Source: Planctomycetota bacterium
Lineage (GTDB): Bacteria; Planctomycetota; UBA11346
Length of the DNA: 64,000 nt
Assembly: GCA_014193115.1 (NCBI GenBank)
Contig: BJHQ01000012.1
Span: forward strand, 22,803 to 86,802
Direction of reading: 5' to 3'
The notes under the pieces are model-generated. The model was not told where the DNA came from. It saw only the letters and a list, made by a program, of their open reading frames with translations, and ran no database searches. Position 1 is the stretch's first letter. The number at the start of each line of letters is the position of its first letter. The position numbers and the translations under genes are program-made. Shown piece after piece: positions 1-64,000 of the stretch.

Positions 1-1
1 A

Positions 2-715
2 GCCGAAACGCTGGCTGCGGCCAAGCCGGTGGGCCTGATCGGCAGCCCGGCGGATCTCCAGCGCCGTCGCCAGGCGGTGGAGCGGATGAAGGTCATGCAG
101 CTGGAATGGCGCAAGGTCGGTCCTGCGCCTCGGGAGCATGACGAAGCCCTGTGGGAACGTTGGAAGACCGCCGGCGACGCCTTCTGGGGCAAGCACAAGG
201 CAGACCTGGCGACCCGCGACGAGAGCTTCGCCGAGAACCTGAAACGGAAGGAAAAGCTGATCGCCGACGCCGAGCAGCTCGCCCAAGTGTCAGAGAACGC
301 CAAGGCCTCCGGCATCGTCACCGCCCATGACGTGATCCGCCGGCTGAAGGATCTCCAGCAGCAGTGGAAGGACATCGGCCACGTCCCCCGCGATCAGGTG
401 GAGACCACCTGGCAGCGCTGGCGAGCCGCGCTGGATCGGGCCTATGCCACCGTCAAATCCCATACCGACGCCATCGTCGCGGAACGGGAACGGAACAAGC
501 AGCAGAAGGAAGCCCTGATCGCCGAGGCCGAATCGGTCGGGACGAACGAGAACGCCCGGTGGTTCAAGGACGAGATCCGCGAATTGATCCGGAAGTGGCG
601 CGACATCGGCCCGGTTCCGCGAGAGGCCGAGGACGAACTGGAAATCCGCTTCCGCTCTGCCTGCGACAAGGTGATGAAGGCCGACCGCTCGGCGGCTGCC
701 GCGATCAATGCCTGA
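2..715 (+). CDS. DUF349 domain protein, 5'-truncated by window edge
   Basis: The frame is open from base 2, and the GTG at 29 is internal, so this is the C-terminal part of a longer gene. It holds about three repeats of the DUF349 pattern: a Trp-Lys-x-x-Gly-Pro/His-Val-Pro-Arg core (KVGPAPREHDEALWERW, DIGHVPRDQVETTWQRW, DIGPVPREAEDELEIRF). Each repeat is mainly charged helix. DUF349 proteins are cytoplasmic helical-repeat proteins of poorly defined role, some linked to RNA or ribosome processes. The stop overlaps the next gene's ATG by 8 bp, so the ABC exporter is probably co-transcribed. Family assignment is firm; function is unknown. Confidence 0.85.
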   Translation, partial: AETLAAAKPVGLIGSPADLQRRRQAVERMKVMQLEWRKVGPAPREHDEALWERWKTAGDAFWGKHKADLATRDESFAENLKRKEKLIADAEQLAQVSENAKASGIVTAHDVIRRLKDLQQQWKDIGHVPRDQVETTWQRWRAALDRAYATVKSHTDAIVAERERNKQQKEALIAEAESVGTNENARWFKDEIRELIRKWRDIGPVPREAEDELEIRFRSACDKVMKADRSAAAAINA

Positions 716-2639
716 ACCGATCGGCGCCGGGCCCGAGGATCGATCGGCGGCCAGCAAGACATCCCGCACCACCCTGAACGGTGGCGATGATCCTGAACTG
801 CGCCGGTTCGCCCCACCGGTTTTGTCGGCACGGATGCGGGCGGTCACCGGGACGGTCGGCGGGCGTCAGCCATCGATCCTCCGCGCCTATTTCCGCCTGC
901 AGCCGGGCACCTGGTGGGAATGGCTGATGATCTGGGTGCTGCAGAACCTGCGCCATGCGCCCACCTACATCTTCCCGTTATTGACGGGATTCCTGATCGA
1001 CCGGATCGATCCGGGCAATCCCGATCGGGCGATGGATGCCCTGCCCTGGGTGCTGGCCGCCACCTTTGGCCTGTGCGTCATGAATGTCGTCACCACCACC
1101 GCTGGCCGCATGATCCTGTCGCGGATCAACCGGACGTTGACCGCTGGGCTCCGCCGATCACTCGTCCGCCGGCTCAACCGGCTCGATTTCGCCTACCATG
1201 ACCGGGCCAAGGCCGGGGAGCTCCAGAACAAGTTCGTCCTCGACATGGCGCGGCTCGAAGGCATGCAGTCGTTCCTGTCTGAAAACATCCTGATGCATGG
1301 CACCACGATCCTGGTCATGCTGACGATCATCGCGTTCAAGAATCCCCTGCTGTTGATGGTGATCGCAGCCGCGGTCCCGATCAACCTGACCTTGGCCCGC
1401 CTGTTGTGGCGCCCGGTGAGCCGGACCACCGAGTCCTTCCGCAGGGCGGAGAGCACCTTTCTCTCCCATCTGAACGAGACGTTGCTGGGCCTCCGGCTGA
1501 GTCGCGCCCACGCCACCGAGGACTGGAGCGAAGAGCGCGTCGGCCGAGCGGCGGGCCGGGTCGCCCGCCGGGGGATGCAATACGACTTCATGATCAATTT
1601 GTTCGGATCCTCGGCCTGGGCGGTCTCCTCGCTGCTCCAGATGGTGGTGGTCGGCCTGGGGGTGTGGCTGGCCGTCCGCTCCCAGCAGGACCTGCAGATC
1701 TTCGGCTATGCCATTGCCTTGGAGCGGATCTCCCTGGGGGATCTCACGGTGCTGCTGGCGTACTATGGGCTGACCGCCGGCGCGATCGGAGCGATCCTCA
1801 ACAGCATGCCGACCATGGCGGCGGCCGGCGATGCGATCCGTTCGCTGTCCGAACTGTATCAGGAGGAAGGCGAGGCCGATGCCGGCAAACGGGCCTTGAT
1901 CCCGATCCGGGGCGAGGTCCGGCTGGAGCAGGTGCGCTTCCGCTACGCCGGTGCCGGCAACCACAGTCTCGATGGACTGAATCTGCATATCCCGGCCGGC
2001 ACCTCGCTTGCCCTGGTCGGCCACTCTGGTTCCGGGAAAAGCACCATCGCGAGCATGATCCTCGGATTTTACGCCCCGGAACAGGGCCGGGTGCTGATCG
2101 ATGGCTTCGATTTGGCCGGGCTCGACCGCCGGGTGGTGCGGCGTCAGGTCGGGGTGGTGTCCCAGGACGTGGTGCTGTTCCGGGATTCGATCCTCAACAA
2201 CATCGCCTGGGGTGATCGGACTCCTGATCGGGAGAAGGCCCGCGAAGCAGCGTTGCGCGCGAATGCCTTGGAATTCATCGATCATCTTCCCGGTGGGCTG
2301 GACCATCTGCTGAAAGACCGCGGCGGCGGATTGTCAGGTGGGCAGCGCCAGCGCCTGGCCATCGCCAGGGCGCTCTACCGCGATCCACGGCTGCTGATCC
2401 TCGACGAGGCCACCAGCGCCCTCGACCCGGCGAGCGAGCGCTTGGTGCAATCCGCACTGGAAGCCCTGATGCGCAATAGAACCACGGTGATCATCGCCCA
2501 TCGGCTGTCGACGGTGCGCCACGCAAATTGCATCGCCGTGATCGACCACGGCAAAGTGGTCGAGTCGGGGACGTTCGACGAGATGATGGACAGGGACGGC
2601 CCCTTCCGACAACTGGCCCAAGGGCAGCTCGCGACGTAG
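708..2639 (+). CDS. ABC transporter, fused permease/ATPase (exporter type)
   Basis: This 643-aa half-transporter carries a six-helix ABC exporter membrane domain (about residues 60-370) followed by the nucleotide-binding domain. Visible motifs are Walker A GHSGSGKST (about 438), Q-loop VSQD, signature LSGGQRQR (about 543), Walker B LLILDEATS (about 562) and H-loop IIAHR. The layout is that of MsbA/multidrug or lipid exporters working as homodimers in the inner membrane; the substrate cannot be read. The first about 42 residues are low-complexity, so the ATG at 834 is a credible alternative start. It overlaps the DUF349 gene by 8 bp. Confidence 0.93.
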   Translation: MPEPIGAGPEDRSAASKTSRTTLNGGDDPELRRFAPPVLSARMRAVTGTVGGRQPSILRAYFRLQPGTWWEWLMIWVLQNLRHAPTYIFPLLTGFLIDRIDPGNPDRAMDALPWVLAATFGLCVMNVVTTTAGRMILSRINRTLTAGLRRSLVRRLNRLDFAYHDRAKAGELQNKFVLDMARLEGMQSFLSENILMHGTTILVMLTIIAFKNPLLLMVIAAAVPINLTLARLLWRPVSRTTESFRRAESTFLSHLNETLLGLRLSRAHATEDWSEERVGRAAGRVARRGMQYDFMINLFGSSAWAVSSLLQMVVVGLGVWLAVRSQQDLQIFGYAIALERISLGDLTVLLAYYGLTAGAIGAILNSMPTMAAAGDAIRSLSELYQEEGEADAGKRALIPIRGEVRLEQVRFRYAGAGNHSLDGLNLHIPAGTSLALVGHSGSGKSTIASMILGFYAPEQGRVLIDGFDLAGLDRRVVRRQVGVVSQDVVLFRDSILNNIAWGDRTPDREKAREAALRANALEFIDHLPGGLDHLLKDRGGGLSGGQRQRLAIARALYRDPRLLILDEATSALDPASERLVQSALEALMRNRTTVIIAHRLSTVRHANCIAVIDHGKVVESGTFDEMMDRDGPFRQLAQGQLAT

Positions 2640-2660
2640 GCAAAAGATCAGAGCCTCAGC

Positions 2661-2740
2661 CCCGGCCGAGCGCCATCAGCCATGGCCGAGAGCCATCAGC
2701 CCTGGCCGAGAGCCATCAGCCCCGGCCGAGGGCGTCCAGT
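2661..2740. repeat. 20-bp tandem repeat, about 3.5 units
   Basis: Units CCCGGCCGAGCGCCATCAGC, CATGGCCGAGAGCCATCAGC and CCTGGCCGAGAGCCATCAGC are followed by a half-unit CCCGGCCGAG. The array fills the gap after the ABC gene and covers the stop codon and last codons of the convergent metallopeptidase gene, so expansion or contraction could change that C terminus. Confidence 0.85.
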
Positions 2741-3339
2741 TCGTCTTCGTCGTACCCGAGATAATGGCCCAGCTCGTGCCACAGGGTCTGGCGGACCTCG
2801 GCGTCGAGTTCGCGCACCGATCCGCAGCCGTGCTCGTGGGCCCGGCGCCACAGATGGATGCGCGGCGAGATGCCGCCGTGGTCGCGCTCACTCCGCACCG
2901 GCCCTTCGAACAGGCCGAACAATTCCGGTTCCTCGGCATCAGCGAGCAGCGATGGCTCAGCGTAATCCGCGAGCACCAGGGTGGTTTCAGCGAAGGCGTC
3001 GCGCAGCGGATCGGGCAGCGCGGCGATGGCCGCGTCGACCGCCCGTTGGAACCGCCGCCAGCTGACCCGGCAGGGCAGGGCGATGGGGAAGCGGCCTGCC
3101 CGGTTGGCCCGGCGGAAAGCCTGATCAGCATCGATGAAGCGGCCCACCCGCTCCAGGCAGCAGGCCTCGGCATACCACAGTTCGCCGTGGTCGCCGAACT
3201 CCTCCCGGGCCTTGGCGGCAAGCGCCGCACCGGCAGCAGCGCGATCATCGCGGTAGCAGCGCCACACCGCTTGGCGGCGGCGGACCAACGGCGGATCGGT
3301 GTCGGCCTCGGCAGGAACTACAGCGTCGGAGTCGTGCAT
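2716..3339 (-). CDS. Zincin-like metallopeptidase family protein
   Basis: Begins with MHDSDAVVPAEAD and gives 207 aa; the longer ORF to 3480 runs through repeat-rich sequence and is unlikely. The C terminus carries HELGHYLGYDEDEL, the HExGHxxGxxEdE signature of the small metallopeptidase family (Zincin_1, DUF1025): two His and Glu for zinc and catalysis. The N-terminal half (about residues 20-90) looks helical and TPR-like (RRQAVWRCYRDDRAAAGAAL, DADQAFRRANRAGRFP), giving a TPR-zincin layout. No signal peptide, so cytoplasmic. The last codons and stop lie in a 20-bp tandem repeat. Substrate unknown. Confidence 0.8.
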   Translation of the reverse strand: MHDSDAVVPAEADTDPPLVRRRQAVWRCYRDDRAAAGAALAAKAREEFGDHGELWYAEACCLERVGRFIDADQAFRRANRAGRFPIALPCRVSWRRFQRAVDAAIAALPDPLRDAFAETTLVLADYAEPSLLADAEEPELFGLFEGPVRSERDHGGISPRIHLWRRAHEHGCGSVRELDAEVRQTLWHELGHYLGYDEDELDALGRG

Positions 3340-3406
3340 CGGGTTTCCATTCCACCCGTGACCGGCCCGGGAGCAATGCCTCACCCAATGGACTTGGCAA
3401 TTCCCT

Positions 3407-3433
3407 GGGAGCGCCGAGCTCCAGCTCGGCCCA
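3407..3433. repeat. Dispersed palindromic repeat (GCGCCGAGC-CCAGCTCGGC type)
   Basis: Near-palindromic GCGCCGAGCTCCAGCTCGGC in non-coding sequence upstream of the metallopeptidase gene. The same element, one or two bases different, occurs three times inside the RND permease gene at 34.9-35.0 kb, so it is a dispersed genomic repeat. Confidence 0.75.
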
Positions 3434-3440
3434 AGGTGAA

Positions 3441-3502
3441 TCTCGAAAAAGCATGAACCGCCAAGGCGCCAAGACGCCAACGAAAAAGAGAGGGATTCTC
3501 CG
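3441..3502 (+). repeat. Dispersed repeat with CCAAGGCGCCAAGACGCCAA core
   Basis: The stretch from TCTCGAAAAA through CGCCAAGGCGCCAAGACGCC to AGGGATTCTCCG recurs, shortened by about 10 bp, on the minus strand at 21338-21389. It lies about 8 bp from the palindromic repeat. No gene is supported between 3340 and 3589. Confidence 0.65.
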
Positions 3503-3589
3503 CTGGCCGGAAGGTCAACCGTTCCCCAACCGTGTCATGCCGCAGCGCCAACTGGTCTTGGACGTCTGGCGTGCATGCGGTCAACGCGC

Positions 3590-4456
3590 TCAACGCGCGG
3601 CGCCATCCAGCACACCAAACACGCCTTGCTCGACATCGGCCTGATTGCGCCGGGCTTCACTGTCCTCACGGACGAAACCAAGGGTGACGCCATCGCCGGT
3701 GACCGTGGCGGTGATCGTGGTCCAGCCGAGGTACCAGGTCAGGGCCTGCTCGGTGGTCAGGTGGGGCATGCCCCAACGCCGCATGAATTGCTCGCGGGCC
3801 CGCTCCAGGGTCAGCCCCTTGGCAACCAGGGTCGCCTCGCCCAGCTCACCGTGGCGGAAGATCAAGGTCAGGCCGTCCTGGGGCGAGGCCGTAACCCGGT
3901 CCTTTTGACGATCGATGAGGACCTTTGCCAAGGCGCCGCCGGCCGCAGTCAGATCGAGCAGCTTCGCGCCCCACGGGATGCCGGCGATAGCGATGGTCTC
4001 CTTGGGTTGGGGGATGGTGTCGCCGGCCAGTGCCAGGTGTTCAGCCACCGTCACCACGCCAAGGTCGGCGAGCTGCTCGCCGCTCAGCCAGGTCAGCGGG
4101 ATGGCAGGCAGCTGGACGTCTCCGGCAACCCGAGGAATCAGCGCCAACGTCACTGCGACCGTGCGGGTCTTTTCATTTTCAACCACGATCGGCGTGGCCA
4201 GTGAACGCCAGCGCTTGCTGTCGAGGGCGACCGCATTGGCCACCGCGGCGGCGATATCAATGCCCGGGATCTGCCGGGGCATGGTGGTGAACTCCAGCCG
4301 CACCACCTGGTTGAAGGCGATCTGCCGGCTCGACACCCGGGCGTTGACGAAGGCCCGCCGGGCGACGGGTTGGGTATCCGCCGGAGGATCCGCGGCGAAT
4401 GCCTGGACCGCAGCGAAGGGGACGGCAAGAGCGATGAGCAGAACGACCGGGCGCAT
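3590..4456 (-). CDS. Secreted hypothetical protein, BatD-like character
   Basis: 288 aa with a clear Sec signal peptide (MRPVVLLIALAVPFAAVQAFA, cleavage near AFA-AD), so periplasmic. The mature part has a beta-rich module of about 40-130 with an extracellular-domain look (VVRLEFTTMPRQIPGI, ALIPRVAGDVQLPAIPLTW), loosely reminiscent of BatD oxygen-tolerance proteins, then a second part (about 180-280) containing RQKDRVTASPQDGLTLIFRHGE. No catalytic motif is visible. It stands alone on the minus strand. The BatD resemblance is weak; treat as hypothetical secreted. Confidence 0.7.
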   Translation of the reverse strand: MRPVVLLIALAVPFAAVQAFAADPPADTQPVARRAFVNARVSSRQIAFNQVVRLEFTTMPRQIPGIDIAAAVANAVALDSKRWRSLATPIVVENEKTRTVAVTLALIPRVAGDVQLPAIPLTWLSGEQLADLGVVTVAEHLALAGDTIPQPKETIAIAGIPWGAKLLDLTAAGGALAKVLIDRQKDRVTASPQDGLTLIFRHGELGEATLVAKGLTLERAREQFMRRWGMPHLTTEQALTWYLGWTTITATVTGDGVTLGFVREDSEARRNQADVEQGVFGVLDGAAR

Positions 4457-4806
4457 GGCTGGGATGATGGCGTCCGGGTTCCGCTGTCATGCCGCGAACC
4501 ACGGATCCCTGGCGGAGTGCTTCACCGTCTGTGCGGAAGGTTCCGGGCGATCCAAGCGGCGGCGACCAAAGCGGCGGCGATCCCAGTGGCTCCGATCCAA
4601 GTGGCGCGGATCAGGTCGCCATCCAGGGACGAACCCTGACCGTCGCTGAACACATCCTGAACCTTCGGCGTGGAAGATCGCCCGCGTGCCCACCTGCCGG
4701 ACCGCTCCCATGCCGACAGGTCAGCCGCATCCGCTAATCGCGCCGGCGACGAGAGACAGACGGCCCGGATCGTCCTCGACCACGTCTTCCACCCTGGAGA
4801 ATCGCC
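4457..4806. other. Divergent intergenic region with 15-bp minisatellite
   Basis: About 350 bp between the secreted protein (minus) and the helicase gene (plus). It must hold both promoters, but I see no convincing -35/-10 pair. It contains a four-unit 15-bp tandem repeat at 4549-4608. The helicase gene has GGAG 10 bp upstream of its ATG. Confidence 0.6.
4549..4608. repeat. 15-bp tandem repeat (4 units)
   Basis: Units GATCCAAGCGGCGGC, GACCAAAGCGGCGGC, GATCCCAGTGGCTCC and GATCCAAGTGGCGCG run head to tail. One frame reads as repeated Asp-Pro/Gln-Ser-Gly-Gly, but the surrounding ORFs have no other support. Confidence 0.85.
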
Positions 4807-7800
4807 ATGAGCTGGGCAAACGACACGATCGATTCCTCCACGTCGCCCACCCGGCCGGCCAGTCCTGCGGTTGTACCGCCGACCCTGGGAGGCGATCCTG
4901 CGACCGTGACCACTGAGCACCTCGCTGCCGCCCGCCGGGACCTCCTTGACCTGGGGGTGAACCGCAACGCGCTGCTCAACTTCCGTCCGTCCCGCACTTG
5001 GACCATCGAATTGTCGGGAGAAAAAAGCAGTGATTTGTGGACACAATTGTTCGACAACGAGGCCACGTGCACCTTTCAGGCCGAGGAAAGCGCCGCCCGT
5101 ACCGGCGACCGCGCCCTGGGCACCCGGCTGGCCGCGCCGGTCCTGGCCCAGCGGCTGCGCGGCATCGCTGAGCAGGCCGCCAGCCATATCGAGGAACAAG
5201 GCGTCAATGTCCTGCATCTGGCCTTGGGTTTCCTCCACTGGCGCGATGCTGAGGGCACGGATCGCCGAGCTCCGTTGGTGCTGATGCCGGTGATCCTGGA
5301 GCGCATGGGGGTCAAGGCCCGCTACGGCCTGCGCCACGCCGGAGAGGATCCCGCCGACAACCTCTGCCTGCGGGAAAAGCTGCGGGTCGAGCATGGCATC
5401 GATCTCGACGGCTTCGCCGCGATGGATCCGGTGGATCTCGATGGGTGGGCCGAACAGGTCGGATCCCGGGTCGCCCACCTGCCGGGCTGGTCCGTCGCCA
5501 TCGATGAGCAGGCCCTGGGCTTTTTCGCCTTCGGCAAGTTCCTGATGTGGCAGGATCTCGATCCGGCGCGTTGGCCCCAGGACCGCCAGCCAAACCAGCA
5601 TGCGCTGCTGTCCGGGGTGCTCGCCGGCGGTCTTGCGTCGCCGCCGCCGGCCGTCGCGGCGGACGCCGATCTCGACGCGGTGCGCAAGGACCACCCGGCG
5701 ATCGAGGTGCTCGATGCCGATTCGTCCCAGGCGGCGGTCCTCCACGAGATCGCCCGCGGCCGTTCGCTGGTGATCCAGGGGCCGCCGGGAACCGGCAAGA
5801 GCCAGACCATCGCCAATGCCATCGCCCAGGCCGTGGCCGGCGGCAAGACGGTGCTGTTCGTGGCTGAAAAGATGGCCGCGCTCGACGTGGTGAAGCGCCG
5901 GCTCGATGACCTCGGCCTGGGCGGAGCGGTGCTCGAACTGCACAGCCACAAGGCCGGCAAACGGGCGGTACTCGACCAGCTGCGCCGGGCCCTCGATCTG
6001 GGCGAGCCGGTGTTCTCGGATCTGGAAAAACCGGCCAGCGATGGCGTCGTCGCCAGGGACCGGCTGAACGCCTATGCCCAGGCCCTGCATGAGCCGGTGA
6101 AGCAAGGCGATGCCGGCAGCACCCGCAGCCCCTATCAGCTGCTCGGCGAACTGGTGGCGATCGACGCCCGGGGCCGACCGCCGGACATCGCCGACGGCGA
6201 TTGGCAAAAACTCTCCGCCGACGCCTTCGCCGAAGCCTGCACCCTGGTCGAAGGCATGGAGGGCGTGCTCAGCCGGATCGGACTGCCTGCCGGGCATCCG
6301 TTCAGCGGCGCCGCCATCGACGCCATCTCACCTGGCGAACAGGACGTGCTCTCGTCCCGCCTGTCGGCCGTGTCCGGCGGCATGACCTCGTTGCTGGCCG
6401 CGGTGAACGATCTGGCTGGGGCACTTGGCGTGCCCACCGGCAAGGGCCTGGTTGGGGCGCGCAAACTGTTGGCGGCTGCCGCCTTGGCGGTGCAGGCGCC
6501 GGCACGGCTCGCCGACGCTGACGCCAGCCATCCCGACTGGACTCGCGACGCGGACACCGCCAAGCAGATTGCTGGCGAAGGCGCGGTGCTGACCGAACTC
6601 AAGCTGCGTCATGGCGCCCAGGTGGTGGAAGAAGCCTGGACCACCGATCTCGGCGCGGCGCGGCACAGCATCGCCTCGTATGGGGATTCGTGGCTGCGTT
6701 TCTTCAATCCGGCCTATTTGCGGGCCCGGCGCCAGCTGCGTGGAGTGTGCGTGGGCGGCGTGCTGCCCGCCAGCCATCGCGACCGGGTGGCGCTGGTCGA
6801 GGCCACCGAGCGGGTGCGCAAGATCACCGCCGACCTGGCCCAGCGCGAGACCACCGCCAAGGCCGTGTTCGGCAGTTTGTGGAAGGGCCTCGCCAGCGAT
6901 TTCACCGCATTGGTGGCCATCGCCCAGTGGTGTGCAGCGGTCCATGCCGCGGTGGCCAAGGGCGAGCTGCCCAAAGAGCTGCTGGCCAAGGCCGGTACCT
7001 GGGATCAGGCCGCTGTCGCCGCCGCCCGCGACCGCCTGGCGGCAGCGGTCGACGCCGTGTCCCGACCGTTGGCAGAGATTTCGGCGCAGTTGCGCTGGCA
7101 AGGCTCGTCCTTCGAGAAAGAGCCGCTGGCCACGCTGGCCGGGCGCCTCGACCGCTGGCGGGCCAACCTCAACACCCTCGATGACCATTGCCGGTGGCAG
7201 CGTCTGGCAGCCCATGCCCGCAACCTGGGCCTCGGCCCGCTGCTGACCGTCGCCGAGTCCTGGGACGAATCCGCCACCCGGCTGGGCGATTGCCTGCGCC
7301 GGGCCTGGTGCGGCCACTGGCTGGAGGTCGCCTGGCGCACCCGGCAGGCCCTGGCCTCCTTCGCCCCGACCGAGCACGAGGCCGTGCTCGACCGCTTCCG
7401 CCATGGTGAGGCCGCGGCCCTCGCCCTCGGCCGGGCGCGAGCCGCCCTGGCCCACTGGCAGCGCCTGCCCGGCACCGGCCTGGGGCTCGGACAGGTCGGC
7501 CTGCTGCGCCGCGAATGCGAGAAGAAATCCAGGCATCTCGCCATCCGCCAGCTGCTCGCCCAGGCGCCCCAGGCGGTCCAGGCGGTGTGTCCGGTGTTCA
7601 TGATGTCGCCGTTGTCGGTGGCCGCCCACCTGGCGCCGCACGGTCCGATCTTCGATCTGGTGCTGTTTGACGAAGCCAGCCAGGTGCGACCGGTGGACGC
7701 CTTCGGCGCCATCGCCCGGGCCGCCCAGGCGATCGTGGTGGGCGACAGCCGGCAGATGCCGCCGACCACGTTCTTCGACCGGTTGGCCGGCGGTGACGCC

Positions 7801-9555
7801 GATGACACCGACGAGGATGGCTCGGCGCCGCCGAACGCCGGGGTCGAGAGCATCCTCGCCCTGCTCCGCGCCCGGGGTCTGCCCGAGCGCACCCTCAACT
7901 GGCATTACCGCAGCCGGCATCCCTCGCTGATCGCGGTGTCCAACGCTGAATTCTATGAGCGCCGACTGGTGGTGCCGCCCAGCCCGCTGCTCACCAGCGC
8001 CGCTCTTGGCCTTCAGCTGGTGCATCTGCCGGCGACGGTCTACGAACGCGGGGGCAGCCGGACCAATCCGAAGGAAGCCGCAGCGGTGGCCGCGGCCGTG
8101 CTCCTTCATGCCCGGACCACGCCGCAGCTCAGCCTCGGTGTCGTGGCGTTCTCGATCGCCCAGAAACGTGCGATCGAAGATGAACTCGCCCGGCTGCGCG
8201 CCGGTTCCCGGCCCGAGCCGACGGCAGTGGTCCCCGAGGATGGCTTTTTCGGCGCCCATCCATCCGAGCCCTTCTTCGTCAAAAATCTGGAAAATGTCCA
8301 GGGCGATGAACGCGACGCGATCCTGATCTCGGTCGGTTACGGCCGCGACGCCGAGGGCAAGGTCGCGTTGAACTTCGGACCCCTGACCGCAGCCGGCGGC
8401 GAGCGCCGGCTGAATGTGCTGATCAGCCGGGCTCGGGTGCGCTGCGCGGTCTACACCAATCTGACCGCCGACGACCTGGACCTGGGCCGGACCGATTCCC
8501 TGGGAGTGGCTGCGTTCAAGCGGTTCCTGGCGTACGGCGCCAGCCTGGGGCAGCCGATTGCGGCTGGTGCCGAGGGACCGGCGCAAGCGGCCGATCCGCT
8601 GCTGGATGACATCGCGGAATCCTTGGCAGCGCGCGGCTGGACGGTGTCTCGGGGAGTCGGCGATGCCAGCTTGCCGGTGGATCTGGCCGTGCGCGACCGC
8701 ACCGATCCATCGCGGCACCTGCTGGCGGTGCTGGTCGATGGCGAACGCTGGCGGGCCGCCCGCTGGGCCAGGGACCGCGATCGGCTTCGCCCGGCGCTGC
8801 TCGAACGGCTCGGCTGGAAAGTCCACCGGTTGTGGTCGGCAGCCTGGCGCCGCGACGCCCAGCGCGAATTGGAGCGACTGCTCAACGCCCTGGAGCCGAG
8901 CCGCCGCAGTCCGGCTCAGCCGGCGCCGCCAGCCACGCCAGCTGCGCCAGCCACGCCAGCCGCGCCAGCGACGCCAGTACCGCCGTGGAAAAGGCGCGAT
9001 CCTGTCGGAGCCAGCGCACCGGTGCTGCCGATCTACCGCGAAGCGTCGCTGGACGTCGCCCTGGATGGCGAACTGCGCGATGCCAGCCAGGAAGCGGTGG
9101 CGGACTACCTGTCGTCGATCGTCGTCCAGGAGGCGCCTATCCACCGGGACGAGCTGCATCGCCGGTTCCTCGGCCTGGCCGGCAGCAAGAACGGCAGCCG
9201 GATCCAGCTCGCCATCGACGCCGGACTGGACCACGCCGTGGCCCGGCGCCAGGTCGAGCGGCGGGGAGATTTCCTGTGGAAACCCGGCCAAGCGATGGCC
9301 GACCCGCGTCAGCGCGCCTCGGGCAAACGGAGCGACCTGGTGGCTCCCGAAGAGTTCGCCGAAGCCGCGGTGGTGGCGATCCGCGCCGCCCTCGGTCTGA
9401 GCAAGGCCGATGCGATTCGAGCCGGCTGCCGGCTCATGGGATTCACCCAGGTGCCCGACGAGGTCCAGACCAGCATTGGGTTGGCGCTAGACCGCATCGT
9501 CGTTGCCGGCCGGATCGTGCCGGTCGGCGACGAACTGCGCGTAGCGGCGAGCTGA
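4807..9555 (+). CDS. DUF4011 / SF1 helicase / VSR-like nuclease / DUF3320 protein
   Basis: 1582-aa cytoplasmic protein. Order: DUF4011 region (about 35-240; LGVNRNALLNFRPSRTW); P-loop GPPGTGKSQT (about 325); long helical insert; Walker B-like LVLFDEASQ (about 952); SF1 motifs VVGDSRQMPP, HYRSRHPSLI, QGDERDAILISVGYG and RRLNVLISRAR (about 1200); a VSR/MTES_1575-type nuclease segment (about 1265-1357; PVDLAVRD, VLVDGERW, ARDRDRLRPALLERLGWKVHRLWS); an Ala-Pro-Thr linker; DUF3320 winged-helix-like segment (about 1410-1480). Related large helicase-nucleases occur in phage-defence contexts. The usual IECDGxxYH of the nuclease reads VLVDGERW here, so activity is uncertain. GGAG precedes the ATG. Confidence 0.9.
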   Translation: MSWANDTIDSSTSPTRPASPAVVPPTLGGDPATVTTEHLAAARRDLLDLGVNRNALLNFRPSRTWTIELSGEKSSDLWTQLFDNEATCTFQAEESAARTGDRALGTRLAAPVLAQRLRGIAEQAASHIEEQGVNVLHLALGFLHWRDAEGTDRRAPLVLMPVILERMGVKARYGLRHAGEDPADNLCLREKLRVEHGIDLDGFAAMDPVDLDGWAEQVGSRVAHLPGWSVAIDEQALGFFAFGKFLMWQDLDPARWPQDRQPNQHALLSGVLAGGLASPPPAVAADADLDAVRKDHPAIEVLDADSSQAAVLHEIARGRSLVIQGPPGTGKSQTIANAIAQAVAGGKTVLFVAEKMAALDVVKRRLDDLGLGGAVLELHSHKAGKRAVLDQLRRALDLGEPVFSDLEKPASDGVVARDRLNAYAQALHEPVKQGDAGSTRSPYQLLGELVAIDARGRPPDIADGDWQKLSADAFAEACTLVEGMEGVLSRIGLPAGHPFSGAAIDAISPGEQDVLSSRLSAVSGGMTSLLAAVNDLAGALGVPTGKGLVGARKLLAAAALAVQAPARLADADASHPDWTRDADTAKQIAGEGAVLTELKLRHGAQVVEEAWTTDLGAARHSIASYGDSWLRFFNPAYLRARRQLRGVCVGGVLPASHRDRVALVEATERVRKITADLAQRETTAKAVFGSLWKGLASDFTALVAIAQWCAAVHAAVAKGELPKELLAKAGTWDQAAVAAARDRLAAAVDAVSRPLAEISAQLRWQGSSFEKEPLATLAGRLDRWRANLNTLDDHCRWQRLAAHARNLGLGPLLTVAESWDESATRLGDCLRRAWCGHWLEVAWRTRQALASFAPTEHEAVLDRFRHGEAAALALGRARAALAHWQRLPGTGLGLGQVGLLRRECEKKSRHLAIRQLLAQAPQAVQAVCPVFMMSPLSVAAHLAPHGPIFDLVLFDEASQVRPVDAFGAIARAAQAIVVGDSRQMPPTTFFDRLAGGDADDTDEDGSAPPNAGVESILALLRARGLPERTLNWHYRSRHPSLIAVSNAEFYERRLVVPPSPLLTSAALGLQLVHLPATVYERGGSRTNPKEAAAVAAAVLLHARTTPQLSLGVVAFSIAQKRAIEDELARLRAGSRPEPTAVVPEDGFFGAHPSEPFFVKNLENVQGDERDAILISVGYGRDAEGKVALNFGPLTAAGGERRLNVLISRARVRCAVYTNLTADDLDLGRTDSLGVAAFKRFLAYGASLGQPIAAGAEGPAQAADPLLDDIAESLAARGWTVSRGVGDASLPVDLAVRDRTDPSRHLLAVLVDGERWRAARWARDRDRLRPALLERLGWKVHRLWSAAWRRDAQRELERLLNALEPSRRSPAQPAPPATPAAPATPAAPATPVPPWKRRDPVGASAPVLPIYREASLDVALDGELRDASQEAVADYLSSIVVQEAPIHRDELHRRFLGLAGSKNGSRIQLAIDAGLDHAVARRQVERRGDFLWKPGQAMADPRQRASGKRSDLVAPEEFAEAAVVAIRAALGLSKADAIRAGCRLMGFTQVPDEVQTSIGLALDRIVVAGRIVPVGDELRVAAS

Positions 9556-9586
9556 AGCTGAAGCCGGAACCGGAACCACCGGGAGA

Positions 9587-10267
9587 TCAGCGCCCGATCG
9601 GCCGGAATCGCTCAGGGGCCAGCACCGGGTTGTCTTCCAGGCGGTCGATGCGATGGCTGCTGCGTTTGCCTTGGCGATCTTCCAGATCCACCTGGGTGAG
9701 GCTCGAACCGTCGGGCTTCAGCTCGGCTTCGATCCGGGCCACGGGGTTGGTGTCGCTCTTGGCGGTCAGGACGAGGCGGGAGCGTTCAGCCGCCTCGCTG
9801 ATCGAGAAATCCTCAGCCAAGGCTGTCAGATCGCCGCGCAGCAGCGCCGCCAATCGGCGCAAGTCGCCATCGTCGGCGCCGGCAGGCCGGGAGGTGACGT
9901 CAGGCGGAACGTCGGCCAGGGTTCGCTGCAAATGCCAGCTGGTTGCGCCGTCGCAGTACCAGGCTTCCATCCACACCGGATCCACCGGATCGGTCAGCTC
10001 CAGCCGATAACGCAGCTTGCGGTCCGCGCCGGCGACCTGCGCTTCCAGGTGTCCGCGCAGCACGCTGGGCGGATCGCCGGCCACGGTCCGGGTGAAATCG
10101 CAGGAAAATGCCGTGATCGCGGACCGGCTGGCGGCGAAGCGCTGGGCCAGACCGGTCACCGCAGGCGGCGCAGGTGCGTCCGGCTCGGCAGCGAACACGC
10201 AGGCGATGCCCAAGACCAGGCTCAGGCTCAGGACAATGGCAACGCAGACCGGTCGGTGTCGGAGCAT
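9587..10267 (-). CDS. LolA-like outer-membrane lipoprotein carrier-type protein
   Basis: 226 aa from MLRHRPVCVAIVL; an in-frame ATG at 10300 would add 11 residues before the signal peptide. Signal peptide about 1-28 (VLGIACVFAA). The mature protein begins with the LolA pattern (GLAQRFAASRSAITAFSCDFTRTV), followed by strands typical of the half-barrel fold (LRGHLEAQ, LRYRLELTDP, MEAWYCDGATSWHLQRTL). In diderms LolA-fold proteins carry lipoproteins or lipids across the periplasm. It faces away from the DJ-1 gene. No LolB or LolCDE lies nearby, so the exact role is inferred from fold only. Confidence 0.7.
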   Translation of the reverse strand: MLRHRPVCVAIVLSLSLVLGIACVFAAEPDAPAPPAVTGLAQRFAASRSAITAFSCDFTRTVAGDPPSVLRGHLEAQVAGADRKLRYRLELTDPVDPVWMEAWYCDGATSWHLQRTLADVPPDVTSRPAGADDGDLRRLAALLRGDLTALAEDFSISEAAERSRLVLTAKSDTNPVARIEAELKPDGSSLTQVDLEDRQGKRSSHRIDRLEDNPVLAPERFRPIGR

Positions 10268-10371
10268 GTCGCCAGCCTGATCAGCAACAGCCCAGGGCAA
10301 CCGCCGCTAGTCCGCAGTCCGCTTGCGGCCGTGACCGGTGGCGGACCATGACGAGTGAGGATGCATGTCCC

Positions 10372-10965
10372 ATGCCTGATGCCCTGGTGGTGCTCGCTCC
10401 TGGCGCCGAAGAAATCGAATTCGCTACGATCGCCGATCTGCTGGTACGGGCCGGGGTCACGGTAACCGTGGCGAGCGCTGGAGCGGAACCGCCGGCAGGA
10501 GCACCGCCAACCGTGGTCGGCAGCCGGGGAATCGTCCTCGGCGCCCACCGCATGCTCGATGCGGTGCTCGGCTCGACCCCCGATCTGCTCTATCTGCCCG
10601 GCGGAGGCGGCTCGGCGGAATGCTGCCGAAACGATCCGAGGATCCAGGATTTGGCCGAACGCCAGCTGCGCTCCGGCCGCTGGCTGGCCGCGATCTGCGC
10701 AGCGCCGACCGCGCTGATCCCACGGAAACTCTGCGCCGGCCGGCGGGTGACCTGCTTCCCCGGCCTGCGCGCCGAACTCGAACCCCACGCCGCTGCCTGG
10801 ATCGACGCGCCGGTGGTGGTGGATGGCAATCTGGTCACCAGCCAGGCTGCTGGCACCAGCATGCATTGCGCCTTGACCCTCGTGGAGCGCTTGGTCGGGC
10901 CAGGAACCGCCGCCCGCATCGCTGCCCAAATCCATCTCCCGGCGACTGCGCCGGCAGCGGCCTGA
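10372..10965 (+). CDS. DJ-1/PfpI family protein (YajL/DJ-1-like)
   Basis: 197 aa from MPDALVVLAPGAEEIEF; ATG at 10348 is an alternative 8 codons upstream. It matches the DJ-1/YajL family closely: conserved Glu in GAEEIE (about 16), LPGGGGSAE loop, and the nucleophile-elbow Cys in AAICAAPTAL (C109, equivalent to YajL C106), then TSQAAGTSMHCALTLVERL. Members are described as stress-protective chaperones/deglycases or glyoxalases acting in the cytoplasm. Length is typical. The upstream gene is divergent; the next gene starts 64 bp downstream on the same strand. Confidence 0.9.
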   Translation: MPDALVVLAPGAEEIEFATIADLLVRAGVTVTVASAGAEPPAGAPPTVVGSRGIVLGAHRMLDAVLGSTPDLLYLPGGGGSAECCRNDPRIQDLAERQLRSGRWLAAICAAPTALIPRKLCAGRRVTCFPGLRAELEPHAAAWIDAPVVVDGNLVTSQAAGTSMHCALTLVERLVGPGTAARIAAQIHLPATAPAAA

Positions 10966-11029
10966 ACGAGAAGCGCTGCTTCCGCTCTGCCAACCGACCG
11001 TGATGATCCTGAGGACGAAAGCCTCCCCC

Positions 11030-11695
11030 ATGCGCCTCCTCGCCCTCGCCTTCTGCTTGCTGGCCTGCGTCCAAGCCGGTGCCAGCGATACGGTCAACGA
11101 TCTGCAAGCGGCTCTCGCAGGCGAGAACCGCGACGAAAAGCTGGCAGCGCTCAGCGCGGTCGGTGGTGCGCCCAAGGACAAGGACGAAGCTGTATTCAAT
11201 GCCCTGATCGCCGCGCTCAACGACCGTCAGGTGGGCACCGAAGCGTTGAACGCCTTGCGCAGCCGGGCCGGTGTCAGCCCGAAGATCGGTTCGCGGGTCC
11301 TGGGCCCCGGCTTTCCCGGCTATCCCGGAAGCGACTCGGCCTCGGACTGGGGCGCCTGGCTGGCGGAATGGAAAAAGGACAAGGCCCAGGCCGCCAAGCT
11401 CAAAAAACTTGAGGAAGACCTCAAGAAAAAAGACGCCAAGCCCGAAGCCAAGCCGGCTGAGGCCAAGCCCGAAGCCAAGCCCGCCGAAGAGGTCGCCGCG
11501 GCGCCGCCCGACGATCTCGGGAAGCTCGACCGCCTCACCTTCACCGACGGCGGCAGCCTGGTCTGCTACATCCGCACCCGCCGTCTCGATGCCGATGGCA
11601 AGCTGCTCTCGGTGCGCATCGTCCACGCCAATGGCGCCGGCGAAGAGACCATCGCCGCCAGCCTGATCACCAAGATCGAAGACGACATCCGCTGA
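11030..11695 (+). CDS. Secreted hypothetical protein with Lys/Ala/Pro-rich linker
   Basis: 221 aa from MRLLALAFCLLACVQAGA, which is a signal peptide (lipobox-like LLAC is possible); GTG at 11000 would add 10 residues. Residues 20-85 resemble helical repeats (NDLQAALAGENRDEKLAALSAV). About 115-160 is a charged, repeated linker (PEAKPAEAKPEAKPAEE). The C terminus is a small beta module (LTFTDGGSLVCYIRTRRL). Its TGA shares one base with the coaD ATG (TGATG), implying translational coupling, though no shared pathway is evident. Function unknown. Confidence 0.75.
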   Translation: MRLLALAFCLLACVQAGASDTVNDLQAALAGENRDEKLAALSAVGGAPKDKDEAVFNALIAALNDRQVGTEALNALRSRAGVSPKIGSRVLGPGFPGYPGSDSASDWGAWLAEWKKDKAQAAKLKKLEEDLKKKDAKPEAKPAEAKPEAKPAEEVAAAPPDDLGKLDRLTFTDGGSLVCYIRTRRLDADGKLLSVRIVHANGAGEETIAASLITKIEDDIR

Positions 11696-12165
11696 TGCGA
11701 GCCCTGTATCCGGGCAGCTTCGACCCGCCGCACCTCGGCCATCTCGATCTGATCCGCCGGGCGGCTTCGGCCTGCGAACAGCTGGTGGTCGGCGTCGCCC
11801 GGAACCACGACAAGCAGGCCGCCCATCCGATCGAGCAGCGGGTCACCTGGCTGACGACCCTGACCGCCGACCTGCCCGGCGTCGAGGTCGTAGCGTTTTC
11901 AGGCGCCACCGTGACCTTCGCCAAGGAACGTGGCCTGCGGGTGCTGATCCGCGGCTTGCGCAATCACGCCGATTTCGAGGCCGAACAGGCGATGGCCACG
12001 GTCAACCGCAGCCACGGCTGCGACACCCTGTTCCTGATGACCGATCCGCTCCATGCCCACGTCAGCAGCCGCCTGGTGCGGATGGTGGCGGCCGCTGGGC
12101 TGCCGCTGGCAGAGCTGGTGCCAGCGGTCGTGGCGGCGGACATCGCCCGATCGGTAGCGAAGTAA
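11695..12165 (+). CDS. coaD: Phosphopantetheine adenylyltransferase
   Basis: 156 aa, normal for CoaD, which joins ATP and 4'-phosphopantetheine to give dephospho-CoA, the fourth of five steps to coenzyme A, in the cytoplasm. Visible: YPGSFDPPHLGHLDLI with the HxGH nucleotidyltransferase motif near the N terminus, RGLRNHADFEAEQAMA for pantetheine/ATP contacts, and SSRLVR late in the protein. The start overlaps the preceding stop by one base. The usual REIA after SSxLV is RMVA here. Assignment is secure. Confidence 0.95.
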   Translation: MRALYPGSFDPPHLGHLDLIRRAASACEQLVVGVARNHDKQAAHPIEQRVTWLTTLTADLPGVEVVAFSGATVTFAKERGLRVLIRGLRNHADFEAEQAMATVNRSHGCDTLFLMTDPLHAHVSSRLVRMVAAAGLPLAELVPAVVAADIARSVAK

Positions 12166-12219
12166 GGAAGCGCCCTGGTTCCCTTGGCGCAGCGGTATTT
12201 TGCCGGTTAATCCTGACCG

Positions 12220-13275
12220 ATGACTGATCCCGTTTCCGCCGTCCGCACCGCCCTGGCCACGGTCCAGGATCCCGACCTGCACCGCGACCTGGTGGCGTTG
12301 GGCATGATCCGCAACCTGACGGTGGTCGATGAGCTGGCGTCCTTCGATCTGGTCCTGACCACCGGCGCCTGTCCGGTGAAGCAGCAGCTCGAAGACCAAT
12401 GCGTTGCGGCCGCGAAATCAGTGGCGGGCATCCAACGCGTGCAGGTGCGGGTCTCGGCGGAGGTCCCCCAGGGCAAGGGCGCATCCCTGCCCGGAGTGCG
12501 CAACCTGATCGGCATCGGCTCGGGCAAAGGCGGAGTGGGCAAGAGCACGGTCACGGTGAATCTCGCCTGCGCGCTGGCGGCGAGCGGGGCCCGGGTCGGA
12601 GTGCTCGACGCCGACATCTATGGCCCGTCGATCCCGACCATGATGGGGGTGCGCCAGCAGCCCGAGGTGGTCGAGAAAAAACTGGTGCCGCCGGTGGCCC
12701 ACGGCGTCGCGCTGATGTCGATGGGTTTCATCATCGAGCGCGACCAGGCGGTGGTCTGGCGCGGACCGATGGTGACCGGCGCCCTCAGGCAGTTCCTGAA
12801 CGATGTGGCCTGGGGCGAACTCGACTATTTATTGGTGGATCTGCCGCCGGGCACCGGCGACATCCCGATCAGCCTGGCCCAGACCGCGCCACTGCGCGGA
12901 GCGGTGGTGGTCTCAACGCCCCAGACGGTGGCTCTCGACGACGCCCGGCGGGCCGTGGCGATGTTCGCCAAGGTCAACGTGCCGGTGCTCGGCATCGTCG
13001 AGAACATGGCAGATTTCATCTGCCCGGCCTGCGGCCACAGCGAACCGATCTTCGGCCACGGCGGCGCCGAGAGCGAAGCTCGCCGGCTCGGCATCCCGTT
13101 CCTCGGCCGGGTGCCGCTTGAACCCGGCGTGCGGATCAGCGGCGACGACGGCGTCCCGGTCGTCGTTGCCCGACCCGACAGCCGCAGCGCCGCGGCCTTC
13201 CAGCGCATCGCCCAGGCGGTCGCGGCCAGGATTTCGGTCGAGGCGCTGTCGGTACCAGCGGAAAAAACCACCTGA
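12220..13275 (+). CDS. apbC: Mrp/NBP35-family iron-sulfur carrier ATPase
   Basis: 351 aa. N-terminal DUF59/MIP18 domain (about 1-90; VQDPDLHRDLVALGMI) followed by a ParA/MinD-like P-loop ATPase with deviant Walker A GKGGVGKST (about 102), then DADIYGPSIPTMMG, VDLPPGTGD and the Fe-S-ligating CPACG near residue 268. ApbC/Mrp proteins bind and hand on [4Fe-4S] clusters to apo-enzymes in the cytoplasm. It lies 54 bp after coaD. A hairpin follows 4 bp after the stop. Assignment is strong. Confidence 0.93.
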   Translation: MTDPVSAVRTALATVQDPDLHRDLVALGMIRNLTVVDELASFDLVLTTGACPVKQQLEDQCVAAAKSVAGIQRVQVRVSAEVPQGKGASLPGVRNLIGIGSGKGGVGKSTVTVNLACALAASGARVGVLDADIYGPSIPTMMGVRQQPEVVEKKLVPPVAHGVALMSMGFIIERDQAVVWRGPMVTGALRQFLNDVAWGELDYLLVDLPPGTGDIPISLAQTAPLRGAVVVSTPQTVALDDARRAVAMFAKVNVPVLGIVENMADFICPACGHSEPIFGHGGAESEARRLGIPFLGRVPLEPGVRISGDDGVPVVVARPDSRSAAAFQRIAQAVAARISVEALSVPAEKTT

Positions 13276-13278
13276 TTC

Positions 13279-13293
13279 GTGCGGATTCCGCAC
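13279..13293. terminator. Hairpin downstream of apbC
   Basis: GTGCGGATTCCGCAC forms a 6-bp GC-rich stem with a 3-base loop, 4 bp after the apbC stop. There is no T-tract, so intrinsic termination is only possible, not demonstrated. Confidence 0.4.
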
Positions 13294-13307
13294 AACCCAG
13301 CGAAACC

Positions 13308-13672
13308 TTCAGGGCAGGAACTGCTCGACCAGCATCTCGGCCCAGCGCTGGTTGGCCTGGCGGGTGCGGCCGGCGTTGTGCGGCGTGTGGACGACGTTGT
13401 GGCGTCCGAGCAGCGGATCGTTCAGCGGCAGCGGCTCGACATCGAACACGTCAGCGGTCAGGGCCAGTTCGTCGGCCAGCACTCGGCGGCGGATGGCCGG
13501 CACATCGCAGATGCCGGCGCGGGTCACCAGCACCACCAGGCAGCCGCGGGGCTGGGCGTCGATGTGGGCGGCGGTGACCAGGTTCGTGGGCAAGGAGGCC
13601 AGCGCAGGTCCAGTTGACCGAAGTCACGGCATCAATGCCCGGCGGGCGACTTTCGATGATCGCCACGACGAA
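13308..13672 (-). pseudogene. Chimeric remnant: Gfo/Idh fragment joined to hydroxyacid dehydrogenase 3' end
   Basis: 13308-13580 copies the 3' end of the intact dehydrogenase gene at 15376-15648 without gaps (constant offset 2068; I count about 8 mismatches in 273 bp). From about 13583 on, the sequence matches instead a Gfo/Idh C-terminal region like 17381-17470 at roughly 80 percent (peptide VVAIIESRPPGIDAVTS against VMAIVEGRPPAIDAVTS). On the minus strand the order, Gfo/Idh then dehydrogenase, is the same as in the intact operon with the middle missing. ORF 13309-13593 is therefore a fragment, not a gene. Confidence 0.85.
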
Positions 13673-13725
13673 CAACGCAAGACGATCGGCATCGTATACC
13701 GCTGCATCCCAGGCAAGGAACGAAG

Positions 13726-14964
13726 ATGCCGCCGCGAATGCTCGTATTGCTCTGGGGAATGCTCATGGTCACGAATTCGACCTCTGCCGCTGAACATCCG
13801 TCTACCGAACCGCCTCAAGACATGGTCCTGGTACCTGCCGGCAGTTTCACCTTTGGGGCCGGTCCCAAGGAGCGCCAGCTGCTCAATCGGGTTCGCAAAG
13901 AACTGTTGGAAGGAGCGCGTGCAATCCTGCGGTCAGCGGACGGTACGACAGACTTCGCCCAGGCGGAGGACCTGACGACGGTTCTGGCCACAGCCATCAA
14001 GCAGGTCGCTGACGCGCGCAGCCGGGAGTCGAAGCCGCATCCCATTCCTCCGGCGGTTTCGGAAACCGCTGAGGAGACGGCCAACCGCAAGCAGCGCCTC
14101 GCCCAACTGGTGGCGACATCCGAGGTATTGTCCCAGGCTCAAGCCAAGGTCGTTCTGGCCGAGAAGATGGTGTCCTGGCTCAGAGCCGAGGAGCCAGGAG
14201 TGGTTCAGCAGGTCGAAGCATTTTATATGGACAAATTCGCCGTTACCATCGGGCAATACTTGGAATTCTGCAAGGCCACCCAGCATGAGATGCCGTTTCC
14301 CTATAAGTCCGCCGTCGCTGGAGCAGCTTCGAACAAGAGGTTTCCAGAAGTTGCCGACCCCTCATTCATGGATCCGAAGTGCCCGATCACCGCGGTGACT
14401 CAGCTTGAAGCGAAAGCCTATGCCGCCTGGGTAGGCAAACGCCTGCCCACCGAGATCGAGTGGCAATACGCCGCGCGTGGCGGCCGCGACACGGTCTTCC
14501 CGTGGGGCGATGAACCCTGGGATGGCACCCAGGCCAATCTCGGCGGCGCCTCCCTGGTGAAATTGAATCCGAAATATTCCCCATCCCTTTCCCACCTCCC
14601 CAAGGATGACCGTTTCGCTTGCCTGTCTCCAGTTGGAAGGTTCCCGCCGAATGGTTTCGGCATTTACGACATGGCCGGCAATGCGTCGAACTGGTGCGAT
14701 GGCAATCCCTGGTTCATGAGTTATCTGCTGGTAAAATTGGCGGGGGAACTGCCCAAGGATTTCGTTGAACCGAGGGCCAAGGATCCGTATTTCGGCGGAC
14801 ATACGATCGAGGAATGCCAGCCCCTGTGCGGCAGCGGCTATCTCAACACCGAATTTGATGCGCGGGTCACCCACCGCTATGGCACCCTGCTCATGCATGG
14901 CGAGCCAGAGCGTGGTTTCCGGTGCGTCAGGAACCCGACGGACGGGAGCACCGGGACCAGGTAG
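13726..14964 (+). CDS. SUMF1/formylglycine-generating-enzyme-like protein with helical insertion
   Basis: 412 aa with an N-terminal signal peptide (LVLLWGMLMVTNSTSAA). The SUMF1 fold opens with DMVLVPAGSFTFGAG (about 32-46). About 115 mostly helical, charged residues intervene before it resumes with VEAFYMDKFAVTIGQYLEFC (about 162), KRLPTEIEWQYAARGG and FPWGDEPWDG (about 237-263), NASNWC (about 322) and RGFRCVRN at the end. SUMF1-fold proteins include sulfatase-activating enzymes and many non-catalytic binding proteins; no sulfatase lies nearby and the paired catalytic Cys residues are not evident. Probably periplasmic. Confidence 0.85.
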   Translation: MPPRMLVLLWGMLMVTNSTSAAEHPSTEPPQDMVLVPAGSFTFGAGPKERQLLNRVRKELLEGARAILRSADGTTDFAQAEDLTTVLATAIKQVADARSRESKPHPIPPAVSETAEETANRKQRLAQLVATSEVLSQAQAKVVLAEKMVSWLRAEEPGVVQQVEAFYMDKFAVTIGQYLEFCKATQHEMPFPYKSAVAGAASNKRFPEVADPSFMDPKCPITAVTQLEAKAYAAWVGKRLPTEIEWQYAARGGRDTVFPWGDEPWDGTQANLGGASLVKLNPKYSPSLSHLPKDDRFACLSPVGRFPPNGFGIYDMAGNASNWCDGNPWFMSYLLVKLAGELPKDFVEPRAKDPYFGGHTIEECQPLCGSGYLNTEFDARVTHRYGTLLMHGEPERGFRCVRNPTDGSTGTR

Positions 14965-15376
14965 GATCCGCACCGCTGATCAGCCATCGTGCCTGGCGAA
15001 CCCGACAGGGTCCGAACCTACAGGTTGACGATCCAACCTTGGCCCGACCACGCTATTGGCAACAATATCAGACATGCATGTAGGTTGAGAAATAGCATGA
15101 CGAGCGTATCTGATACTATTGGCGACAATGCTCGTCTTCTGCATCCGCCACCGCATCGCGCCGGTCCTGGAGCGCTTTCCTATGATTCAGGTCAACGAGG
15201 CCTTCCACCGCCTGGAACGTGCCAGGCGAGTGCCGCCTGATGTTCGACAACCATCTGGGCTGAAGCTGCCAGCCGGACCGCTCCCAAGCTGCGCTGACCC
15301 GACGGCGAGGCGATGGCCGCTGCATGGGCGCGGAGCTGCCTGGGTGGAGTTGGGCAGCTCCTTTTCGGGAAGACGT
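14965..15376. other. Gene-poor stretch with dehydrogenase remnant and palindrome
   Basis: 412 bp between the SUMF1 gene and the end of the dehydrogenase gene. It carries an AT-richer patch (15050-15120) with the palindrome GTATCTGATAC at 15106-15116 and the repeated TTGGC(A/G)ACAAT, then an alcohol-dehydrogenase 3' remnant. The plus-strand ORF 15119-15736 continuing from it is an artefact overlapping the real minus-strand gene. Confidence 0.6.
15119..15263 (+). pseudogene. Remnant of zinc-type alcohol dehydrogenase 3' end
   Basis: One frame reads RHRIAPVLERFPMIQVNEAF, the characteristic C-terminal motif of zinc-dependent alcohol dehydrogenases (pattern I.P.IE.FPL.QVNEAL..L). A frameshift near 15220 is needed to continue with ECRLMFDNHLG and a stop at 15261-15263, as such proteins normally end. 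Nothing of the catalytic or NAD domain is present upstream, so this is a decayed 3' fragment. Confidence 0.6.
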
Positions 15377-16393
15377 TCAGGGCAGGAACTGCTCGACCAG
15401 CATTTCGGCCCAGCGCTGGTTGGCCTGGCGGGTGCGGCCGGCGTTGTGCGGGGTGTGGACGACGTTGTGGCGTCCGAGCAGCGGATCGTTCAGCGGCAGC
15501 GGCTCGACATCGAACACGTCGGCGGCCAGGGCCAGTTCGTCGGCCAGCACCCGGCGGCGGATGGCCGGCACATCGCAGATGCCGGCGCGGGTCACCAGCA
15601 CCACCAGGCAGCCGCGAGGCAGGGCGTCGATGTGGGCGGCGGTGACCAAGCCGCGGGTCTTGTCGGTCAGCGGCACCATCGGCGCGAAGATCTCAGCGTC
15701 CTGGACCAGACGGTCGAGGTGCCACTCGCGACGTGAGCCGGCGCGGTGGAACGACGGCTCGGTGGCGAAGGGATCCCACGCCGCGACATCGGCCCCGAGC
15801 GCGGTGGCAAAGCTGGCGTAGCGACTGGCGATGTTGCCGGCGCCGACGATGCGCACCCGCTTGCCTTCGAGGGTGCCGTTGGTGAAGCGGCTGTCGTCAC
15901 CGTACTGGTAACCGCGCTGGCCGGGCCGTCCGACGCCGCCAGCCGGTCGGTAATCCCACGGTGCCTGATCGGTGATGATCTGGTGGTGGGTCTGCGGGAT
16001 GCGGCGCAGGCCGCACAGGGTCAGCGCCAGGCCGAATTCGGACACCGACTGGCCCCAGAAGCCTTCGCTCGGCTGGCGATACAACCGGACCCCGCGGCCG
16101 GTGAGTTGGGCGAAGATCGCATCGCGTTCGGTCGCATCCCGCCAGATCTCCAGCACCGCTTCGCGCAGGCCGGTGAACGCCTTCGCGCAATCCAGGGTCA
16201 CCGATCCGCCGAGCACCACCAGGCGCTGGACGGTGGCTGGGTCGCTGATCAGCGCGCTCGCCGGGGTCGCTGAGCCGTCGCCCTGGCGGATGAACTCCAC
16301 CGGCCCCTGGGCCTGCCACAGGGCCAGGAAATGATCAGCGGCCCACGGCCAGCTGAGGTCGAAGGAATGGTGGACGATGATGACGCTGCGCAT
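15377..16393 (-). CDS. D-isomer-specific 2-hydroxyacid dehydrogenase family protein
   Basis: 338 aa. The C-terminal two thirds show the NAD-binding domain of this family: VRIVGAGNIASRYASFATALGADVAAWDP (GxGxxxxxxA fold), DAEIFAPMVPLTDKTRGLV, LVTRAGICD and FDVEPLPLNDPLLGRHNVVHTPH, whose Asp-Val-Glu-Pro-Leu and final His are the usual catalytic-region signatures. The N-terminal domain is divergent. Third gene of a minus-strand operon after a Gfo/Idh protein and a DUF6807 protein, so it probably acts in sugar or polyol breakdown. Its 3' end is duplicated at 13308-13580. Confidence 0.85.
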   Translation of the reverse strand: MRSVIIVHHSFDLSWPWAADHFLALWQAQGPVEFIRQGDGSATPASALISDPATVQRLVVLGGSVTLDCAKAFTGLREAVLEIWRDATERDAIFAQLTGRGVRLYRQPSEGFWGQSVSEFGLALTLCGLRRIPQTHHQIITDQAPWDYRPAGGVGRPGQRGYQYGDDSRFTNGTLEGKRVRIVGAGNIASRYASFATALGADVAAWDPFATEPSFHRAGSRREWHLDRLVQDAEIFAPMVPLTDKTRGLVTAAHIDALPRGCLVVLVTRAGICDVPAIRRRVLADELALAADVFDVEPLPLNDPLLGRHNVVHTPHNAGRTRQANQRWAEMLVEQFLP

Positions 16394-16472
16394 GCAGTGG
16401 GTTCCTGGGATTGCGGTTGGTCGTGGTGATCAGACAGGCTGCGCCGGCTCAGCCGTTGGCCGGGCACGGAAA

Positions 16473-17318
16473 TCAGGCGATGAAGCGGTCCCAGCTGGCC
16501 GCGGCCGCGCTGGGATCGATCGGCCCGGGATGGACCAGCACCCGATAGCGGGCAGTGGTGGAGGCGCCGGCGGCCAGGGTCCACGGTCCGGCGATGCACC
16601 GGCTCGGCGCGATGCCGAGCTGGCCATCGACTCGCCATGGCGACGGATGCTCGGCATTGGCCGGGTGATCCATCATCACCAGGCTGGCGCGGTCGTCAGC
16701 GGCATGGCGGTCCGGTATCGCGATGGCGATCGCGACCCAGCGCGCACGTTGCGCTTCGGCCGCGGTTTGGGTGGAGACCCCCTCGCTGGTGAGCACGGCG
16801 GCGCGATCCTTGGCCTGATCGCGGTAGGGCATGCGCACGAACAATCCGCCATAGGCATACTTGGCGAACGTCAGATCCACCGCCGCGATCAGGGTCCAGC
16901 TCAGGTCCAATTCCAGACTGTTCCCACGATCGTGCAGCGTCCACGATTGGATTTCAGTGAGCAGAGGGCCGCGGTCAGGTGCGCGCCAGTCCGCCACCAC
17001 GGTCCACGCCGCGCGATCAGCTCCGACGCTGGCCGAACCGAGAGGCCGGGGATGGAACGTGCCGTCCTTGGGATCGCCGCGCAGGCCCTCGGTCCAGAAG
17101 CCGAAACCGTTGATGCCGTTGAGCCCGACGTAGAGGCCGTGCTGCCATTTGTGGTGCGGCGGAGCGTCTTCAGTCAACGTCCCGTCACCATCAGGCACCG
17201 CGATCGGATGGATGAACGGGCGCAGATCGGGATCGGCACGCTGGACCAGCAGCGGAGCGCTTTGGCCGGCTCGTCGGATGGTGATGGCGTGGGGAGCGGA
17301 TTCAGCGGTCAGAGTCAT
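16473..17318 (-). CDS. DUF6807 (PmoA-like) family protein
   Basis: 281 aa starting at MTLTAESAPHAITIRRAG; this ATG overlaps the upstream Gfo/Idh stop (ATGA), so translation is coupled. The beta-rich sequence has features of the DUF6807/PmoA family: RPFIHPI near residue 45, PPHHKWQHGLYVGLNGING, WTEGLRGDPKDGTF, and SLVMMDHPANAEHPSPW late in the protein. These proteins often sit beside Gfo/Idh oxidoreductases in carbohydrate-degrading bacteria. The biochemical role is not established. No signal peptide is visible. Confidence 0.8.
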   Translation of the reverse strand: MTLTAESAPHAITIRRAGQSAPLLVQRADPDLRPFIHPIAVPDGDGTLTEDAPPHHKWQHGLYVGLNGINGFGFWTEGLRGDPKDGTFHPRPLGSASVGADRAAWTVVADWRAPDRGPLLTEIQSWTLHDRGNSLELDLSWTLIAAVDLTFAKYAYGGLFVRMPYRDQAKDRAAVLTSEGVSTQTAAEAQRARWVAIAIAIPDRHAADDRASLVMMDHPANAEHPSPWRVDGQLGIAPSRCIAGPWTLAAGASTTARYRVLVHPGPIDPSAAAASWDRFIA

Positions 17319-18460
17319 GGGTTTTTCAGTTCGCGGGTGAAGGCAGGCAGGTCGATCCACGCCCCGTCGCGCAGCGCTGATTCGTGGGCAAGGATGCCTG
17401 AGCAGGTCCAGTTGGCCGACGTCACTGCGTCGATCGCCGGTGGGCGGCCTTCGACGATGGCCATGACGAATTCGTGGGCCAGGTGCGGATGCGAACCGCC
17501 ATGGCCGCTGCCCTGCTTGAATGACAGGTGGCTATCCGGTCCGTCGTAGACGCTGACCCGGGTGTACGGCCGGATCGCTTCGGGCAGGCGGTCGGCGGCG
17601 TCAGGGATGGCGAGGCGTTCCGCCTGCTCGCCGGTGAACAGCACCGGCTTGGCCTCGTGCTCAAGCTGCGCCCACTCGAACGACCGCTTGCTGCCATAGA
17701 CATCAAAACTTTCTACATATTCACGGGCGGTTTCGAACAGCGAGCGGGTCATCTCGCAGCCGACCTCGGAACCATCGAGTTGGATGTGCGCCGACTCGAC
17801 CGCGAATGGCGAGCCGTAGCGGATCGCCAGGGTGTCGGCGATCCGGCCCGAGCCGATGCAGGACACCCGCGCCGCCGGCCGCCCGGCCAGGCCGAGCATC
17901 GGCCCGACGCAGTGGGTGGCGTAGTGCATCGGCGGCAGGCCCTCCCAATAGCCCGGCCAGCCGGCCATCTCCTGCTGATGGGCGGCGCGCAGAAATTGCA
18001 GCCGGCCCAGTTCACCGCGGCGGTAGAGATCCTGGACGAACAGGAATTCACGGCTGTAGACCGTGGTCTCCATCATCATGTAGCTCCGGCCGCTGGCGCG
18101 CTGTGCGCGGACGATGGCGGCGCAGGCCTCGACTGAAGTCGCCATCGGCACGGTGCAGGCGCAGTGCTTGCCGGCGTTTAGCGCGGCGATGCTGTGCTCG
18201 GCGTGGAGCGGGATCGGCGTGTTGATGTGGATCGCATCGATCCCCGGCACCGCCAGCATCGCCTCAAAGCTGGTGAAGCGGCGGTCTTCCGGCACGGCGA
18301 AGCGATCGCCGCAGCGCTTGAGCACCGCCGGGTCGCGTTGGCAGATCGCCGCCACTTCGGCGTGGGGATGGCGCTGATAGATCGGGATGAACTCGGCGCC
18401 GAAGCCGAGCCCAACCAGTCCGATCCTGACCTTCCCTGGATGCTTGACTTGACTGACCAT
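17315..18460 (-). CDS. Gfo/Idh/MocA family oxidoreductase
   Basis: 381 aa from MVSQVKHPGKVRIGLVGLGFG; the ORF's longer N terminus (to 18520) overlaps the likely operator and is rejected. The Rossmann motif GLVGLGFGAEFIPIY lies near the start, then FEAMLAVPGIDAIHINTPIPLHAEHSIAALNAGKHCACTVPM, where the family usually has EKP; here it is TVP. First gene of a three-gene operon with DUF6807 and hydroxyacid dehydrogenase genes, divergent from an AraC-type regulator. Likely NAD(P)-dependent sugar/polyol dehydrogenase; substrate unknown. Confidence 0.9.
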   Translation of the reverse strand: MVSQVKHPGKVRIGLVGLGFGAEFIPIYQRHPHAEVAAICQRDPAVLKRCGDRFAVPEDRRFTSFEAMLAVPGIDAIHINTPIPLHAEHSIAALNAGKHCACTVPMATSVEACAAIVRAQRASGRSYMMMETTVYSREFLFVQDLYRRGELGRLQFLRAAHQQEMAGWPGYWEGLPPMHYATHCVGPMLGLAGRPAARVSCIGSGRIADTLAIRYGSPFAVESAHIQLDGSEVGCEMTRSLFETAREYVESFDVYGSKRSFEWAQLEHEAKPVLFTGEQAERLAIPDAADRLPEAIRPYTRVSVYDGPDSHLSFKQGSGHGGSHPHLAHEFVMAIVEGRPPAIDAVTSANWTCSGILAHESALRDGAWIDLPAFTRELKNP

Positions 18461-18548
18461 GTCTGTGCCTGACCAGCGGAAGTCATCCGCCTTGGGTATT
18501 GGCGCTATTTTTGGAATCAACGCGAGAATTGGCCATCGCTAAAATCGT

Positions 18549-18578
18549 GTACGACCGCGCATCTGTATTGTACGATCG
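18549..18578 (+). promoter_or_regulatory. Candidate AraC-type operator, direct repeat with 21-bp period
   Basis: GTACGACCG (18549) and GTACGATCG (18570) are direct repeats whose starts are 21 bp apart, two helical turns. They lie between the divergent Gfo/Idh operon and the AraC gene. Direct half-sites in phase are what two-HTH AraC family proteins bind. Inference from arrangement only. Confidence 0.5.
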
Positions 18579-18601
18579 TGACTTTTTGCTGTACTCAATC
18601 C

Positions 18602-19516
18602 ATGAGCGCCAGCCGTTGGCTCGCCTTTGCCGTGGCCGCTGATGCGCCGCTGCGCCTGACCATGTGCGGCATCCGTGCGCCCTTGCAGCCATTCGCACAG
18701 CCGCGGCGGAGCATGCCGGACTTCATCGCGTTCCTCGTGATCCGCGGGGAAATCCGGCTGACCGATGAGATGTCGGATGGCCATGAATCGGTGGTCGTCG
18801 GACCTGGGGAAATCCATGTCGTCGCTCCTGGCATCTGGCAGGCGAGCACCACGCCGTTCCCCTCCGGCATGGTGTTCCTGTGGTTCCACTTCGCGATGGG
18901 CGGCTACGACCTGCTGACCGCCGAAGAGGTCGATGCCGAGGTCCGTTCCCAGCACCGCTCAGGCCAGGGGACTCCGGCGGCAGCCCGGCGCTGGCTGATC
19001 CCGCGCCAGTTCCAGCTTGGCGGCGACCTGGATGCGATGTCCAAGGCCCACACCGAGCTCCTCGAACACGCCCGCCTGTGGGGCATCGACGATCGCGGCA
19101 CCCAGGTGATCGGCGCGGCGATGGTCCACCGCCTCCATCGCGCCTTCTGCGCCAGCCGCCTGCACGGCCGCGAGATCACCAGACTCGAACCAGGCGTCGC
19201 CCACGTCGCCCGGGCCCAGGCCTGGATCCGCCTCCACCACGAACGTCCGATCGCCCTCGCCACCATCGCCCAGGCCATCTCGCTCAACCCAGCGTACCTC
19301 AGCCGCTGCTTCCGCCGCATCACCGGCCAGACCGTCGGCGAGGCCCTGCTCGCAGCGCGGATCGAGACCGCCAAGCGGCTGCTGCTTGATGGCGCCAGCT
19401 GCAAAGAGACGGCCCGCCTCGCCGGATTCGCCTCCAGCAGCTATTTTTGCAGGATGTTCCAGCGCGAGGTCGGCACCTCGCCGACCCGTTACCTGGTTCT
19501 CCGGCGACGGCGCTGA
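18602..19516 (+). CDS. AraC family transcriptional regulator (1)
   Basis: 304 aa from MSASRWLAFAV; a GTG at 18578 is an alternative start. N-terminal cupin-like sensing part (FLVIRGEIRLTD, VVVGPGEIHVVAPGIWQA); C-terminal double helix-turn-helix of about 100 residues (PIALATIAQAISLNPAYLSRCF ... GFASSSYFCRMFQREVGTSP). Divergent from the Gfo/Idh-DUF6807-dehydrogenase operon, which it very likely controls in response to a carbohydrate-type ligand. It is probably autoregulated through the shared intergenic region. Confidence 0.92.
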   Translation: MSASRWLAFAVAADAPLRLTMCGIRAPLQPFAQPRRSMPDFIAFLVIRGEIRLTDEMSDGHESVVVGPGEIHVVAPGIWQASTTPFPSGMVFLWFHFAMGGYDLLTAEEVDAEVRSQHRSGQGTPAAARRWLIPRQFQLGGDLDAMSKAHTELLEHARLWGIDDRGTQVIGAAMVHRLHRAFCASRLHGREITRLEPGVAHVARAQAWIRLHHERPIALATIAQAISLNPAYLSRCFRRITGQTVGEALLAARIETAKRLLLDGASCKETARLAGFASSSYFCRMFQREVGTSPTRYLVLRRRR

Positions 19517-19602
19517 ACGGTCAGTTCAACAGCTGGCGTCAAGCAAGCTTGTTGCCAAAGGAAGGATCGGGCTTGTCCTGAACCTTGGCGTCCGCGGAAT
19601 CC
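19517..19602. terminator. Possible bidirectional terminator between convergent genes
   Basis: The 86-bp convergent gap contains TGGCGTCAAGCAAGCTTGTTGCCA, an imperfect hairpin with a CAAGCTTG centre, followed later by a run of A on the plus strand at the end of the opposite gene. Suggestive only. Confidence 0.3.
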
Positions 19603-20967
19603 TCATCCTCGGTAAAAAAAAGGGGTGATGCCGTACTGTGCGCACAGATCTCGGAACTCATGGCTGTTTGCAAAGCCCGTCAGCACCTCACTGCGTGGCA
19701 CTCCGCTGTCGATTCGGTCGGACCAGAACGTTCGACCGCTGGCGTCCGGCTCACGTGCCAAAAGGGTGCGGTAGAGAGCGACCACAAAGCCATCGTTGGA
19801 CAGGTCGCGATTGAGGAATTCGGGGCTGAGGAAGAAATTCCGAGCAAGATTCGCGCCCGACAAAGATCCGCCGACCAATCCATCCTGCCAGAAGGCGATA
19901 CCCTCCGCGTCGCCTTCGCGCTCCAACGACAGTTTGTAAAAGCGGCGGACGAAGCGCCGAACATTGAGCAATTGCAATGACTCGGGCCCGATGGCGTCAA
20001 TCTCGCTGGCGGTGCAAAAACCTCGGAACTCCGGGGAATCCAGGAATTCCCATAGGATATCTTCGCGCAGGACTCCATTGTTGAGCTGTGCGGACCAATA
20101 CGCCAGACTGTCCGGATCGATGGCCCGATCCAAGAAAGCAGCATGCAGTACACCAAGAAATTGGGCGTTAGTGGCATGCAGTCCCTGAAACTCAGGCGAG
20201 AAAACGAAGCTACGCGCCACGACCGCTCCATCTATGTCCCCAGCGGCAAGCTGTCCGCGCCAGTGGAGCAACCCGTCACGATCGGCATCACGGCCAAGGA
20301 TCGCATGATAGAACCGGGCGAGGAAGGGTTCCAACTGATCGATGATGGTGATGGAGAGTTCCGTATCGCAGATGCCGCCGACATTCACACCGGTGACCAG
20401 GAAACGGCTCGTTCCGGGTGTGGTAGCCTGGCCACTGATGTCGCCGTTGAGATCCAGACTCAATCCGTTTGGAAGATTACCTGCACTAAGGAAATAAATA
20501 CCGACGACAGGGTTAGATAGCAATTTGTAGTGGTAGGACTTCCGTAATTTGCCCGACGGCAATACGCTGCTGGTGATCATCGGCGGCAGTTTCGGGATGC
20601 CGTTTTCAGTACCATCGACCTCAATCGTGAACCTCTGGGGGAGGCTGGTTCCCTGCTCATTTGCCGCAGTGACGTAGAAAATGCGGAGACCAGCCTGATC
20701 CGTGGTTCCGCTGATGATTCCGGTGTCTGGAGCCAACGCCAGTCCAGAAGGTAATTGACCGTAAATAATCTGCCAGCTGGCCGGAACACCTGATGCCGTA
20801 AGTTGGACCTGGTAGGGGGAGCCGCCCCGGGTGATCCCCCCACCGCCGGGTGGAGAGATATACCAGGCACTGCCCCGAGGGAGTGTGCGCGTGGTGATCT
20901 CGGGGATGGCCGATTCACCGGCCTGACCTGAAAGCCCGCATGCTGTCAAAATCAGCAAGGCAAACAT
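19603..20967 (-). CDS. Putative Ig-domain / DUF4214 lipoprotein
   Basis: 454 aa if started at MFALLILTACGLSG, a lipobox (LTAC-G); the ORF extends to 21219 and the true start is uncertain because the hydrophobic leader lacks an early positive charge. Two He_PIG/Ig-like modules follow (LPSGLALAPDTGIISGTT; LPNGLSLDLNGDISGQAT), then at least two DUF4214 units (FYHAILGRDADRDGLLHW, LYRTLLAREPDASGRTFW) with an intermediate one (FYKLSLEREGDAEGIAFW). DUF4214 occurs in S-layer-like and extracellular enzymes and is thought to act in surface attachment. Probably surface-exposed; substrate or partner unknown. Confidence 0.75.
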   Translation of the reverse strand: MFALLILTACGLSGQAGESAIPEITTRTLPRGSAWYISPPGGGGITRGGSPYQVQLTASGVPASWQIIYGQLPSGLALAPDTGIISGTTDQAGLRIFYVTAANEQGTSLPQRFTIEVDGTENGIPKLPPMITSSVLPSGKLRKSYHYKLLSNPVVGIYFLSAGNLPNGLSLDLNGDISGQATTPGTSRFLVTGVNVGGICDTELSITIIDQLEPFLARFYHAILGRDADRDGLLHWRGQLAAGDIDGAVVARSFVFSPEFQGLHATNAQFLGVLHAAFLDRAIDPDSLAYWSAQLNNGVLREDILWEFLDSPEFRGFCTASEIDAIGPESLQLLNVRRFVRRFYKLSLEREGDAEGIAFWQDGLVGGSLSGANLARNFFLSPEFLNRDLSNDGFVVALYRTLLAREPDASGRTFWSDRIDSGVPRSEVLTGFANSHEFRDLCAQYGITPFFYRG

Positions 20968-21337
20968 CGGTAAGAACACGCCTTTAGTCCGAGAGACGGA
21001 TCCACATGTTCTGATAGATTGCAAAGCAGTGGCCAGCGACCTCGTGCGAAGCAGACACACCTGGGAGGCCCTTTCGTGGTTGAAGCGGGCTGTATTCGCT
21101 GCACTTGCGGCGATCGGCAATCGGCAGACATGAGCACCGATCTCGGTTTGGCAACACTGGGCAACCTGCCCCCCTGCGGCGCTTGGGGTTGCAGATGGGC
21201 GACGAGGAATGGAGGTCATGGACGTTTCCAGGTCAGGGTCTGGCTAAGCACTTAGCAGGTTTTTCGCCAGTGCAAGCGCATCATCGGCAAACGAGTGGAA
21301 AGCAATGGCCCAGATAAACGTCGCTCCTCAAGCCGAT

Positions 21338-21389
21338 GGAGAAACCCTGCTTTTTCTTTGGCGCTTGGCGATTTTAATGGTTTTCGAGG
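21338..21389 (-). repeat. Second copy of dispersed CCAAGGCGCCAA-type repeat
   Basis: Reverse-complement copy of the repeat at 3441-3502, sharing CTCGAAAA, CGCCAAGCGCCAA, GAAAAAG and GGTTTCTCC blocks, about 10 bp shorter in the middle. It lies just beyond the stop of the DMT transporter gene. Confidence 0.6.
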
Positions 21390-21390
21390 T

Positions 21391-22338
21391 TCACCGCTTG
21401 GCCAGACCCGCCCAGGCTGCACCGGCGACGGTGATCAGGGAGCCGATCCAGCCGATGAGACCAGGATGCTCGCCGAGCAGGGCCCAGGCGAGGATCAGGG
21501 TCGCGACCGGGCCGATGGTCGTCACCACCGCCATGCGCGGCAGACCAAGGCGCTGCTGCGCCATCGATTGCAGCTGCACGGGTACCACGGTGCAGGCGAT
21601 GGAGAGAACAGCGATCCACGCCAGGGCTTCGCCGGGCACTGCGAGGGCGGCGACCGGACGTGTGAACAGGCATTGCACGATCATCCCGATGGTCGAGCCG
21701 ATCATCGCGATCGGCAGCACCCGCCCGCCAAACCGCCGCACCAGGGGCTCGGTCCCGACCAGGAAGCCGGCGAAGCAGGTGGCGCTGGCGAGGACGAACA
21801 GCACGCCGACGACATCGGCCGTGCCGATCGCGGCATGGCCCGACCAGGCGAGAACGACGCCGAGGTAGGTGACTGTCACCGCCGCGACCAGCGACCGGGT
21901 TGGCATGCGGCGATCGCGCAGATGAATCCACACCACCACCAGCGATGGATAGAGGAACAGCAACGTGCGCTCAAGCCCCGCACCGATGCGCATCAGCCCC
22001 TCGAAGTCGAGCCAGCTCGACAGGTGGTAGCCGAGCAGTCCCCAGGCGGCGATGGTCAGCAGATCGCGCCGCGTGATCGGTTCTCGGCTTCCGTCGCTCG
22101 GGCTGCGGCCGAGATGCCAGGCGATCAGGGCGAAGCACGGGGCGGCGAACAGCATGCGCCACGTGACCAGCACGGTGGCGTCGACCCCGAGCGGAAAGAT
22201 GAAGGCTTTGGCCAGGGTTCCCTTGCAACTGAACAGCAGCGAGAATCCAGCGGCGCAGGCAGTGCCGATGAGCAGTTGGCGGAAGGTGGATTGCTGGGAA
22301 GCGTTGGGGTCAGGGACGGTTGCAGATGCGACGGACAT
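21391..22338 (-). CDS. DMT superfamily (EamA-type) transporter
   Basis: 315 aa with about ten hydrophobic segments in two EamA halves: first half from LLIGTACAAGFSLLFSCKGTLAKAF, second from VVGVLFVLASATCFAGFLVGTEPLVRRF. C-terminal VVTTIGPVATLILAWALLGEHP is the typical EamA end. These inner-membrane permeases move amino acids, nucleosides or other metabolites; substrate not readable. It lies 239 bp after the epimerase gene on the same strand and may be read from the same promoter, though the gap argues for its own. Confidence 0.9.
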   Translation of the reverse strand: MSVASATVPDPNASQQSTFRQLLIGTACAAGFSLLFSCKGTLAKAFIFPLGVDATVLVTWRMLFAAPCFALIAWHLGRSPSDGSREPITRRDLLTIAAWGLLGYHLSSWLDFEGLMRIGAGLERTLLFLYPSLVVVWIHLRDRRMPTRSLVAAVTVTYLGVVLAWSGHAAIGTADVVGVLFVLASATCFAGFLVGTEPLVRRFGGRVLPIAMIGSTIGMIVQCLFTRPVAALAVPGEALAWIAVLSIACTVVPVQLQSMAQQRLGLPRMAVVTTIGPVATLILAWALLGEHPGLIGWIGSLITVAGAAWAGLAKR

Positions 22339-22577
22339 GGCCGGATCGCCAGCGCCGGGATGGTGGCACGAACCCAGGCGCCCGGCGTCGCCCGGGTCGC
22401 GGAAACGACCGCGGCCCGCTCAGATGAGCGGGCCGAAGTCAGTGGAAGGTCACGACGCGCCGCACTCACCCGAGGTCGGGGAGAATCCACCAGCGCGTAA
22501 GCAGGTCGGCGCGACGCATGGCCGGGACTGTGGTCGATGCAGCCGCCGGGCAAGGGTCCGGGCGAACCCGCAATCGC

Positions 22578-23558
22578 TCAGCCCGGATACCAGATCTTTC
22601 GCGGATCGTCCGCTGCACGCCGGTAGTCCCACGCCGCATCGACCAGGCGCGGCAGGTCGTAGAGCGGTTTCCAGCCCAGCAGCAGCCGAGCTTTGCGGTT
22701 GTCGAGCCAGGTGCTGTGAAACCGGCTGCGGATCGGCACCGACGCCAGGCCGCGGGTGCGGGCGAGGTGGGTGGCGACTTCGGCGTAGTCCACCGGTTCG
22801 TCCATGCAGATGTTGAACAACTGTTGTTTTGCACGGGGATGGTCGAGGGCGATCAGCATCGCATCGACCAGATCGTCGACATGGACGAAGTTGCGTTTGA
22901 TCGCCACGCCGGCGCCGTCCTGCAGGATCGGCACCGCTCCGGTCGCGGCGTGGCTGGCGGCGGCCTCCGCGCCGATCAGATCGCGCCACGGCGGTCCGCC
23001 GAATTGGTCGTCGCCAAAGCGTAACGTATAGCGGAAATCGTCCTTTTCCATGATCCACGGCGCCCGCAGGCAGCAGCCGTCGAGCCCGTACTGGATGTAG
23101 TACTGTTCCAGCATCGCCTCTTCGAGGACCTTCGACAGCGCATAGCAGCCGGGATACGGGCTCCAGCGCTGGGTCTCGGTCACCGGCAGCGGATGGGGAT
23201 AGACGAAATGGCCCATCGCGGCGTCACCGCCGATCAGCATGAACCGGCGCAGGCTGGGCGACACCCGGGCCGCTTCGAGCAGCCAGAACAGGCCTTTCAC
23301 GGTGACGTCCATGACGTCTTCTGGCGTTTCCTTGCAAGTCGCTAGGTGGACGACGTGGGTGGCGCCGCGCATCGCCGCGTCGGCCACCGTGCGCTCGGCG
23401 ATCGAACCGCGCACCACCGACAGCCACGGCGATTCGGGCAGCGCCCGCGTATGGCAGAGGGCTCTGACGTGGTCGTCCGGATGAGTCTCGTGCAACCGGT
23501 CGATGAAGCGGCGGCCGACCTTGCCGGTGGCGCCGGTGACCAGGATGGTTCTCGCCAT
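22578..23558 (-). CDS. NAD-dependent epimerase/dehydratase (extended SDR)
   Basis: 326 aa from MARTILVTGATGKVGRRFID; the longer ORF start is rejected because the upstream PhyH stop lies 2 bp before this ATG. GATGKVG is the NAD-binding GxxGxxG; HVVHLAT, SSxY-equivalent PGCYALSK (YxxxK catalytic pair) and RAPWIM follow. Extended SDR epimerases act on nucleotide sugars or related polyols. Tight pairing with a phytanoyl-CoA dioxygenase-type gene and a divergent AraC regulator suggests a dedicated catabolic or modification pathway. Confidence 0.9.
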   Translation of the reverse strand: MARTILVTGATGKVGRRFIDRLHETHPDDHVRALCHTRALPESPWLSVVRGSIAERTVADAAMRGATHVVHLATCKETPEDVMDVTVKGLFWLLEAARVSPSLRRFMLIGGDAAMGHFVYPHPLPVTETQRWSPYPGCYALSKVLEEAMLEQYYIQYGLDGCCLRAPWIMEKDDFRYTLRFGDDQFGGPPWRDLIGAEAAASHAATGAVPILQDGAGVAIKRNFVHVDDLVDAMLIALDHPRAKQQLFNICMDEPVDYAEVATHLARTRGLASVPIRSRFHSTWLDNRKARLLLGWKPLYDLPRLVDAAWDYRRAADDPRKIWYPG

Positions 23559-23560
23559 GT

Positions 23561-24412
23561 TCAGCGGGTCTCCGGCAGCAGGGTGGCGAGGCTGCCGATG
23601 TTGCAACGCGTCATCCGTTCGCGGTAGAGCGCCGGATCGAAATAGCACGAGGTGTCGAAGATCCAGGCGTGTTCCGGGTCAGCCTCGCGCCGTTCGTTGG
23701 CCAGATTCAGACGGTCGAGCCAGTCGCGGTTGAGCGGCCAGCGCGTTCCATGGCCGCAATAGGACACATCGATGAAATAGCGGCCGCCGCTGCCTCCGGG
23801 TTTGGCCCGGCGGGCGTGCCAGAGGGCCGAATGGGCAAGCACGGCGCTGCCCGGCGCCAAATGGTCGAAGACTTTTTCGCCGGGCAGGGCGTTGGTGCCG
23901 AAGAGCGAAAGCGCATTGCGCTCGATCACCGCGCGATGGCTGCGCGGCACCACCAGCAGGTCGCCAATGGTTCCGTCGAGCCCGCTCAGGTAATAGAAGA
24001 CGTGGACCATCGGATAGACCCGATTGGTCTGGGGCAGCTGCTCATAGTCCTGGTGCCAATGCACCCCGACGCAGCCGGGGTCGTGGCGGTCGGCGTGGAG
24101 GTGGTGCATCGAGAAGGTCGTCCCGAACAGGCTGCGCACCCGGTCGAGCATTTCCGGCCAGAGCGCCAGGGCGCGCATCGCCGGATAATCGAGGGCATTG
24201 GGCCGCTGCTTGGTCGTCCGCCAAACCTGCACGTAGTCATCGAGTTCGGCGCGGAGCACGGCATTGCGCTCAGCGGGGATCGCTCCGGGCAGGGCCAGGT
24301 AGCCGTCACGTTCGAAATCGCCGCGGGCGTCGCCGGCGCTGACCACCGTGGGCACGGTCGCGTAGGTGTCGGATTCGGTCTGGGCTGGGAGCGGTGCGGT
24401 TTGGGCGAGCAT
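23561..24412 (-). CDS. Phytanoyl-CoA dioxygenase (PhyH) family protein (1)
   Basis: 283 aa. Fe(II)/2-oxoglutarate oxygenase features: GDFERDGYLALPGAI at the N terminus, iron-binding HxD in VHWHQDYEQLP, VFYYLSGLDGTIGDLLVVPRSHR, distal His in AHSALWHARRAKPGG, and the 2OG-binding Arg probably in the latter (RRAK) or GGRYFIDVSY. Bacterial PhyH proteins hydroxylate diverse small molecules. First gene of the minus-strand pair with the epimerase, divergent from AraC regulator 2. Confidence 0.88.
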   Translation of the reverse strand: MLAQTAPLPAQTESDTYATVPTVVSAGDARGDFERDGYLALPGAIPAERNAVLRAELDDYVQVWRTTKQRPNALDYPAMRALALWPEMLDRVRSLFGTTFSMHHLHADRHDPGCVGVHWHQDYEQLPQTNRVYPMVHVFYYLSGLDGTIGDLLVVPRSHRAVIERNALSLFGTNALPGEKVFDHLAPGSAVLAHSALWHARRAKPGGSGGRYFIDVSYCGHGTRWPLNRDWLDRLNLANERREADPEHAWIFDTSCYFDPALYRERMTRCNIGSLATLLPETR

Positions 24413-24510
24413 GGTGGATTCCGGCAGAGTGTGATGACCGACGTTGGTGGATCGTCAGGGATTGGCGAGCTGTGGCGCATTCTAGCGCTCTGGCGTCGCT
24501 GTCTTCGCCG

Positions 24511-24545
24511 CGTATCGTGACCAGAAATCCGCAGGATGTGATACG
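24511..24545. promoter_or_regulatory. Inverted repeat CGTATC-N23-GATACG upstream of AraC 2
   Basis: CGTATC at 24511 and GATACG at 24540-24545 form a perfect 6-bp inverted repeat in the 133-bp gap shared by AraC 2 and the PhyH operon. The second arm touches the AraC ATG, which would suit autorepression. Related GTATC/GATAC words occur at 15106 and 26543. Confidence 0.35.
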
Positions 24546-25364
24546 ATGGCCGGACCGCTGTGGCGCCTCCATTCTTTTGAGAGCCACCAGATCTCACTGG
24601 GGCGACCCGGACGACGCGGCGATTTCATCCGTGAACCTGCCGAAGAGGACTCGGTGGTCTTCCAGCTGACCCTGGGCGGAGCGCTCCACGCCACCTGGCA
24701 CCAGCATGGGACGGTGCGTGATCTCGATGTCACCGCCGGATCCGTGCTGCTCTTCGGCGGTCCGGAGGAAGGCACCCGCTATGTGCCGATCGGCGTGACC
24801 TATCACGGTTTCTGGATGCGCCTGGAAGGAGCCGGCCTGCGCGCCCACTGGGCCAGGCTGCGGTCGAGCTTCGGCACCGTGGTGGCGGTCGCGGTCGAAG
24901 GCAGCGTCATGGAGGTCGCCCGCCGGCTGATTGAGGTCCACGAGGCCCGGGTCGATCCGCTCAGCGAGGCTGCCGCAGTCCATGCCTTCGTCATCGCCTT
25001 ATGGCACGAATTGGGCCGGAATATCGCGACGACTTTGTCTCCGGCCGAGCGCGGGGTCGATGCCATCCTGGCAGCTCCGCATCGTCCCTGGTCGCTGAAG
25101 GTGGTGGCCCGGGAGATGGGCTGCACCCGCGAGCACCTGGCGCGGTGCTTCCGCGATCGGGTCGGCGAACCGCCGGCGACCTGGCTGCGTCAGCGCCGGC
25201 TGGAACGGGCCCGGGATCTGCTGTCGTCCACCGATCTTCCGGTCGCCGCCGTGGTTCGCGCCGCCGGCCTGTCGTCGGTCGATACCCTCGCCCGCCTGGT
25301 CCGTTCAGCCCATGGCTGCTCTCCCGGCGAGCTGCGCCACCGATCAGGCGGTCGCCGGCGCTGA
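24546..25364 (+). CDS. AraC family transcriptional regulator (2)
   Basis: 272 aa. N-terminal cupin-like sensor (LTLGGALHATWHQHG, VTAGSVLLFGGPEEGTRYVP), then the double HTH (SLKVVAREMGCTREHLARCFRDRVGEPPATW ... LPVAAVVRAAGLSSVDTLARLVRSAHGCSP). AGGA lies 9 bp before the ATG. Divergent from the PhyH-epimerase pair, the likely target. The second HTH lacks the usual YF of GF.d.sYF, reading LSSVDTLARL. Confidence 0.9.
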   Translation: MAGPLWRLHSFESHQISLGRPGRRGDFIREPAEEDSVVFQLTLGGALHATWHQHGTVRDLDVTAGSVLLFGGPEEGTRYVPIGVTYHGFWMRLEGAGLRAHWARLRSSFGTVVAVAVEGSVMEVARRLIEVHEARVDPLSEAAAVHAFVIALWHELGRNIATTLSPAERGVDAILAAPHRPWSLKVVAREMGCTREHLARCFRDRVGEPPATWLRQRRLERARDLLSSTDLPVAAVVRAAGLSSVDTLARLVRSAHGCSPGELRHRSGGRRR

Positions 25365-25384
25365 GGGCGGCCTGGCGCAGAGGT

Positions 25385-26494
25385 TCAGGTCGCGGCTTTG
25401 GCGGCCTGTGCCGCCTCGGACTTCGCCTCCGCGGCGGCTCGTGCCGCATCCGCGCTGCGCTGTTCCGCCTGACGCCGGCGGATCAGGCCGAGTTCATGGG
25501 CGGTGCCGCGCATCGGCGCGCCATAGCGCGCGGCGTCGAGCATGTGCTGGGAGACCCGCGAGGCGATGACCGAATCCCGGGCCTTGGGATAGCCGGTGTC
25601 CTGGCCGGTGAGGATCGCCTGGGCGACGCGATCGACCATGACATCGAGCTTCTTTCCACCATACGGGCCGGTCTGGTCCACGGTTTTGCTGACGCCGCGC
25701 AGGTGCACATCAACCAGGTTGAAGTCGTGGGAATACCACGCCACGCCGCGGGTGCCGATGGCCTCCAGGCCGCAGCTGATCGAGGTTTTTTCCGCGAGGT
25801 GGCCGTGGATGAAGCCTTGGGTGATGTCGAAGACCACGCCATTGGCGAAGGTGCCGTGGGCGTTGATCCACCACGGCACGGCGTGATCCCACAGGCACAC
25901 GCCCTGGGCATGCCAGGAGGCGTATTCGGCTCCGGCGTACCAGCGGGCGACATCGACATAATGCATGCCGCAATCGTGGAATGGCGGGCCTTCCGGCTCG
26001 TGGCCGCCACCAGGCAGCATCCCGGGGGTCTGGTGGCGGACGCGGACCACCGCCAGGTCGCCGATCTCGCCACTGGCGATAAAGTCGAGGATCAGCCGAT
26101 GGTACCAGGCATTGCGGTTGAAGATGTTCACCGCCACGACCAAGCCGCTGGCTTCGATGGCACCGAGCAGGGACTCCTCTTCGGCCACGGTCGCCGCCAG
26201 AGGTTTTTCAGCGATGACGTGCTTGCCGGCCGCCAACGCGGCCCGAACCAGGGCGGGGCGCGCATCGGCCAGGGTGGCGAGCACGACGACCGAGATGGCC
26301 GGATCGGCGAAGATCGCTGCCGAATCCCGCACCTGCCGGGCCTGCGGGGCGATCTCGCCGGCTCTGGCCAAGGCCGCAGAACTTCGATCGCAAACCGCGC
26401 TCAGGTGCAGTTTCGGCTCTGCCAGGACGGCTTTGATGAAGCCGCAGCCCATGCCGCCGCAGCCGATGACCGCGGTATTGAGAGGGAGGTTCAT
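25385..26494 (-). CDS. Gfo/Idh/MocA family oxidoreductase (2)
   Basis: 369 aa from MNLPLNTAVIGCGGMGCGFIKAVL, with GGAG 7 bp upstream; the ORF to 26785 invades the divergent regulator and is rejected. Rossmann GCGGMG, AALAAGKHVIAEKPLAATV with the family EKP motif, then the C-terminal alpha/beta domain (GPPFHDCGMHYVDVARWYAG), where DCGxHYxD is the usual D..H active-site-type motif. NAD(P)-dependent sugar/inositol-type oxidoreductase; substrate unknown. Ends in an Ala-rich charged tail (AADAARAAAEAKSEAAQAAKAAT). Confidence 0.92.
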   Translation of the reverse strand: MNLPLNTAVIGCGGMGCGFIKAVLAEPKLHLSAVCDRSSAALARAGEIAPQARQVRDSAAIFADPAISVVVLATLADARPALVRAALAAGKHVIAEKPLAATVAEEESLLGAIEASGLVVAVNIFNRNAWYHRLILDFIASGEIGDLAVVRVRHQTPGMLPGGGHEPEGPPFHDCGMHYVDVARWYAGAEYASWHAQGVCLWDHAVPWWINAHGTFANGVVFDITQGFIHGHLAEKTSISCGLEAIGTRGVAWYSHDFNLVDVHLRGVSKTVDQTGPYGGKKLDVMVDRVAQAILTGQDTGYPKARDSVIASRVSQHMLDAARYGAPMRGTAHELGLIRRRQAEQRSADAARAAAEAKSEAAQAAKAAT

Positions 26495-26591
26495 GGAGGT
26501 CTCCGATGCAGACGTTTCCGTTGTGGTCGTCTGCTGATATGGATGATACGCAGGTTGAAATCGCATTGGCAATGGGAAGATTCCCGCAGAT

Positions 26592-27521
26592 ATGGATTTT
26601 TCCGATCTTCCGGCCGATCCGTCCCAGCTCCGCCGCGCGGTGCTCAAGGAGATCGTCGGCCTGGCCGGGCTGGTGATGGCGGATCCCCAGCGCTGGCACC
26701 TGCCGGGCCCACCGGCCCGCGGTCCGCTGCCGGTGGGCCATCTCCATCCGGTTCCCGAGTTGTTCGTCCAGTTCGCCGGAGCCACGACCCTGGTCGCGCC
26801 GGGCGGAGCGCTGCCACTGGCAGCGGGCCAGGTGCTGGTGGTGCCGCCGCGGTTGGTCCATCAGGAATTCCCCGCTGCCAGTTTCGCCAACCTCATCGTC
26901 AAATGCGATGAACACCGATGCCGATACCACCTGCGCTACCGCCGCAGCGGAGGCGAGCCCTGCATCACCGTCAGCGATGAGTTGCACGTCCCCGAGGTGG
27001 CGGCTCTGGGCGGGCATCTCGACCAGGCCTGCCATTGGCGTGGAAACAGCGATGCGTCGGTACCAGGCCAGGAGTCTTGCAAGCAGGCGATCGGGGCTCT
27101 GCTCGGCGTCGCCCTGCTCGATCTGGCGACGGCCTGCGGCCGGGCGCTTGCCGGCAGCGATCCGGAGCAGGCCGATGATCCCGTCGCCCGCTGCCGCGCG
27201 ATCGTCTCTGCCCATGCCGGCGACCCGGATCTGTCGCCGAGCGGCATCGCCAAGCATTGTGGCTGCACCACCGATCACCTGACCCGTCAGATGCGTGCGG
27301 CGGAAGGGCTGGGCCTGGCAGCCTATCTACGTCGAGAACGGCTGCGTCTGGCGGCCCGGCTGCTCGGTCGACCGGGCTGGTCAGTGGCCGAAGCCGCCCG
27401 CGCCGCGGGATTCCGCGATCCAGGGTATTTCAGCCGGTGCTGGCGGCTCGCTCACGGCAAGCCGCCAGGCGCAATGGGCGAGATGCAGGCTGCCACTCGA
27501 TCCACCGCCGTGAAACGGTAG
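26592..27521 (+). CDS. AraC family transcriptional regulator (3)
   Basis: 309 aa. N-terminal sensor with cupin-like strands (LFVQFAGATTLVAPGGALPLAAGQVLVVPP), central Cys-containing helical part, C-terminal HTHs (LSPSGIAKHCGCTTDHLTRQMRAAEGLGLAAYLRRERLRLAARLL ... SVAEAARAAGFRDPGYFSRCWRLAHGKPPG). Divergent from Gfo/Idh gene 2 across 97 bp. The repeated word GATATGGAT occurs at 26536 and over the start codon at 26589. Confidence 0.9.
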   Translation: MDFSDLPADPSQLRRAVLKEIVGLAGLVMADPQRWHLPGPPARGPLPVGHLHPVPELFVQFAGATTLVAPGGALPLAAGQVLVVPPRLVHQEFPAASFANLIVKCDEHRCRYHLRYRRSGGEPCITVSDELHVPEVAALGGHLDQACHWRGNSDASVPGQESCKQAIGALLGVALLDLATACGRALAGSDPEQADDPVARCRAIVSAHAGDPDLSPSGIAKHCGCTTDHLTRQMRAAEGLGLAAYLRRERLRLAARLLGRPGWSVAEAARAAGFRDPGYFSRCWRLAHGKPPGAMGEMQAATRSTAVKR

Positions 27522-27554
27522 TGGAAACAGATCACCGCCAAGATTGATGGCCGT

Positions 27555-27842
27555 TCAGGGTTTCGGTGACGGTTGGCTGGCGATCAGGACATCATCGGCA
27601 AAGACCGTCCAGGTCGCCTTTCCATGCGCTTCCGTATAGGCGACCTGAAGAAATTTCGCCTCAGGCGGGAGCGTGATGGAAACCCCGTCTATCTTCAAGA
27701 GACGATCTTTGAGCTGAACCGGGCCGGATCCAATCGAGCTCTGCTCGATGGTGGTTGCGATGCGGATCGACCGCGTCTCTGATCCGCACGAGACTGCCGC
27801 CGCAACCACCATCAAGCCCGCCAGGATCCTTTGGATCCTCAT
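27555..27842 (-). CDS. Small hypothetical lipoprotein
   Basis: 95 aa. MRIQRILAGLMVVAAAVSCGSE is a lipoprotein signal with lipobox AVSC-G. The 75-residue mature part is beta-rich (SIGSGPVQLKDRLLKIDGVSITLPPEAKFLQVAYTE). It starts 5 bp after the isocitrate dehydrogenase stop and is probably co-transcribed, though no functional link is apparent. No family recognised. Confidence 0.7.
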   Translation of the reverse strand: MRIQRILAGLMVVAAAVSCGSETRSIRIATTIEQSSIGSGPVQLKDRLLKIDGVSITLPPEAKFLQVAYTEAHGKATWTVFADDVLIASQPSPKP

Positions 27843-27847
27843 GCCGG

Positions 27848-29140
27848 TCAGCCCATGTGCTTGATCATCGCATCAGCGAACGCTGAGCATTTGACCTCAG
27901 TGGCGCCGGGCATCTGGCGGGCGAAGTCATAGGTCACGGTCTTGGCTGCGACGGCGCCGTTCAGGCCCTTGATGATCAGGTCGGCGGCTTCGTTCCAGCC
28001 CAGGTGGCGGAACATCATCTCGCCGGACAGGATCACCGACGACGGATTGACCACGTCTTTGCCAGCGTATTTCGGGGCGGTGCCGTGGGTCGCCTCGAAG
28101 ATCGCGCGGCCGGTCTGGTAATTGATGTTGGCACCGGGGGCGATGCCGATGCCACCGACCTGGGCGGCGAGGGCGTCGCTGATGTAGTCGCCGTTGAGGT
28201 TCAAGGTGGCGATGACGCTGTATTCGGAGGGGCGGAGCAGGATCTGCTGGAGCATCGCGTCGGCGATGACGTCCTTGATGATGATCTTGCGCCCGGTCTT
28301 GGGATTCTTCAGTTCCAGCCACGGTCCTTTGTCGATCACCGTCGCGCCGTATTTGTTCTGGATATAGGCATAGGCCCACTTCATGAAGCCACCTTCGGTG
28401 AACTTCATGATGTTGCCCTTGTGGACGATGGTCAGGTTGGGCTTGTCCTGATTGATGGTGTATTGGATGGCGGCCTCGACCAGGCGTTCGGTGCCTTCGC
28501 GGCTGACCGGCTTGATGCCAAAGCTGGCGGTGTCGGGGAAACGCACCTTCTTCAGTCCGCCCAGTTCCTTGAGCAGCGCCTTGATCTTCTCAGCCTCAGG
28601 GGTGCCCGCTTCGTATTCGATGCCGGCATAGATATCTTCGGTGTTTTCCCGGAAGATGATCATGTCGACCTTCTCGGGTTCCTTCACCGGGCTGGGCACT
28701 CCGGTGAAATACTGCACCGGGCGGACGCAGGCGTACAAATCCAGCATCTGGCGCAGGGCGACGTTGATCGAGCGGATGCCGCCGCCCACCGGCGTGGTCA
28801 TCGGGCCCTTGATGGCGATGATGTAGTCGCGCACGGCGTCGAGGGTCGCCTGGGGCAACCACCATTCCGGCTGGTTGTTCGGGCTGGTCGGATCGCCGCC
28901 GTTCAGCTTCACCGATTTCTCGCCGGCGAAGAGCTCCATCCAGGCGATCTGGCGCTGACCGCCATAGGCCTTGGCCACCGCCGCGTCGAACACCCGCACG
29001 CTTGCCCGCCAGATGTCCGGCCCGGTGCCGTCGCCTTCGATGAAGCCGATGATCGGACGGTTGGGCACCACCAGACGCTGGCCGTCGAGGGTGATCGGCT
29101 GGCCATGGGCGGGGACGACGGGAGCGGTCGGGCTGGGCAT
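27848..29140 (-). CDS. icd: Isocitrate dehydrogenase, NADP-dependent
   Basis: 430 aa from [20 protein letters not shown], aligning with the start of E. coli-type Icd; the 42 extra codons to 29266 are rejected. It converts isocitrate to 2-oxoglutarate and CO2 in the TCA cycle. Visible: [27 protein letters not shown] (substrate loop containing the Ser that AceK phosphorylates in E. coli), [51 protein letters not shown] and TYDFAR. The Lys-Tyr and Tyr...Arg residues are the NADP-specificity set. Near-complete motif agreement. Confidence 0.97.
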
Positions 29141-29444
29141 GGGAGAGGTGTTCGTGGGTGGAAGCGATGCCGCAGAGGCCTGCGGTCGAGGCAGCGCGGG
29201 GGCCGGTCGGCGTCCGCAGGGAAGGGCGCAGGATGGTGCGCAGCGTCGCACCCGCAACCACGGCACCCATGCTCAGCCGCTCGACAGGCCGCGCATGACG
29301 ACCAGATGACATGCGATCGGCTTCCTGCGCTGTGCGAATCGAGTCAGCCTACGCCACGCCTGGGCCGTTGCGCAGGCTCAGCCATCCAGGTCGTTGACGG
29401 TCGCGGGCATCGCCCGACTCTGAAACGATCGTTTGAGGACCGCC
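29141..29444. other. Divergent intergenic region, icd / efflux operon
   Basis: 304 bp holding both promoters. TTGACG at about 29396 upstream of the TolC gene could be a -35 but no good -10 follows at normal spacing. GAGG lies about 7 bp before the TolC ATG. No ORF in it is convincing. Confidence 0.5.
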
Positions 29445-30872
29445 ATGCCCAGAGCCCTTCCCGGATTCCTGCTGCTCAGTGCGCTGGCCATGGCGGCCGA
29501 ACAACCGCCAGCGCTCGCGCCTGCTCCAGCGCCAGCGCCGCAGCCGTCTGCTGCCGTGTCCCTGGCCGAGGCCATCGCCTGGGCTGACGCGGCCAATGAA
29601 GGGCCAGCGATCGCTGCGACCCAGGTGGCTCGGGCATTGGCGGTGCAGCGCCAGGCCCGGTCCTTGCTGCTGCCCAGCGCGACTGCGACCGCTGGCTATG
29701 GAACCCTCAGCAACCAGGACGATTGGTGGGGCGGCCGGTCCGACGAGACCTTGAGCGGCTCATTGGCGTTGACCTGGTACCTGTACAACGGCCAGGCGCT
29801 GCCCGGGTTGCGCCAGACCGAACGGCAGACCGAAGCCGCCCGGCTCAGCGCCTGGGAGGTCCGCCGTGCGCTGGCCTTCACCGTCACCGATGGATTCCTG
29901 GATGTGCATGCTGCCGAGCAGTCGGTGGCGGCGGCCGAACGCCGCCGGGCCACGGCGGCCCAGTCCTTGACCGATGCCAAAGCCCGGCTGAACGCTGGGC
30001 TGGCAGCCCGCGGCGAGGTCGCCCGGGTCGAGGTCGAAGACGCCAGCGCCGATCTCGCGCTGACCACCGCGCGGCGCTCGTTGGCCACCGCCCGGTTGAT
30101 CCTGGCCGACGTGATCGTCCGCGACGTACCCGCCGCCCTGGGCGATGCCATCGACCTGGAGGCCCTGGTGGCGGCGAAGGTGACCTTCCAGGCGATTCCC
30201 CTGCGAGCCCAGGGCGAGACCGTCGACGTGTTCGATCCAGCGCCGCCGGTGAGCCTGGATTCGGTGTCCAATCCAGCAGTGCAGAGCCGACTGGTGCGGA
30301 CCGCGAGCAGCCTGCGCCCCGACCTGCGCGCCTTGCGGGAAAATCTGGCGGCGACCCAGCAGGCCGTGGCCCAGAACCGCAACCAGTACCTGCCCGACCT
30401 GACCGCCAACGCCAGCTATTCCGATCGCGACAGCAATGCGCCGCGATCCCCCGAGAACAGCCCTGAATGGCGGGCCTCGTTGAATTTATCCTGGAATATC
30501 TTCGATGGCGGCCGGCGCGAGGCCCAGATCGATGCCGCCCTGGCCAGCCGCAGCGAACTGGCGCTGCGGGTCATGCAGGCCGAGCGCCGCGTGGTCCGCG
30601 ACCTGGCGCTGGCGGCGCAGGATCTGGTCTCTGGACGGGCGGCGGTCCGCCAGGCCGAGGTCCAGGTCAAGGCGGCGCGGATCAACGCCGAGGACGTGAA
30701 TCAACGCGCTAAACAGGGCCTGGCCACCGCGCTGGAAGTCGCCGACGCCAATGTCGCAGCATTCGAGGCCGACTCCGAATTGGTGCGCCGCCGGCTGGCC
30801 CTGGCCCAGTCGTGGTTCGCCTTGCGCAAGGTCATCGGGCTGTGGCCGCTCGATTCGGTGCCGACCCGATGA
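29445..30872 (+). CDS. TolC family outer-membrane efflux protein
   Basis: 475 aa from MPRALPGFLLLSALAMAA (signal peptide), followed by an Ala-Pro spacer and two outer-membrane efflux (OEP) repeats: VSLAEAIAWADAANEGPAI, VTDGFLDVHAAEQSVAAAERR, and in the second half LRALRENLAATQQAVAQNRNQYLPDLT, NLSWNIFDGGRREAQIDAA. The long helices form the periplasmic tunnel. First gene of the TolC-MFP-RND operon, overlapping the next start by ATGA. Part of a tripartite pump across both membranes. Confidence 0.93.
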   Translation: MPRALPGFLLLSALAMAAEQPPALAPAPAPAPQPSAAVSLAEAIAWADAANEGPAIAATQVARALAVQRQARSLLLPSATATAGYGTLSNQDDWWGGRSDETLSGSLALTWYLYNGQALPGLRQTERQTEAARLSAWEVRRALAFTVTDGFLDVHAAEQSVAAAERRRATAAQSLTDAKARLNAGLAARGEVARVEVEDASADLALTTARRSLATARLILADVIVRDVPAALGDAIDLEALVAAKVTFQAIPLRAQGETVDVFDPAPPVSLDSVSNPAVQSRLVRTASSLRPDLRALRENLAATQQAVAQNRNQYLPDLTANASYSDRDSNAPRSPENSPEWRASLNLSWNIFDGGRREAQIDAALASRSELALRVMQAERRVVRDLALAAQDLVSGRAAVRQAEVQVKAARINAEDVNQRAKQGLATALEVADANVAAFEADSELVRRRLALAQSWFALRKVIGLWPLDSVPTR

Positions 30873-32092
30873 GCGATAATGGTGAGCAGGAGGCGTCCCG
30901 CCCGGTGCCCGTCCTGTGGGCTTCGCCGCGCCTGTGGAGCGGGTTGGCCGTCGGACTCCTGATCGGGTTGGCGGTCGGCGCCGGTGGAGCGGGGGCGCTG
31001 CTCCGTCCCAAGTCCCCTGCGCCAGTCGATCCGTCGGTCCAAACCACCAAGAAAACCAAATTTCCCGTGGAGATCGGCGCGACCATCGCCGCCCCCGTGG
31101 AGCGCTCCTTGACCGCGACCGGCGCGATCGAGGCCTTCGAGACGGTGCGGGTGGCGGCCCGGGTCGCGGGCATCGTCGAGACCGTGCTGGTGGCCGAGGG
31201 CGACGCGGTGAGCGCCGGCCAGCCGTTGGTGGCCCTCGATGCTGCCCGGTTCCGTCTGGCCGTGGCCGGCGCCGAAGCGGCGCTGGCGGCGGCGCAGTCG
31301 CGGCTGAGCGAAGCCGACCAGCAATGGCGGCGCCGGTTGGCCGCGGAAAAAGCCCAGGTCGGAACGGTGCCGGCCGGCGAGCTGGATCAGTTGGCTGCCC
31401 GGGTCGATCAGGCCAGGGCCGACCTGGCGTCGAGCACCGTCAATCGCGACCGTGCGGCCCTCGACCTGAAGGAATCCATCATCACCGCGCCGTTTCCCGG
31501 CATCGTGCAAAGCCGCGACATCCAGACCGGCAGCGCTCTGCTGGTCGGCCAGGCGGTGGCGACGCTGATCCAGCGCGACCCGCTCCAGGTGCGGTTCGCC
31601 CTGCCGGTGGCGGATGCGGCGATCCTGCGCATCGGCCAGGCGATCGAGGTCGTCGTCGGCGGGGCTCAACCGGTGCCGGCCAGCGTCCGGTTGATCGCCG
31701 CCGCCGCCGACCGGGCCACCCGCCAGGTGACCGTGCTGGCCCGATTCGCGCCAGAGAACCACCCGGATGCCGGCCAAGCAGTGACGGCCCTGCGCCCGGG
31801 TTCCTTCGCCGCCATCCGCATCGTCCTGCCCGCCGGGCCGCCGGTCATCTCGATCCCCGACTTGGCGGTCCGCCCCAGCGAGCGCGGATTCCTGGTGTTT
31901 TCCATCGACGGTGACGGCGATAGCGCGGTCGCCCGGGAGCACCGGGTCGAGACCGGCGAGCGCACCACCGATGGCCGGGTGGTGATCCGCAGCGGATTGA
32001 CCCCTGGTCAGCGCATTGTCGTCCGCGGCGCCGAACCGCTGCGCGAGGGTTCGCCGGTCGAGATCCGGGACCAGCCGGCCCCCGCGCCGTGA
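30869..32092 (+). CDS. Efflux RND transporter periplasmic adaptor subunit
   Basis: 407 aa from MSDNGEQEASRPVPV with one N-terminal membrane anchor (SGLAVGLLIGLAVGAGGAGALL). HlyD/MFP features: GAIEAFETVRVAARVAGIVETVLVAEGDAVSAGQPLVALD (lipoyl-type half), a coiled-coil hairpin (about 150-220), TAPFPGIVQSRDIQTGSAL (second half), then beta-barrel and membrane-proximal domains ending GLTPGQRIVVRGAEPLREGSPVEI. It bridges the RND permease and TolC. Coupled to both neighbours by 4-bp overlaps (ATGA, GTGA). Confidence 0.95.
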   Translation: MSDNGEQEASRPVPVLWASPRLWSGLAVGLLIGLAVGAGGAGALLRPKSPAPVDPSVQTTKKTKFPVEIGATIAAPVERSLTATGAIEAFETVRVAARVAGIVETVLVAEGDAVSAGQPLVALDAARFRLAVAGAEAALAAAQSRLSEADQQWRRRLAAEKAQVGTVPAGELDQLAARVDQARADLASSTVNRDRAALDLKESIITAPFPGIVQSRDIQTGSALLVGQAVATLIQRDPLQVRFALPVADAAILRIGQAIEVVVGGAQPVPASVRLIAAAADRATRQVTVLARFAPENHPDAGQAVTALRPGSFAAIRIVLPAGPPVISIPDLAVRPSERGFLVFSIDGDGDSAVAREHRVETGERTTDGRVVIRSGLTPGQRIVVRGAEPLREGSPVEIRDQPAPAP

Positions 32093-35000
32093 ACCTCACC
32101 GCCGTCAGCATCCGCAAGCCGATCGCCGCCTGGATGGTGATGGCGATCACCGTGCTGCTGGGCTGCGTCTCCCTCGCCCGGATCGGCGTCGGATCGGTGC
32201 CCGATGTCGATCTGCCGCTGGTCAACATCAGCCTGGCATGGCCAGGCGCCGCAGCCGAAGTGGTCGAGCAGGATCTGGTCGAACCGGTCGAAGAGGCGCT
32301 CTCCGCGGTCGAAGGGATCAAGACGATCACCTCCCGGGCCCGGCTCGGTTCCGCCAACCTGACCCTCGAACTGCACCTCGGCCATGAGGTCGACGACGCC
32401 ATCCAGCAGGTCCAGACCCAGCTCGGCCTGGTCCGCAGCATCTTGCCCAAGGATGTTGAACCGGCGGTCATCACCAAGATCAACATCGACGAATTCCCTG
32501 TGGTGTGGATCAGCCTCTCGGGTCCGTACAGCCGGGCCAGGCTGGCCGACACGGTGCGTGATGTGGTCAAGGAACGCTTGCAGCGGGTGCCCGGAGTCGC
32601 CGACATCCAGTGGGGCGGCTATCTGGACCGCAATGTCCGGCTGTGGCTGGATCGCGACCGGCTCGACGAGCGAGGACTGACCGCCGCCGAGGTGGTGCGG
32701 CGGATCCAGGCCGAGCACGTCGAGCTGCCCGCCGGACTGATCGAAGGTCCGGCCAAGGAAATGGATGTGCGGGTGCTGGGCGAGGCTGGAAACCTGGACT
32801 CGATGCGCGCGTTGGCGGTGGGCGGCACCGCCGACCAGCCGGTACGCCTGGGCGACGTGGCGGTGGTCGAGAACGGCTTCGCCGACGAACGCACCCGGGC
32901 GAGGAACAGCGGCGATCCGGCCCAATCCCTCGGCGTGAAGAAGCAGCGCGGGTCGAACACCGTGCAGGTGGTGACGGCAGTCCGCAAAGCGCTCGGCGAA
33001 TTGCAGGCGGTCTTGCCCGAGGGCATGCGGCTGGAAGTCAATTACGACGACTCGATCTTCATCGCCGCGACTGTGCGCGATGTCGAGCACGAGCTGGCCT
33101 GGGCGGTGGCGCTGACCGCGATCGTGGTGTGGTTGTTCCTCGGATCGTGGCGGGCGATGCTCAACGTGCTGCTGGCGGTGCCGATGTCGCTGCTCGGCAC
33201 CATCGCCGCGATCTATGTCCTGGGCTACACCCTCAACACGTTCACCCTGCTCGCCCTGGCCCTGGTGGTCGGCCTGGTGGTCGATGACGCGATCATGGTC
33301 CAGGAGAACATCTCGCGGTACACCGAGGCCGGGATGAAGACCCGGCGCGCGGCGCTGAAAGGCACGTTGGAGGTGACCTTTGCCGCCGCCGCCAGCACCT
33401 TGGCGGTGGTCGCGGTGTTCCTGCCCCTCGGCTTGGTGCCGGGAACCCTCGGCCAATACCTGGTGCAGTTCGGCGTCACGCTGTCGATCGCGGTGATGCT
33501 CAGCTATCTGGAGGCCGTGACCTTGGCGCCGGCCCGCTGCGCCCAGTTCCTGACCGTCGGGCGGCAGGACCGCGGCCTGGTCGGGCGATCAGCCGACCAG
33601 GTCTTCAACCGCCTGCGCCAAGCCTATAGCGCGGTGCTGCCGTGGACCTTGCGCCGTCCCCTGCTCGCGCTGCTCGGCGCGCTGGTGCTGTTCATCGGCG
33701 GACTGGCCCTGGTGGCGTTCCTGCCCAAGGAATTGATGCCCAAGCAGGACCGCGGCGCGATGTTCGTGCGGGTCGAGACCCAGGCCGGCGCCGGCATCGA
33801 GGAGACCGACCGGGCCATGCGCCGGGTCGAAGGTTGGCTCGCCGGCCAGCCCGAGGTCGAACGGTATTTTGCGGTGATCGGCGGTTTCGGCGGCACCGGC
33901 GTCAATACCGGCGTGGTCTTCGTCACCCTCAGCCAGAAGCACCAGCGCAGCGCCAGCCAGACTGAGGTCGAGCAGCGGGCCCGGGCCGCCTTCGGCCAGT
34001 GGCCGGGCATCACCGCCACGATCCAGGATCTCGGCAACCCCGGCAGCCGTGGCGAGATCGATTTCAGCCTCCGCGGCAGCGACTGGCCGGGCCTGGCCAA
34101 GGCCAACGAGCAGGTCATGCAGCGGATGCGCGACAGCGGACGGTTCGTCGATATCGATACCGATTACCAGCTTGGACGGCCCCAGGTGGCGGTGCTGCCC
34201 GATCGCGACCGGGCGCGGGATCTCGGCGTGTCCACCGCCGATCTCGCCAACACCCTGAACATCCTGCTGGGCGGCGCGAAGGTCGGGAAGTTCAGCCTGG
34301 ACGGCCGCCGGGTCGATGTGCGAGCCCGACTGCTGGCCAGCGATCGGGTGCGCCCCGAGGACCTCGCCCGGGTCAAGGTGCGCACCGCCAGCGGCGACCT
34401 GGTTCCGCTGTCCCAGGTCGTCACCACCGAGGAACGCCCCGTGCTCGATGTCATCACCCGCAAGGACCGCAGCCGGGCCATCGGCATCACCGCCAACCTC
34501 GCCCCTGGCCAGACCCAGGAGACCGCCCAAGCCTGGCTTGATCGCGAGGTGCGCGGCTCGCTGCCCGAGGGCATCCGCCTGGTCAAGCAAGGTGCCGCTG
34601 AGACGTATCAGGAGATTTTCACCGGCCTGCTGCTGGCCTTCGTCGCCGGACTGGTGATCGCGTGGATGATCCTGGCTGCCCAGTTCAACTCGATGATCCA
34701 GGCGGTGACCGTGCTCTCGATCCTGCCGCTGGCGATCGCCGGCGCGGCGGGCGGACTGCTCGCCGCCGGGATGTCGCTGAACTTCCTGAGCGTTCTCGGC
34801 ATCTTGCTGCTGATGGGCATCGTGAAAAAGAACTCGATCATGCTGGTGGATTTCGCCAATGCGTTTGCACGGGGAAGGGTTCACGCCCCGGAAGCGCCGA
34901 GCGCCAGCTCGGCCCGGGAAGCGCCGACCGCCAGCTCGGCCCGCGGTCCTGAGGACGTGATCGCTGACGGCGATACGCAACCGCAAGCAAACCAAAACCC

Positions 35001-35457
35001 AATCCAGCCGAGCTGGCGCTCGGCGCTCCCAGCCCAGTCGAGCAAGCGCACGACGCCCCCGGCCGAGGCCATGCTCTCAGCCGGCCAGGTCCGCCTGCGG
35101 CCGATCCTGATGACCTCGGCTGCGACCATGGCGGCGGCGGTGCCGACCATGCTCGGTCTCGGTGCCGGGGCAGAACTTCGCCAGCCGATGGCCTTCGCCG
35201 TGTTCTGGGGCGTGCTGGTCGCCACTGCGCTCAGCCTGGTGGTGGTCCCGGCGTTCTATGTCGCGACCAGCCGCCACGCCTGGTTCCGCTGGGCGATGCT
35301 GTTCCTGGCTGCCCTGATCGGAATCGCTCCGCTGGCCGGATTGATTGCCGGGTCATTTCAGGCGCTTGGCATCGCCGTCGTGGTCATCACCGCGGTTTTC
35401 TGCCTGTGGGGGCTGGCGCAGCTGGTCCAATGGCTGAACCGGCTCAGCGACCGGTGA
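32089..35457 (+). CDS. RND efflux permease (HAE1 type) with repeat-derived insertion
   Basis: 1122 aa, GTG start overlapping the adaptor stop. Proton-driven inner-membrane pump: first helix IRKPIAAWMVMAITVLLGCVSLARI, porter domain, TM4 with VGLVVDDAIMVQENI (paired Asp of the proton relay, about 398), and a second half beginning with LRRPLLALLGALVLFIGG. Between VDFANAF (about 925) and LSAGQVRLRPILMTSAATMAAAVP (about 990), where relatives have about 20 residues, about 60 Ala/Ser/Pro residues are inserted. These are encoded by three copies of a dispersed palindromic repeat, in frame, at a cytoplasmic loop. Substrate unknown. Confidence 0.95.
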   Translation: MNLTAVSIRKPIAAWMVMAITVLLGCVSLARIGVGSVPDVDLPLVNISLAWPGAAAEVVEQDLVEPVEEALSAVEGIKTITSRARLGSANLTLELHLGHEVDDAIQQVQTQLGLVRSILPKDVEPAVITKINIDEFPVVWISLSGPYSRARLADTVRDVVKERLQRVPGVADIQWGGYLDRNVRLWLDRDRLDERGLTAAEVVRRIQAEHVELPAGLIEGPAKEMDVRVLGEAGNLDSMRALAVGGTADQPVRLGDVAVVENGFADERTRARNSGDPAQSLGVKKQRGSNTVQVVTAVRKALGELQAVLPEGMRLEVNYDDSIFIAATVRDVEHELAWAVALTAIVVWLFLGSWRAMLNVLLAVPMSLLGTIAAIYVLGYTLNTFTLLALALVVGLVVDDAIMVQENISRYTEAGMKTRRAALKGTLEVTFAAAASTLAVVAVFLPLGLVPGTLGQYLVQFGVTLSIAVMLSYLEAVTLAPARCAQFLTVGRQDRGLVGRSADQVFNRLRQAYSAVLPWTLRRPLLALLGALVLFIGGLALVAFLPKELMPKQDRGAMFVRVETQAGAGIEETDRAMRRVEGWLAGQPEVERYFAVIGGFGGTGVNTGVVFVTLSQKHQRSASQTEVEQRARAAFGQWPGITATIQDLGNPGSRGEIDFSLRGSDWPGLAKANEQVMQRMRDSGRFVDIDTDYQLGRPQVAVLPDRDRARDLGVSTADLANTLNILLGGAKVGKFSLDGRRVDVRARLLASDRVRPEDLARVKVRTASGDLVPLSQVVTTEERPVLDVITRKDRSRAIGITANLAPGQTQETAQAWLDREVRGSLPEGIRLVKQGAAETYQEIFTGLLLAFVAGLVIAWMILAAQFNSMIQAVTVLSILPLAIAGAAGGLLAAGMSLNFLSVLGILLLMGIVKKNSIMLVDFANAFARGRVHAPEAPSASSAREAPTASSARGPEDVIADGDTQPQANQNPIQPSWRSALPAQSSKRTTPPAEAMLSAGQVRLRPILMTSAATMAAAVPTMLGLGAGAELRQPMAFAVFWGVLVATALSLVVVPAFYVATSRHAWFRWAMLFLAALIGIAPLAGLIAGSFQALGIAVVVITAVFCLWGLAQLVQWLNRLSDR
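34890..35030. repeat. Palindromic repeat cluster inserted in the RND permease gene
   Basis: Copies at 34890-34916 and 34917-34943 (direct) and 35004-35030 (inverted), each containing GCGCCGAGCGCCAGCTCGGC or a one-base variant. A fourth copy is intergenic at 3407-3433. The in-frame product is an APSASSAREAPTASSAR-type segment. Confidence 0.85.
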
Positions 35458-35463
35458 CGATCG

Positions 35464-36780
35464 TCAGTTGGCGATCCGTTCGAGCAGGATCAGGCTCATG
35501 TCGTCGTCGAGCCCACGCTCGCCAGACCAGTCGGTCAATTCGCGCTCGACCCGATCAAGCGCGGCGTCGGTGGTGAGGGCCGGCCTGACCAGGCCCCGGG
35601 CCAGACGATCGCGGCCGAATTCGAAGCCGAGATCGGAGCGGGCTTCGGTGACCCCGTCGGAATAAAAACAGCAGCGGTCGCCGGGCGCCAGATCGACGGT
35701 GTGCTCGATCCACTGGGTCCGGTCGGTGGCGATCCAGCCCACCGCCACGCCCCGGGTGGCGAGGTGCTCGACCGGGCCGCCCTGGCGCACGACCAGCGGG
35801 CCAGGGTGGCCGGCGCTGGCGAAGCGGATGGTGCCGCTGCGCCCATCGGCGACTCCGACCACGATGGTGAAATACTGCCGGGTGTGCGGGTCCATGCGGT
35901 AATGATCGTTGAGCCAGCGGAGCAGCGGCAGCGGTTCGGCGACCGGCGCATCATGGGCCAGGCTGCGCTGGACCTGGACCGCGAGCAGCGCAGCTCCCAC
36001 CCCGTGGCCGCTGACATCGAGCAGATGGAAGGACAGACGTCCATCGGCGAGCCGCTTGAAGCCAAGCAGATCCCCGCCCAGGCCGGCGCACGGCCGCCAA
36101 CGCCAGGCCGCCGCCCAGCCTGGCGCCGCCGGATCGGCGACCGGCAGCAGGTGCTGCTGGTAGCGGGCGGCGGCGTCCAGCTCGCTGCGCATCAAATCGT
36201 GGAGGTTCGCCAGCCGCGTATTCTGCTTGCGCAGCCGCTCCTCGAGTTCGGCGATCCGGCTGCCGACCCGCAGACGTTGGATAAGAACATCATACAGGAA
36301 CGGCTTGACCAGGACGTCATCGGCGCCGCCTTCCATCGCTTGGGCAACCAGTTCGCGGCTGCCGCGGCGCATGGTGACGACGATGTGCAGATAGCCGCGG
36401 TCAGCGGCGCGGAGCTGGCCCAGGGTGAACGGACTTGGCCGTCCGGGCAGCGACCAGTCGAGCACCGACAATCGGATCGCCGGATCGGCGCGCAGGATCT
36501 CCTCGGCGTCGGGCCAGGTGTTCGCGACCTGGACCTCGCAGCCGTGCTCGCGCAGGCATTCCGAATACAGCTGTTGGACCTCCGGATCCGGATCGGCGAC
36601 CAGGGCGCGGTGCGACAGCTTGCACAAAGCCCGGAACTTGGCGGTGGTGGAGGCGGCCCGCGGGTCGAGGATCCCCGACGCCGACGCATCGGCGGCGATG
36701 GTCGGAGACAACAGCTCGGCCGACGATTCGACCGAGGGATTGCCCCGGGTGGGGCTAGCTGTCGGTGTGGCTGGGCTCAC
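35464..36780 (-). CDS. Response regulator with PP2C (SpoIIE-type) phosphatase domain
   Basis: 438 aa, GTG start. Residues about 58-175 form a receiver domain (ALVADPDPEVQQLYSECL; phosphoacceptor Asp in SVLDWSLPG; DDVLVKPF with the conserved Lys). A short coiled coil (IAELEERLRKQNTRLANLHDLM) leads to a SpoIIE phosphatase: GGDLLGF, LLDVSGHGVGAALLA, SAGHPGPLVV, FYSDGVTEAR, LDDDMSLILLE, with the metal-binding Asp residues present. RsbU-like proteins dephosphorylate anti-sigma-antagonists in partner-switching. No cognate kinase or STAS protein lies nearby. Convergent with the RND gene. Confidence 0.92.
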   Translation of the reverse strand: MSPATPTASPTRGNPSVESSAELLSPTIAADASASGILDPRAASTTAKFRALCKLSHRALVADPDPEVQQLYSECLREHGCEVQVANTWPDAEEILRADPAIRLSVLDWSLPGRPSPFTLGQLRAADRGYLHIVVTMRRGSRELVAQAMEGGADDVLVKPFLYDVLIQRLRVGSRIAELEERLRKQNTRLANLHDLMRSELDAAARYQQHLLPVADPAAPGWAAAWRWRPCAGLGGDLLGFKRLADGRLSFHLLDVSGHGVGAALLAVQVQRSLAHDAPVAEPLPLLRWLNDHYRMDPHTRQYFTIVVGVADGRSGTIRFASAGHPGPLVVRQGGPVEHLATRGVAVGWIATDRTQWIEHTVDLAPGDRCCFYSDGVTEARSDLGFEFGRDRLARGLVRPALTTDAALDRVERELTDWSGERGLDDDMSLILLERIAN

Positions 36781-37179
36781 AACCGATCATCGTCCGCCAG
36801 CTGATGAACAGCCGATGAAGAAGATGACTTCTCGGCCCGAGACGAGCCCCGCGACCCGACCTGGATGGCGCGACTCCGGCGACTGGCCGAGCCTGCCTGG
36901 CGCAGCTCTGATCGACTCGGAAAAGCACGATAAAATAGGTGAGTATGATGGATCACGAAACCCTCTTCGCGATCCCGATGCGGATCGTTCCGGACCCTGG
37001 GCCGCGCCTTCCACCGCGCCATTGTCAGACAACCAGCCGTCTTGCAATGAGATGGTTGTGTTTCTAGGATAACCTCTACGTCGCAGTAGCGGCAATCGGA
37101 CGCTGGGCAATGGTTACGGTCGTCCACGGCCGGACCGCCTGGTGCCCGACTGCCGGGCCAGCGCCGGGAGACCGCCGCA
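36781..37179. other. Intergenic region upstream of pgi
   Basis: 399 bp between divergent genes. No credible gene; the overlapping short ORFs are shadows. It contains one good sigma70-like promoter facing pgi (separate entry). Confidence 0.55.
37042..37070 (+). promoter_or_regulatory. Sigma70-like promoter for pgi
   Basis: TTGCAA (37042-37047) and TAGGAT (37065-37070) are separated by 17 bp, about 110 bp before the pgi ATG, in a locally AT-richer stretch. Sequence match only. Confidence 0.45.
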
Positions 37180-38616
37180 ATGAGCATCACGCTCGACTAC
37201 ACCAATTGCCTGGCCGAGGCGATCAGTCCGACCCATGGTCTGATCCAGTCCGAGGTGAAGACGCTGATCGATAAAATCCCAGCCCATCATGCCAACCTTG
37301 AGGAACAACGCAGCAACGGCGAATCGGGCTTCTGGGAGCTCCCCTATCAGGACACTTCGGAACTCACGGCACTGCTGAAGAAGCACCAGGGCCGCTGGGA
37401 TCACCTGGTGGTTTGTGGAACCGGGGGTTCGGTGCTGACCCCGCGCAGCCTGTTCGGAGCCCTGGCCCATCGCCATCATAACGAGCTCGATCCCAAGGCC
37501 CGCAAAGGCGCCCCCAAGGTCCATTTCCTGTCCAGCGCCGATCCCCTCGCCGTGTCCCAGCTCCTCGGCGGCCTCGACCTCAAGAAGACCCTGTTCCAGG
37601 TGAACAGCCGGTCAGGCTCCACTGCCGAAGCGGTCGCCCAGACCTTGCTGATCCTTGAAGTATTGAAGAAGAAAGCCGGCAAGACCAGCCCGTCGAACCA
37701 GCTGGTGATCGTGACCGAACTGGAAAAATCCCCGCTGTTCGAGCTCGCCCGGCTGGAAAAATGCGATACGCTGCATTTCCCCGCCAACGTGTCCGGCCGC
37801 TTTTCCGTGCTCGGCAACAATACCTTGTTCATGGCCGGCTTGTCGGGGATCTCGGTGCCGGCGCTGCTCAAGGGCGGCGCTGCCGCCGACCAGCAGTTCC
37901 GCCATGGAGAGGCCAACGCCAATCCTGGCTACATGCACGCGCTGCTGCATTACCTGCTGACCCGCAAGCGCCGGAAGACCATCCACGCCACCTTCCCGTT
38001 CAGTGAGCGTCTGGGCCACGTCGCGACCTGGTACAACCATCTGGTCGCGGTCAGCCTGGGAAAAATGAACAACCGCCAGGGCAAAGCGGTCCATGTCGGC
38101 CCGAGCCCGGAATCGGCCGTGGGCACCTTCGACCTCCACGGCCAGCAGCAGCTGCATTCCGAAGGTCCGTTCGACAAGGTGGTCACGTTCATCACCGTCC
38201 GCGACCATGGCTCGACCCAGGCGGTGCCAGCATCGCCGATACGCTCGGATGGCCTGTCCTATGTCGGTGGAGCGGACCTCGCGACCCTGGTCGAACAGGG
38301 CCACCTGGCCGCCGAAGAGCACCTGACCAGCAGCGGCCGGCCGAGCATGAACCTGATCCTCGACACCGTCGACGAAGCCCACGTCATCGGCCTCTACCAT
38401 CTGCTCATGCTGTCGGCGGTGATGAGCGCCGAGTTGTACGGCATCGATCCGTTCGACCAGCCGAGCATCGAGCACGCCAAGGCCGGGATTTTCGCCCAGA
38501 CCGGGCGGAGCGGATTTGAGGATCGGGCCAAGAAATTGCGCGATTACCGGGCGAGACCTCGCCGCCGCACGGTCGAGCGCAGGATTCCCGAACCGGCCCC
38601 TGCGCCGGCTGAATGA
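37180..38616 (+). CDS. pgi: Glucose-6-phosphate isomerase
   Basis: 478 aa. Interconverts glucose-6-phosphate and fructose-6-phosphate in the cytoplasm. SIS-type sugar-phosphate binding segments: VVCGTGGSVLTPRSLFGAL, FQVNSRSGSTAEAVAQTLL, PANVSGRFSVLGNNTLFMAGLSG (family GGRFSVLS) and PFSERLGHVATWYNHLVAVSLGK; LHSEGPFDKVVTF contains the catalytic-region histidine, and HAKAGIF holds the late Lys region. The Gly-Ile-Gly-Gly-Ser motif is GTGGS here. About 35 basic/Pro-rich residues are added at the C terminus. Monocistronic, with its own promoter. Confidence 0.9.
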   Translation: MSITLDYTNCLAEAISPTHGLIQSEVKTLIDKIPAHHANLEEQRSNGESGFWELPYQDTSELTALLKKHQGRWDHLVVCGTGGSVLTPRSLFGALAHRHHNELDPKARKGAPKVHFLSSADPLAVSQLLGGLDLKKTLFQVNSRSGSTAEAVAQTLLILEVLKKKAGKTSPSNQLVIVTELEKSPLFELARLEKCDTLHFPANVSGRFSVLGNNTLFMAGLSGISVPALLKGGAAADQQFRHGEANANPGYMHALLHYLLTRKRRKTIHATFPFSERLGHVATWYNHLVAVSLGKMNNRQGKAVHVGPSPESAVGTFDLHGQQQLHSEGPFDKVVTFITVRDHGSTQAVPASPIRSDGLSYVGGADLATLVEQGHLAAEEHLTSSGRPSMNLILDTVDEAHVIGLYHLLMLSAVMSAELYGIDPFDQPSIEHAKAGIFAQTGRSGFEDRAKKLRDYRARPRRRTVERRIPEPAPAPAE

Positions 38617-38707
38617 TGCGGCCTGCACCTGACTGCACGGTAGGCAGAGGCTTGCCCGAACCCGCGTATCATTCGATGCTGGCAACCCTCCAGGGAAGGG
38701 GCGCTCC

Positions 38708-39571
38708 GTGACCGGCCTCCAGATCTTCGCCATCGTCGCCTTCGCCGTTTCGTTGGCGAATCTCGCCCGAGCGTTCTACCAGAACCGGGACCGGCCGCGG
38801 TCGCCGCTCACCCCCAGCGTTGGCGGATCGGCCTCGGCGGCCGCCACCCGTCCAGCGCCGGCTCCCCCTGCGCCCGCGCCCCGGCCGGCGCTGCCAGCTC
38901 GGCCACCAGCCAAAGCCGTCGAGGCCGGCACGGCGCCGACCGCCAAGGTTGCCGGCGGTCCTGGCAGCCCGCCACGTGCCGCCCTGCCTGGTCGTCCGGT
39001 CCAGCCGCCTCCAGCCAAGCCCGCGGAACCGCCAGCGCCGATCCTCAAGCCCGCCGAGACCAAACCGGCGGCAAAATCGGTAACCGATGACGATTCCGAT
39101 CGCGACGAGTTGTTCGCTGGCCTGAAGCCGACAGATGGCGGGGACGACGCCGCAGCGAAAGTGAAGCGTCTGCAGGAACTCGGCTTCCATCATTCCATCG
39201 AAGCCAAGACACCAGTGGTCGAACCGCTGGCCAATCAACCGCCCAAGCCGCGTACCCAGACCGCTGAACTCGACGACATCCTGAAGCGGATCGACAAAGT
39301 CCTGTCCGAAAGCCAGACGAACGAGGCCAAGCCGGCGGTTCCCGCTGCGGCACCAGCCGCTGCTCAACCGCCAAAACCGGATTCGATACCGGCGAAGCCG
39401 GAACCGGCCCGGTCCGAGTCAGTCGCCACCGACCTTGCGCCAGCACAAAACATCGATCCAGCCACTGGATCGAAGCCGCAGGATCCGGCCAAGCCGGAAT
39501 CGACGGCAAAGCCGGATGCAACAGCAAAGCCGGATGCAACGCCGGATCCTGGGCAGCAGAAGTTGTTCTGA
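38708..39571 (+). CDS. Membrane-anchored Pro/Ala-rich hypothetical protein
   Basis: 287 aa, GTG start. One N-terminal membrane helix (GLQIFAIVAFAVSLANLARAF) followed by low-complexity Ala/Pro sequence and two short ordered blocks: DDDSDRDELFAGLKPTDGGDDAAAKVKRLQELGF and TAELDDILKRIDKVLSESQ. The C terminus is a repetitive PDATAKPDATPDP-type tail. It looks like an anchored, largely disordered scaffold. No family recognised; codon use is as in neighbouring GC-rich genes. Confidence 0.65.
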   Translation: MTGLQIFAIVAFAVSLANLARAFYQNRDRPRSPLTPSVGGSASAAATRPAPAPPAPAPRPALPARPPAKAVEAGTAPTAKVAGGPGSPPRAALPGRPVQPPPAKPAEPPAPILKPAETKPAAKSVTDDDSDRDELFAGLKPTDGGDDAAAKVKRLQELGFHHSIEAKTPVVEPLANQPPKPRTQTAELDDILKRIDKVLSESQTNEAKPAVPAAAPAAAQPPKPDSIPAKPEPARSESVATDLAPAQNIDPATGSKPQDPAKPESTAKPDATAKPDATPDPGQQKLF

Positions 39572-39613
39572 GCCCATCCAGAACTGACGAACCGCTTTCT
39601 GATCGACCTGCCC

Positions 39614-40108
39614 GTGCGCGCCCCGGACGCCGCCCAGACCAGCCTTTTCACGTCCATCACCCTCGCAGACCGGGTTCCGGCTCGGCATCCCCTCCGCCCG
39701 GTGCGCGCCGTGGCGGTTGCGGTTGCAGACGACCTCAGGCCGGCTCTCGACCGGTTGTATCGCCCTGGCGGCAGCCGGCTGGCACCGCCCCCGGAACAGA
39801 TCCTGCGGGCCTTGCTGCTGTGGTCGATCTACTCGCTTCCCAGCGAAATGCGGCTGCTCGAAGAACTCGACTACAACCTGCTCTATCGATGGTTCGTCGG
39901 GCTCGACGCCGATGCGCCGGTGTGGCGCGAGAGCACCTTCCGCTCCAATCGCCGGCGGATTCTGGCCGCGCCGGTGGCTGGGGAATTTTTCGCCCGAGTC
40001 TTCGCGCGGTTGCCGCCACGCCTGCTTCCCGCCCATCGTTTCTCGGTGAACTGGCCCCTGGTCGACGCCTGGAGCGGCCAGCGCACCCTGGCCGAGGTGG
40101 CGCGGTGA
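39614..40108 (+). pseudogene. Truncated IS5-type transposase (N-terminal DUF772 part)
   Basis: 164 aa, GTG start. It reads as the N-terminal DUF772 domain of IS5-family transposases: QTSLFTSITLADRVPARHPLRPVRAV, PPPEQILRALLLWSIYSLPSEMRLLEELDYNLLYRWFVGL, WRESTFRSNRRRIL. It stops where the DDE catalytic core should begin; the usual FSVDGTLIEAW is FSVNWPLVDAW, so the first catalytic Asp is lost. No terminal inverted repeats seen. A dead remnant, located 1.3 kb before the cassette array. Confidence 0.8.
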
Positions 40109-40235
40109 GCGGCCGCTGTCTGCGCTGGGCAGCGCCGGATAGGGCGCCCGAGACCGAACACGACCGCGTCGATGGAGTTCGCTCTGACCAAAGACGCCAT
40201 CCCCCTGTGCTTGACCTGCCCAATGAGGCTCCGCC

Positions 40236-40258
40236 ACGGCGGGGTTTGACTCCGCCGT
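40236..40258. terminator. Hairpin after transposase remnant
   Basis: ACGGCGG and CCGCCGT form a 7-bp stem with a 9-base loop, in the gap before the L7/L12-like gene. No T-tract. Possible terminator or repeat arm. Confidence 0.3.
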
Positions 40259-40288
40259 AACCAGCGGAACATCAGCGTTCCGGCCACG

Positions 40289-41284
40289 ATGTCAGATTTC
40301 ACGGTCATCCTTCGAGAAACCCCGCCGCCGTGCCGGGATTCCGTTGCCGCCTTCCTCGGCAAGGCGTTCAGCTTGAAGGAATCGACCTGTGCTTCGATCG
40401 CCCATTCGGCGCCCATCGTCCTGCTCACCGGATTGACCATCGAGGAGGCGGCGGCCTGCTCCCTGTCTTTGTCCGGGCTCAGCCGTGCCGGGGCCACCGT
40501 CGATTTCGTCAATTCCTTCCCGGCCGATCTGCCCAAAATCGACTGGCCCCGCCGGCCGCAGCTGTTCAAGCGCGATCTCGCGGAACACATCGCCGATCTG
40601 CTCCTGCCGGTGCAAGGTCTCGCCCCAGGCACGACCTTGCTGTCGCTGATGGTCGCCCGGGTCGGTGGCAGCGCTCCAGCGACGGGTCGTTTCGCCGCGC
40701 CGATCCCAGGCGTCCCGGTTGCCGGTCCGGCCGCAGCGCCTCCACCTGGACGGCCCTCTCAGGAGTTCAGGGGCATCCAGCTGCCGGAGATCACGCCGTT
40801 CTCGACGCCGATGCTGCCGCCGACCGCGACTCCGCCGCCGACGCCGGCGGTGGGCGATACCGTGTCGCGGCTCAATGAGCTGTTCCCCGACGAAGGCGGC
40901 GGGTTCGTTCCGAACAATTCCGACATCACCAGCCTGCTCGATCGCCTCCTGCCTGATGAGCACGCCGGCGAACCGTCGACGACCACCCCCAATCCCATTG
41001 AAGTCAACCGCGGAGCCCCGCACCGGGTCGGGATGAACCAGGCCCCCGCCGCGTCTTCTCCGGGTTTCGCTGTCTTTCTGGCCAAGATCACCGACGAGGC
41101 CCGCCGGCTGAAAGCCGTTCCGCTGATCGCCGAACTCGGCAAGATCAGCACCGACGAAGCCGATGCGCTTTCGAAAAAGGTCATCATCCCGGTGATGAAA
41201 GGCGCCTCGAAGGACGAGGCCGAAGCGGCGAAGCAGAAATTCGCCAAGATCGGCATCATCGCCCGGGTCAAAGGCCCGGAATAG
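40289..41284 (+). CDS. Protein with two L7/L12 C-terminal-domain-like modules
   Basis: 331 aa. Residues 1-85 (VAAFLGKAFSLKESTCASIAHSAPIVLLTGLTIEEAAACSLSLSGLSRAGATVDFV) and 260-331 (LIAELGKISTDEADALSKKVIIPVMKGASKDEAEAAKQKFAKIGIIARVKG) both follow the helix-turn-helix-strand pattern of ribosomal L7/L12 CTD: helix, P-x-hydrophobic strand, G.s.eEA, A.iGa.v.V strand. They flank an about 170-residue Pro-rich, probably disordered linker. No catalytic motif. It is the last GC-rich gene before the AT-rich cassette array. Function unknown; the fold call is my reading of the pattern. Confidence 0.6.
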   Translation: MSDFTVILRETPPPCRDSVAAFLGKAFSLKESTCASIAHSAPIVLLTGLTIEEAAACSLSLSGLSRAGATVDFVNSFPADLPKIDWPRRPQLFKRDLAEHIADLLLPVQGLAPGTTLLSLMVARVGGSAPATGRFAAPIPGVPVAGPAAAPPPGRPSQEFRGIQLPEITPFSTPMLPPTATPPPTPAVGDTVSRLNELFPDEGGGFVPNNSDITSLLDRLLPDEHAGEPSTTTPNPIEVNRGAPHRVGMNQAPAASSPGFAVFLAKITDEARRLKAVPLIAELGKISTDEADALSKKVIIPVMKGASKDEAEAAKQKFAKIGIIARVKGPE

Positions 41285-41455
41285 CGTGTTCTTTGATTGG
41301 CTAACTACCAAGCGGTATTTTTTATTCCGGTATAAATCCATTTAGCTTAACCTCTACAAGACAAAGATTGCTTCTCATATTTGAAATATCTGAGGAAGAA
41401 TCAGCATATTTGCACATGAAAATCGCGATGGGGCATAAGGCTTCCCTCTCATCGA
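41285..41455. other. AT-rich non-coding lead-in to the cassette array
   Basis: 171 bp where composition drops abruptly. No ORF, integrase or clear attI site is visible. It may be decayed cassette material or an old recombination boundary. Confidence 0.5.
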
Positions 41456-41536
41456 GCCCAACGCAGGTTGCCGGAATTGGTAGGTTGAGGTGCTTAACAA
41501 GGCCCCATGGCCGGTTCGGCGATCTTTACGTGAGCA
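41456..41536 (+). other. attC-like site 1 (degenerate)
   Basis: R'' GCCCAAC (41456-41462) then GTTGCCGGAATTGG; 3' end CCGGTTCGGCGATCTTTACGTGAGC. A second RYYYAAC (GCTTAAC) is at 41492. R' is GTGAGCA, degenerate. Marks the left end of the array. Confidence 0.6.
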
Positions 41537-41563
41537 GATAAACCAATACATGAGGATAATACC

Positions 41564-41938
41564 ATGTCAGTTACCATTTCATTATCGGACGAGGAAATCG
41601 ATGTCATTAAATCATTAAATTCAGAAAATGATGTATGGAATTTTAATAAATGGCTCCTTTTAATTGTGATGATTGGCATGCTCATTGGATCCATGGCCCT
41701 CATGATAGGTGCCATAATTTTTGAACAATATGGAGATTTCTTTGAAGGTTTCATTATCATGATGTTCTGGATTTTGGGAACAATCGCCTTAAGAAAGAAT
41801 TGGAAGGATAATAAACGATCAAGACTGATTGATATGATTTATGAAAAATATAAGGAATCCGCCAAAAAAGGCGATGTACCAGGACCGGCGACTCACGCCG
41901 ATTCCGCTTCGCCTCCGTCTATCCCGCCGGCCCGGTGA
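41564..41938 (+). CDS. Cassette 1: small membrane protein with attC-encoded tail
   Basis: 124 aa. Two hydrophobic segments (WLLLIVMIGMLIGSMALMIGAIIF; FEGFIIMMFWILGTIAL) make it a likely inner-membrane protein. The last about 26 residues (KKGDVPGPATHADSASPPS...) are translated from attC 2, with the stop inside its 3' half. AT-rich codon use contrasts strongly with the chromosome. AGGA lies about 9 bp before the ATG. No known family. Confidence 0.75.
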   Translation: MSVTISLSDEEIDVIKSLNSENDVWNFNKWLLLIVMIGMLIGSMALMIGAIIFEQYGDFFEGFIIMMFWILGTIALRKNWKDNKRSRLIDMIYEKYKESAKKGDVPGPATHADSASPPSIPPAR

Positions 41939-41953
41939 TTGTTGATGCTGGGC
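41861..41953 (+). other. attC-like site 2
   Basis: 93 bp. R'' region GCCAAAAAAGGCGATG (AAC core mutated), CCGGCG, then GCCGGCCCGGTGATTGTTGA and R' GCTGGGC (41947-41953). The end of the cassette 1 gene is coded within it. Confidence 0.8.
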
Positions 41954-41967
41954 TCTTGGCTAATAAA

Positions 41968-42486
41968 ATGTTGTACAAAATAAGCAAGACGCCTTTGGAC
42001 ATTATTTTTTATCCCAGATCCTTCTGGCGAACAGAGGACTGGAAGAGCAGTTCCACAACCATGAAACCGGGATACATTTACGACGAGCTGCTCTATGCGG
42101 GAGACTTCGATGAGGTGAATATTCATTTATTACCCAATATAAAACGAATTCGTCTCTGGAATACTGATGATGTATTTCAGAAACTTACCAGCGTTTCCAT
42201 TTACCCTGACCATCAGGTCAAGGCCGTGATGATCACGGATGAAACGCACAGGGATTTGGTTTATCACTTTTCTCCGACCGTTCACTATTTCAACGATGAT
42301 GGATTTGAATATGTACCAAGCAATGAATGGATATCCCGTGAACCCAGGACGCCGATTAAATCCGAAGTCATTACCATGAATGAGGCAATCACACGATGGA
42401 ATATCGAGATTCATTTTGTTGATAATTACGAATTACTCAAGTTGGAATTGACGAAATGTGGCATACAGTACTGTGAACAAACCTAA
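41968..42486 (+). CDS. Cassette 2a: DUF6886-like protein
   Basis: 172 aa from MLYKISKTPLDIIFYPR, the first ATG after the attC; the ORF start at 41935 lies inside attC 2. The pattern (MLYKIS opening, VKAVMITDETHRDLVYHFSPTVHYFNDDGFEYV, WISREPRTPIKSEVI, NIEIHFVDN) resembles the DUF6886 family of unknown function, which opens with MLYHVSEE and has a D.AGYYVS block. Tentative. It shares its cassette with the P-loop gene 2b, with no recognisable attC between. Confidence 0.6.
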   Translation: MLYKISKTPLDIIFYPRSFWRTEDWKSSSTTMKPGYIYDELLYAGDFDEVNIHLLPNIKRIRLWNTDDVFQKLTSVSIYPDHQVKAVMITDETHRDLVYHFSPTVHYFNDDGFEYVPSNEWISREPRTPIKSEVITMNEAITRWNIEIHFVDNYELLKLELTKCGIQYCEQT

Positions 42487-42509
42487 CCATGAACAACGAG
42501 CGGAAGCCC

Positions 42510-43136
42510 ATGAATAATCTTTTCCTCATCACCGGCATGAGTGGATCGGGTAAATCCTCCCTCATCAATCCATTACGAGAAATGTGCAATGATCAATTTG
42601 AAATATGGGATATTGATCAATTGATCTACAACCTTCGGGATAATGGGCATCCTGAGGCGCCCTTGTTAAAATCGTGGAAATTAGGCGATGATGGCAATCC
42701 GTTTGTCGAATGTTTCAATATTGTCTATTCCGATGCCTCCAGATCGCAGAAAGACGTTATCATTTGCGGCACTGTCTTTCCAAAAGATGTTTATGCGAAA
42801 ACCAAATTAGCGTTTAACGCAATTCGATGGATTGGATTGTACGCGAATCCCGATGACATTCGCACTCGGCTCGGCACAAGAAAATCCGATATATGGACCA
42901 AGGAGATGATTGAATTCCATGCGAATTCATTCACTTGGTTCAAGAAAATCCCTGATCAAATTGACAATAAAATGATATTGATCAACACGAGTGACCATGG
43001 CATATCAGATGTCGTGAAAATAATACATAATCATTTATTGGCTGAATTGCGCTTACTCGCCCCAAAAAGCGATGCGCCGGAGCCGGCGAAGAGCGCTATC
43101 CCCGTTTTGCCACAGTCCGATCCGCCAGCCCGGTGA
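42510..43136 (+). CDS. Cassette 2b: P-loop ATPase/kinase-like protein with attC-encoded tail
   Basis: 208 aa from MNNLFLITGMSGSGKSSL; this ATG has GGAAG 4 bp upstream, whereas the ATG at 42489 has none. Walker A GMSGSGKSS (9-17) opens an AAA/nucleoside-kinase-like fold (IWDIDQLIYNLRDNGHP, DVIICGTVFP, IRWIGLYANPDDIRTRLGTRK). A small-molecule kinase role is plausible. The C-terminal about 25 residues (PKSDAPEPAKSAIPVL...) come from attC 3 and resemble the tails of cassettes 1 and 4. Confidence 0.75.
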   Translation: MNNLFLITGMSGSGKSSLINPLREMCNDQFEIWDIDQLIYNLRDNGHPEAPLLKSWKLGDDGNPFVECFNIVYSDASRSQKDVIICGTVFPKDVYAKTKLAFNAIRWIGLYANPDDIRTRLGTRKSDIWTKEMIEFHANSFTWFKKIPDQIDNKMILINTSDHGISDVVKIIHNHLLAELRLLAPKSDAPEPAKSAIPVLPQSDPPAR

Positions 43137-43151
43137 TTTTGAGCGTTGAGC
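43059..43151 (+). other. attC-like site 3
   Basis: 93 bp. R'' region GCCCCAAAAAGCGATGCG, CCGGAGCCGGCG, 3' half CCGCCAGCCCGGTGATTTTG, R' GTTGAGC (43145-43151, fits GTTRRRY). Confidence 0.85.
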
Positions 43152-43164
43152 GCCAGGAATTTAC

Positions 43165-44028
43165 ATGATAAATAAAATAAAAGATCAGTCTCAGGATTTT
43201 CCAGGTGAATGCTCTTTATTTGCGCTGGATTTACATAATGGCCAGGAATTATATTTCAATCAGGATGCAGTTCTCAATATAGCCAGTACCTACAAATTAC
43301 TTTCACTCATCTGCGCATATCAAAAGGCCGATTCAGGGGATCTCGATCTTTCGAAAGTTGTTACCATAGAACAAAAGGATCATAAACCCGGCTCAGGCAT
43401 TCTTCACGAACTGGCACATGATCTCGTCATTACCATACGCGATTTGCTCAGACTGATGATCATCATGTCAGATAACGCCGCTGCCATCTATCTGTATCGC
43501 ATGCTGGGCGGCAATTCCATCAATGCGGTCGCGGCCAACTTGGGTTTAAAAAATACGGCGTTTCATCCCCCCAAGGATGGCAATAAAGCATGGGCAAGCT
43601 CGACTGCGCGGGAATTGGTGTTACTCATGCGCAGTATCATCTGCAATGAAGCTGCCAGCACCACATCCTGTGAGGAAATGCGCTCTATTCTTTCACGTCA
43701 ATTCTACATGGACCAAATCGGACGATTCCTCCCCATATATCCCTACGCGTCAGATTTAGGCCTGACACCACGTGTGACCTTGCGTTGCAAAGGAGGCTTT
43801 GGCATTGGTGTTCGTTGCGATGTCGGATCAGTTGAGTTTATCGATAATGCACCCTTACTCATTGCTGTCATTTGCAATTTTAAACAAAATGACCCGACGA
43901 AATACGGCCTTCTGCAAGAACCGGCAAGCATCCTCAATGCCACCATGGCACGAATGACGATTGACGCGATGCGGCCAGGACTGATTGATCTGCCCTATAT
44001 TCCTTACCATGTTGGCAAAAGAGAATAG
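43165..44028 (+). CDS. Cassette 3: serine beta-lactamase-fold hydrolase (class A-like)
   Basis: 287 aa. The serine beta-lactamase/DD-peptidase motif set is present in order: SxxK as S41-TYK44, SDN at 102-104 (MSDNAAAIYLYRMLGG), and KGG at 209-211 in the KTG position. HKPGSGILHEL also matches class A enzymes. The general-base Glu of the omega loop (ExxLN) is not evident; the region reads FHPPKDGNKAWASSTARELV. There is no signal peptide, unlike secreted beta-lactamases. It may be a Beta-lactamase2-family hydrolase or esterase rather than an antibiotic-resistance enzyme. Confidence 0.82.
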   Translation: MINKIKDQSQDFPGECSLFALDLHNGQELYFNQDAVLNIASTYKLLSLICAYQKADSGDLDLSKVVTIEQKDHKPGSGILHELAHDLVITIRDLLRLMIIMSDNAAAIYLYRMLGGNSINAVAANLGLKNTAFHPPKDGNKAWASSTARELVLLMRSIICNEAASTTSCEEMRSILSRQFYMDQIGRFLPIYPYASDLGLTPRVTLRCKGGFGIGVRCDVGSVEFIDNAPLLIAVICNFKQNDPTKYGLLQEPASILNATMARMTIDAMRPGLIDLPYIPYHVGKRE

Positions 44029-44048
44029 TGATCGCATCAACAAATTGA

Positions 44049-44136
44049 ACCCAACAAGCCGATGCGCCGAAGCCGGGCACTCTGTTTTTTCTTTGAAATA
44101 TCTCGTCGGCCGGGACTGTGATCACTGACGCTGAGA
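44049..44136 (+). other. attC-like site 4
   Basis: 88 bp. R'' ACCCAAC (44049-44055), AAGCCGATGCGCCGAAGCCGG, 3' half CGTCGGCCGGGACTGTGATC and degenerate R' GCTGAGA. A better complementary partner for ACCCAAC is ATTGGGT at about 44366, beyond the adjoining long repeat. Confidence 0.75.
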
Positions 44137-44143
44137 GTCGGTA

Positions 44144-44372
44144 AGGATGGTTTTAAACAACGCCGTCGATTGATATGGATCCGAAGCGGGCGATACATGC
44201 ATAGGGTTTCCACTGGACATAGCCGAGCCTCAAAAAGCATTACCTATACAGGAGTTTGTTAATCTATAATGGCGAATAGGCTGTTGATTGACTTTTCAAC
44301 CGAACAACTACATTTCCACACATGCGTCTAATTTTCATCACAGTGCTTCGGGATCCCCCGAACAAACTATTG
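44144..44372 (+). repeat. Long cassette-associated repeat, copy A
   Basis: About 230 bp non-coding, homologous to copies B (45893-46114) and C (48262-48430). Shared blocks: ACATGCATAGGGTTTCCA, GTTGATTGACTTTTCAA(C/T)CGAA (hairpin GTTG...CAAC), ACACATGCGTC, CTTCGGGATCC and a terminal ATTGGGT that resembles an attC R' box. The next cassette gene starts about 12 bp later. Confidence 0.75.
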
Positions 44373-44383
44373 GGTCATGAAAT

Positions 44384-45058
44384 ATGATTTTATACGAATA
44401 TAAAAATAAAAAATGTCAGTGTCAATGTTGTCACAATGATGCGTTTACTCAGAATATGTATTTAGAATTCGAGGCTTTGAAATGCCGAGAATGCAAAAGT
44501 ATATTTTGCTCATTATGTACAAGGAAGGAAGAAGATTATGGGGATGGACAACAATTCAAAATTAGAGGATTTTGTCATTTATGTCCACAATGCAAAACAC
44601 GGGACATGAATATTGTTAAATTAAATTTAACATTATCAGACGGTTCAATTCGTTCCGTTGAAGAGCAATCGTTTCCAGAATGGCCCGAAATGAACAAAAT
44701 TGTTTATGGACAAATGCAATCAGAAGTTGGTATTATGCTACCAATAATGGTTGAATATCTTAGCCAAAATTTATCACTTGCCAAGATTGAGGAATTGAAA
44801 TTTCTGATTATTCAAGCAATTTGCACGAATGTTTATGTTAAATGGTGTTATAATAAACAAGAAACAGTCAGGGGTTATATAAATAATAATGATGAAATAG
44901 ATTTCGTAGCACCAAAAATATATGAAACAATTCAGATTATTAGGCGGGTCATTGAAATCAAAAATAATAAACAGGCAATGATCCAACAAGGCGATGCACC
45001 GGAGCCGGCGATGAATGCTGTTTCATCTTCGCAACCGTCCATTCCACCGTCCCAGTAA
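44384..45058 (+). CDS. Cassette 4: Cys-rich zinc-binding candidate with attC-encoded tail
   Basis: 224 aa. The N-terminal about 80 residues hold clustered Cys pairs (CQCQCCHND, CRECKSIFCSLC, CHLCPQC), a likely two-site zinc ribbon/treble-clef module. The middle (about 100-195) is helical. The last about 25 residues (QQGDAPEPAMNAVSSSQPS...) are encoded by attC 5 and end at the same attC position as in cassettes 1 and 2b. AT-rich codons. Family not recognised. Confidence 0.75.
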   Translation: MILYEYKNKKCQCQCCHNDAFTQNMYLEFEALKCRECKSIFCSLCTRKEEDYGDGQQFKIRGFCHLCPQCKTRDMNIVKLNLTLSDGSIRSVEEQSFPEWPEMNKIVYGQMQSEVGIMLPIMVEYLSQNLSLAKIEELKFLIIQAICTNVYVKWCYNKQETVRGYINNNDEIDFVAPKIYETIQIIRRVIEIKNNKQAMIQQGDAPEPAMNAVSSSQPSIPPSQ

Positions 45059-45073
45059 TCTTTGACTTTGGGC
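44981..45073 (+). other. attC-like site 5
   Basis: 93 bp. R'' ATCCAAC (44981-44987), AAGGCGATGCACCGGAGCCG, 3' half CCACCGTCCCAGTAATCTTT, R' TTTGGGC (45067-45073). Confidence 0.85.
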
Positions 45074-45086
45074 GACCAAAATCACC

Positions 45087-45458
45087 ATGACAATCGATAA
45101 TACACCATATTCCAAAAGCTTTGTTGACGTAACAATAGCTGGCGATTTTAAAGATGTAGGCGTTGTAAAAATGGCCATCAGAAAAACAACGGCCCATTGT
45201 TATTTTTGGATTAATAATAAATACCTGGGAAGATCGTTTTCACTGAACCAATTTACAGATGATTTCACTTATACATATGAAGATAAAACAATTATTACAA
45301 TCAGGGGCAAATGGTTACCGATATGGAAAATTAGCGTTTATAAAAACAATGAGTTTTGCGGAGAACATTACTATTTATTGGGAACATTTATTTATTATAT
45401 ATCAAATGCATTGTCATTATTGCTCATTTTCCTGGTGATATGGTGGATATCTAAATAA
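45087..45458 (+). CDS. Cassette 5: small protein with C-terminal membrane helix
   Basis: 123 aa. Beta-rich N-terminal part (VDVTIAGDFKDVGVVKMAI, HCYFWINNKYLG, TIITIRGKWLPIWKISVY) and a C-terminal membrane segment (LGTFIYYISNALSLLLIFLVIWWISK) make it a tail-anchored-type protein. It stops before attC 6. AT-rich; no family recognised. Confidence 0.7.
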   Translation: MTIDNTPYSKSFVDVTIAGDFKDVGVVKMAIRKTTAHCYFWINNKYLGRSFSLNQFTDDFTYTYEDKTIITIRGKWLPIWKISVYKNNEFCGEHYYLLGTFIYYISNALSLLLIFLVIWWISK

Positions 45459-45468
45459 TGATTAAATT

Positions 45469-45560
45469 CTTCGACAAGTCGACGCACGGTTCCGGCTACG
45501 AATGCTGATTTTGCCTCGCCAACATCTCATCGATCTTCGCGGCGATGTTTGACGTCAGCC
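45469..45560 (+). other. attC-like site 6 (degenerate)
   Basis: 92 bp. 5' end CTTCGACAAGTCGACGCACG, 3' end GCGGCGATGTTTGACGTCAGCC; R' reads GTCAGCC. Length matches the ordinary sites. Confidence 0.65.
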
Positions 45561-45594
45561 AATAATCTGAATGTAATATAATATAACCAAACAT

Positions 45595-45918
45595 ATGCCG
45601 GATCCAAGAAAACTGAAAATTGGCGATAGAATCAAATATATTGCCAGACCTGCACACTGGCACAGAAGCGATTGTACAGTTGGCAACGAGGATATTGCTT
45701 TTATTGACACCATTATTCGCAGAAAATACTGGCAAAGAATTTCCAATATAGATCAAAATGGGAATAGATGGTTCAGGGCAATTTTAACAATAAAAAATGA
45801 ACGAATATACCATTCATGGGCAGTTTTAGAAAGGACAGGGTGGATAAAATATCACAAACCGCCCAACAAAACGATGCGCCGGAGACGGGGACCGAGAGAC
45901 GGTTTCAAAGGAATATGA
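45595..45918 (+). CDS. Cassette 6: unknown protein, paralogue of cassette 11
   Basis: 107 aa. Shares with cassette 11 the pattern LKxGDxIKYxxRPxxW, DIxFxxxxIxRxxWQRISxID, and HxWAxxExxGWI, so the two cassettes carry one protein family. The core is about 85 residues; the tail NKTMRRRRGPRDGFKGI is coded by the start of attC 7 in a different frame from the common attC tail. The ATG is the first after attC 6. Function unknown. Confidence 0.75.
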   Translation: MPDPRKLKIGDRIKYIARPAHWHRSDCTVGNEDIAFIDTIIRRKYWQRISNIDQNGNRWFRAILTIKNERIYHSWAVLERTGWIKYHKPPNKTMRRRRGPRDGFKGI

Positions 45919-46114
45919 TTCCATCGGGCGACACATGCATAGGGTTTCCATTGGATATTGCCAAGCCACAGAAAGCACTACCGTGACGGGATATTTTTTC
46001 ATCTAAAATGGCGAAGAGGCCGTTGATTGACTTTTCAATCGAATACCTATATTTACACACATGCGTCACATTTATATCATAGCCCTTCGGGATCCACTGA
46101 ACAAATTGTTGGGC
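45861..46114 (+). other. Long attC-like site 7 including repeat copy B
   Basis: 254 bp. Opens GCCCAACAAAACGATGCG and closes ACAAATTGTTGGGC, giving perfectly complementary 9-bp ends (GCCCAACAA/TTGTTGGGC). The inside lacks the ordinary attC 3' half and instead contains long repeat copy B (from about 45893). Confidence 0.7.
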
Positions 46115-46156
46115 TTCATGACTTTTAGGAATCTTTCACGACAAAGGGGACTGTAA

Positions 46157-46495
46157 ATGAATACTAAACGAATTGTAGAATTCGAAATAGTAAGGACTCC
46201 GTTCGATAATACTGACTATGTATTGGGTCACAATGTATTTCAAATTAATGCCAACACACTTGGAGATGTGCTAGATGCAATTCCGACAATACTGCCTATT
46301 AGACTTGTCCCTCGAGTCGATAAGGGGAAATGGTGGATTATGCAGTCAGAGAATATGAAAATAAATGGGAAAATGATTGACATTCATTTTAAATTACCTC
46401 GTGGAAAATCTGATGATTATATATGTCCAAAACACGACATATCCGCTATAATTCCTGATGGCGCGTCGGTTTGGGCAGGTATAATAATTTGTTAA
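46157..46495 (+). CDS. Cassette 7: hypothetical protein
   Basis: 112 aa, AT-rich, AAGGGG about 9 bp before the ATG. No membrane segment. Likely alpha/beta globular (IVEFEIVRTPFDNTDYVLGH, LGDVLDAIPTILPIRLVPRVDKGKWWIMQ, KMIDIHFKLPRGKSDDYICP). It ends before attC 8. No family recognised. Confidence 0.7.
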   Translation: MNTKRIVEFEIVRTPFDNTDYVLGHNVFQINANTLGDVLDAIPTILPIRLVPRVDKGKWWIMQSENMKINGKMIDIHFKLPRGKSDDYICPKHDISAIIPDGASVWAGIIIC

Positions 46496-46541
46496 ACGCA
46501 TGATTGTATAAATTGTGCACCATGAAGAAGAAAAGAAAATT

Positions 46542-46634
46542 ACCCAACAAGTCAATGCACCGTGGCCAGGGACTAGCGCTATATCTGCTTCACAACCATC
46601 AAAACCGCCTGCCCGATGATCTCTGACGTTGGGC
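46542..46634 (+). other. attC-like site 8
   Basis: 93 bp. R'' ACCCAAC (46542-46548), AAGTCAATGCACCGTGGCC, 3' half CCGCCTGCCCGATGATCTCT, R' GTTGGGC (46628-46634), a full match to GTTRRRY. Confidence 0.9.
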
Positions 46635-46656
46635 AACCAGAAATAAGGAAAATAAA

Positions 46657-47357
46657 ATGACAGATACTCATATTATTGCTCTCGGCGGTGGTGGGTTTTC
46701 AATGGAAAATTCACCATTATTGGATGATTACATCATCAGTATTTCCGGGGAAAAGAACCCAAGAATCTGTTTTATTCCAACTGCATGCGGTGATGCAGAT
46801 AGTTATTCCATTAGATTTTATAGGAGATTCGCATCCGTTGGATGTTATGCTTTTGATTTGCAATTAGTACGGCGTCAAATATCAGACCTTGAAAGTTTTA
46901 TTTTGTCTATGGATATTCTTTATGTTGGCGGTGGGAACACGGCGAACATGTTGGCGATATGGCGCGAACACGGCGTTGATACTATACTAAAAAAACATGG
47001 TTATCCGGCAAGATACTCTGTGGAATATCGGCCGGTTCAATTTGCTGGTTCGAATACGGAATTACCGATTCGTTTGGTCCAGGATTGAAACCGTTAAAAT
47101 GTTTAGGATTCATTCCTGGCAGTAATTGCCCACATTATGACGGTGAAAGTGAAAGAAGACCTGCCTATCATGCAGCAATGAAATCCGGTATGCCGTCCGG
47201 ATATGCTGTGGATGATGGCGCTGCTATCCATTTTGTAAATGGTCAGCCATATACATGTATTTCCTCCAGACCGAAAGCAAACGTATATCAGGTGGAATAC
47301 ATTGATTCTCAAGTCCAAGAATTTTCTTTGGAAACCAAATTTCTCGGAAATTTATAA
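46657..47357 (+). pseudogene. pepE: Cassette 8: peptidase E (S51), interrupted by a -1 frameshift
   Basis: ORF 46657-47088 gives the N-terminal half of peptidase E (IIALGGGGFSMENSPLLDDY, DILYVGGGNTANMLAIW). ORF 47085-47357 gives the C-terminal part (GFIPGSNCPHYDGESERRPAYH). Reading one base back at the A7 run (46988-46995, CTAAAAAAAC) joins them through TWLSGKILCGISAGSICWFE and TDSFGPGLKPLKC, restoring the catalytic Ser (SAGS), Asp/His (TDSFG, PHYDGE) and about 233 aa, normal for PepE Asp-dipeptidases. Either a one-base deletion or -1 slippage on a classic slippery run. Confidence 0.85.
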
Positions 47358-47365
47358 ATACCACC

Positions 47366-47394
47366 AGGCGGTCCGAAGACCTTTGACGTTGGGC
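47366..47394 (+). other. attC-like site 9 (3' half only)
   Basis: CCGAAGACCTTTGACGTTGGGC with R' GTTGGGC (47388-47394). No RYYYAAC partner is found upstream, so the 5' half is lost. The cassette could not be excised normally. Confidence 0.75.
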
Positions 47395-47423
47395 AATAAG
47401 CATCTGTTCATGGAAAGGGAGTT

Positions 47424-48218
47424 ATGAACTCATACATTCAACTTTGTGACAATTTTGTAATAAAAAAGGAAAATCCACATTTTCCTGAAGCACTGAAATA
47501 TATAATTCTGAATGATATTGGCGCTCCCGTTGTAAAATTAATTGACACAATAATTGATGATAATGACACATATCTGGTGTTGGAACGCGTACGAGATAAT
47601 AACTTGGATAGTTCTATGTTTTCCGACTTTAACATAATTATGGAACTGATTTGCAAGATGAACAGTCTTAGAAATGATCTTTATCCTCGTGTAAATTTGC
47701 AATATTACCAGAATTACTGGAACGTCTTCAATCACTTACATGATGTGGCCATCTCTAGTGATTTATTTGAAGTCGACATACTTAAATGCCTCCCTAAACC
47801 CAATGATATATTTACAAAATTTTTGGGAATTATGCAACAAAGTGACATGGTGATTTCACACGGCGATCCAGCGAATTCAAATATGGGATTTCGTAGATCT
47901 CAAATGATTTTTTTCGACCTGGGGTTATCATTCCAAAGTCACCCAATGGTTGATTTTAGCCTTCGCACAGGTGCCCAAGCGACAAAATATCCATCAAATA
48001 TGAGTATCTCTGATGAGATAAATCGTTATCTGGATAAAATCAATTATAATTGCACTAATTCAAAGTCAGTATATTTTATTATATCTTGTATTTTGGGATG
48101 TTATATGGAGCAAACCGCCATTGATTCTGTATTCAAGGATGGAAAATCGTCAAAATATTATGGTTGGTGCAATAATACATTGAAGAGGTATATTAAATTT
48201 TCTTCTGGTGTTTTCTGA
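47424..48218 (+). CDS. Cassette 9: APH-like phosphotransferase
   Basis: 264 aa. Protein-kinase-like/APH fold signatures: catalytic loop VISHGDPANSNMGF (H146-G-D148 with Asn 151/153) and metal-binding FFDLGLSF (D165), at the usual spacing. The N-lobe is recognisable by IDTIIDDNDTYLVLERV (hinge-like). Relatives phosphorylate aminoglycosides, choline, homoserine or other small molecules; substrate cannot be predicted. GGGAG lies 4 bp before the ATG. AT-rich. Confidence 0.8.
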   Translation: MNSYIQLCDNFVIKKENPHFPEALKYIILNDIGAPVVKLIDTIIDDNDTYLVLERVRDNNLDSSMFSDFNIIMELICKMNSLRNDLYPRVNLQYYQNYWNVFNHLHDVAISSDLFEVDILKCLPKPNDIFTKFLGIMQQSDMVISHGDPANSNMGFRRSQMIFFDLGLSFQSHPMVDFSLRTGAQATKYPSNMSISDEINRYLDKINYNCTNSKSVYFIISCILGCYMEQTAIDSVFKDGKSSKYYGWCNNTLKRYIKFSSGVF

Positions 48219-48239
48219 ATTCCGTTTACAGATTATTCC

Positions 48240-48430
48240 GCCCAACACGCTGCTGCTCCGGTAGTGGCCACTATAGCCTCAAATAGTACTACGATGTCGA
48301 GATACAAATTACATGTGCGCATAGGCCGTTGATTGACTTAATCAATCGAACACATATATTAGTCTTCATGCTCCAATTTTCTTTCACGGCGGTTCTGGAT
48401 ACCCTGGTTCCATTGAACAAGCTGCTGGGC
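48240..48430 (+). other. Long attC-like site 10 including repeat copy C
   Basis: 191 bp. Opens GCCCAACACGCTGCTGCTCC, closes GAACAAGCTGCTGGGC (R' GCTGGGC). Contains repeat copy C with the hairpin GTTGATTGACTTAATCAATC, where the stem is lengthened compared with copies A and B. Confidence 0.7.
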
Positions 48431-48456
48431 AATATTCATAGAATAGGGGTTTGACT

Positions 48457-48660
48457 ATGATAAATTGGGAATACCATACCATGAAATTTGAATTCGGCAA
48501 TTGGCTCGTGAGTGGCAAATTTGACGAAGAGCAGTTTAATGTTTCAATTAATTCGATGGGGACACGAGGATGGGAATTGATCAATGTTTTTGCCACTGCT
48601 GGCGGAAATGGAAATACAAAATTTATCATAGCGGTATTTAAAAGACAATCTCAGATATGA
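48457..48660 (+). CDS. Cassette 10: DUF4177-like protein
   Basis: 67 aa from MINWEYHTMKFEF. The pattern W-E-Y at the start, SINSMGTRGWELINVFA in the middle and FIIAVFKRQ at the end is that of DUF4177, small cytoplasmic proteins of unknown role. AGGGG upstream is a usable ribosome binding site. It stops 65 bp before attC 11. Confidence 0.75.
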   Translation: MINWEYHTMKFEFGNWLVSGKFDEEQFNVSINSMGTRGWELINVFATAGGNGNTKFIIAVFKRQSQI

Positions 48661-48724
48661 ACCATAAAGTAATACAAGAAATTATTTGACAACCTCTGCA
48701 ATATTTCATTTTCAAATGGAGTTT

Positions 48725-48804
48725 GCCCAACAAGTGGGTGCGCCGGTGCCGGTGATTGAAAGGAAAACCACTATGAAAACATCACATTCGCCGGTCCGTT
48801 GGGC
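48725..48804 (+). other. attC-like site 11
   Basis: 80 bp. R'' GCCCAAC (48725-48731), AAGTGGGTGCGCCGGTGCCG, 3' half ATTCGCCGGTCCGTTGGGC, R' GTTGGGC (48798-48804). Fully matching outer boxes. Confidence 0.9.
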
Positions 48805-48821
48805 AGATTGATAGAGAAATT

Positions 48822-49166
48822 ATGCCAAACGCCATGACTCTGAAAGTTGGTGATTGGATAAAATACGTGGATCGTCCATTGGAATGGAAATCGAAGAGGT
48901 TCCGAGTGAACAGATGGGATATTGAATTTTTGGATAAACTTATTGCTCGGGGTCGATGGCAAAGAATATCGAAAATAGATGAATATGGGACACCCTGGAT
49001 ATTCGTTCGTCTAAAATACAATAATCATTATGAACATCACACATGGGCTATTTTTGAATCTTCTGGATGGATCATGAAATCTCCCCAACTAGGCGATGCA
49101 ACGGAGCCGGCAACTGGTCCTGCCCTGCGGCAATCTTTCGGCCGTCTCGATAAAATTCGTCGCTGA
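48822..49166 (+). CDS. Cassette 11: unknown protein, paralogue of cassette 6, attC-encoded tail
   Basis: 114 aa. Core about 1-85 is homologous to cassette 6 (LKVGDWIKYVDRPLEWKSKRF, WQRISKIDEYGTPWIFVRL, HHTWAIFESSGWI). The rest (LGDATEPATGPALRQSFGRL...) is translated from attC 12 in the same frame as the tails of cassettes 1, 2b and 4, but runs past their stop position. Function unknown. Confidence 0.75.
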   Translation: MPNAMTLKVGDWIKYVDRPLEWKSKRFRVNRWDIEFLDKLIARGRWQRISKIDEYGTPWIFVRLKYNNHYEHHTWAIFESSGWIMKSPQLGDATEPATGPALRQSFGRLDKIRR

Positions 49167-49174
49167 CTAGATGC
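49083..49174 (+). other. attC-like site 12
   Basis: 92 bp. R'' CCCCAAC, TAGGCGATGCAACGGAGCCG, 3' end degenerate (CGTCGCTGACTAGATGC). Confidence 0.7.
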
Positions 49175-49209
49175 AACGGGAATACTTATGACATTACTTA
49201 AAATGATCA

Positions 49210-49365
49210 ATGGAATACGATGTGTTTACAAATTCTGGTATAAAAGATAGCGATTTAATTGCACTGATTCATGTCGCAATCTTGATTTTTGTAATGTGTA
49301 TCATTTTTGTTCAATGTCGCCATCCTTTCCACCTTCTACACGATGAAATAAGAATAAAAGAATAG
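49210..49365 (+). CDS. Cassette 12: 51-aa single-membrane-span ORF
   Basis: Below the ORF-track cut-off. MEYDVFTNSGIKDSDLIALI leads into a hydrophobic helix (HVAILIFVMCIIFVQC) and a short basic/acidic tail ending RIKE. It is the only ORF of note in the last cassette, between attC 12 and 13. No strong ribosome binding site (AATGATCA upstream), so coding status is uncertain. Confidence 0.4.
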   Translation: MEYDVFTNSGIKDSDLIALIHVAILIFVMCIIFVQCRHPFHLLHDEIRIKE

Positions 49366-49445
49366 TTTTTCATGTTTCAATTGGTTTTTAAATTGCCCAT
49401 TTCATGTCTCTTATTTCTTAACCTGTTTGTTCAATATAATACTCT

Positions 49446-49537
49446 CTCCAACACGGCAATGCACCAGAACCGGGGTTGATTGACCTTGTTGCATGGGAAA
49501 GTGGGTTGGGCCGGCCCGTCGAACTTTGACGATGTGC
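49446..49537 (+). other. attC-like site 13 (right end of array)
   Basis: 92 bp. R'' CTCCAAC, ACGGCAATGCACCAGAACCG, 3' half GGGCCGGCCCGTCGAACTTT and R' GATGTGC. Composition returns to GC-rich just after it. Confidence 0.7.
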
Positions 49538-49587
49538 AGATACCTTCATGCCCACCAAACTCGGGCACCCCTCACCTCATCGTTCGG

Positions 49588-50157
49588 TCACTTGGCTTGT
49601 GGCGGGTCGGTTTTCGCCGGCGCTGTTCCCGACAACGCCTTCAATTGGGCCAGGCCTTTCTCGAAATCCGCTCCGACCATTTTATCCATGTCCATGAACA
49701 GGCACACCGCCTTGGTCATGAAGTCGTTTCGGCCGCGCATGGTCCAGGTCACCGTGGTGCCGGCTGCGGTGGGGGTGAAATCGAAGATGGTCTGGTTCTT
49801 CGCCGCGAATGGCTTGAGGAATTCCAATTTGATGGTGATCTGCTGATCGGGCTTGATGGAGCTGATGGTCATCGAGCCTTCGCCGACCTGATCGTTGCCT
49901 TGCCAGCGATAGACCGCGCCGACGCCTGCGGTGATTTCACCGTAGGTACGTTTCAGGTTGGGATCGATTTTCTCCCATGGGCTCCACCCGCCCCAGCGTT
50001 TGAAGTCGTTGACCTCTGCGAAGATGGCGGCGGGTGGCGCGTTCATCGCCAACGAGCGGGTGATGGCGAACTCGGCGGGCTGGACAGCCACGACCAGGAC
50101 CAGCGCAGCGACGACGACCAGAACCAGGCCAAGGATGATGAAAGCGATTTTCCGCAT
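49588..50157 (-). CDS. SRPBCC family protein, membrane-anchored
   Basis: 189 aa from MRKIAFIILGLVLVVVAALV, one N-terminal membrane helix. The rest is a START/SRPBCC (polyketide-cyclase-like) fold: EFAITRSLAMNAPPAAIFAEVNDFKRWGGWSPW opening, then TYGEITAGVGAVYRWQG, TVTWTMRGRNDFMTKAVCLFM and DFEKGLAQLKAL. Such anchored versions are common and probably bind a hydrophobic ligand in the periplasm. First chromosomal gene right of the array, facing it. Confidence 0.88.
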   Translation of the reverse strand: MRKIAFIILGLVLVVVAALVLVVAVQPAEFAITRSLAMNAPPAAIFAEVNDFKRWGGWSPWEKIDPNLKRTYGEITAGVGAVYRWQGNDQVGEGSMTISSIKPDQQITIKLEFLKPFAAKNQTIFDFTPTAAGTTVTWTMRGRNDFMTKAVCLFMDMDKMVGADFEKGLAQLKALSGTAPAKTDPPQAK

Positions 50158-50636
50158 GGGCGGCTCCGTCAGAAGGTGGCGCAACCGATTCCGCACGGCT
50201 GGCGCGAGCATGGTCGAGTGCCAGCTGGTCGAGGCAACGGTCCAAACGCCTGCTCAATCGTCCGTGAAAGTCGTTCCAGTCAGAGGAAAGTATACCAAGC
50301 TCGCATCTGCCTTTCACCGATGGACAATGCCGTGTCTCTCCCATCTACCAAATTCACCGGCAAATTCCGTGTGGTGATGCCTCGATGAGCAGCGTTCTTT
50401 ACCAACGCGGGGATGCGAACTGAAGATCACCTTTGATCAAGGCATGATGCGCTTGGTCGTCAATCGTCGCCCAACGGGACCAACCGCCTTTCCAGGACCT
50501 GCTCCTGGCGGTGGCCGGGTTATCCCCAGGTCCGATCGTGGATCCGCTGGCTGCAGCACCAGACCGGCTGTACTTCCACTGCATGGAAATCGAGTCATTT
50601 TCAGCCTCCTTCCGACCTGTCGTGGAAACTCGGGTC

Positions 50637-51515
50637 ATGACAACGATCGATTCCGCCGCCATCGCCGAACGTTTCCACCGCGATGGCTGGGCAGTGGTGC
50701 GCGGCGTCTTCCCGCCGGCTGAGGTGGCTGCGATCCGCGCCGCCATCGACCGGCTGCGCGACTGGGCCTTGGCGATCGGTGGAAATTATCGCCATGGCAA
50801 CCTGGTGACCTGGATCGACCAGATCGGCAAGGAGTTGCTGTTGCGGGGTATGCAATGGCCCGCCCATCGCGAACCGGTGCTGGAATCTGTCCGCACCGAT
50901 CCGCGGATGCTGGCCATCGTGTCTGGCATCGCCGGCCACGATCTGCGCCAGATCATCAATCAGATCCACTGGAAACCGCCTGGCTCGCCATCCAGTGTCC
51001 AATGGCACGTCGATCGCAAGAACCGCACTCCGGCGGAAGCATTCCGCGCCTTGGAGTCGTCGTATGTCCAGACCGCGATCGCCGTCGATCCGATGGTCGC
51101 CGACAATGGACCGCTGCTGGTGGTCCAGGGCAGCCACCGCCGGTCGGGCTGCTTGGATGATCGTGGCTACAACAATTTCGCCCGGGACGGACTCGATCGG
51201 GCCCCGATCCATGCGCTCGGATTCACCGATGCGGACATCATCGCAATTGAGTGCGATCCCGGCGATGTCCTTTTGTGGCATGTGGACACCATCCACGGTT
51301 CGGATCTGAACCGTCACGACCGGCTTGACCGCACCATCTATATCAACGGATATGTCGCCGCACGGTCGACCATGCGGGGCAATTGGGCGTTCCTGGCCGG
51401 CCGCCCGATGCCTTTGCCCGAGATCGACATTCCGGTGCTGATCAGCCGCGAAGACATCTTCGCTCCGGCGAGCCTGCTGCCGAGCCATCCCGGCCGCGCC
51501 AGATTCGCGGACTGA
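50637..51515 (+). CDS. Phytanoyl-CoA dioxygenase (PhyH) family protein (2)
   Basis: 292 aa from MTTIDSAAIAERFHRDGWAVV; the ORF extends to 50511 but the family start aligns here. Fe(II)/2OG oxygenase motifs: VQWHVDRKN (HxD), GPLLVVQGSHRRSG, distal His in HVDTIHGSDLN, and DRTIYINGY with the 2OG Arg. Not closely related to PhyH 1 at 23561. 59 bp before prephenate dehydrogenase on the same strand; the two may be co-transcribed. Confidence 0.9.
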   Translation: MTTIDSAAIAERFHRDGWAVVRGVFPPAEVAAIRAAIDRLRDWALAIGGNYRHGNLVTWIDQIGKELLLRGMQWPAHREPVLESVRTDPRMLAIVSGIAGHDLRQIINQIHWKPPGSPSSVQWHVDRKNRTPAEAFRALESSYVQTAIAVDPMVADNGPLLVVQGSHRRSGCLDDRGYNNFARDGLDRAPIHALGFTDADIIAIECDPGDVLLWHVDTIHGSDLNRHDRLDRTIYINGYVAARSTMRGNWAFLAGRPMPLPEIDIPVLISREDIFAPASLLPSHPGRARFAD

Positions 51516-51574
51516 CAGCGAGCCGCGGCCCGCCCTCTTGCCAACCGGTCCTGACCGCTGAGCGTCCGCGCCCC

Positions 51575-52408
51575 ATGGCGTCCGGCGACATCCTGATCTG
51601 CGGCCTGGGGCTGATGGGCGGCAGCCTGGCTGCGGCCCTGACCCGGGCCGGTCGCTCGGTTCTCCTCTGGCACCGCCGACCGGAAGTCGCGCAAGAAGCC
51701 GAGCGTCGCGGTTTCGGCAAGATGATTGCCACGCTTTCCGAAGCCCGCACGGCCGAGTCGGCGGTGGTGTGCACGCCGGTGTCCACCATCCCGTCGTTGG
51801 TCAGGGACATTGCAGCCGTAACCCGGGCGGTGATCACCGATGTCGGCTCGACCAAGTGCGGCCTGCTGTCGGAGCTCCACGATCTCGACGCGGCCGGTCG
51901 ATTCATCGGCAGCCACCCGATGTGCGGCAGCCATGCCACGGGGCTCGATCACGCCGATGCCGACCTCTATCGTGGCCGGGTGGTGATCACCACCCCGACC
52001 GAAAACACCGATCGGAAAGCCCTCGATCAGATTGAAGACATGTGGCGTGTGGTCGGCGCTCGGCTGGTCCGATTGGATCCAGCGGTCCACGACCGCGCGG
52101 TGGCGGTGGCCTCGCATCTGCCGCACCTGCTGTCCAGCGCTGCCGCAGCTGGATTGAGCGATGCGGCAGCGCCGCTGGCCGCAGGAGGATTCAGGGACAC
52201 CACCCGGGTGGCAGCCGGCGATCCGGCCTTATGGGCGGACATCTTGTTGGCCAATCGCGGCGAGGTTGTCCCGGAGCTGGCCCGGACCCTGGCCCGGTTG
52301 GAGGCGCTGCGCGACGCCTTGGCTGACGCTGACAGAGCAGCCGTGCAACGCTGGTTGGAAGCCGGCCAAGCAGGGCGGCGCCGATTCGAGGCGGCGCAGC
52401 ATCGCTGA
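51575..52408 (+). CDS. tyrA: Prephenate dehydrogenase
   Basis: 277 aa from MASGDILICGLGLMGGSLAAAL. NAD(P)-binding GLGLMGGS, then VVCTPVSTIPSL, ITDVGSTKCGLL and the substrate-binding GRFIGSHPMCGSHATGLDHADADLY block, with the His of SHPM and the second His of ASHLPHLLSSA, all typical of TyrA. Converts prephenate to 4-hydroxyphenylpyruvate in tyrosine synthesis, or arogenate to tyrosine; specificity is not decidable. No ACT domain, so feedback control by that route is absent. Confidence 0.92.
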   Translation: MASGDILICGLGLMGGSLAAALTRAGRSVLLWHRRPEVAQEAERRGFGKMIATLSEARTAESAVVCTPVSTIPSLVRDIAAVTRAVITDVGSTKCGLLSELHDLDAAGRFIGSHPMCGSHATGLDHADADLYRGRVVITTPTENTDRKALDQIEDMWRVVGARLVRLDPAVHDRAVAVASHLPHLLSSAAAAGLSDAAAPLAAGGFRDTTRVAAGDPALWADILLANRGEVVPELARTLARLEALRDALADADRAAVQRWLEAGQAGRRRFEAAQHR

Positions 52409-52419
52409 TCCCGCAGCCG

Positions 52420-52761
52420 CTATTTCACGGTATCGCGAGCGCCGAGGACGAACCGGACCAACGCCGCTTTATCCGTTTCGGACAGCTTGGCCTTCGCCGC
52501 CATTTCCGGCAGAATCTCCTGCTCCCATTCCTCAGCTGGCTCGCTGGCGATGGCCGGCAGGCCGTGGCAGGCCTTGCAATTCCCCACCATCACCGTCCGG
52601 CCGAGGGCGACTTGTTCGGCAGTGGTGCCGGGGAAGCGCTTCAGGGCGGCGGCGGTGATCGCCGCATCGGCCGCTGGCGGTTCGACGTTCCCGCGGGGCG
52701 GGAAACAGGCGGCCAGACCGATCGCTCCGACCAAGGCGAGCAAGACGGGAAGCGGTCGCAT
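52420..52761 (-). CDS. c-type cytochrome lipoprotein
   Basis: 113 aa from MRPLPVLLALVGAIGLAACFPP, a lipoprotein signal (LAAC-F), with GGAG 7 bp before the ATG; the longer ORF is rejected. A single CxxCH heme site lies in MVGNCKACHGLP, and a Met in ILPEMAAKAKLSETDKAALVRFVL is the likely sixth ligand. A small monoheme cytochrome c tethered in the periplasm, an electron carrier for an unidentified redox partner. Convergent with tyrA. Confidence 0.88.
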   Translation of the reverse strand: MRPLPVLLALVGAIGLAACFPPRGNVEPPAADAAITAAALKRFPGTTAEQVALGRTVMVGNCKACHGLPAIASEPAEEWEQEILPEMAAKAKLSETDKAALVRFVLGARDTVK

Positions 52762-52918
52762 GGCGATCTCCAGGAGGGCGGACCGTAATGCAGACCTGAT
52801 TGGGGACAATGCCAACCGGAGGTCCTCGCCATGGTTATGGGCGGATATCGGCTGCCAGCTGCCGGCTGTCGGGCTTCCCGACTTGGCGCGGCCGGCAATC
52901 ACCCAGTAATCTCTCAGC

Positions 52919-53374
52919 ATGCATACCTGGCGCACCCCGATCTGGACGAGAATCGCGGCGGGTCTGGCGGCTGCGGCGACGGCCGCTGCAGCTGCTTTGG
53001 TCACGATGCTTCTCATGGACCGCTATGTCGGGACCATGTTGGTTCCCATAGGCATGGCCGTGGGTTTTGCCGCTCGATGGACCGGCGGCCGCAGTGCACG
53101 GTGGCTCGCTCTCGGCCACGCCGTGCTCGGCATCACCGCGGTCTGGTTGCTGTTGCCAGGCCTGGTCCAAGGCGTCGCCCAGGGCAAGTTCCACCTCTCG
53201 TCTCTGGTTTCGCCGATTCCGCTCGGCGAGTTTTTCTCCAAGCATTATTTCCATGGGGCGCTCGACATCCTTTCGCCGTTGATCGCCCTGGTCGCCGCCT
53301 GGTTCCTCGCCATCCCCAAGCAGGCGCCGGTTCCAGCAAACCCAGCACCGCCGGCACCGATCAACCCGGGGTGA
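52919..53374 (+). CDS. Hypothetical membrane protein
   Basis: 151 aa with about four hydrophobic segments (IAAGLAAAATAAAAALVTMLLM, GTMLVPIGMAVGFAARW, LALGHAVLGITAVWLLLPGLV, GALDILSPLIALVAAWFLAI) and a Pro/Ala tail. No motif suggests a function. Divergent from the cytochrome gene and followed by 243 bp before the exbB operon. Confidence 0.65.
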   Translation: MHTWRTPIWTRIAAGLAAAATAAAAALVTMLLMDRYVGTMLVPIGMAVGFAARWTGGRSARWLALGHAVLGITAVWLLLPGLVQGVAQGKFHLSSLVSPIPLGEFFSKHYFHGALDILSPLIALVAAWFLAIPKQAPVPANPAPPAPINPG

Positions 53375-53617
53375 GCCGAGGTCGGCGCGGAGCCGCTGGC
53401 TGGCCGGTTGGCCGATTGGCCAGATGGTCTTCACGGGCTTCACAGCCTCGACCTCCGCTTGTGCAAGGAGGATGAGGCGGCAATCCTCCCCAGCCGGGAT
53501 GGAGACCGCACCCTCCCCGCGGTCCCGCCGCAATCTGCTGGCGCACCGTCGTGAACGAACGGACGCCAGCCCAGTATCAACCAGCGGCATTGGCGAAACG
53601 CCGTAGCCGAGGAACCC
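53375..53617. other. Intergenic region before the exbB operon
   Basis: 243 bp, GC-rich. No RNA gene or clear promoter consensus visible, though the operon promoter must lie here. A GAGG sequence (GAGGAACCC) precedes the exbB ATG. Confidence 0.5.
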
Positions 53618-54388
53618 ATGAACCGCTTCTATCCTTTCATTCTTCTCATCATCGGCGGGCTTGTGCTCGGGGTCGCCTTCCAGGGGGTCGGCGTCGCTGG
53701 CGACGCATCGCCGGCAGCCGAAGAGCATTCGTTCACCTGGACCGATCTGGTGCACATGATCAAGTCCGGCGGCGTCACCATGTATCCCCTTGGACTGCTG
53801 TCGATCGGGGCCTTGGCCTATTCGATTGAACGGTTGGTCCGGCTGCGCAAGCAGCGTCTCTCGCCGAGTGGTCTCAGCGATCGCTGCCGTGACCTGTGGG
53901 CCAAAAACGATTTCGCCGGCGTCGTCAAGGTCGCCCAGGAATCGCGCAGCGCCCTCGGCAAGGCGATCCAGGTCCTGGTCGAGTTCCGGGGCAATCCGGT
54001 CGAGCAGGTGCTGGTGACCGCGAGCAACGCCGCTACTGCCGAACTGCTGCCCCACATCCGCTCATGCAAGCCGCTGATCATCATCGCCACCACCGGCCCC
54101 CTGCTCGGCCTGTTCGGCACGATCCTCGGCATGATCGGCGCCTTCCGGAAATACGAGGCCATCGGCAATGCCGGCGGCGATCCGAGCACGTTCGCCGGGA
54201 ACATCTCCGAAGCGCTGGTCACTGCCGCCACCGGCCTGATCATCGCCGCCTATTCGCTGTTCCTCTACCACGTCTTCAAGAACCGGGCGCTGCGCATCGG
54301 CGATGAGATGCACGCCGAGATCAATTCGCTGGCGATGGAATGGCTGATGAAACGCCACGGCGTGTCTGCCCCCTCCGAAAAGGCCTGA
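53618..54388 (+). CDS. exbB: MotA/TolQ/ExbB proton channel family protein
   Basis: 256 aa. N-terminal hydrophobic signal-like segment (FILLIIGGLVLGVAFQGVGVAG), membrane helix VTMYPLGLLSIGALAYSIERLVRL, long cytoplasmic loop, then the family signature LLPHIRSCKPLIIIATTGPLLGLFGTILGMIGAF and a final helix ISEALVTAATGLIIAAYSLFLYHVF. With ExbD it forms the inner-membrane stator that turns proton-motive force into work on a periplasmic partner. First gene of a five-gene operon (gaps 30, 4, 7 and 4 bp). Confidence 0.93.
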   Translation: MNRFYPFILLIIGGLVLGVAFQGVGVAGDASPAAEEHSFTWTDLVHMIKSGGVTMYPLGLLSIGALAYSIERLVRLRKQRLSPSGLSDRCRDLWAKNDFAGVVKVAQESRSALGKAIQVLVEFRGNPVEQVLVTASNAATAELLPHIRSCKPLIIIATTGPLLGLFGTILGMIGAFRKYEAIGNAGGDPSTFAGNISEALVTAATGLIIAAYSLFLYHVFKNRALRIGDEMHAEINSLAMEWLMKRHGVSAPSEKA

Positions 54389-54418
54389 GCCCACCAAGAA
54401 CCTCGCTAGGACCAGACC

Positions 54419-54910
54419 ATGTGGGCAAACCGCGGCTACGATGAAGAAGAACCCGGAGAAGAGGAGATCATGATCGTCCCCTTGGTGGACATCGTCTTCC
54501 TGCTGCTGATCTTCTTCATCGTCACCTCCAGCTTCCGCAAACCGATCCGGGAATGGGATGTCAAACTGCCCGATTCGACCTATGCGGCGAAGGGCAAGTT
54601 CCGCAATGACGAACTGGTGATCGCCTTCCTCGCCAAGCAGGATGCCAAGTCGGGCAAGATCCAGGTGTGGAAGAACCTGGTCTATGCCTGGTCGAAAACA
54701 CCCACCGACCCGGGTGGGAAGGAAGTGAAGGAGAACGTCACCGAAACCGAAATGCGCAAGGTGTTCTTCGCCGCCCAGAGCAAGATGACCCGGCCGGTGG
54801 TGCGCATGGAGATCGACCGGTCGGTGCCGTATTTCGCCGTGGCCGAAGTCCTCGATTCGCTGCACAGCTTCAACCTGCGCGACGTCACCTTCCGCGCCCG
54901 GGACCGATGA
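54419..54910 (+). CDS. exbD: ExbD/TolR-like biopolymer transport protein
   Basis: 163 aa. Acidic N terminus (YDEEEPGEEE), then the membrane helix MIVPLVDIVFLLLIFFIVTSSF with the conserved Asp of the proton path, and a periplasmic domain ending MEIDRSVPYFAVAEVLDSLHSFNLRDVTF, typical of ExbD/TolR. A 25-residue insertion (SGKIQVWKNLVYAWSKTPTDPGG) lengthens the periplasmic domain. Partner of ExbB immediately upstream. Confidence 0.93.
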   Translation: MWANRGYDEEEPGEEEIMIVPLVDIVFLLLIFFIVTSSFRKPIREWDVKLPDSTYAAKGKFRNDELVIAFLAKQDAKSGKIQVWKNLVYAWSKTPTDPGGKEVKENVTETEMRKVFFAAQSKMTRPVVRMEIDRSVPYFAVAEVLDSLHSFNLRDVTFRARDR

Positions 54911-54914
54911 TCCG

Positions 54915-56405
54915 ATGAGCATCCCGCCAGTGCAAGATGACGAACCCGTCATCGACCTCCGTCCGGTGCGCTGGAAGGGTCGGCTGGCCTTCTGGCTGAC
55001 CATGTCGGTGGTCTTCCATCTCGTCGCCGGCACCGTGCTCTGGCAGTCCCAGACCGTACGCGACTTCTTGTTCTCGTCCTTCCGCTCGCACCAACCCGAA
55101 TTCGCCGATCTGGAGGCGATGCGCCGGGCGCGATCGGTGTACGACCAGCTGGTGCGCAAGCGCATGGTCGACTCCAACAAGAAAATGCTGATGATCTCCA
55201 AGCAGGTCATGGACAAACGCGACCAGGAGTGGAATGGAGTCGTCGAACGGGCGGCGGTCAACCCGAATTTCAAAGAGATGAAGGACGGTGGCCTGCCCAA
55301 GCTCGATCTGATCGATTCTCCCGGGAAACACTCAGTCGAGGACATCCTGGCCTTGTATGACCGGGCCTGCCGGATCGAAGGCCAGGTCTTCACCTTGTAT
55401 GAGCATTTCAAGGCGGTGAATCTCAGCCTGATCTCGGTGTCAGGGACCAAGGATGGGCAGCCGGTACCGCAGGCTCTGGCCGACAGCCTGAGCCTGGTGG
55501 CGTTGGAACGGCCCGAACGCCGGGAACTGGACAAAACGCTGCTTCTGGCCACCGATGAGGCCTTGTTTGCGATCAAAGCGATCCCTGCCGTCCCGGGTAC
55601 GCCGGAGACCGGCCCGGTTCCGGCCCAACCCGATGGCTTCCAGCGTTGGAAAAAGGAGGCCACCACTGCCCTCGAATTGTGCGAGGTGATGTCCAACAAC
55701 TGCCAGCGCATCCTGGAAAACGTCAACAAGCCGGGGTTGTTCATCGATTCGGGTTTCGCCTCCCTGACCGCCGCGGCTGGTGGCGAGCAATGGACCGATG
55801 GCACCAATTATCAGGGCGAATCGCTGCGTCCTCAGGATACGGCCGATTCCGATCTGACCACCATCGACCCCAATGCGGTGATGACCTTCGGCAAATCCCT
55901 GGGTGCGGTCGAGACCTCGAAGCCGGCGAAATACCTGGTGGTGGACACCTGGTGGTCGATCGGTCCGTTCGAATACATCGGTGGCATGCGCACCGCCGAA
56001 AGCCTGCAGCACCGCTACCCGCCCGAGAACGGCGTCGACCTCGATGCGACTTATGTCGGTAAGGACGGCCGGAAACTGAAGTGGGAATACCACCCGATGA
56101 GTTCGGTGAAGCAGTTGCCGCGCTTCGTCCAACGCCGTTCTCTGTGGTATTTCTACACCGAATTCTGGAGCGATAAGGATCAAGAGGTGTGGGCCAACAT
56201 CGCCACCGATGATTATGGCGCGGTATGGCTCAACGATCGCACCGATCCGGTCTATACCAGCGGCATCGATCCCCGGCCGTGGATCGTGCTCGACGCCAAG
56301 CAATATGTGAAGCTGAAGATCCGCCGCGGCACCAACCGGATGCTGCTCAAGCTCGACAACAATGGCGGACTGACCGGATTCACCTTCTTGTTCCACCTGC
56401 GTTGA
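54915..56405 (+). CDS. TonB-topology protein with C-terminal beta-sandwich-like domain
   Basis: 496 aa. One membrane helix after a short cytoplasmic N terminus (WKGRLAFWLTMSVVFHLVAGTVLW), then a long helical periplasmic part (about 55-290). The C-terminal beta-rich domain (about 335-496; WWSIGPFEYIGGMRTAESLQHRYPPE, DLDATYVGKDGRKLKWEYHP, TDDYGAVWLNDRTDPV, GTNRMLLKLDNNGG) resembles PA14/glycan-binding sandwiches. Gene position and topology match TonB after ExbBD, but no TonB C-terminal motif is present. Probably the component driven by ExbBD. Confidence 0.75.
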   Translation: MSIPPVQDDEPVIDLRPVRWKGRLAFWLTMSVVFHLVAGTVLWQSQTVRDFLFSSFRSHQPEFADLEAMRRARSVYDQLVRKRMVDSNKKMLMISKQVMDKRDQEWNGVVERAAVNPNFKEMKDGGLPKLDLIDSPGKHSVEDILALYDRACRIEGQVFTLYEHFKAVNLSLISVSGTKDGQPVPQALADSLSLVALERPERRELDKTLLLATDEALFAIKAIPAVPGTPETGPVPAQPDGFQRWKKEATTALELCEVMSNNCQRILENVNKPGLFIDSGFASLTAAAGGEQWTDGTNYQGESLRPQDTADSDLTTIDPNAVMTFGKSLGAVETSKPAKYLVVDTWWSIGPFEYIGGMRTAESLQHRYPPENGVDLDATYVGKDGRKLKWEYHPMSSVKQLPRFVQRRSLWYFYTEFWSDKDQEVWANIATDDYGAVWLNDRTDPVYTSGIDPRPWIVLDAKQYVKLKIRRGTNRMLLKLDNNGGLTGFTFLFHLR

Positions 56406-56412
56406 GGCGGCA

Positions 56413-58569
56413 ATGAGCGATCGGTCGGGCAGCACCATCCTCGCTGGGTTGGCGATCTTCGGAGCCCTGATGGTAGCCGGATGCGGCGACGCACCGGCCG
56501 ATCCGAAGCAACGGGCGATCCGCGCGGCGTGCGCCCAGCTCACCGCCGACGCCGTTCCCGACCGCCGGCGGGCTGTGGCCGAGCTCGAAAAACTGTTACC
56601 GCCAGCCGCCCAGGCCGCCGGCCTGGATGCCGAGGCCATCGCCCAGCTGCGTCAGGTGGTCGCCGACGATCGTGATGACCATGTCCGGGCAGCCGCCGTC
56701 CGCGCGCTCGGTGCAGTGAAAGACGCCCAGTCGTGGGCCGCCATCACCGCCAGGTCCAGTGCGACGGAACCGCAATTGCGGATCGAGGTCCTGCAAGCCC
56801 TGGCGGCCATCGATGCGGAAAAAGCCCGCCCGCTGCTGATCGCAGCCCTTGCCGATGGCGATGGAGCTGTCGCGCTGGTCGCAGCATCGAGCCTTGCTCA
56901 ATCGGCCGAAGGCGTTGCGGAGCTGATCCGCCGTCTCGGCTCCAACGAAGGCGACCGGGCGAACCTGGTCAGCGGCCTGGAAAACAGCCCCTTGCCCGCG
57001 GCTCATGACGCGCTGCTGGCCGGGTTGACCTCCGCAGATTCGGCTCTGCGCCTGGCTGGCATCCGCGTCGCCGCGCGGACCCGGCATGCGCCATCGGTGC
57101 CGGCGCTGGTCGCGATCGTCCGACCCAATCCTGGCGCCAAAAAAAACCAGGGATCGACCGAGGAAGTCCAGGCCGCCGCCGAGGCGCTGTCGACCATAGC
57201 GACTCCTGAGGCCCTGCTCGCCCTGCTGGTCTTGTCCGCAACCGACAAGTCCGCTGAACCGCTGCTGAAGCCGCACGCCGAGGCCCTGCAGCCGATCATT
57301 CTGGCCGAAGCCGCCAATCCGCAGCGAACCGTTCCTGCGGAAATCGTGGTGCGTTATCTGCTGCGCGATGGTCGGGCCGAGGCCCAGGCAGCGCTTTCTG
57401 CCTTGGCCAGACCCGAGGTGAAGGAACTGCCGGACATCTGCCGCGCCCTGCGCACGGCTCCGGCCGAGTTGCGCGCCCAGGTCGCGGAACGGCTGCGCAA
57501 GGCGATCGTGCCTGTCAATGGACGCACCGCGGATCTGCTGGCGGCGCTCGGTCATGTCGGACAGGCGGAAAGCGGTCCTGACGTCGAACTTGCCTTGGGC
57601 ATTCTCAACGCGACCAACACTGAAGTCGCAGCCATCGCCGCAACCGGACAAACCAGCACTCCGCCGCCCAAAGGCACCATCGAACCCAAGGAAGTCAGCG
57701 AGAAACGGGAGCACCTGCGGGCCAAGGAGCTGTTGCTGGTCGGCGCAGCCCAGGCCTGCGCTCGTCTGAAGGCCACCGCAGCCCGGCCGGTATTCTGGGA
57801 ACTGCTCGCCAGCGCCAGCGGTGCGCTGGTCGGGGCCGGAGTGACTGGCAGCCTGGCGCTGGGCGATTCGGACAGCATCGAGCGGGTGGCGAAGATGCTT
57901 CAGGCACCAAAGGTCCATAGCTGGGTGCTGATGGTGCACTGCAAAGATGCGTTGTCTTCCTGCCACGATCCGCGGATGGTGCCTGGCCTCGCTCCCTATC
58001 TAGATGGCAGCGAGCGTGGCCAAGCCTACGAGATCGTCGCCAGCAATGGTACGACCGAGGCCGTGACCCTGATGCTGTCCAAACTGAAGGATCCGGCGGT
58101 TCCGCAGGATGTGAAGGTGCATCACATCGCTCCGCTGATGGCCGGGTTCGGAGCAACCGGTCGTCCCCTGTTCATCGCTGCGATAGTCGCTGAACCGCCG
58201 CCAGCCAAACGCGGCGATCCGGATCCAGGCTGGTGGTGTGCTGAGTTCCTGCGCGAACAGGCCGCCGCCGCCGCACCAGATGTACTGGCCGCCTTGCAGG
58301 CGGGTCCTCGTCCGACCGGTGCTAAAGCCGCGCGCTTCATCCATGCGCTGGAGCTTGCCGGCACCGAGCAGGCCGTCTCCGCCCAGGCGAGTTGGCTGAA
58401 CGACGCTGATCGGGCGATCGCGACCATCGCGTTGAACTCGCTGCTTCGTCAGCGCCGGACCGGGGCCATTCCGGCAATCCGCGCGGCCTTGACCGCAACC
58501 CAGCCTGGACCGTGGCATGACCGCCTCGAACAGGCTCTGGATACGTTGTCTTCACCGCCCAAGGAATGA
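56413..58569 (+). CDS. HEAT-repeat lipoprotein
   Basis: 718 aa. Lipoprotein signal ILAGLAIFGALMVAGCGDA (lipobox VAGC-G). The rest is Ala/Leu-rich helical repeats of HEAT type (DDHVRAAAVRALGAVKDAQSW, EPQLRIEVLQALAAIDAEKARPLL, LRLAGIRVAARTRHAPSVPALV, and later copies), interrupted by a short linker (GQTSTPPPKGTIEPKEVSEKRE). Likely an envelope scaffold for the neighbouring ExbBD/TonB-like and heparinase-like proteins. Starts 7 bp after the upstream stop. Confidence 0.85.
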   Translation: MSDRSGSTILAGLAIFGALMVAGCGDAPADPKQRAIRAACAQLTADAVPDRRRAVAELEKLLPPAAQAAGLDAEAIAQLRQVVADDRDDHVRAAAVRALGAVKDAQSWAAITARSSATEPQLRIEVLQALAAIDAEKARPLLIAALADGDGAVALVAASSLAQSAEGVAELIRRLGSNEGDRANLVSGLENSPLPAAHDALLAGLTSADSALRLAGIRVAARTRHAPSVPALVAIVRPNPGAKKNQGSTEEVQAAAEALSTIATPEALLALLVLSATDKSAEPLLKPHAEALQPIILAEAANPQRTVPAEIVVRYLLRDGRAEAQAALSALARPEVKELPDICRALRTAPAELRAQVAERLRKAIVPVNGRTADLLAALGHVGQAESGPDVELALGILNATNTEVAAIAATGQTSTPPPKGTIEPKEVSEKREHLRAKELLLVGAAQACARLKATAARPVFWELLASASGALVGAGVTGSLALGDSDSIERVAKMLQAPKVHSWVLMVHCKDALSSCHDPRMVPGLAPYLDGSERGQAYEIVASNGTTEAVTLMLSKLKDPAVPQDVKVHHIAPLMAGFGATGRPLFIAAIVAEPPPAKRGDPDPGWWCAEFLREQAAAAAPDVLAALQAGPRPTGAKAARFIHALELAGTEQAVSAQASWLNDADRAIATIALNSLLRQRRTGAIPAIRAALTATQPGPWHDRLEQALDTLSSPPKE

Positions 58570-58573
58570 GCCC

Positions 58574-61500
58574 ATGCAGTGCCTGATGAACCGGATGTGG
58601 CTCGGGCTGCTGCTGATCCTGACCGTGGCCTCGACTTCTGGGTCCACAGCGGCTGTGGAGATTGCCGCGATTCCACCGGTTGCCGCCACCAGCGAGGCGA
58701 TGATCGAGGTGCAATTGAAATCGGGCGTGCTGTGGAATGGCCGACCGCACAACCTGGTGCTGATGCTGAGCGCCGAGCAAGGACGCTGGCAGCGGGTACG
58801 CGGTTACTTTTTGTCAGTTTCCGTGGGCGATGTCCATGGTTACGTGGTGTCGGCCGAGACATCGCCAACCCGGGCATCGTGGGACATCGTCCTCTTCCTA
58901 CCCGGCGATCTCTACAACAAAGAGGCGCTGTTCGGGCGATTCCGCGTCCGGGCCGAGCGTTCCGCACCCCAAGCGCCGTGGGCTGCCACCTACGAAGCGC
59001 AGATGATGGCCCAGCCGGTCTACCGCGGTGCGGCAATCGTCACCGATCTGCCGCTGCCGCCGAAACGCCCCGGTGCAACGCCGGTCGCCCCCGGTGAGCA
59101 TCCCCGGCTGCTGTTCCGCAAATCCGACCTTCCCGAACTGCGCAAACGCTTGGCGACGCCCTTCGGCCAGGCGGCCAAGGACATCTTCGAAAAAGGCGAC
59201 ACCGAATGGAGCGGTCTGTGCGGCTGGGCTGACAGCGGCGACAAGAAGAAATTTCTTGGCAGCGATCCGGCATCATTGGGCATCCTGTATCAGCTGACCG
59301 GCGACAAAGCCTATGCCGAGCGCGCCAAAGAACCCTTCATGGCTGAACTGGCCACCGAGAACTATGGATTCCTCGGCATCGGCCAGATTTGGGCGAGCCG
59401 CATGCTGGTGCTGTCGATCGCCTGGGACTGCCTGCGCGAGGCCTGGCCCGACGATTTCAACCGGCAGGTCGAAAATGTCTTCATCAATCGCTGCGAATTG
59501 CTGTTCTTCAATAGCGGTGGGAATAGCGCAGCAACCAGCAACTGGGCCGGACCGCGGAACGCTGGCGCCGGCATGGCCTCGCTGGTCATGGCTGGTGATC
59601 CTGGCGATCCACCGCCGCCGTTGTTCTCGCTGCAAGGCGCCTCCACTCGCGCCGGCAACCGTTTTTCTCCGCTTCGCCTGGGCATCTACCGCGCCGACCT
59701 GCCGTTGGTCACCGAACTGCCCGCCCTGCCGGATGCGTCCGTACCAGTGTGGACACCTGGAAAAAACCTCGACGGCTGGATCTGGCCGGGCCTGCTGACG
59801 ATCGAACTGCGCGGGGTCCAGGATCTCCTCGCCGGCATGGGCGGCGCCGCCAAGGCCATCCCGGTGGAAGGCGCCACCACCACCAGCACGGTGTTCACCG
59901 CCGCCGAAGGTCCGACCGACATCGCCCTGCGTTTCGTCAAGCTGCCGCAGGACCTGGCGGGCAAGGATGGCATTTTGGCAGATGCCGTGCTCGGCACCAA
60001 AGGTTCGCGCACCACCGTGCTGAGCTGCCTGTTCAAAGTCGCCAGCGATCTGCGGGTGCGCTGCTCGCCCTTGGCCAAGGGCGCGGTGACCTGGCTCGAC
60101 AGCGCCAAACTCGATCCGGATCAATGCTATCTGCTCAAGGCGGGAACCCACCGGGTGCTGGTCTATGTCAGCGCCAAAAACGATGAAACCGTGGCTGGTC
60201 GGCTGGATCCGATCCTGCTCGATGCCGGTGCCGATGCGGTGGCCTTGGAGGATTCCCTGCGCCAGTTCGCCGGGCTGGAGCGCGGCGACTGGGAGGCGAA
60301 AGGCCGGCCGGATTTCCTGAAGGACTACCTGGTCGATGCAGGACGGAGCCTGCACTACAAATACTGTTGGCTGGGGATGGGCGAAGGCGGATTTCACGCG
60401 GAAACCGGCCACTACAGCCACGATGGCGGCCGGGGCATCTATCCGTATGCCCTGATGCACTGGAACGTCTTCGGCCGGCTGGTCAGCGGTCGCGGGGATA
60501 TCGCCCGCTACGTGCCGCGTCATGTGTTCAGCAACCCGGTCGGTGATCCCGTGCCCGGGCATTACAGCCCAAAGTCCCGTTTGCAGGGCCTCGCCATCAG
60601 CGGCATCAATTCACCATGTGCGGCTGCGTATGCCGCGACTCTGCCGTTCCTCGAACCAGCGTGGCGGCCAGCCGCGTTGTGGCTCTGGCAGCAGGATGAG
60701 CGGATCGATCCGGCCAAGCCAGAGCTGGCGGTCAAGAACGATCCATTGATCGCCTTCTTTACCTATCCGCTTGACCTGGAGTCGCGGCCGCCGACTTCGC
60801 CGATCTGGCCCCTGACCTGGTCCTCGCCCTTCCGTGGATGGTATGGCTACCGCAATGGGTACAGTGGAACCTCCAAGGACGCGCTCGTCCAGGTCTTTGC
60901 CAAAGCCTCCAATCCGATGGGTTGGAACCATGCTGATACTGGCACCTTCGCCATCCAGGCCCTTGGCCAGGGCTGGGCAGTATCGGTGGACAATCGCGAA
61001 GGCTACCGCTTCCAGGAATCTGTTGTGCAGATCCCGTCGATCGTCAATCATGGTGGCGGCTATGGCGTCGTGCGCAGTTCTACCACCGAACCGGATGGAT
61101 CCGGCACGTTATCGATCGATCTGGGCAACGTGTATGTACCGACCGAAAACGTGCCGCCGCTGCTCGACAAGAACCGGATGTATATCCCTGGAATGACCGA
61201 GCCTAGCGGTCCGATCACCCAGGGGCGGTTCCTGGCCGTGGATTACAGCGGTAAATCCGGCGTTCCGGTAGTGGTCGTGATCGTCGATCGCATCGATGGC
61301 TTGGATGGACTGCAACGCCACTGGCAGTGGATGATTCCGCTGCACCTGCGGGATGGGGTGACATACACTGAACATGACTTCACCGCCAACGCCGGCGATG
61401 CCACACTCCGGGTGACCTTCGCCCATCCAGCCAAGCCAGAATTCAAGAAGCCTGGCGAAGGATCGGTGACCGCGACCACCCGGAAGAAAGAAGCGAAGAA

Positions 61501-61792
61501 GGACGCCACCGAAGCCCTCGATCTGAAGATCGAAGGTTCTGATGGTGAAGTCGCCGGCCTGGGTTCGACCAAAAAGATCAAGGAGGCCAAGAAAGCGGCA
61601 GCTACCGAACCGCATCCCCTGCTGGGCGTCGGCGTGGTTGGCAGCGATCATTTCTTCGCTGTGGCGACCATCGGCGCTGGAGCACCGCCGGCCGTCGAAG
61701 TGCGCGGAACCGGACTCGACGCCGTGGTCGTGATCGGCAATCGCAGCTACCGATTCGATGGCTCCCGGGTGGTGGTCGGCGACAAGCCGTAA
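58574..61792 (+). CDS. Heparinase II/III-like protein (1)
   Basis: 1072 aa from MQCLMNRMWLGLLLILTVAST (signal peptide), 4 bp after the HEAT gene. After an N-terminal beta domain it has GEHPRLLFRKSDLPELRKRLATPFGQ (about 175), the usual lead into the alpha/alpha-toroid of heparinase II/III-type lyases, then ILYQLTGDKAYAERAKEPF, GLGxGGFHAETGHYSHDGGRGIYPYALMHW-type helices (about 610-640) and a C-terminal beta-sandwich. Probably a periplasmic polysaccharide lyase or hydrolase; catalytic Tyr/His not certain. A Lys/Ala-rich insert lies at about 965-1015. Paralogue of the next gene. Confidence 0.78.
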   Translation: MQCLMNRMWLGLLLILTVASTSGSTAAVEIAAIPPVAATSEAMIEVQLKSGVLWNGRPHNLVLMLSAEQGRWQRVRGYFLSVSVGDVHGYVVSAETSPTRASWDIVLFLPGDLYNKEALFGRFRVRAERSAPQAPWAATYEAQMMAQPVYRGAAIVTDLPLPPKRPGATPVAPGEHPRLLFRKSDLPELRKRLATPFGQAAKDIFEKGDTEWSGLCGWADSGDKKKFLGSDPASLGILYQLTGDKAYAERAKEPFMAELATENYGFLGIGQIWASRMLVLSIAWDCLREAWPDDFNRQVENVFINRCELLFFNSGGNSAATSNWAGPRNAGAGMASLVMAGDPGDPPPPLFSLQGASTRAGNRFSPLRLGIYRADLPLVTELPALPDASVPVWTPGKNLDGWIWPGLLTIELRGVQDLLAGMGGAAKAIPVEGATTTSTVFTAAEGPTDIALRFVKLPQDLAGKDGILADAVLGTKGSRTTVLSCLFKVASDLRVRCSPLAKGAVTWLDSAKLDPDQCYLLKAGTHRVLVYVSAKNDETVAGRLDPILLDAGADAVALEDSLRQFAGLERGDWEAKGRPDFLKDYLVDAGRSLHYKYCWLGMGEGGFHAETGHYSHDGGRGIYPYALMHWNVFGRLVSGRGDIARYVPRHVFSNPVGDPVPGHYSPKSRLQGLAISGINSPCAAAYAATLPFLEPAWRPAALWLWQQDERIDPAKPELAVKNDPLIAFFTYPLDLESRPPTSPIWPLTWSSPFRGWYGYRNGYSGTSKDALVQVFAKASNPMGWNHADTGTFAIQALGQGWAVSVDNREGYRFQESVVQIPSIVNHGGGYGVVRSSTTEPDGSGTLSIDLGNVYVPTENVPPLLDKNRMYIPGMTEPSGPITQGRFLAVDYSGKSGVPVVVVIVDRIDGLDGLQRHWQWMIPLHLRDGVTYTEHDFTANAGDATLRVTFAHPAKPEFKKPGEGSVTATTRKKEAKKDATEALDLKIEGSDGEVAGLGSTKKIKEAKKAAATEPHPLLGVGVVGSDHFFAVATIGAGAPPAVEVRGTGLDAVVVIGNRSYRFDGSRVVVGDKP

Positions 61793-62459
61793 GCGGACTG
61801 CGTTGATGCGCCTCGACGCCGAGTTCGCTCAATGATCGCAGGAATCGACCTCCGATTACCAAGCCGGAGCACCTCGTCCCAACAGGGCTGACCTCTGGTC
61901 GACGAGGGTATCATTGCGTCCAACTAGGACAGGGCCGTTCGCGCAAAACCATTGGGGAAACTGCCGAGTCGCCAAGCCTGACAGGCACATACAAACGTCG
62001 TTTTCAAACGGCTGCAACCCTCGTCCGCCCAGAGGCGGCCGGCGGTCGCCATATTCCCAGAGAAATCGAGGGTGGCCGTCTGCCCAAGGGGCAGCGAGAC
62101 TCCTTCACCGCACGCAGGCTGTATTTTCAGCAGCCTGCTCGTGATGGAAGGTTTGACGAAGATCCATCCGCATCCGGTCGGTCCAGCCGTCAGATCCATT
62201 CTTAGGTTTGTTCTTCGGTTTCTTGTCACCCTGGCGTTACTTCTGCTGGTTGCGGCGGAAGTTGCTTCGAGCAGGTCAACAATTCATCATGAACAGCGTA
62301 TTGATTTCGCTCGTCACCGCCTTCGAACATTGATTGATATCGAAACAACCTCACCTGAGGTGTTCTCGACAATTTGACCGAGATTCACTCGCTCATGGTA
62401 TTGCATGAATGTACTATTGCCGAAGAGCAGCTGTCCCACGAATCGCCTGGAGCCACGTC
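61793..62459. other. 667-bp gap between heparinase-like paralogues
   Basis: No convincing gene. A 78-aa ORF at 62144-62377 has a hydrophobic stretch (ILRFVLRFLVTLALLLLVAAEVA) but no ribosome binding site or family support. The minus-strand ORF 61924-62229 is likewise unsupported. A hairpin is at 62114-62138. The promoter of the downstream gene must lie here; none is obvious. Confidence 0.5.
62114..62138. terminator. Hairpin in the gap between heparinase-like genes
   Basis: GCAGGCTG and CAGCCTGC form a perfect 8-bp stem with a 9-base loop (TATTTTCAG). About 320 bp after the operon stop and without a T-tract, so it may be a repeat arm rather than a terminator. Confidence 0.35.
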
Positions 62460-64000
62460 ATGTCGATGAAGCAACTCAGTACCTCTGGAACAACAACGGC
62501 TGCCGGCAGATGGTCGAACAGCGCGATTATCCGCTTGGCCGTGACCGGATGGTGGCGCCATGGGGTAGTTGTGCTGTTGGCCTTCATCTCGTCGCTGGTC
62601 GCGGATGACCTGACGTCTCTGGCGCCTGTGAACGCACCAGGCGATGCCATGATCGAAGTGAAATTGAAGGGTGGTCTGCTTTGGGAAGGTCGCCAGCACA
62701 ACCTGGTCCTGCTCCTGAATGCAGAAGGCGGGCGGTGGCAACGAGTATGGGGATATTTCCAATCGATTTCCCGGAACGAGTCCCATGGCTATGTGGTGGC
62801 ATCCGAGATCGGCGCCACCACGGCGCGCTGGGACGTCGTGATGCATCTGCCCGGCGACTTGTGGGCGAAGCGTGCGACGTTCGGCCGATTCCAGATCATC
62901 GCCGAACGATCGGATCCGCAATCGCCTTGGCGCGCTGTGTATGAAGCCAGGGTCATGACCAATCCCGTCTTCCGGGGCGAAGCGGAAGTGCTCGATCTCC
63001 CATTCCCCGCTCGTCGTGCCGGGTATGTCCCGATCGTCCCCGGCGAGCATCCGCGCCTGCTTTTCCGCAAATCGGACCTTCCCGAACTCAGGAAACGTCT
63101 GGCGACGCCATTCGGCCAGGCGGCAAAACGCATCTGGGAGGAGGGCCGTCCGGCCTGGCGCGGCCTCTGCGGATGGCCCGATTCCGGGGTCGATAAAAAG
63201 CCATTCCTGCACGACGACCCGGCCGCGCTCGGCGTGCTCTACCAGCTCACCGGCGATCGGACCTATGCCGATCGCGCCTTGCCCGCCTTCCTGGTCGAAC
63301 TGGGCACGGAAAATTACGGCTTTTTAGGCATTGGCGGGATTTGGTCGGATCGGTTGATGACCCTCGCCGTGGCCTGGGACTGCCTGCGCGAAGCCTGGCC
63401 AGACGACACCAATCGCCAGATCGAGCAAAAATTCCTTCAGCGCATCGAACTGCTCTTCTACAACAGCGGTGGCAATATCGCCCCGACCAGCAATTGGACG
63501 GCTCCGCGGAATTCCGGAGGCGGCATCGTGGCGCTGACGATGGCCGGTGACCCCGGAGATCCACCGCCGGCGTTGTTTTCGCTCAACGGCGGGACCAGCC
63601 GGTTCGAGATGAAGTTCACCCCGTTGCGTCTGGGCATCTATCGTTCGGACCTGCCTCTGGTCATCGAATGTGCTCCGCTGGCCGACGTCAGCGGTCCGGA
63701 GTGGACGCTGGGCAAGCCCATGTCGGGCTGGGTCTGGCCGGGCCAGGTAACCCTCGAACTGCGCGGGATCCAGGATCTCTTGTCCGGGCTGGGCGGTGCG
63801 GGCGAGGCGGTACCGGTGGAAGGGACCACCACCACCAGCACGGTGTTCGCCACCGGAGAAGGACCCACAGAAATCGCCCTGCGCTTCAAGCATCTGCCAG
63901 CAGAAGCAACCGGCCCAGACGGATTGCAGGCGGGAATCATCCTGGGCGGAACCGGCCCGCGCACGACGGTCGTGAGCACCTTGTTTCGCGTGGCCGAGGA
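62460..64000 (+). CDS. Heparinase II/III-like protein (2), 3'-truncated by window edge
   Basis: Absent from the ORF track because it has no stop before the window ends. Start ATGTCGATGAAGCAACTC, or the ATG two codons on. Hydrophobic signal/anchor (WWRHGVVVLLAFISSLVA), then co-linear with the preceding paralogue: MIEVKLKGGLLWEGRQHNLV, PGEHPRLLFRKSDLPELRKR, VLYQLTGDRTYADRA, TENYGFLGIGGIWSDRL, WDCLREAWPDD, FYNSGGNIAPTSNWTAPRNS. At least 513 codons. Probably a second secreted polysaccharide-active enzyme produced by tandem duplication; the gap suggests its own promoter. Confidence 0.85.
   Translation, partial: MSMKQLSTSGTTTAAGRWSNSAIIRLAVTGWWRHGVVVLLAFISSLVADDLTSLAPVNAPGDAMIEVKLKGGLLWEGRQHNLVLLLNAEGGRWQRVWGYFQSISRNESHGYVVASEIGATTARWDVVMHLPGDLWAKRATFGRFQIIAERSDPQSPWRAVYEARVMTNPVFRGEAEVLDLPFPARRAGYVPIVPGEHPRLLFRKSDLPELRKRLATPFGQAAKRIWEEGRPAWRGLCGWPDSGVDKKPFLHDDPAALGVLYQLTGDRTYADRALPAFLVELGTENYGFLGIGGIWSDRLMTLAVAWDCLREAWPDDTNRQIEQKFLQRIELLFYNSGGNIAPTSNWTAPRNSGGGIVALTMAGDPGDPPPALFSLNGGTSRFEMKFTPLRLGIYRSDLPLVIECAPLADVSGPEWTLGKPMSGWVWPGQVTLELRGIQDLLSGLGGAGEAVPVEGTTTTSTVFATGEGPTEIALRFKHLPAEATGPDGLQAGIILGGTGPRTTVVSTLFRVAE

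Follow-up and report, generated by a model that had tools for sequence, protein, structure and literature searches.

The window analyzed here, a 64-kb stretch of planctomycete DNA, carries an RND efflux pump gene that contains an in-frame block of short palindromic repeats, designated family A. The features concerned are as follows.

32089..35457, forward strand: RND (AcrB/AcrF-like) efflux pump gene, host of the insert, 1122 aa (ORF, Pfam ACR_tran 813 bits, PDB homologues)
34887..35033, forward strand: REP element in frame, 147 nt = 49 codons, made up of a direct REP pair, a spacer, and an inverted REP
34887..34913, forward strand: REP copy 1, family A, CCCGGAAGCGCCGAGCGCCAGCTCGGC (repeat search, degenerate 22-mer match)
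34914..34940, forward strand: REP copy 2, family A, differing from the degenerate 22-mer at 2 positions
34941..35006, no strand: 66-nt spacer inside the element, with no second match in 2.05 Mb of the genome and missing from the genes of relatives
35007..35033, reverse strand: REP copy 3, in inverted orientation, with an exact 23-mer core
35034..35060, forward strand: nine codons of extra loop, not REP derived, which complete the length difference to noncongeneric relatives (alignment)
3404..3430, forward strand: solitary intergenic REP copy, family A (degenerate 22-mer match)

A sequence-only reading of the window had described a 27-nt repeat in the pump gene, present as two direct copies and an inverted one, with a further intergenic copy near 3407. 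All four were recovered, at 34887-34913, 34914-34940, and 35007-35033 and at 3404-3430. In a repeat search of the window, the copies in the pump gene were 93 to 96% matching as direct and inverted repeats, and the 64 kb held four matches to the degenerate 22-mer versus 0.01 expected from dinucleotide shuffles. The copy at 3404-3430 is intergenic or lies just upstream of a gene, with a likely Met downstream of the copy; ORF calling can stretch the start codon across it. As had also been claimed, the insertion keeps the frame of the pump, and the ORF at 32089-35457 stays open through the repeat block. An AlphaFold model of the pump built from 27 sequences was well folded (mean pLDDT, 84.5) except at residues 935-985, which scored less than 50. 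The insert loop is flanked by model helices 899-927 and 991-1022, in agreement with the proposed position between two helices; from AcrB homology and general RND topology, we take it to be the cytoplasmic TM10-TM11 loop.

Comparison with orthologues, which the earlier reading had suggested as a check for an empty site, revealed RND relatives without the repeat. By alignment, the interval from KKNSIMLVDFAN to RPILMT spans 97 aa in the pump versus 38 to 41 aa in more than 12 relatives. Orthologues from distant taxa sharing this loop, which the sequence-only reading had named as its refutation, did not turn up, and an ancient protein feature was rejected on the basis of the 38 to 41 aa found at this site in relatives. 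A single congener has 61 aa in the same interval, with an Ala/Pro-rich stretch and no repeat. A long loop thus probably existed in the genus before the element arrived, as judged from these sequences, and because the loop of the congener exceeds those of the other relatives by 22 aa, the exact ends of the element cannot be fixed in the RND gene. The previous figure of about 60 added residues holds against the noncongeneric relatives (about 58) but not for the repeat block alone (49 codons) or in view of the 61-aa loop of the congener.

The family A unit of 27 nt is composed of CCTGGGAGC and a 7-bp stem (GCCGAGC/GCTCGGC) with a 4-nt loop (NCCA). A count across the 5.25-Mb genome, as the sequence-only reading had recommended, yielded 280 copies at up to 3 mismatches, and the reversed control yielded 0. 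Genomic context was read in detail over 2.05 of the 5.25 Mb, where 199 copies align to a sharp 27-nt unit, CCTGGGAGCGCCGAGCGCCAGCTCGGC. Most clusters there consist of single copies, of tandem runs, or of forward runs followed by reverse runs, and many read as an inverted doublet or as a tandem run closed by an inverted copy. The hairpin of the RND insert folds more strongly than shuffled sequence (z, -5.7). The repeat is GC rich and is without a stop codon in all six frames.

Family A was depleted from genes: within the 2.05 Mb, 10 of 73 clusters lay deep in a gene versus 68% expected (p, 9e-22), as counted with a home-made approximate gene caller by which some of the 10 intragenic clusters are over-extended start codons. 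A hairpin of this length, within the 20 to 50 nt typical of REPs, in high copy and located mainly between genes, matches what is expected of a REP. Coding regions as the preferred home of the repeat are thus not supported, and because the depletion is so strong, the in-frame copies look like tolerated survivors. An apparent gene broken by the repeat at C1:638143 was rejected, since the flanking ORFs encode RbfA and glycerol-3-phosphate dehydrogenase and the copy is intergenic. Intragenic single copies at C3:108708 and C4:183506 have 3 mismatches, may be due to chance, and were excluded from the in-frame cases.

Inspection of other coding insertions, a further check proposed earlier, identified family A in frame in four additional genes.

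C11:29910-34547: HrpA, 66 to 70 extra residues (G001, G005, and G011 without insert)
C3:180734-181855: cysteine-rich protein, about 80 extra residues (empty site in relatives)
C4:246611-247201: YbeY, about 42 extra residues (empty site in relatives)
DUF3686 ATPase: insert of about 67 aa (in-frame repeat)

In the RND pump, HrpA, YbeY, and the cysteine-rich protein, which are unrelated to one another, the in-frame repeat is missing from orthologues, and in this respect family A behaves like the palindromic elements (RPEs) of Rickettsia. In an AlphaFold model of YbeY, the insert was of low confidence and the remaining fold was confident. A ScpA-containing ORF carries six family A copies within a long repetitive linker. 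The repeat is read in several frames (GSAERQLG, APSASSA, AELALGAP, and PSWRSALP), which argues for selection for an open frame rather than for a peptide. The empty sites in relatives and the presence of the same repeat in frame in other genes bear out the idea that it can enter tolerant loops. Two more in-frame inserts that are missing from relatives were seen in HrpA (L181:9913-14547, reverse strand) at aa 240-268 and 632-675; the latter is similar to a different repeat that is scattered through that genome.

The spacers of family A doublets in the host genome are mutually unrelated, with 7 of 406 pairs sharing matches of 12 to 18 nt. Doublets in G001 have a constant spacing of 101 to 102 nt and those in G019 (85 family A copies) a constant spacing of 79 to 80 nt, with similar spacers in each genome. 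Spacers that could be tested were mostly without another match in 2.05 Mb of the host genome, and copying of the spacer from elsewhere in the genome was rejected on this basis; a host-derived spacer was rejected because relatives at the empty-site genes also lack it. Within the 2.05 Mb, nearly identical REPs enclose spacers that are unlike one another and that do not derive from host sequence.

Five Y1 transposases were found in the host genome, each between its own palindromes, and all of these palindromes are repeated in the genome (B, GGAGAGGCGAGCCCCAGCTCGCC; C, GGAGCGCAGGCTTCAGCCTGC; D, GGAGCGCCGCACTCCGTGCGGC; and two further types). The NCBIfam name is REP-associated tyrosine transposase (RAYT) for three of the five, and the other two match the IS200 model. 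None of the five Y1 transposases of the host assembly (completeness, 94%) is flanked by family A, so that the family A RAYT has either been lost or lies in an assembly gap. Family A does adjoin a RAYT in three genomes of different phyla, namely, G003, of the same family as the host; G060, a MAG titled Kiritimatiellae; and G061, a MAG titled Chlorobiaceae. Two of these three RAYTs are named NF047646, and the single RAYT detected in G019 groups with that of G003 in a tree (support, 100/98). A GGGA(G/C) head is common to the REPs of many RAYTs of the same kind, with neighboring families reading GGGAGC, GGGAGA, or GGGACC, in contrast to the published GTAG and CGTC tags (PMC3733652, PMC6006769). 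The exact 23-nt repeat was also seen in MAGs labeled Planctomycetota, Anaerolineae, Kiritimatiellae, Sumerlaeia, Hydrogenedentota, and Chlorobiaceae (loci L044-L090), a distribution that suggests horizontal spread or misbinning.

Collectively, these data suggest that the RND insert is a nonautonomous mobile element of the REP/REPIN type, belonging to family A and inserted in frame, a reading to which we assign a probability of roughly 0.87. It draws on the observed dispersal, hairpin, doublets, gene depletion, empty sites, and in-frame state and on the REP-RAYT linkage in other genomes. Cleavage of REPs by RAYTs has been demonstrated experimentally in E. coli and others, in which folded single strands are bound and cut (PMC8266576). 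By this mechanism, RAYTs, which are HUH/Y1 single-strand transposases, would recognize folded single-strand REP hairpins and cut and rejoin them, spreading doublets through the genome. The doublet is taken as the putative inserted unit because the whole block, including the spacer, is missing from relatives at the empty-site genes. Insertions would probably be random as to frame, with in-frame loop insertions surviving and other coding insertions being lost by selection. Since the repeat is GC rich and stop free in six frames, its entry into a surface loop or a linker can give a translated and tolerated product, provided that the inserted length is divisible by three. In the RND pump, the element would have entered a loop close to the C terminus, flanked by two transmembrane helices, adding 49 codons predicted to be disordered. 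A RAYT presumably moved this copy, and the pump protein is likely made and working, with an insert that probably has no function of its own.

The REPIN assignment has to be weighed against the lack of a family A RAYT in the host assembly, the unrelated doublet spacers, and a tag of GGGAGC rather than GTAG/CGTC. The first two of these points would also fit a MITE-like derivative of a non-RAYT transposon with the REPs as its terminal repeats. However, the same repeat flanks RAYTs in G003, G060, and G061, the same GGGA(G/C) head recurs in the REPs of RAYTs from the host and its relatives, and a nonsystematic look turned up neither a target duplication nor another transposase; we regard such a derivation as very unlikely. 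Maintenance of the intragenic repeats for a protein or mRNA function, as a regulatory linker or a translation-tuning hairpin, might be argued from the strong folding of the RND insert, the number of different conserved genes that carry family A, and the closeness of their REPs to the consensus. The congener and other relatives nevertheless lack the repeat in the same genes; positions, frames, and encoded peptides vary from gene to gene; the peptide is predicted to be disordered; and intragenic copies are rare, all of which makes a retained function improbable, if slightly less so than a MITE-like origin.

An ordinary low-complexity, Ala/Pro-rich expansion of the RND loop, to which the likeness to a repeat would be secondary, could appeal to the congener, whose loop is also Ala/Pro rich and 22 aa longer than others without a REP. 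Such an expansion is contradicted by three copies matching a 280-copy repeat, versus 0.01 matches expected per window, and by the same repeat having clean empty sites in unrelated genes. The copy number and the other genes refute it, leaving it as a possible account of the nine flanking codons only, and it is the least credible of the explanations for the insert as a whole.

Insertion of REPs in frame is a known phenomenon, as described for GTAG/CGTC REPs, whose in-frame copies, dimers, and groups of up to 82 codons occur in genes that include those for RNA helicases and tRNA synthetases (Di Nocera et al. 2013, PMC3733652). Like family A, these REPs are short hairpins, often dimers, that are mostly intergenic and that lie in frame in conserved proteins, with inserted regions of 20 to 82 aa (PMC3733652). 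Family A differs in its tag (GGGAGC) and in its hosts, which include an RND pump and YbeY, and the GTAG/CGTC tetranucleotide is absent from the foot of its hairpin, which is CCTGGGAGC. REPINs and their RAYTs (Bertels and Rainey 2011, PMC3116915; Nunvar et al. 2010, PMC2817692) share with family A the dispersed inverted doublets forming one hairpin and, as far as G003, G060, and G061 are concerned, a link to RAYT genes that have the same REP on their flanks. In the host, by contrast, the spacers of family A are not conserved between copies, and no cognate RAYT was found in the assembly. The copies treated in the REPIN studies are extragenic (PMC3116915, PMC2817692), whereas family A is also intragenic.

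The likeness to Rickettsia elements drawn in the sequence-only reading is sound as an analogy but is not specific, because RPE-4 and RPE-6 are themselves classed among CGTC REPs (PMC3733652); REPs or REPINs tied to RAYT transposases fit better. RPE-1 is a longer palindromic insertion (PMC3733652). RPEs and family A are both palindromic repeats in frame in many protein genes, translation of family A being deduced from the open frame, but the two probably differ in sequence and tag, and most family A copies are intergenic. Relative to the cited REP literature, the GGGAGC tag and family, the host genes, the empty-site comparisons, and the presence of whole RAYTs in genes (described below) are apparently new. 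In-frame REP insertion is thereby extended to a large GGGAGC-tag family that is near identical in MAGs assigned to several phyla. In-frame hairpin repeats are a rarely documented route by which selfish DNA adds stretches to proteins, and RND, YbeY, and HrpA with and without inserts provide natural experiments on the limits to such invasion.

Whole RAYTs were also observed inside host genes, in MAGs and by a nonsystematic search.

L321:1228-4602, forward strand (G062, a MAG titled Candidatus Sumerlaeia): whole RAYT, aa about 310 to 565, in frame in the editing domain of LeuRS
L322:1190-2542, forward strand (G043): RAYT with inverted GGGAGCGCAGGCCTCCGGCCTGC repeats in frame in a FabA/FabZ-like dehydratase
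L325:359-4969, reverse strand (G054): RAYT in frame of an MmeI/Eco57I-type restriction-methylase gene
L316:3-2765, reverse strand (G003): RAYT in an MmeI-type frame that reaches the contig end

The LeuRS matches TIGR00396 in two pieces (848 bits), its RAYT is bounded by 20-bp perfect inverted repeats, and a second LeuRS was not found in the G062 genome. G043 has a second FabA-like gene besides the one carrying the RAYT. In the tree, the RAYTs of L321, L322, and L325 group together (98/95 and 94/76), and that of L316 falls in another clade. We tentatively suggest that a RAYT lineage might be an in-frame, protein-invading element that brings its own inverted repeats into conserved genes, with the family A inserts as a small nonautonomous version, although this remains doubtful. 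If true, host proteins (LeuRS, FabZ, and the MmeI-type methylase) would carry an embedded single-strand DNA transposase. The RAYTs within LeuRS and FabZ offer a way to test if a conserved protein can harbor a complete transposase, which would run against the view of PMC6006769 that a REP and its transposase are not mobilized together as one unit.

In that source, TnpA-REP subclass 2.4 is described as having REPs within the transposase gene, in frame between the HUH and Tyr motifs, with a GT(A/G)G foot unlike that of family A; the parts consulted make no mention of complete RAYTs lodged in unrelated host genes (PMC6006769). A similar arrangement was seen at L250:1198-1815 (forward strand) in G060, where a family A-like REP lies inside the open frame of a RAYT (NAELGLGVPGKAF). 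This internal REP may be a replacement rather than an insertion, as the length of the segment matches that in other RAYTs.
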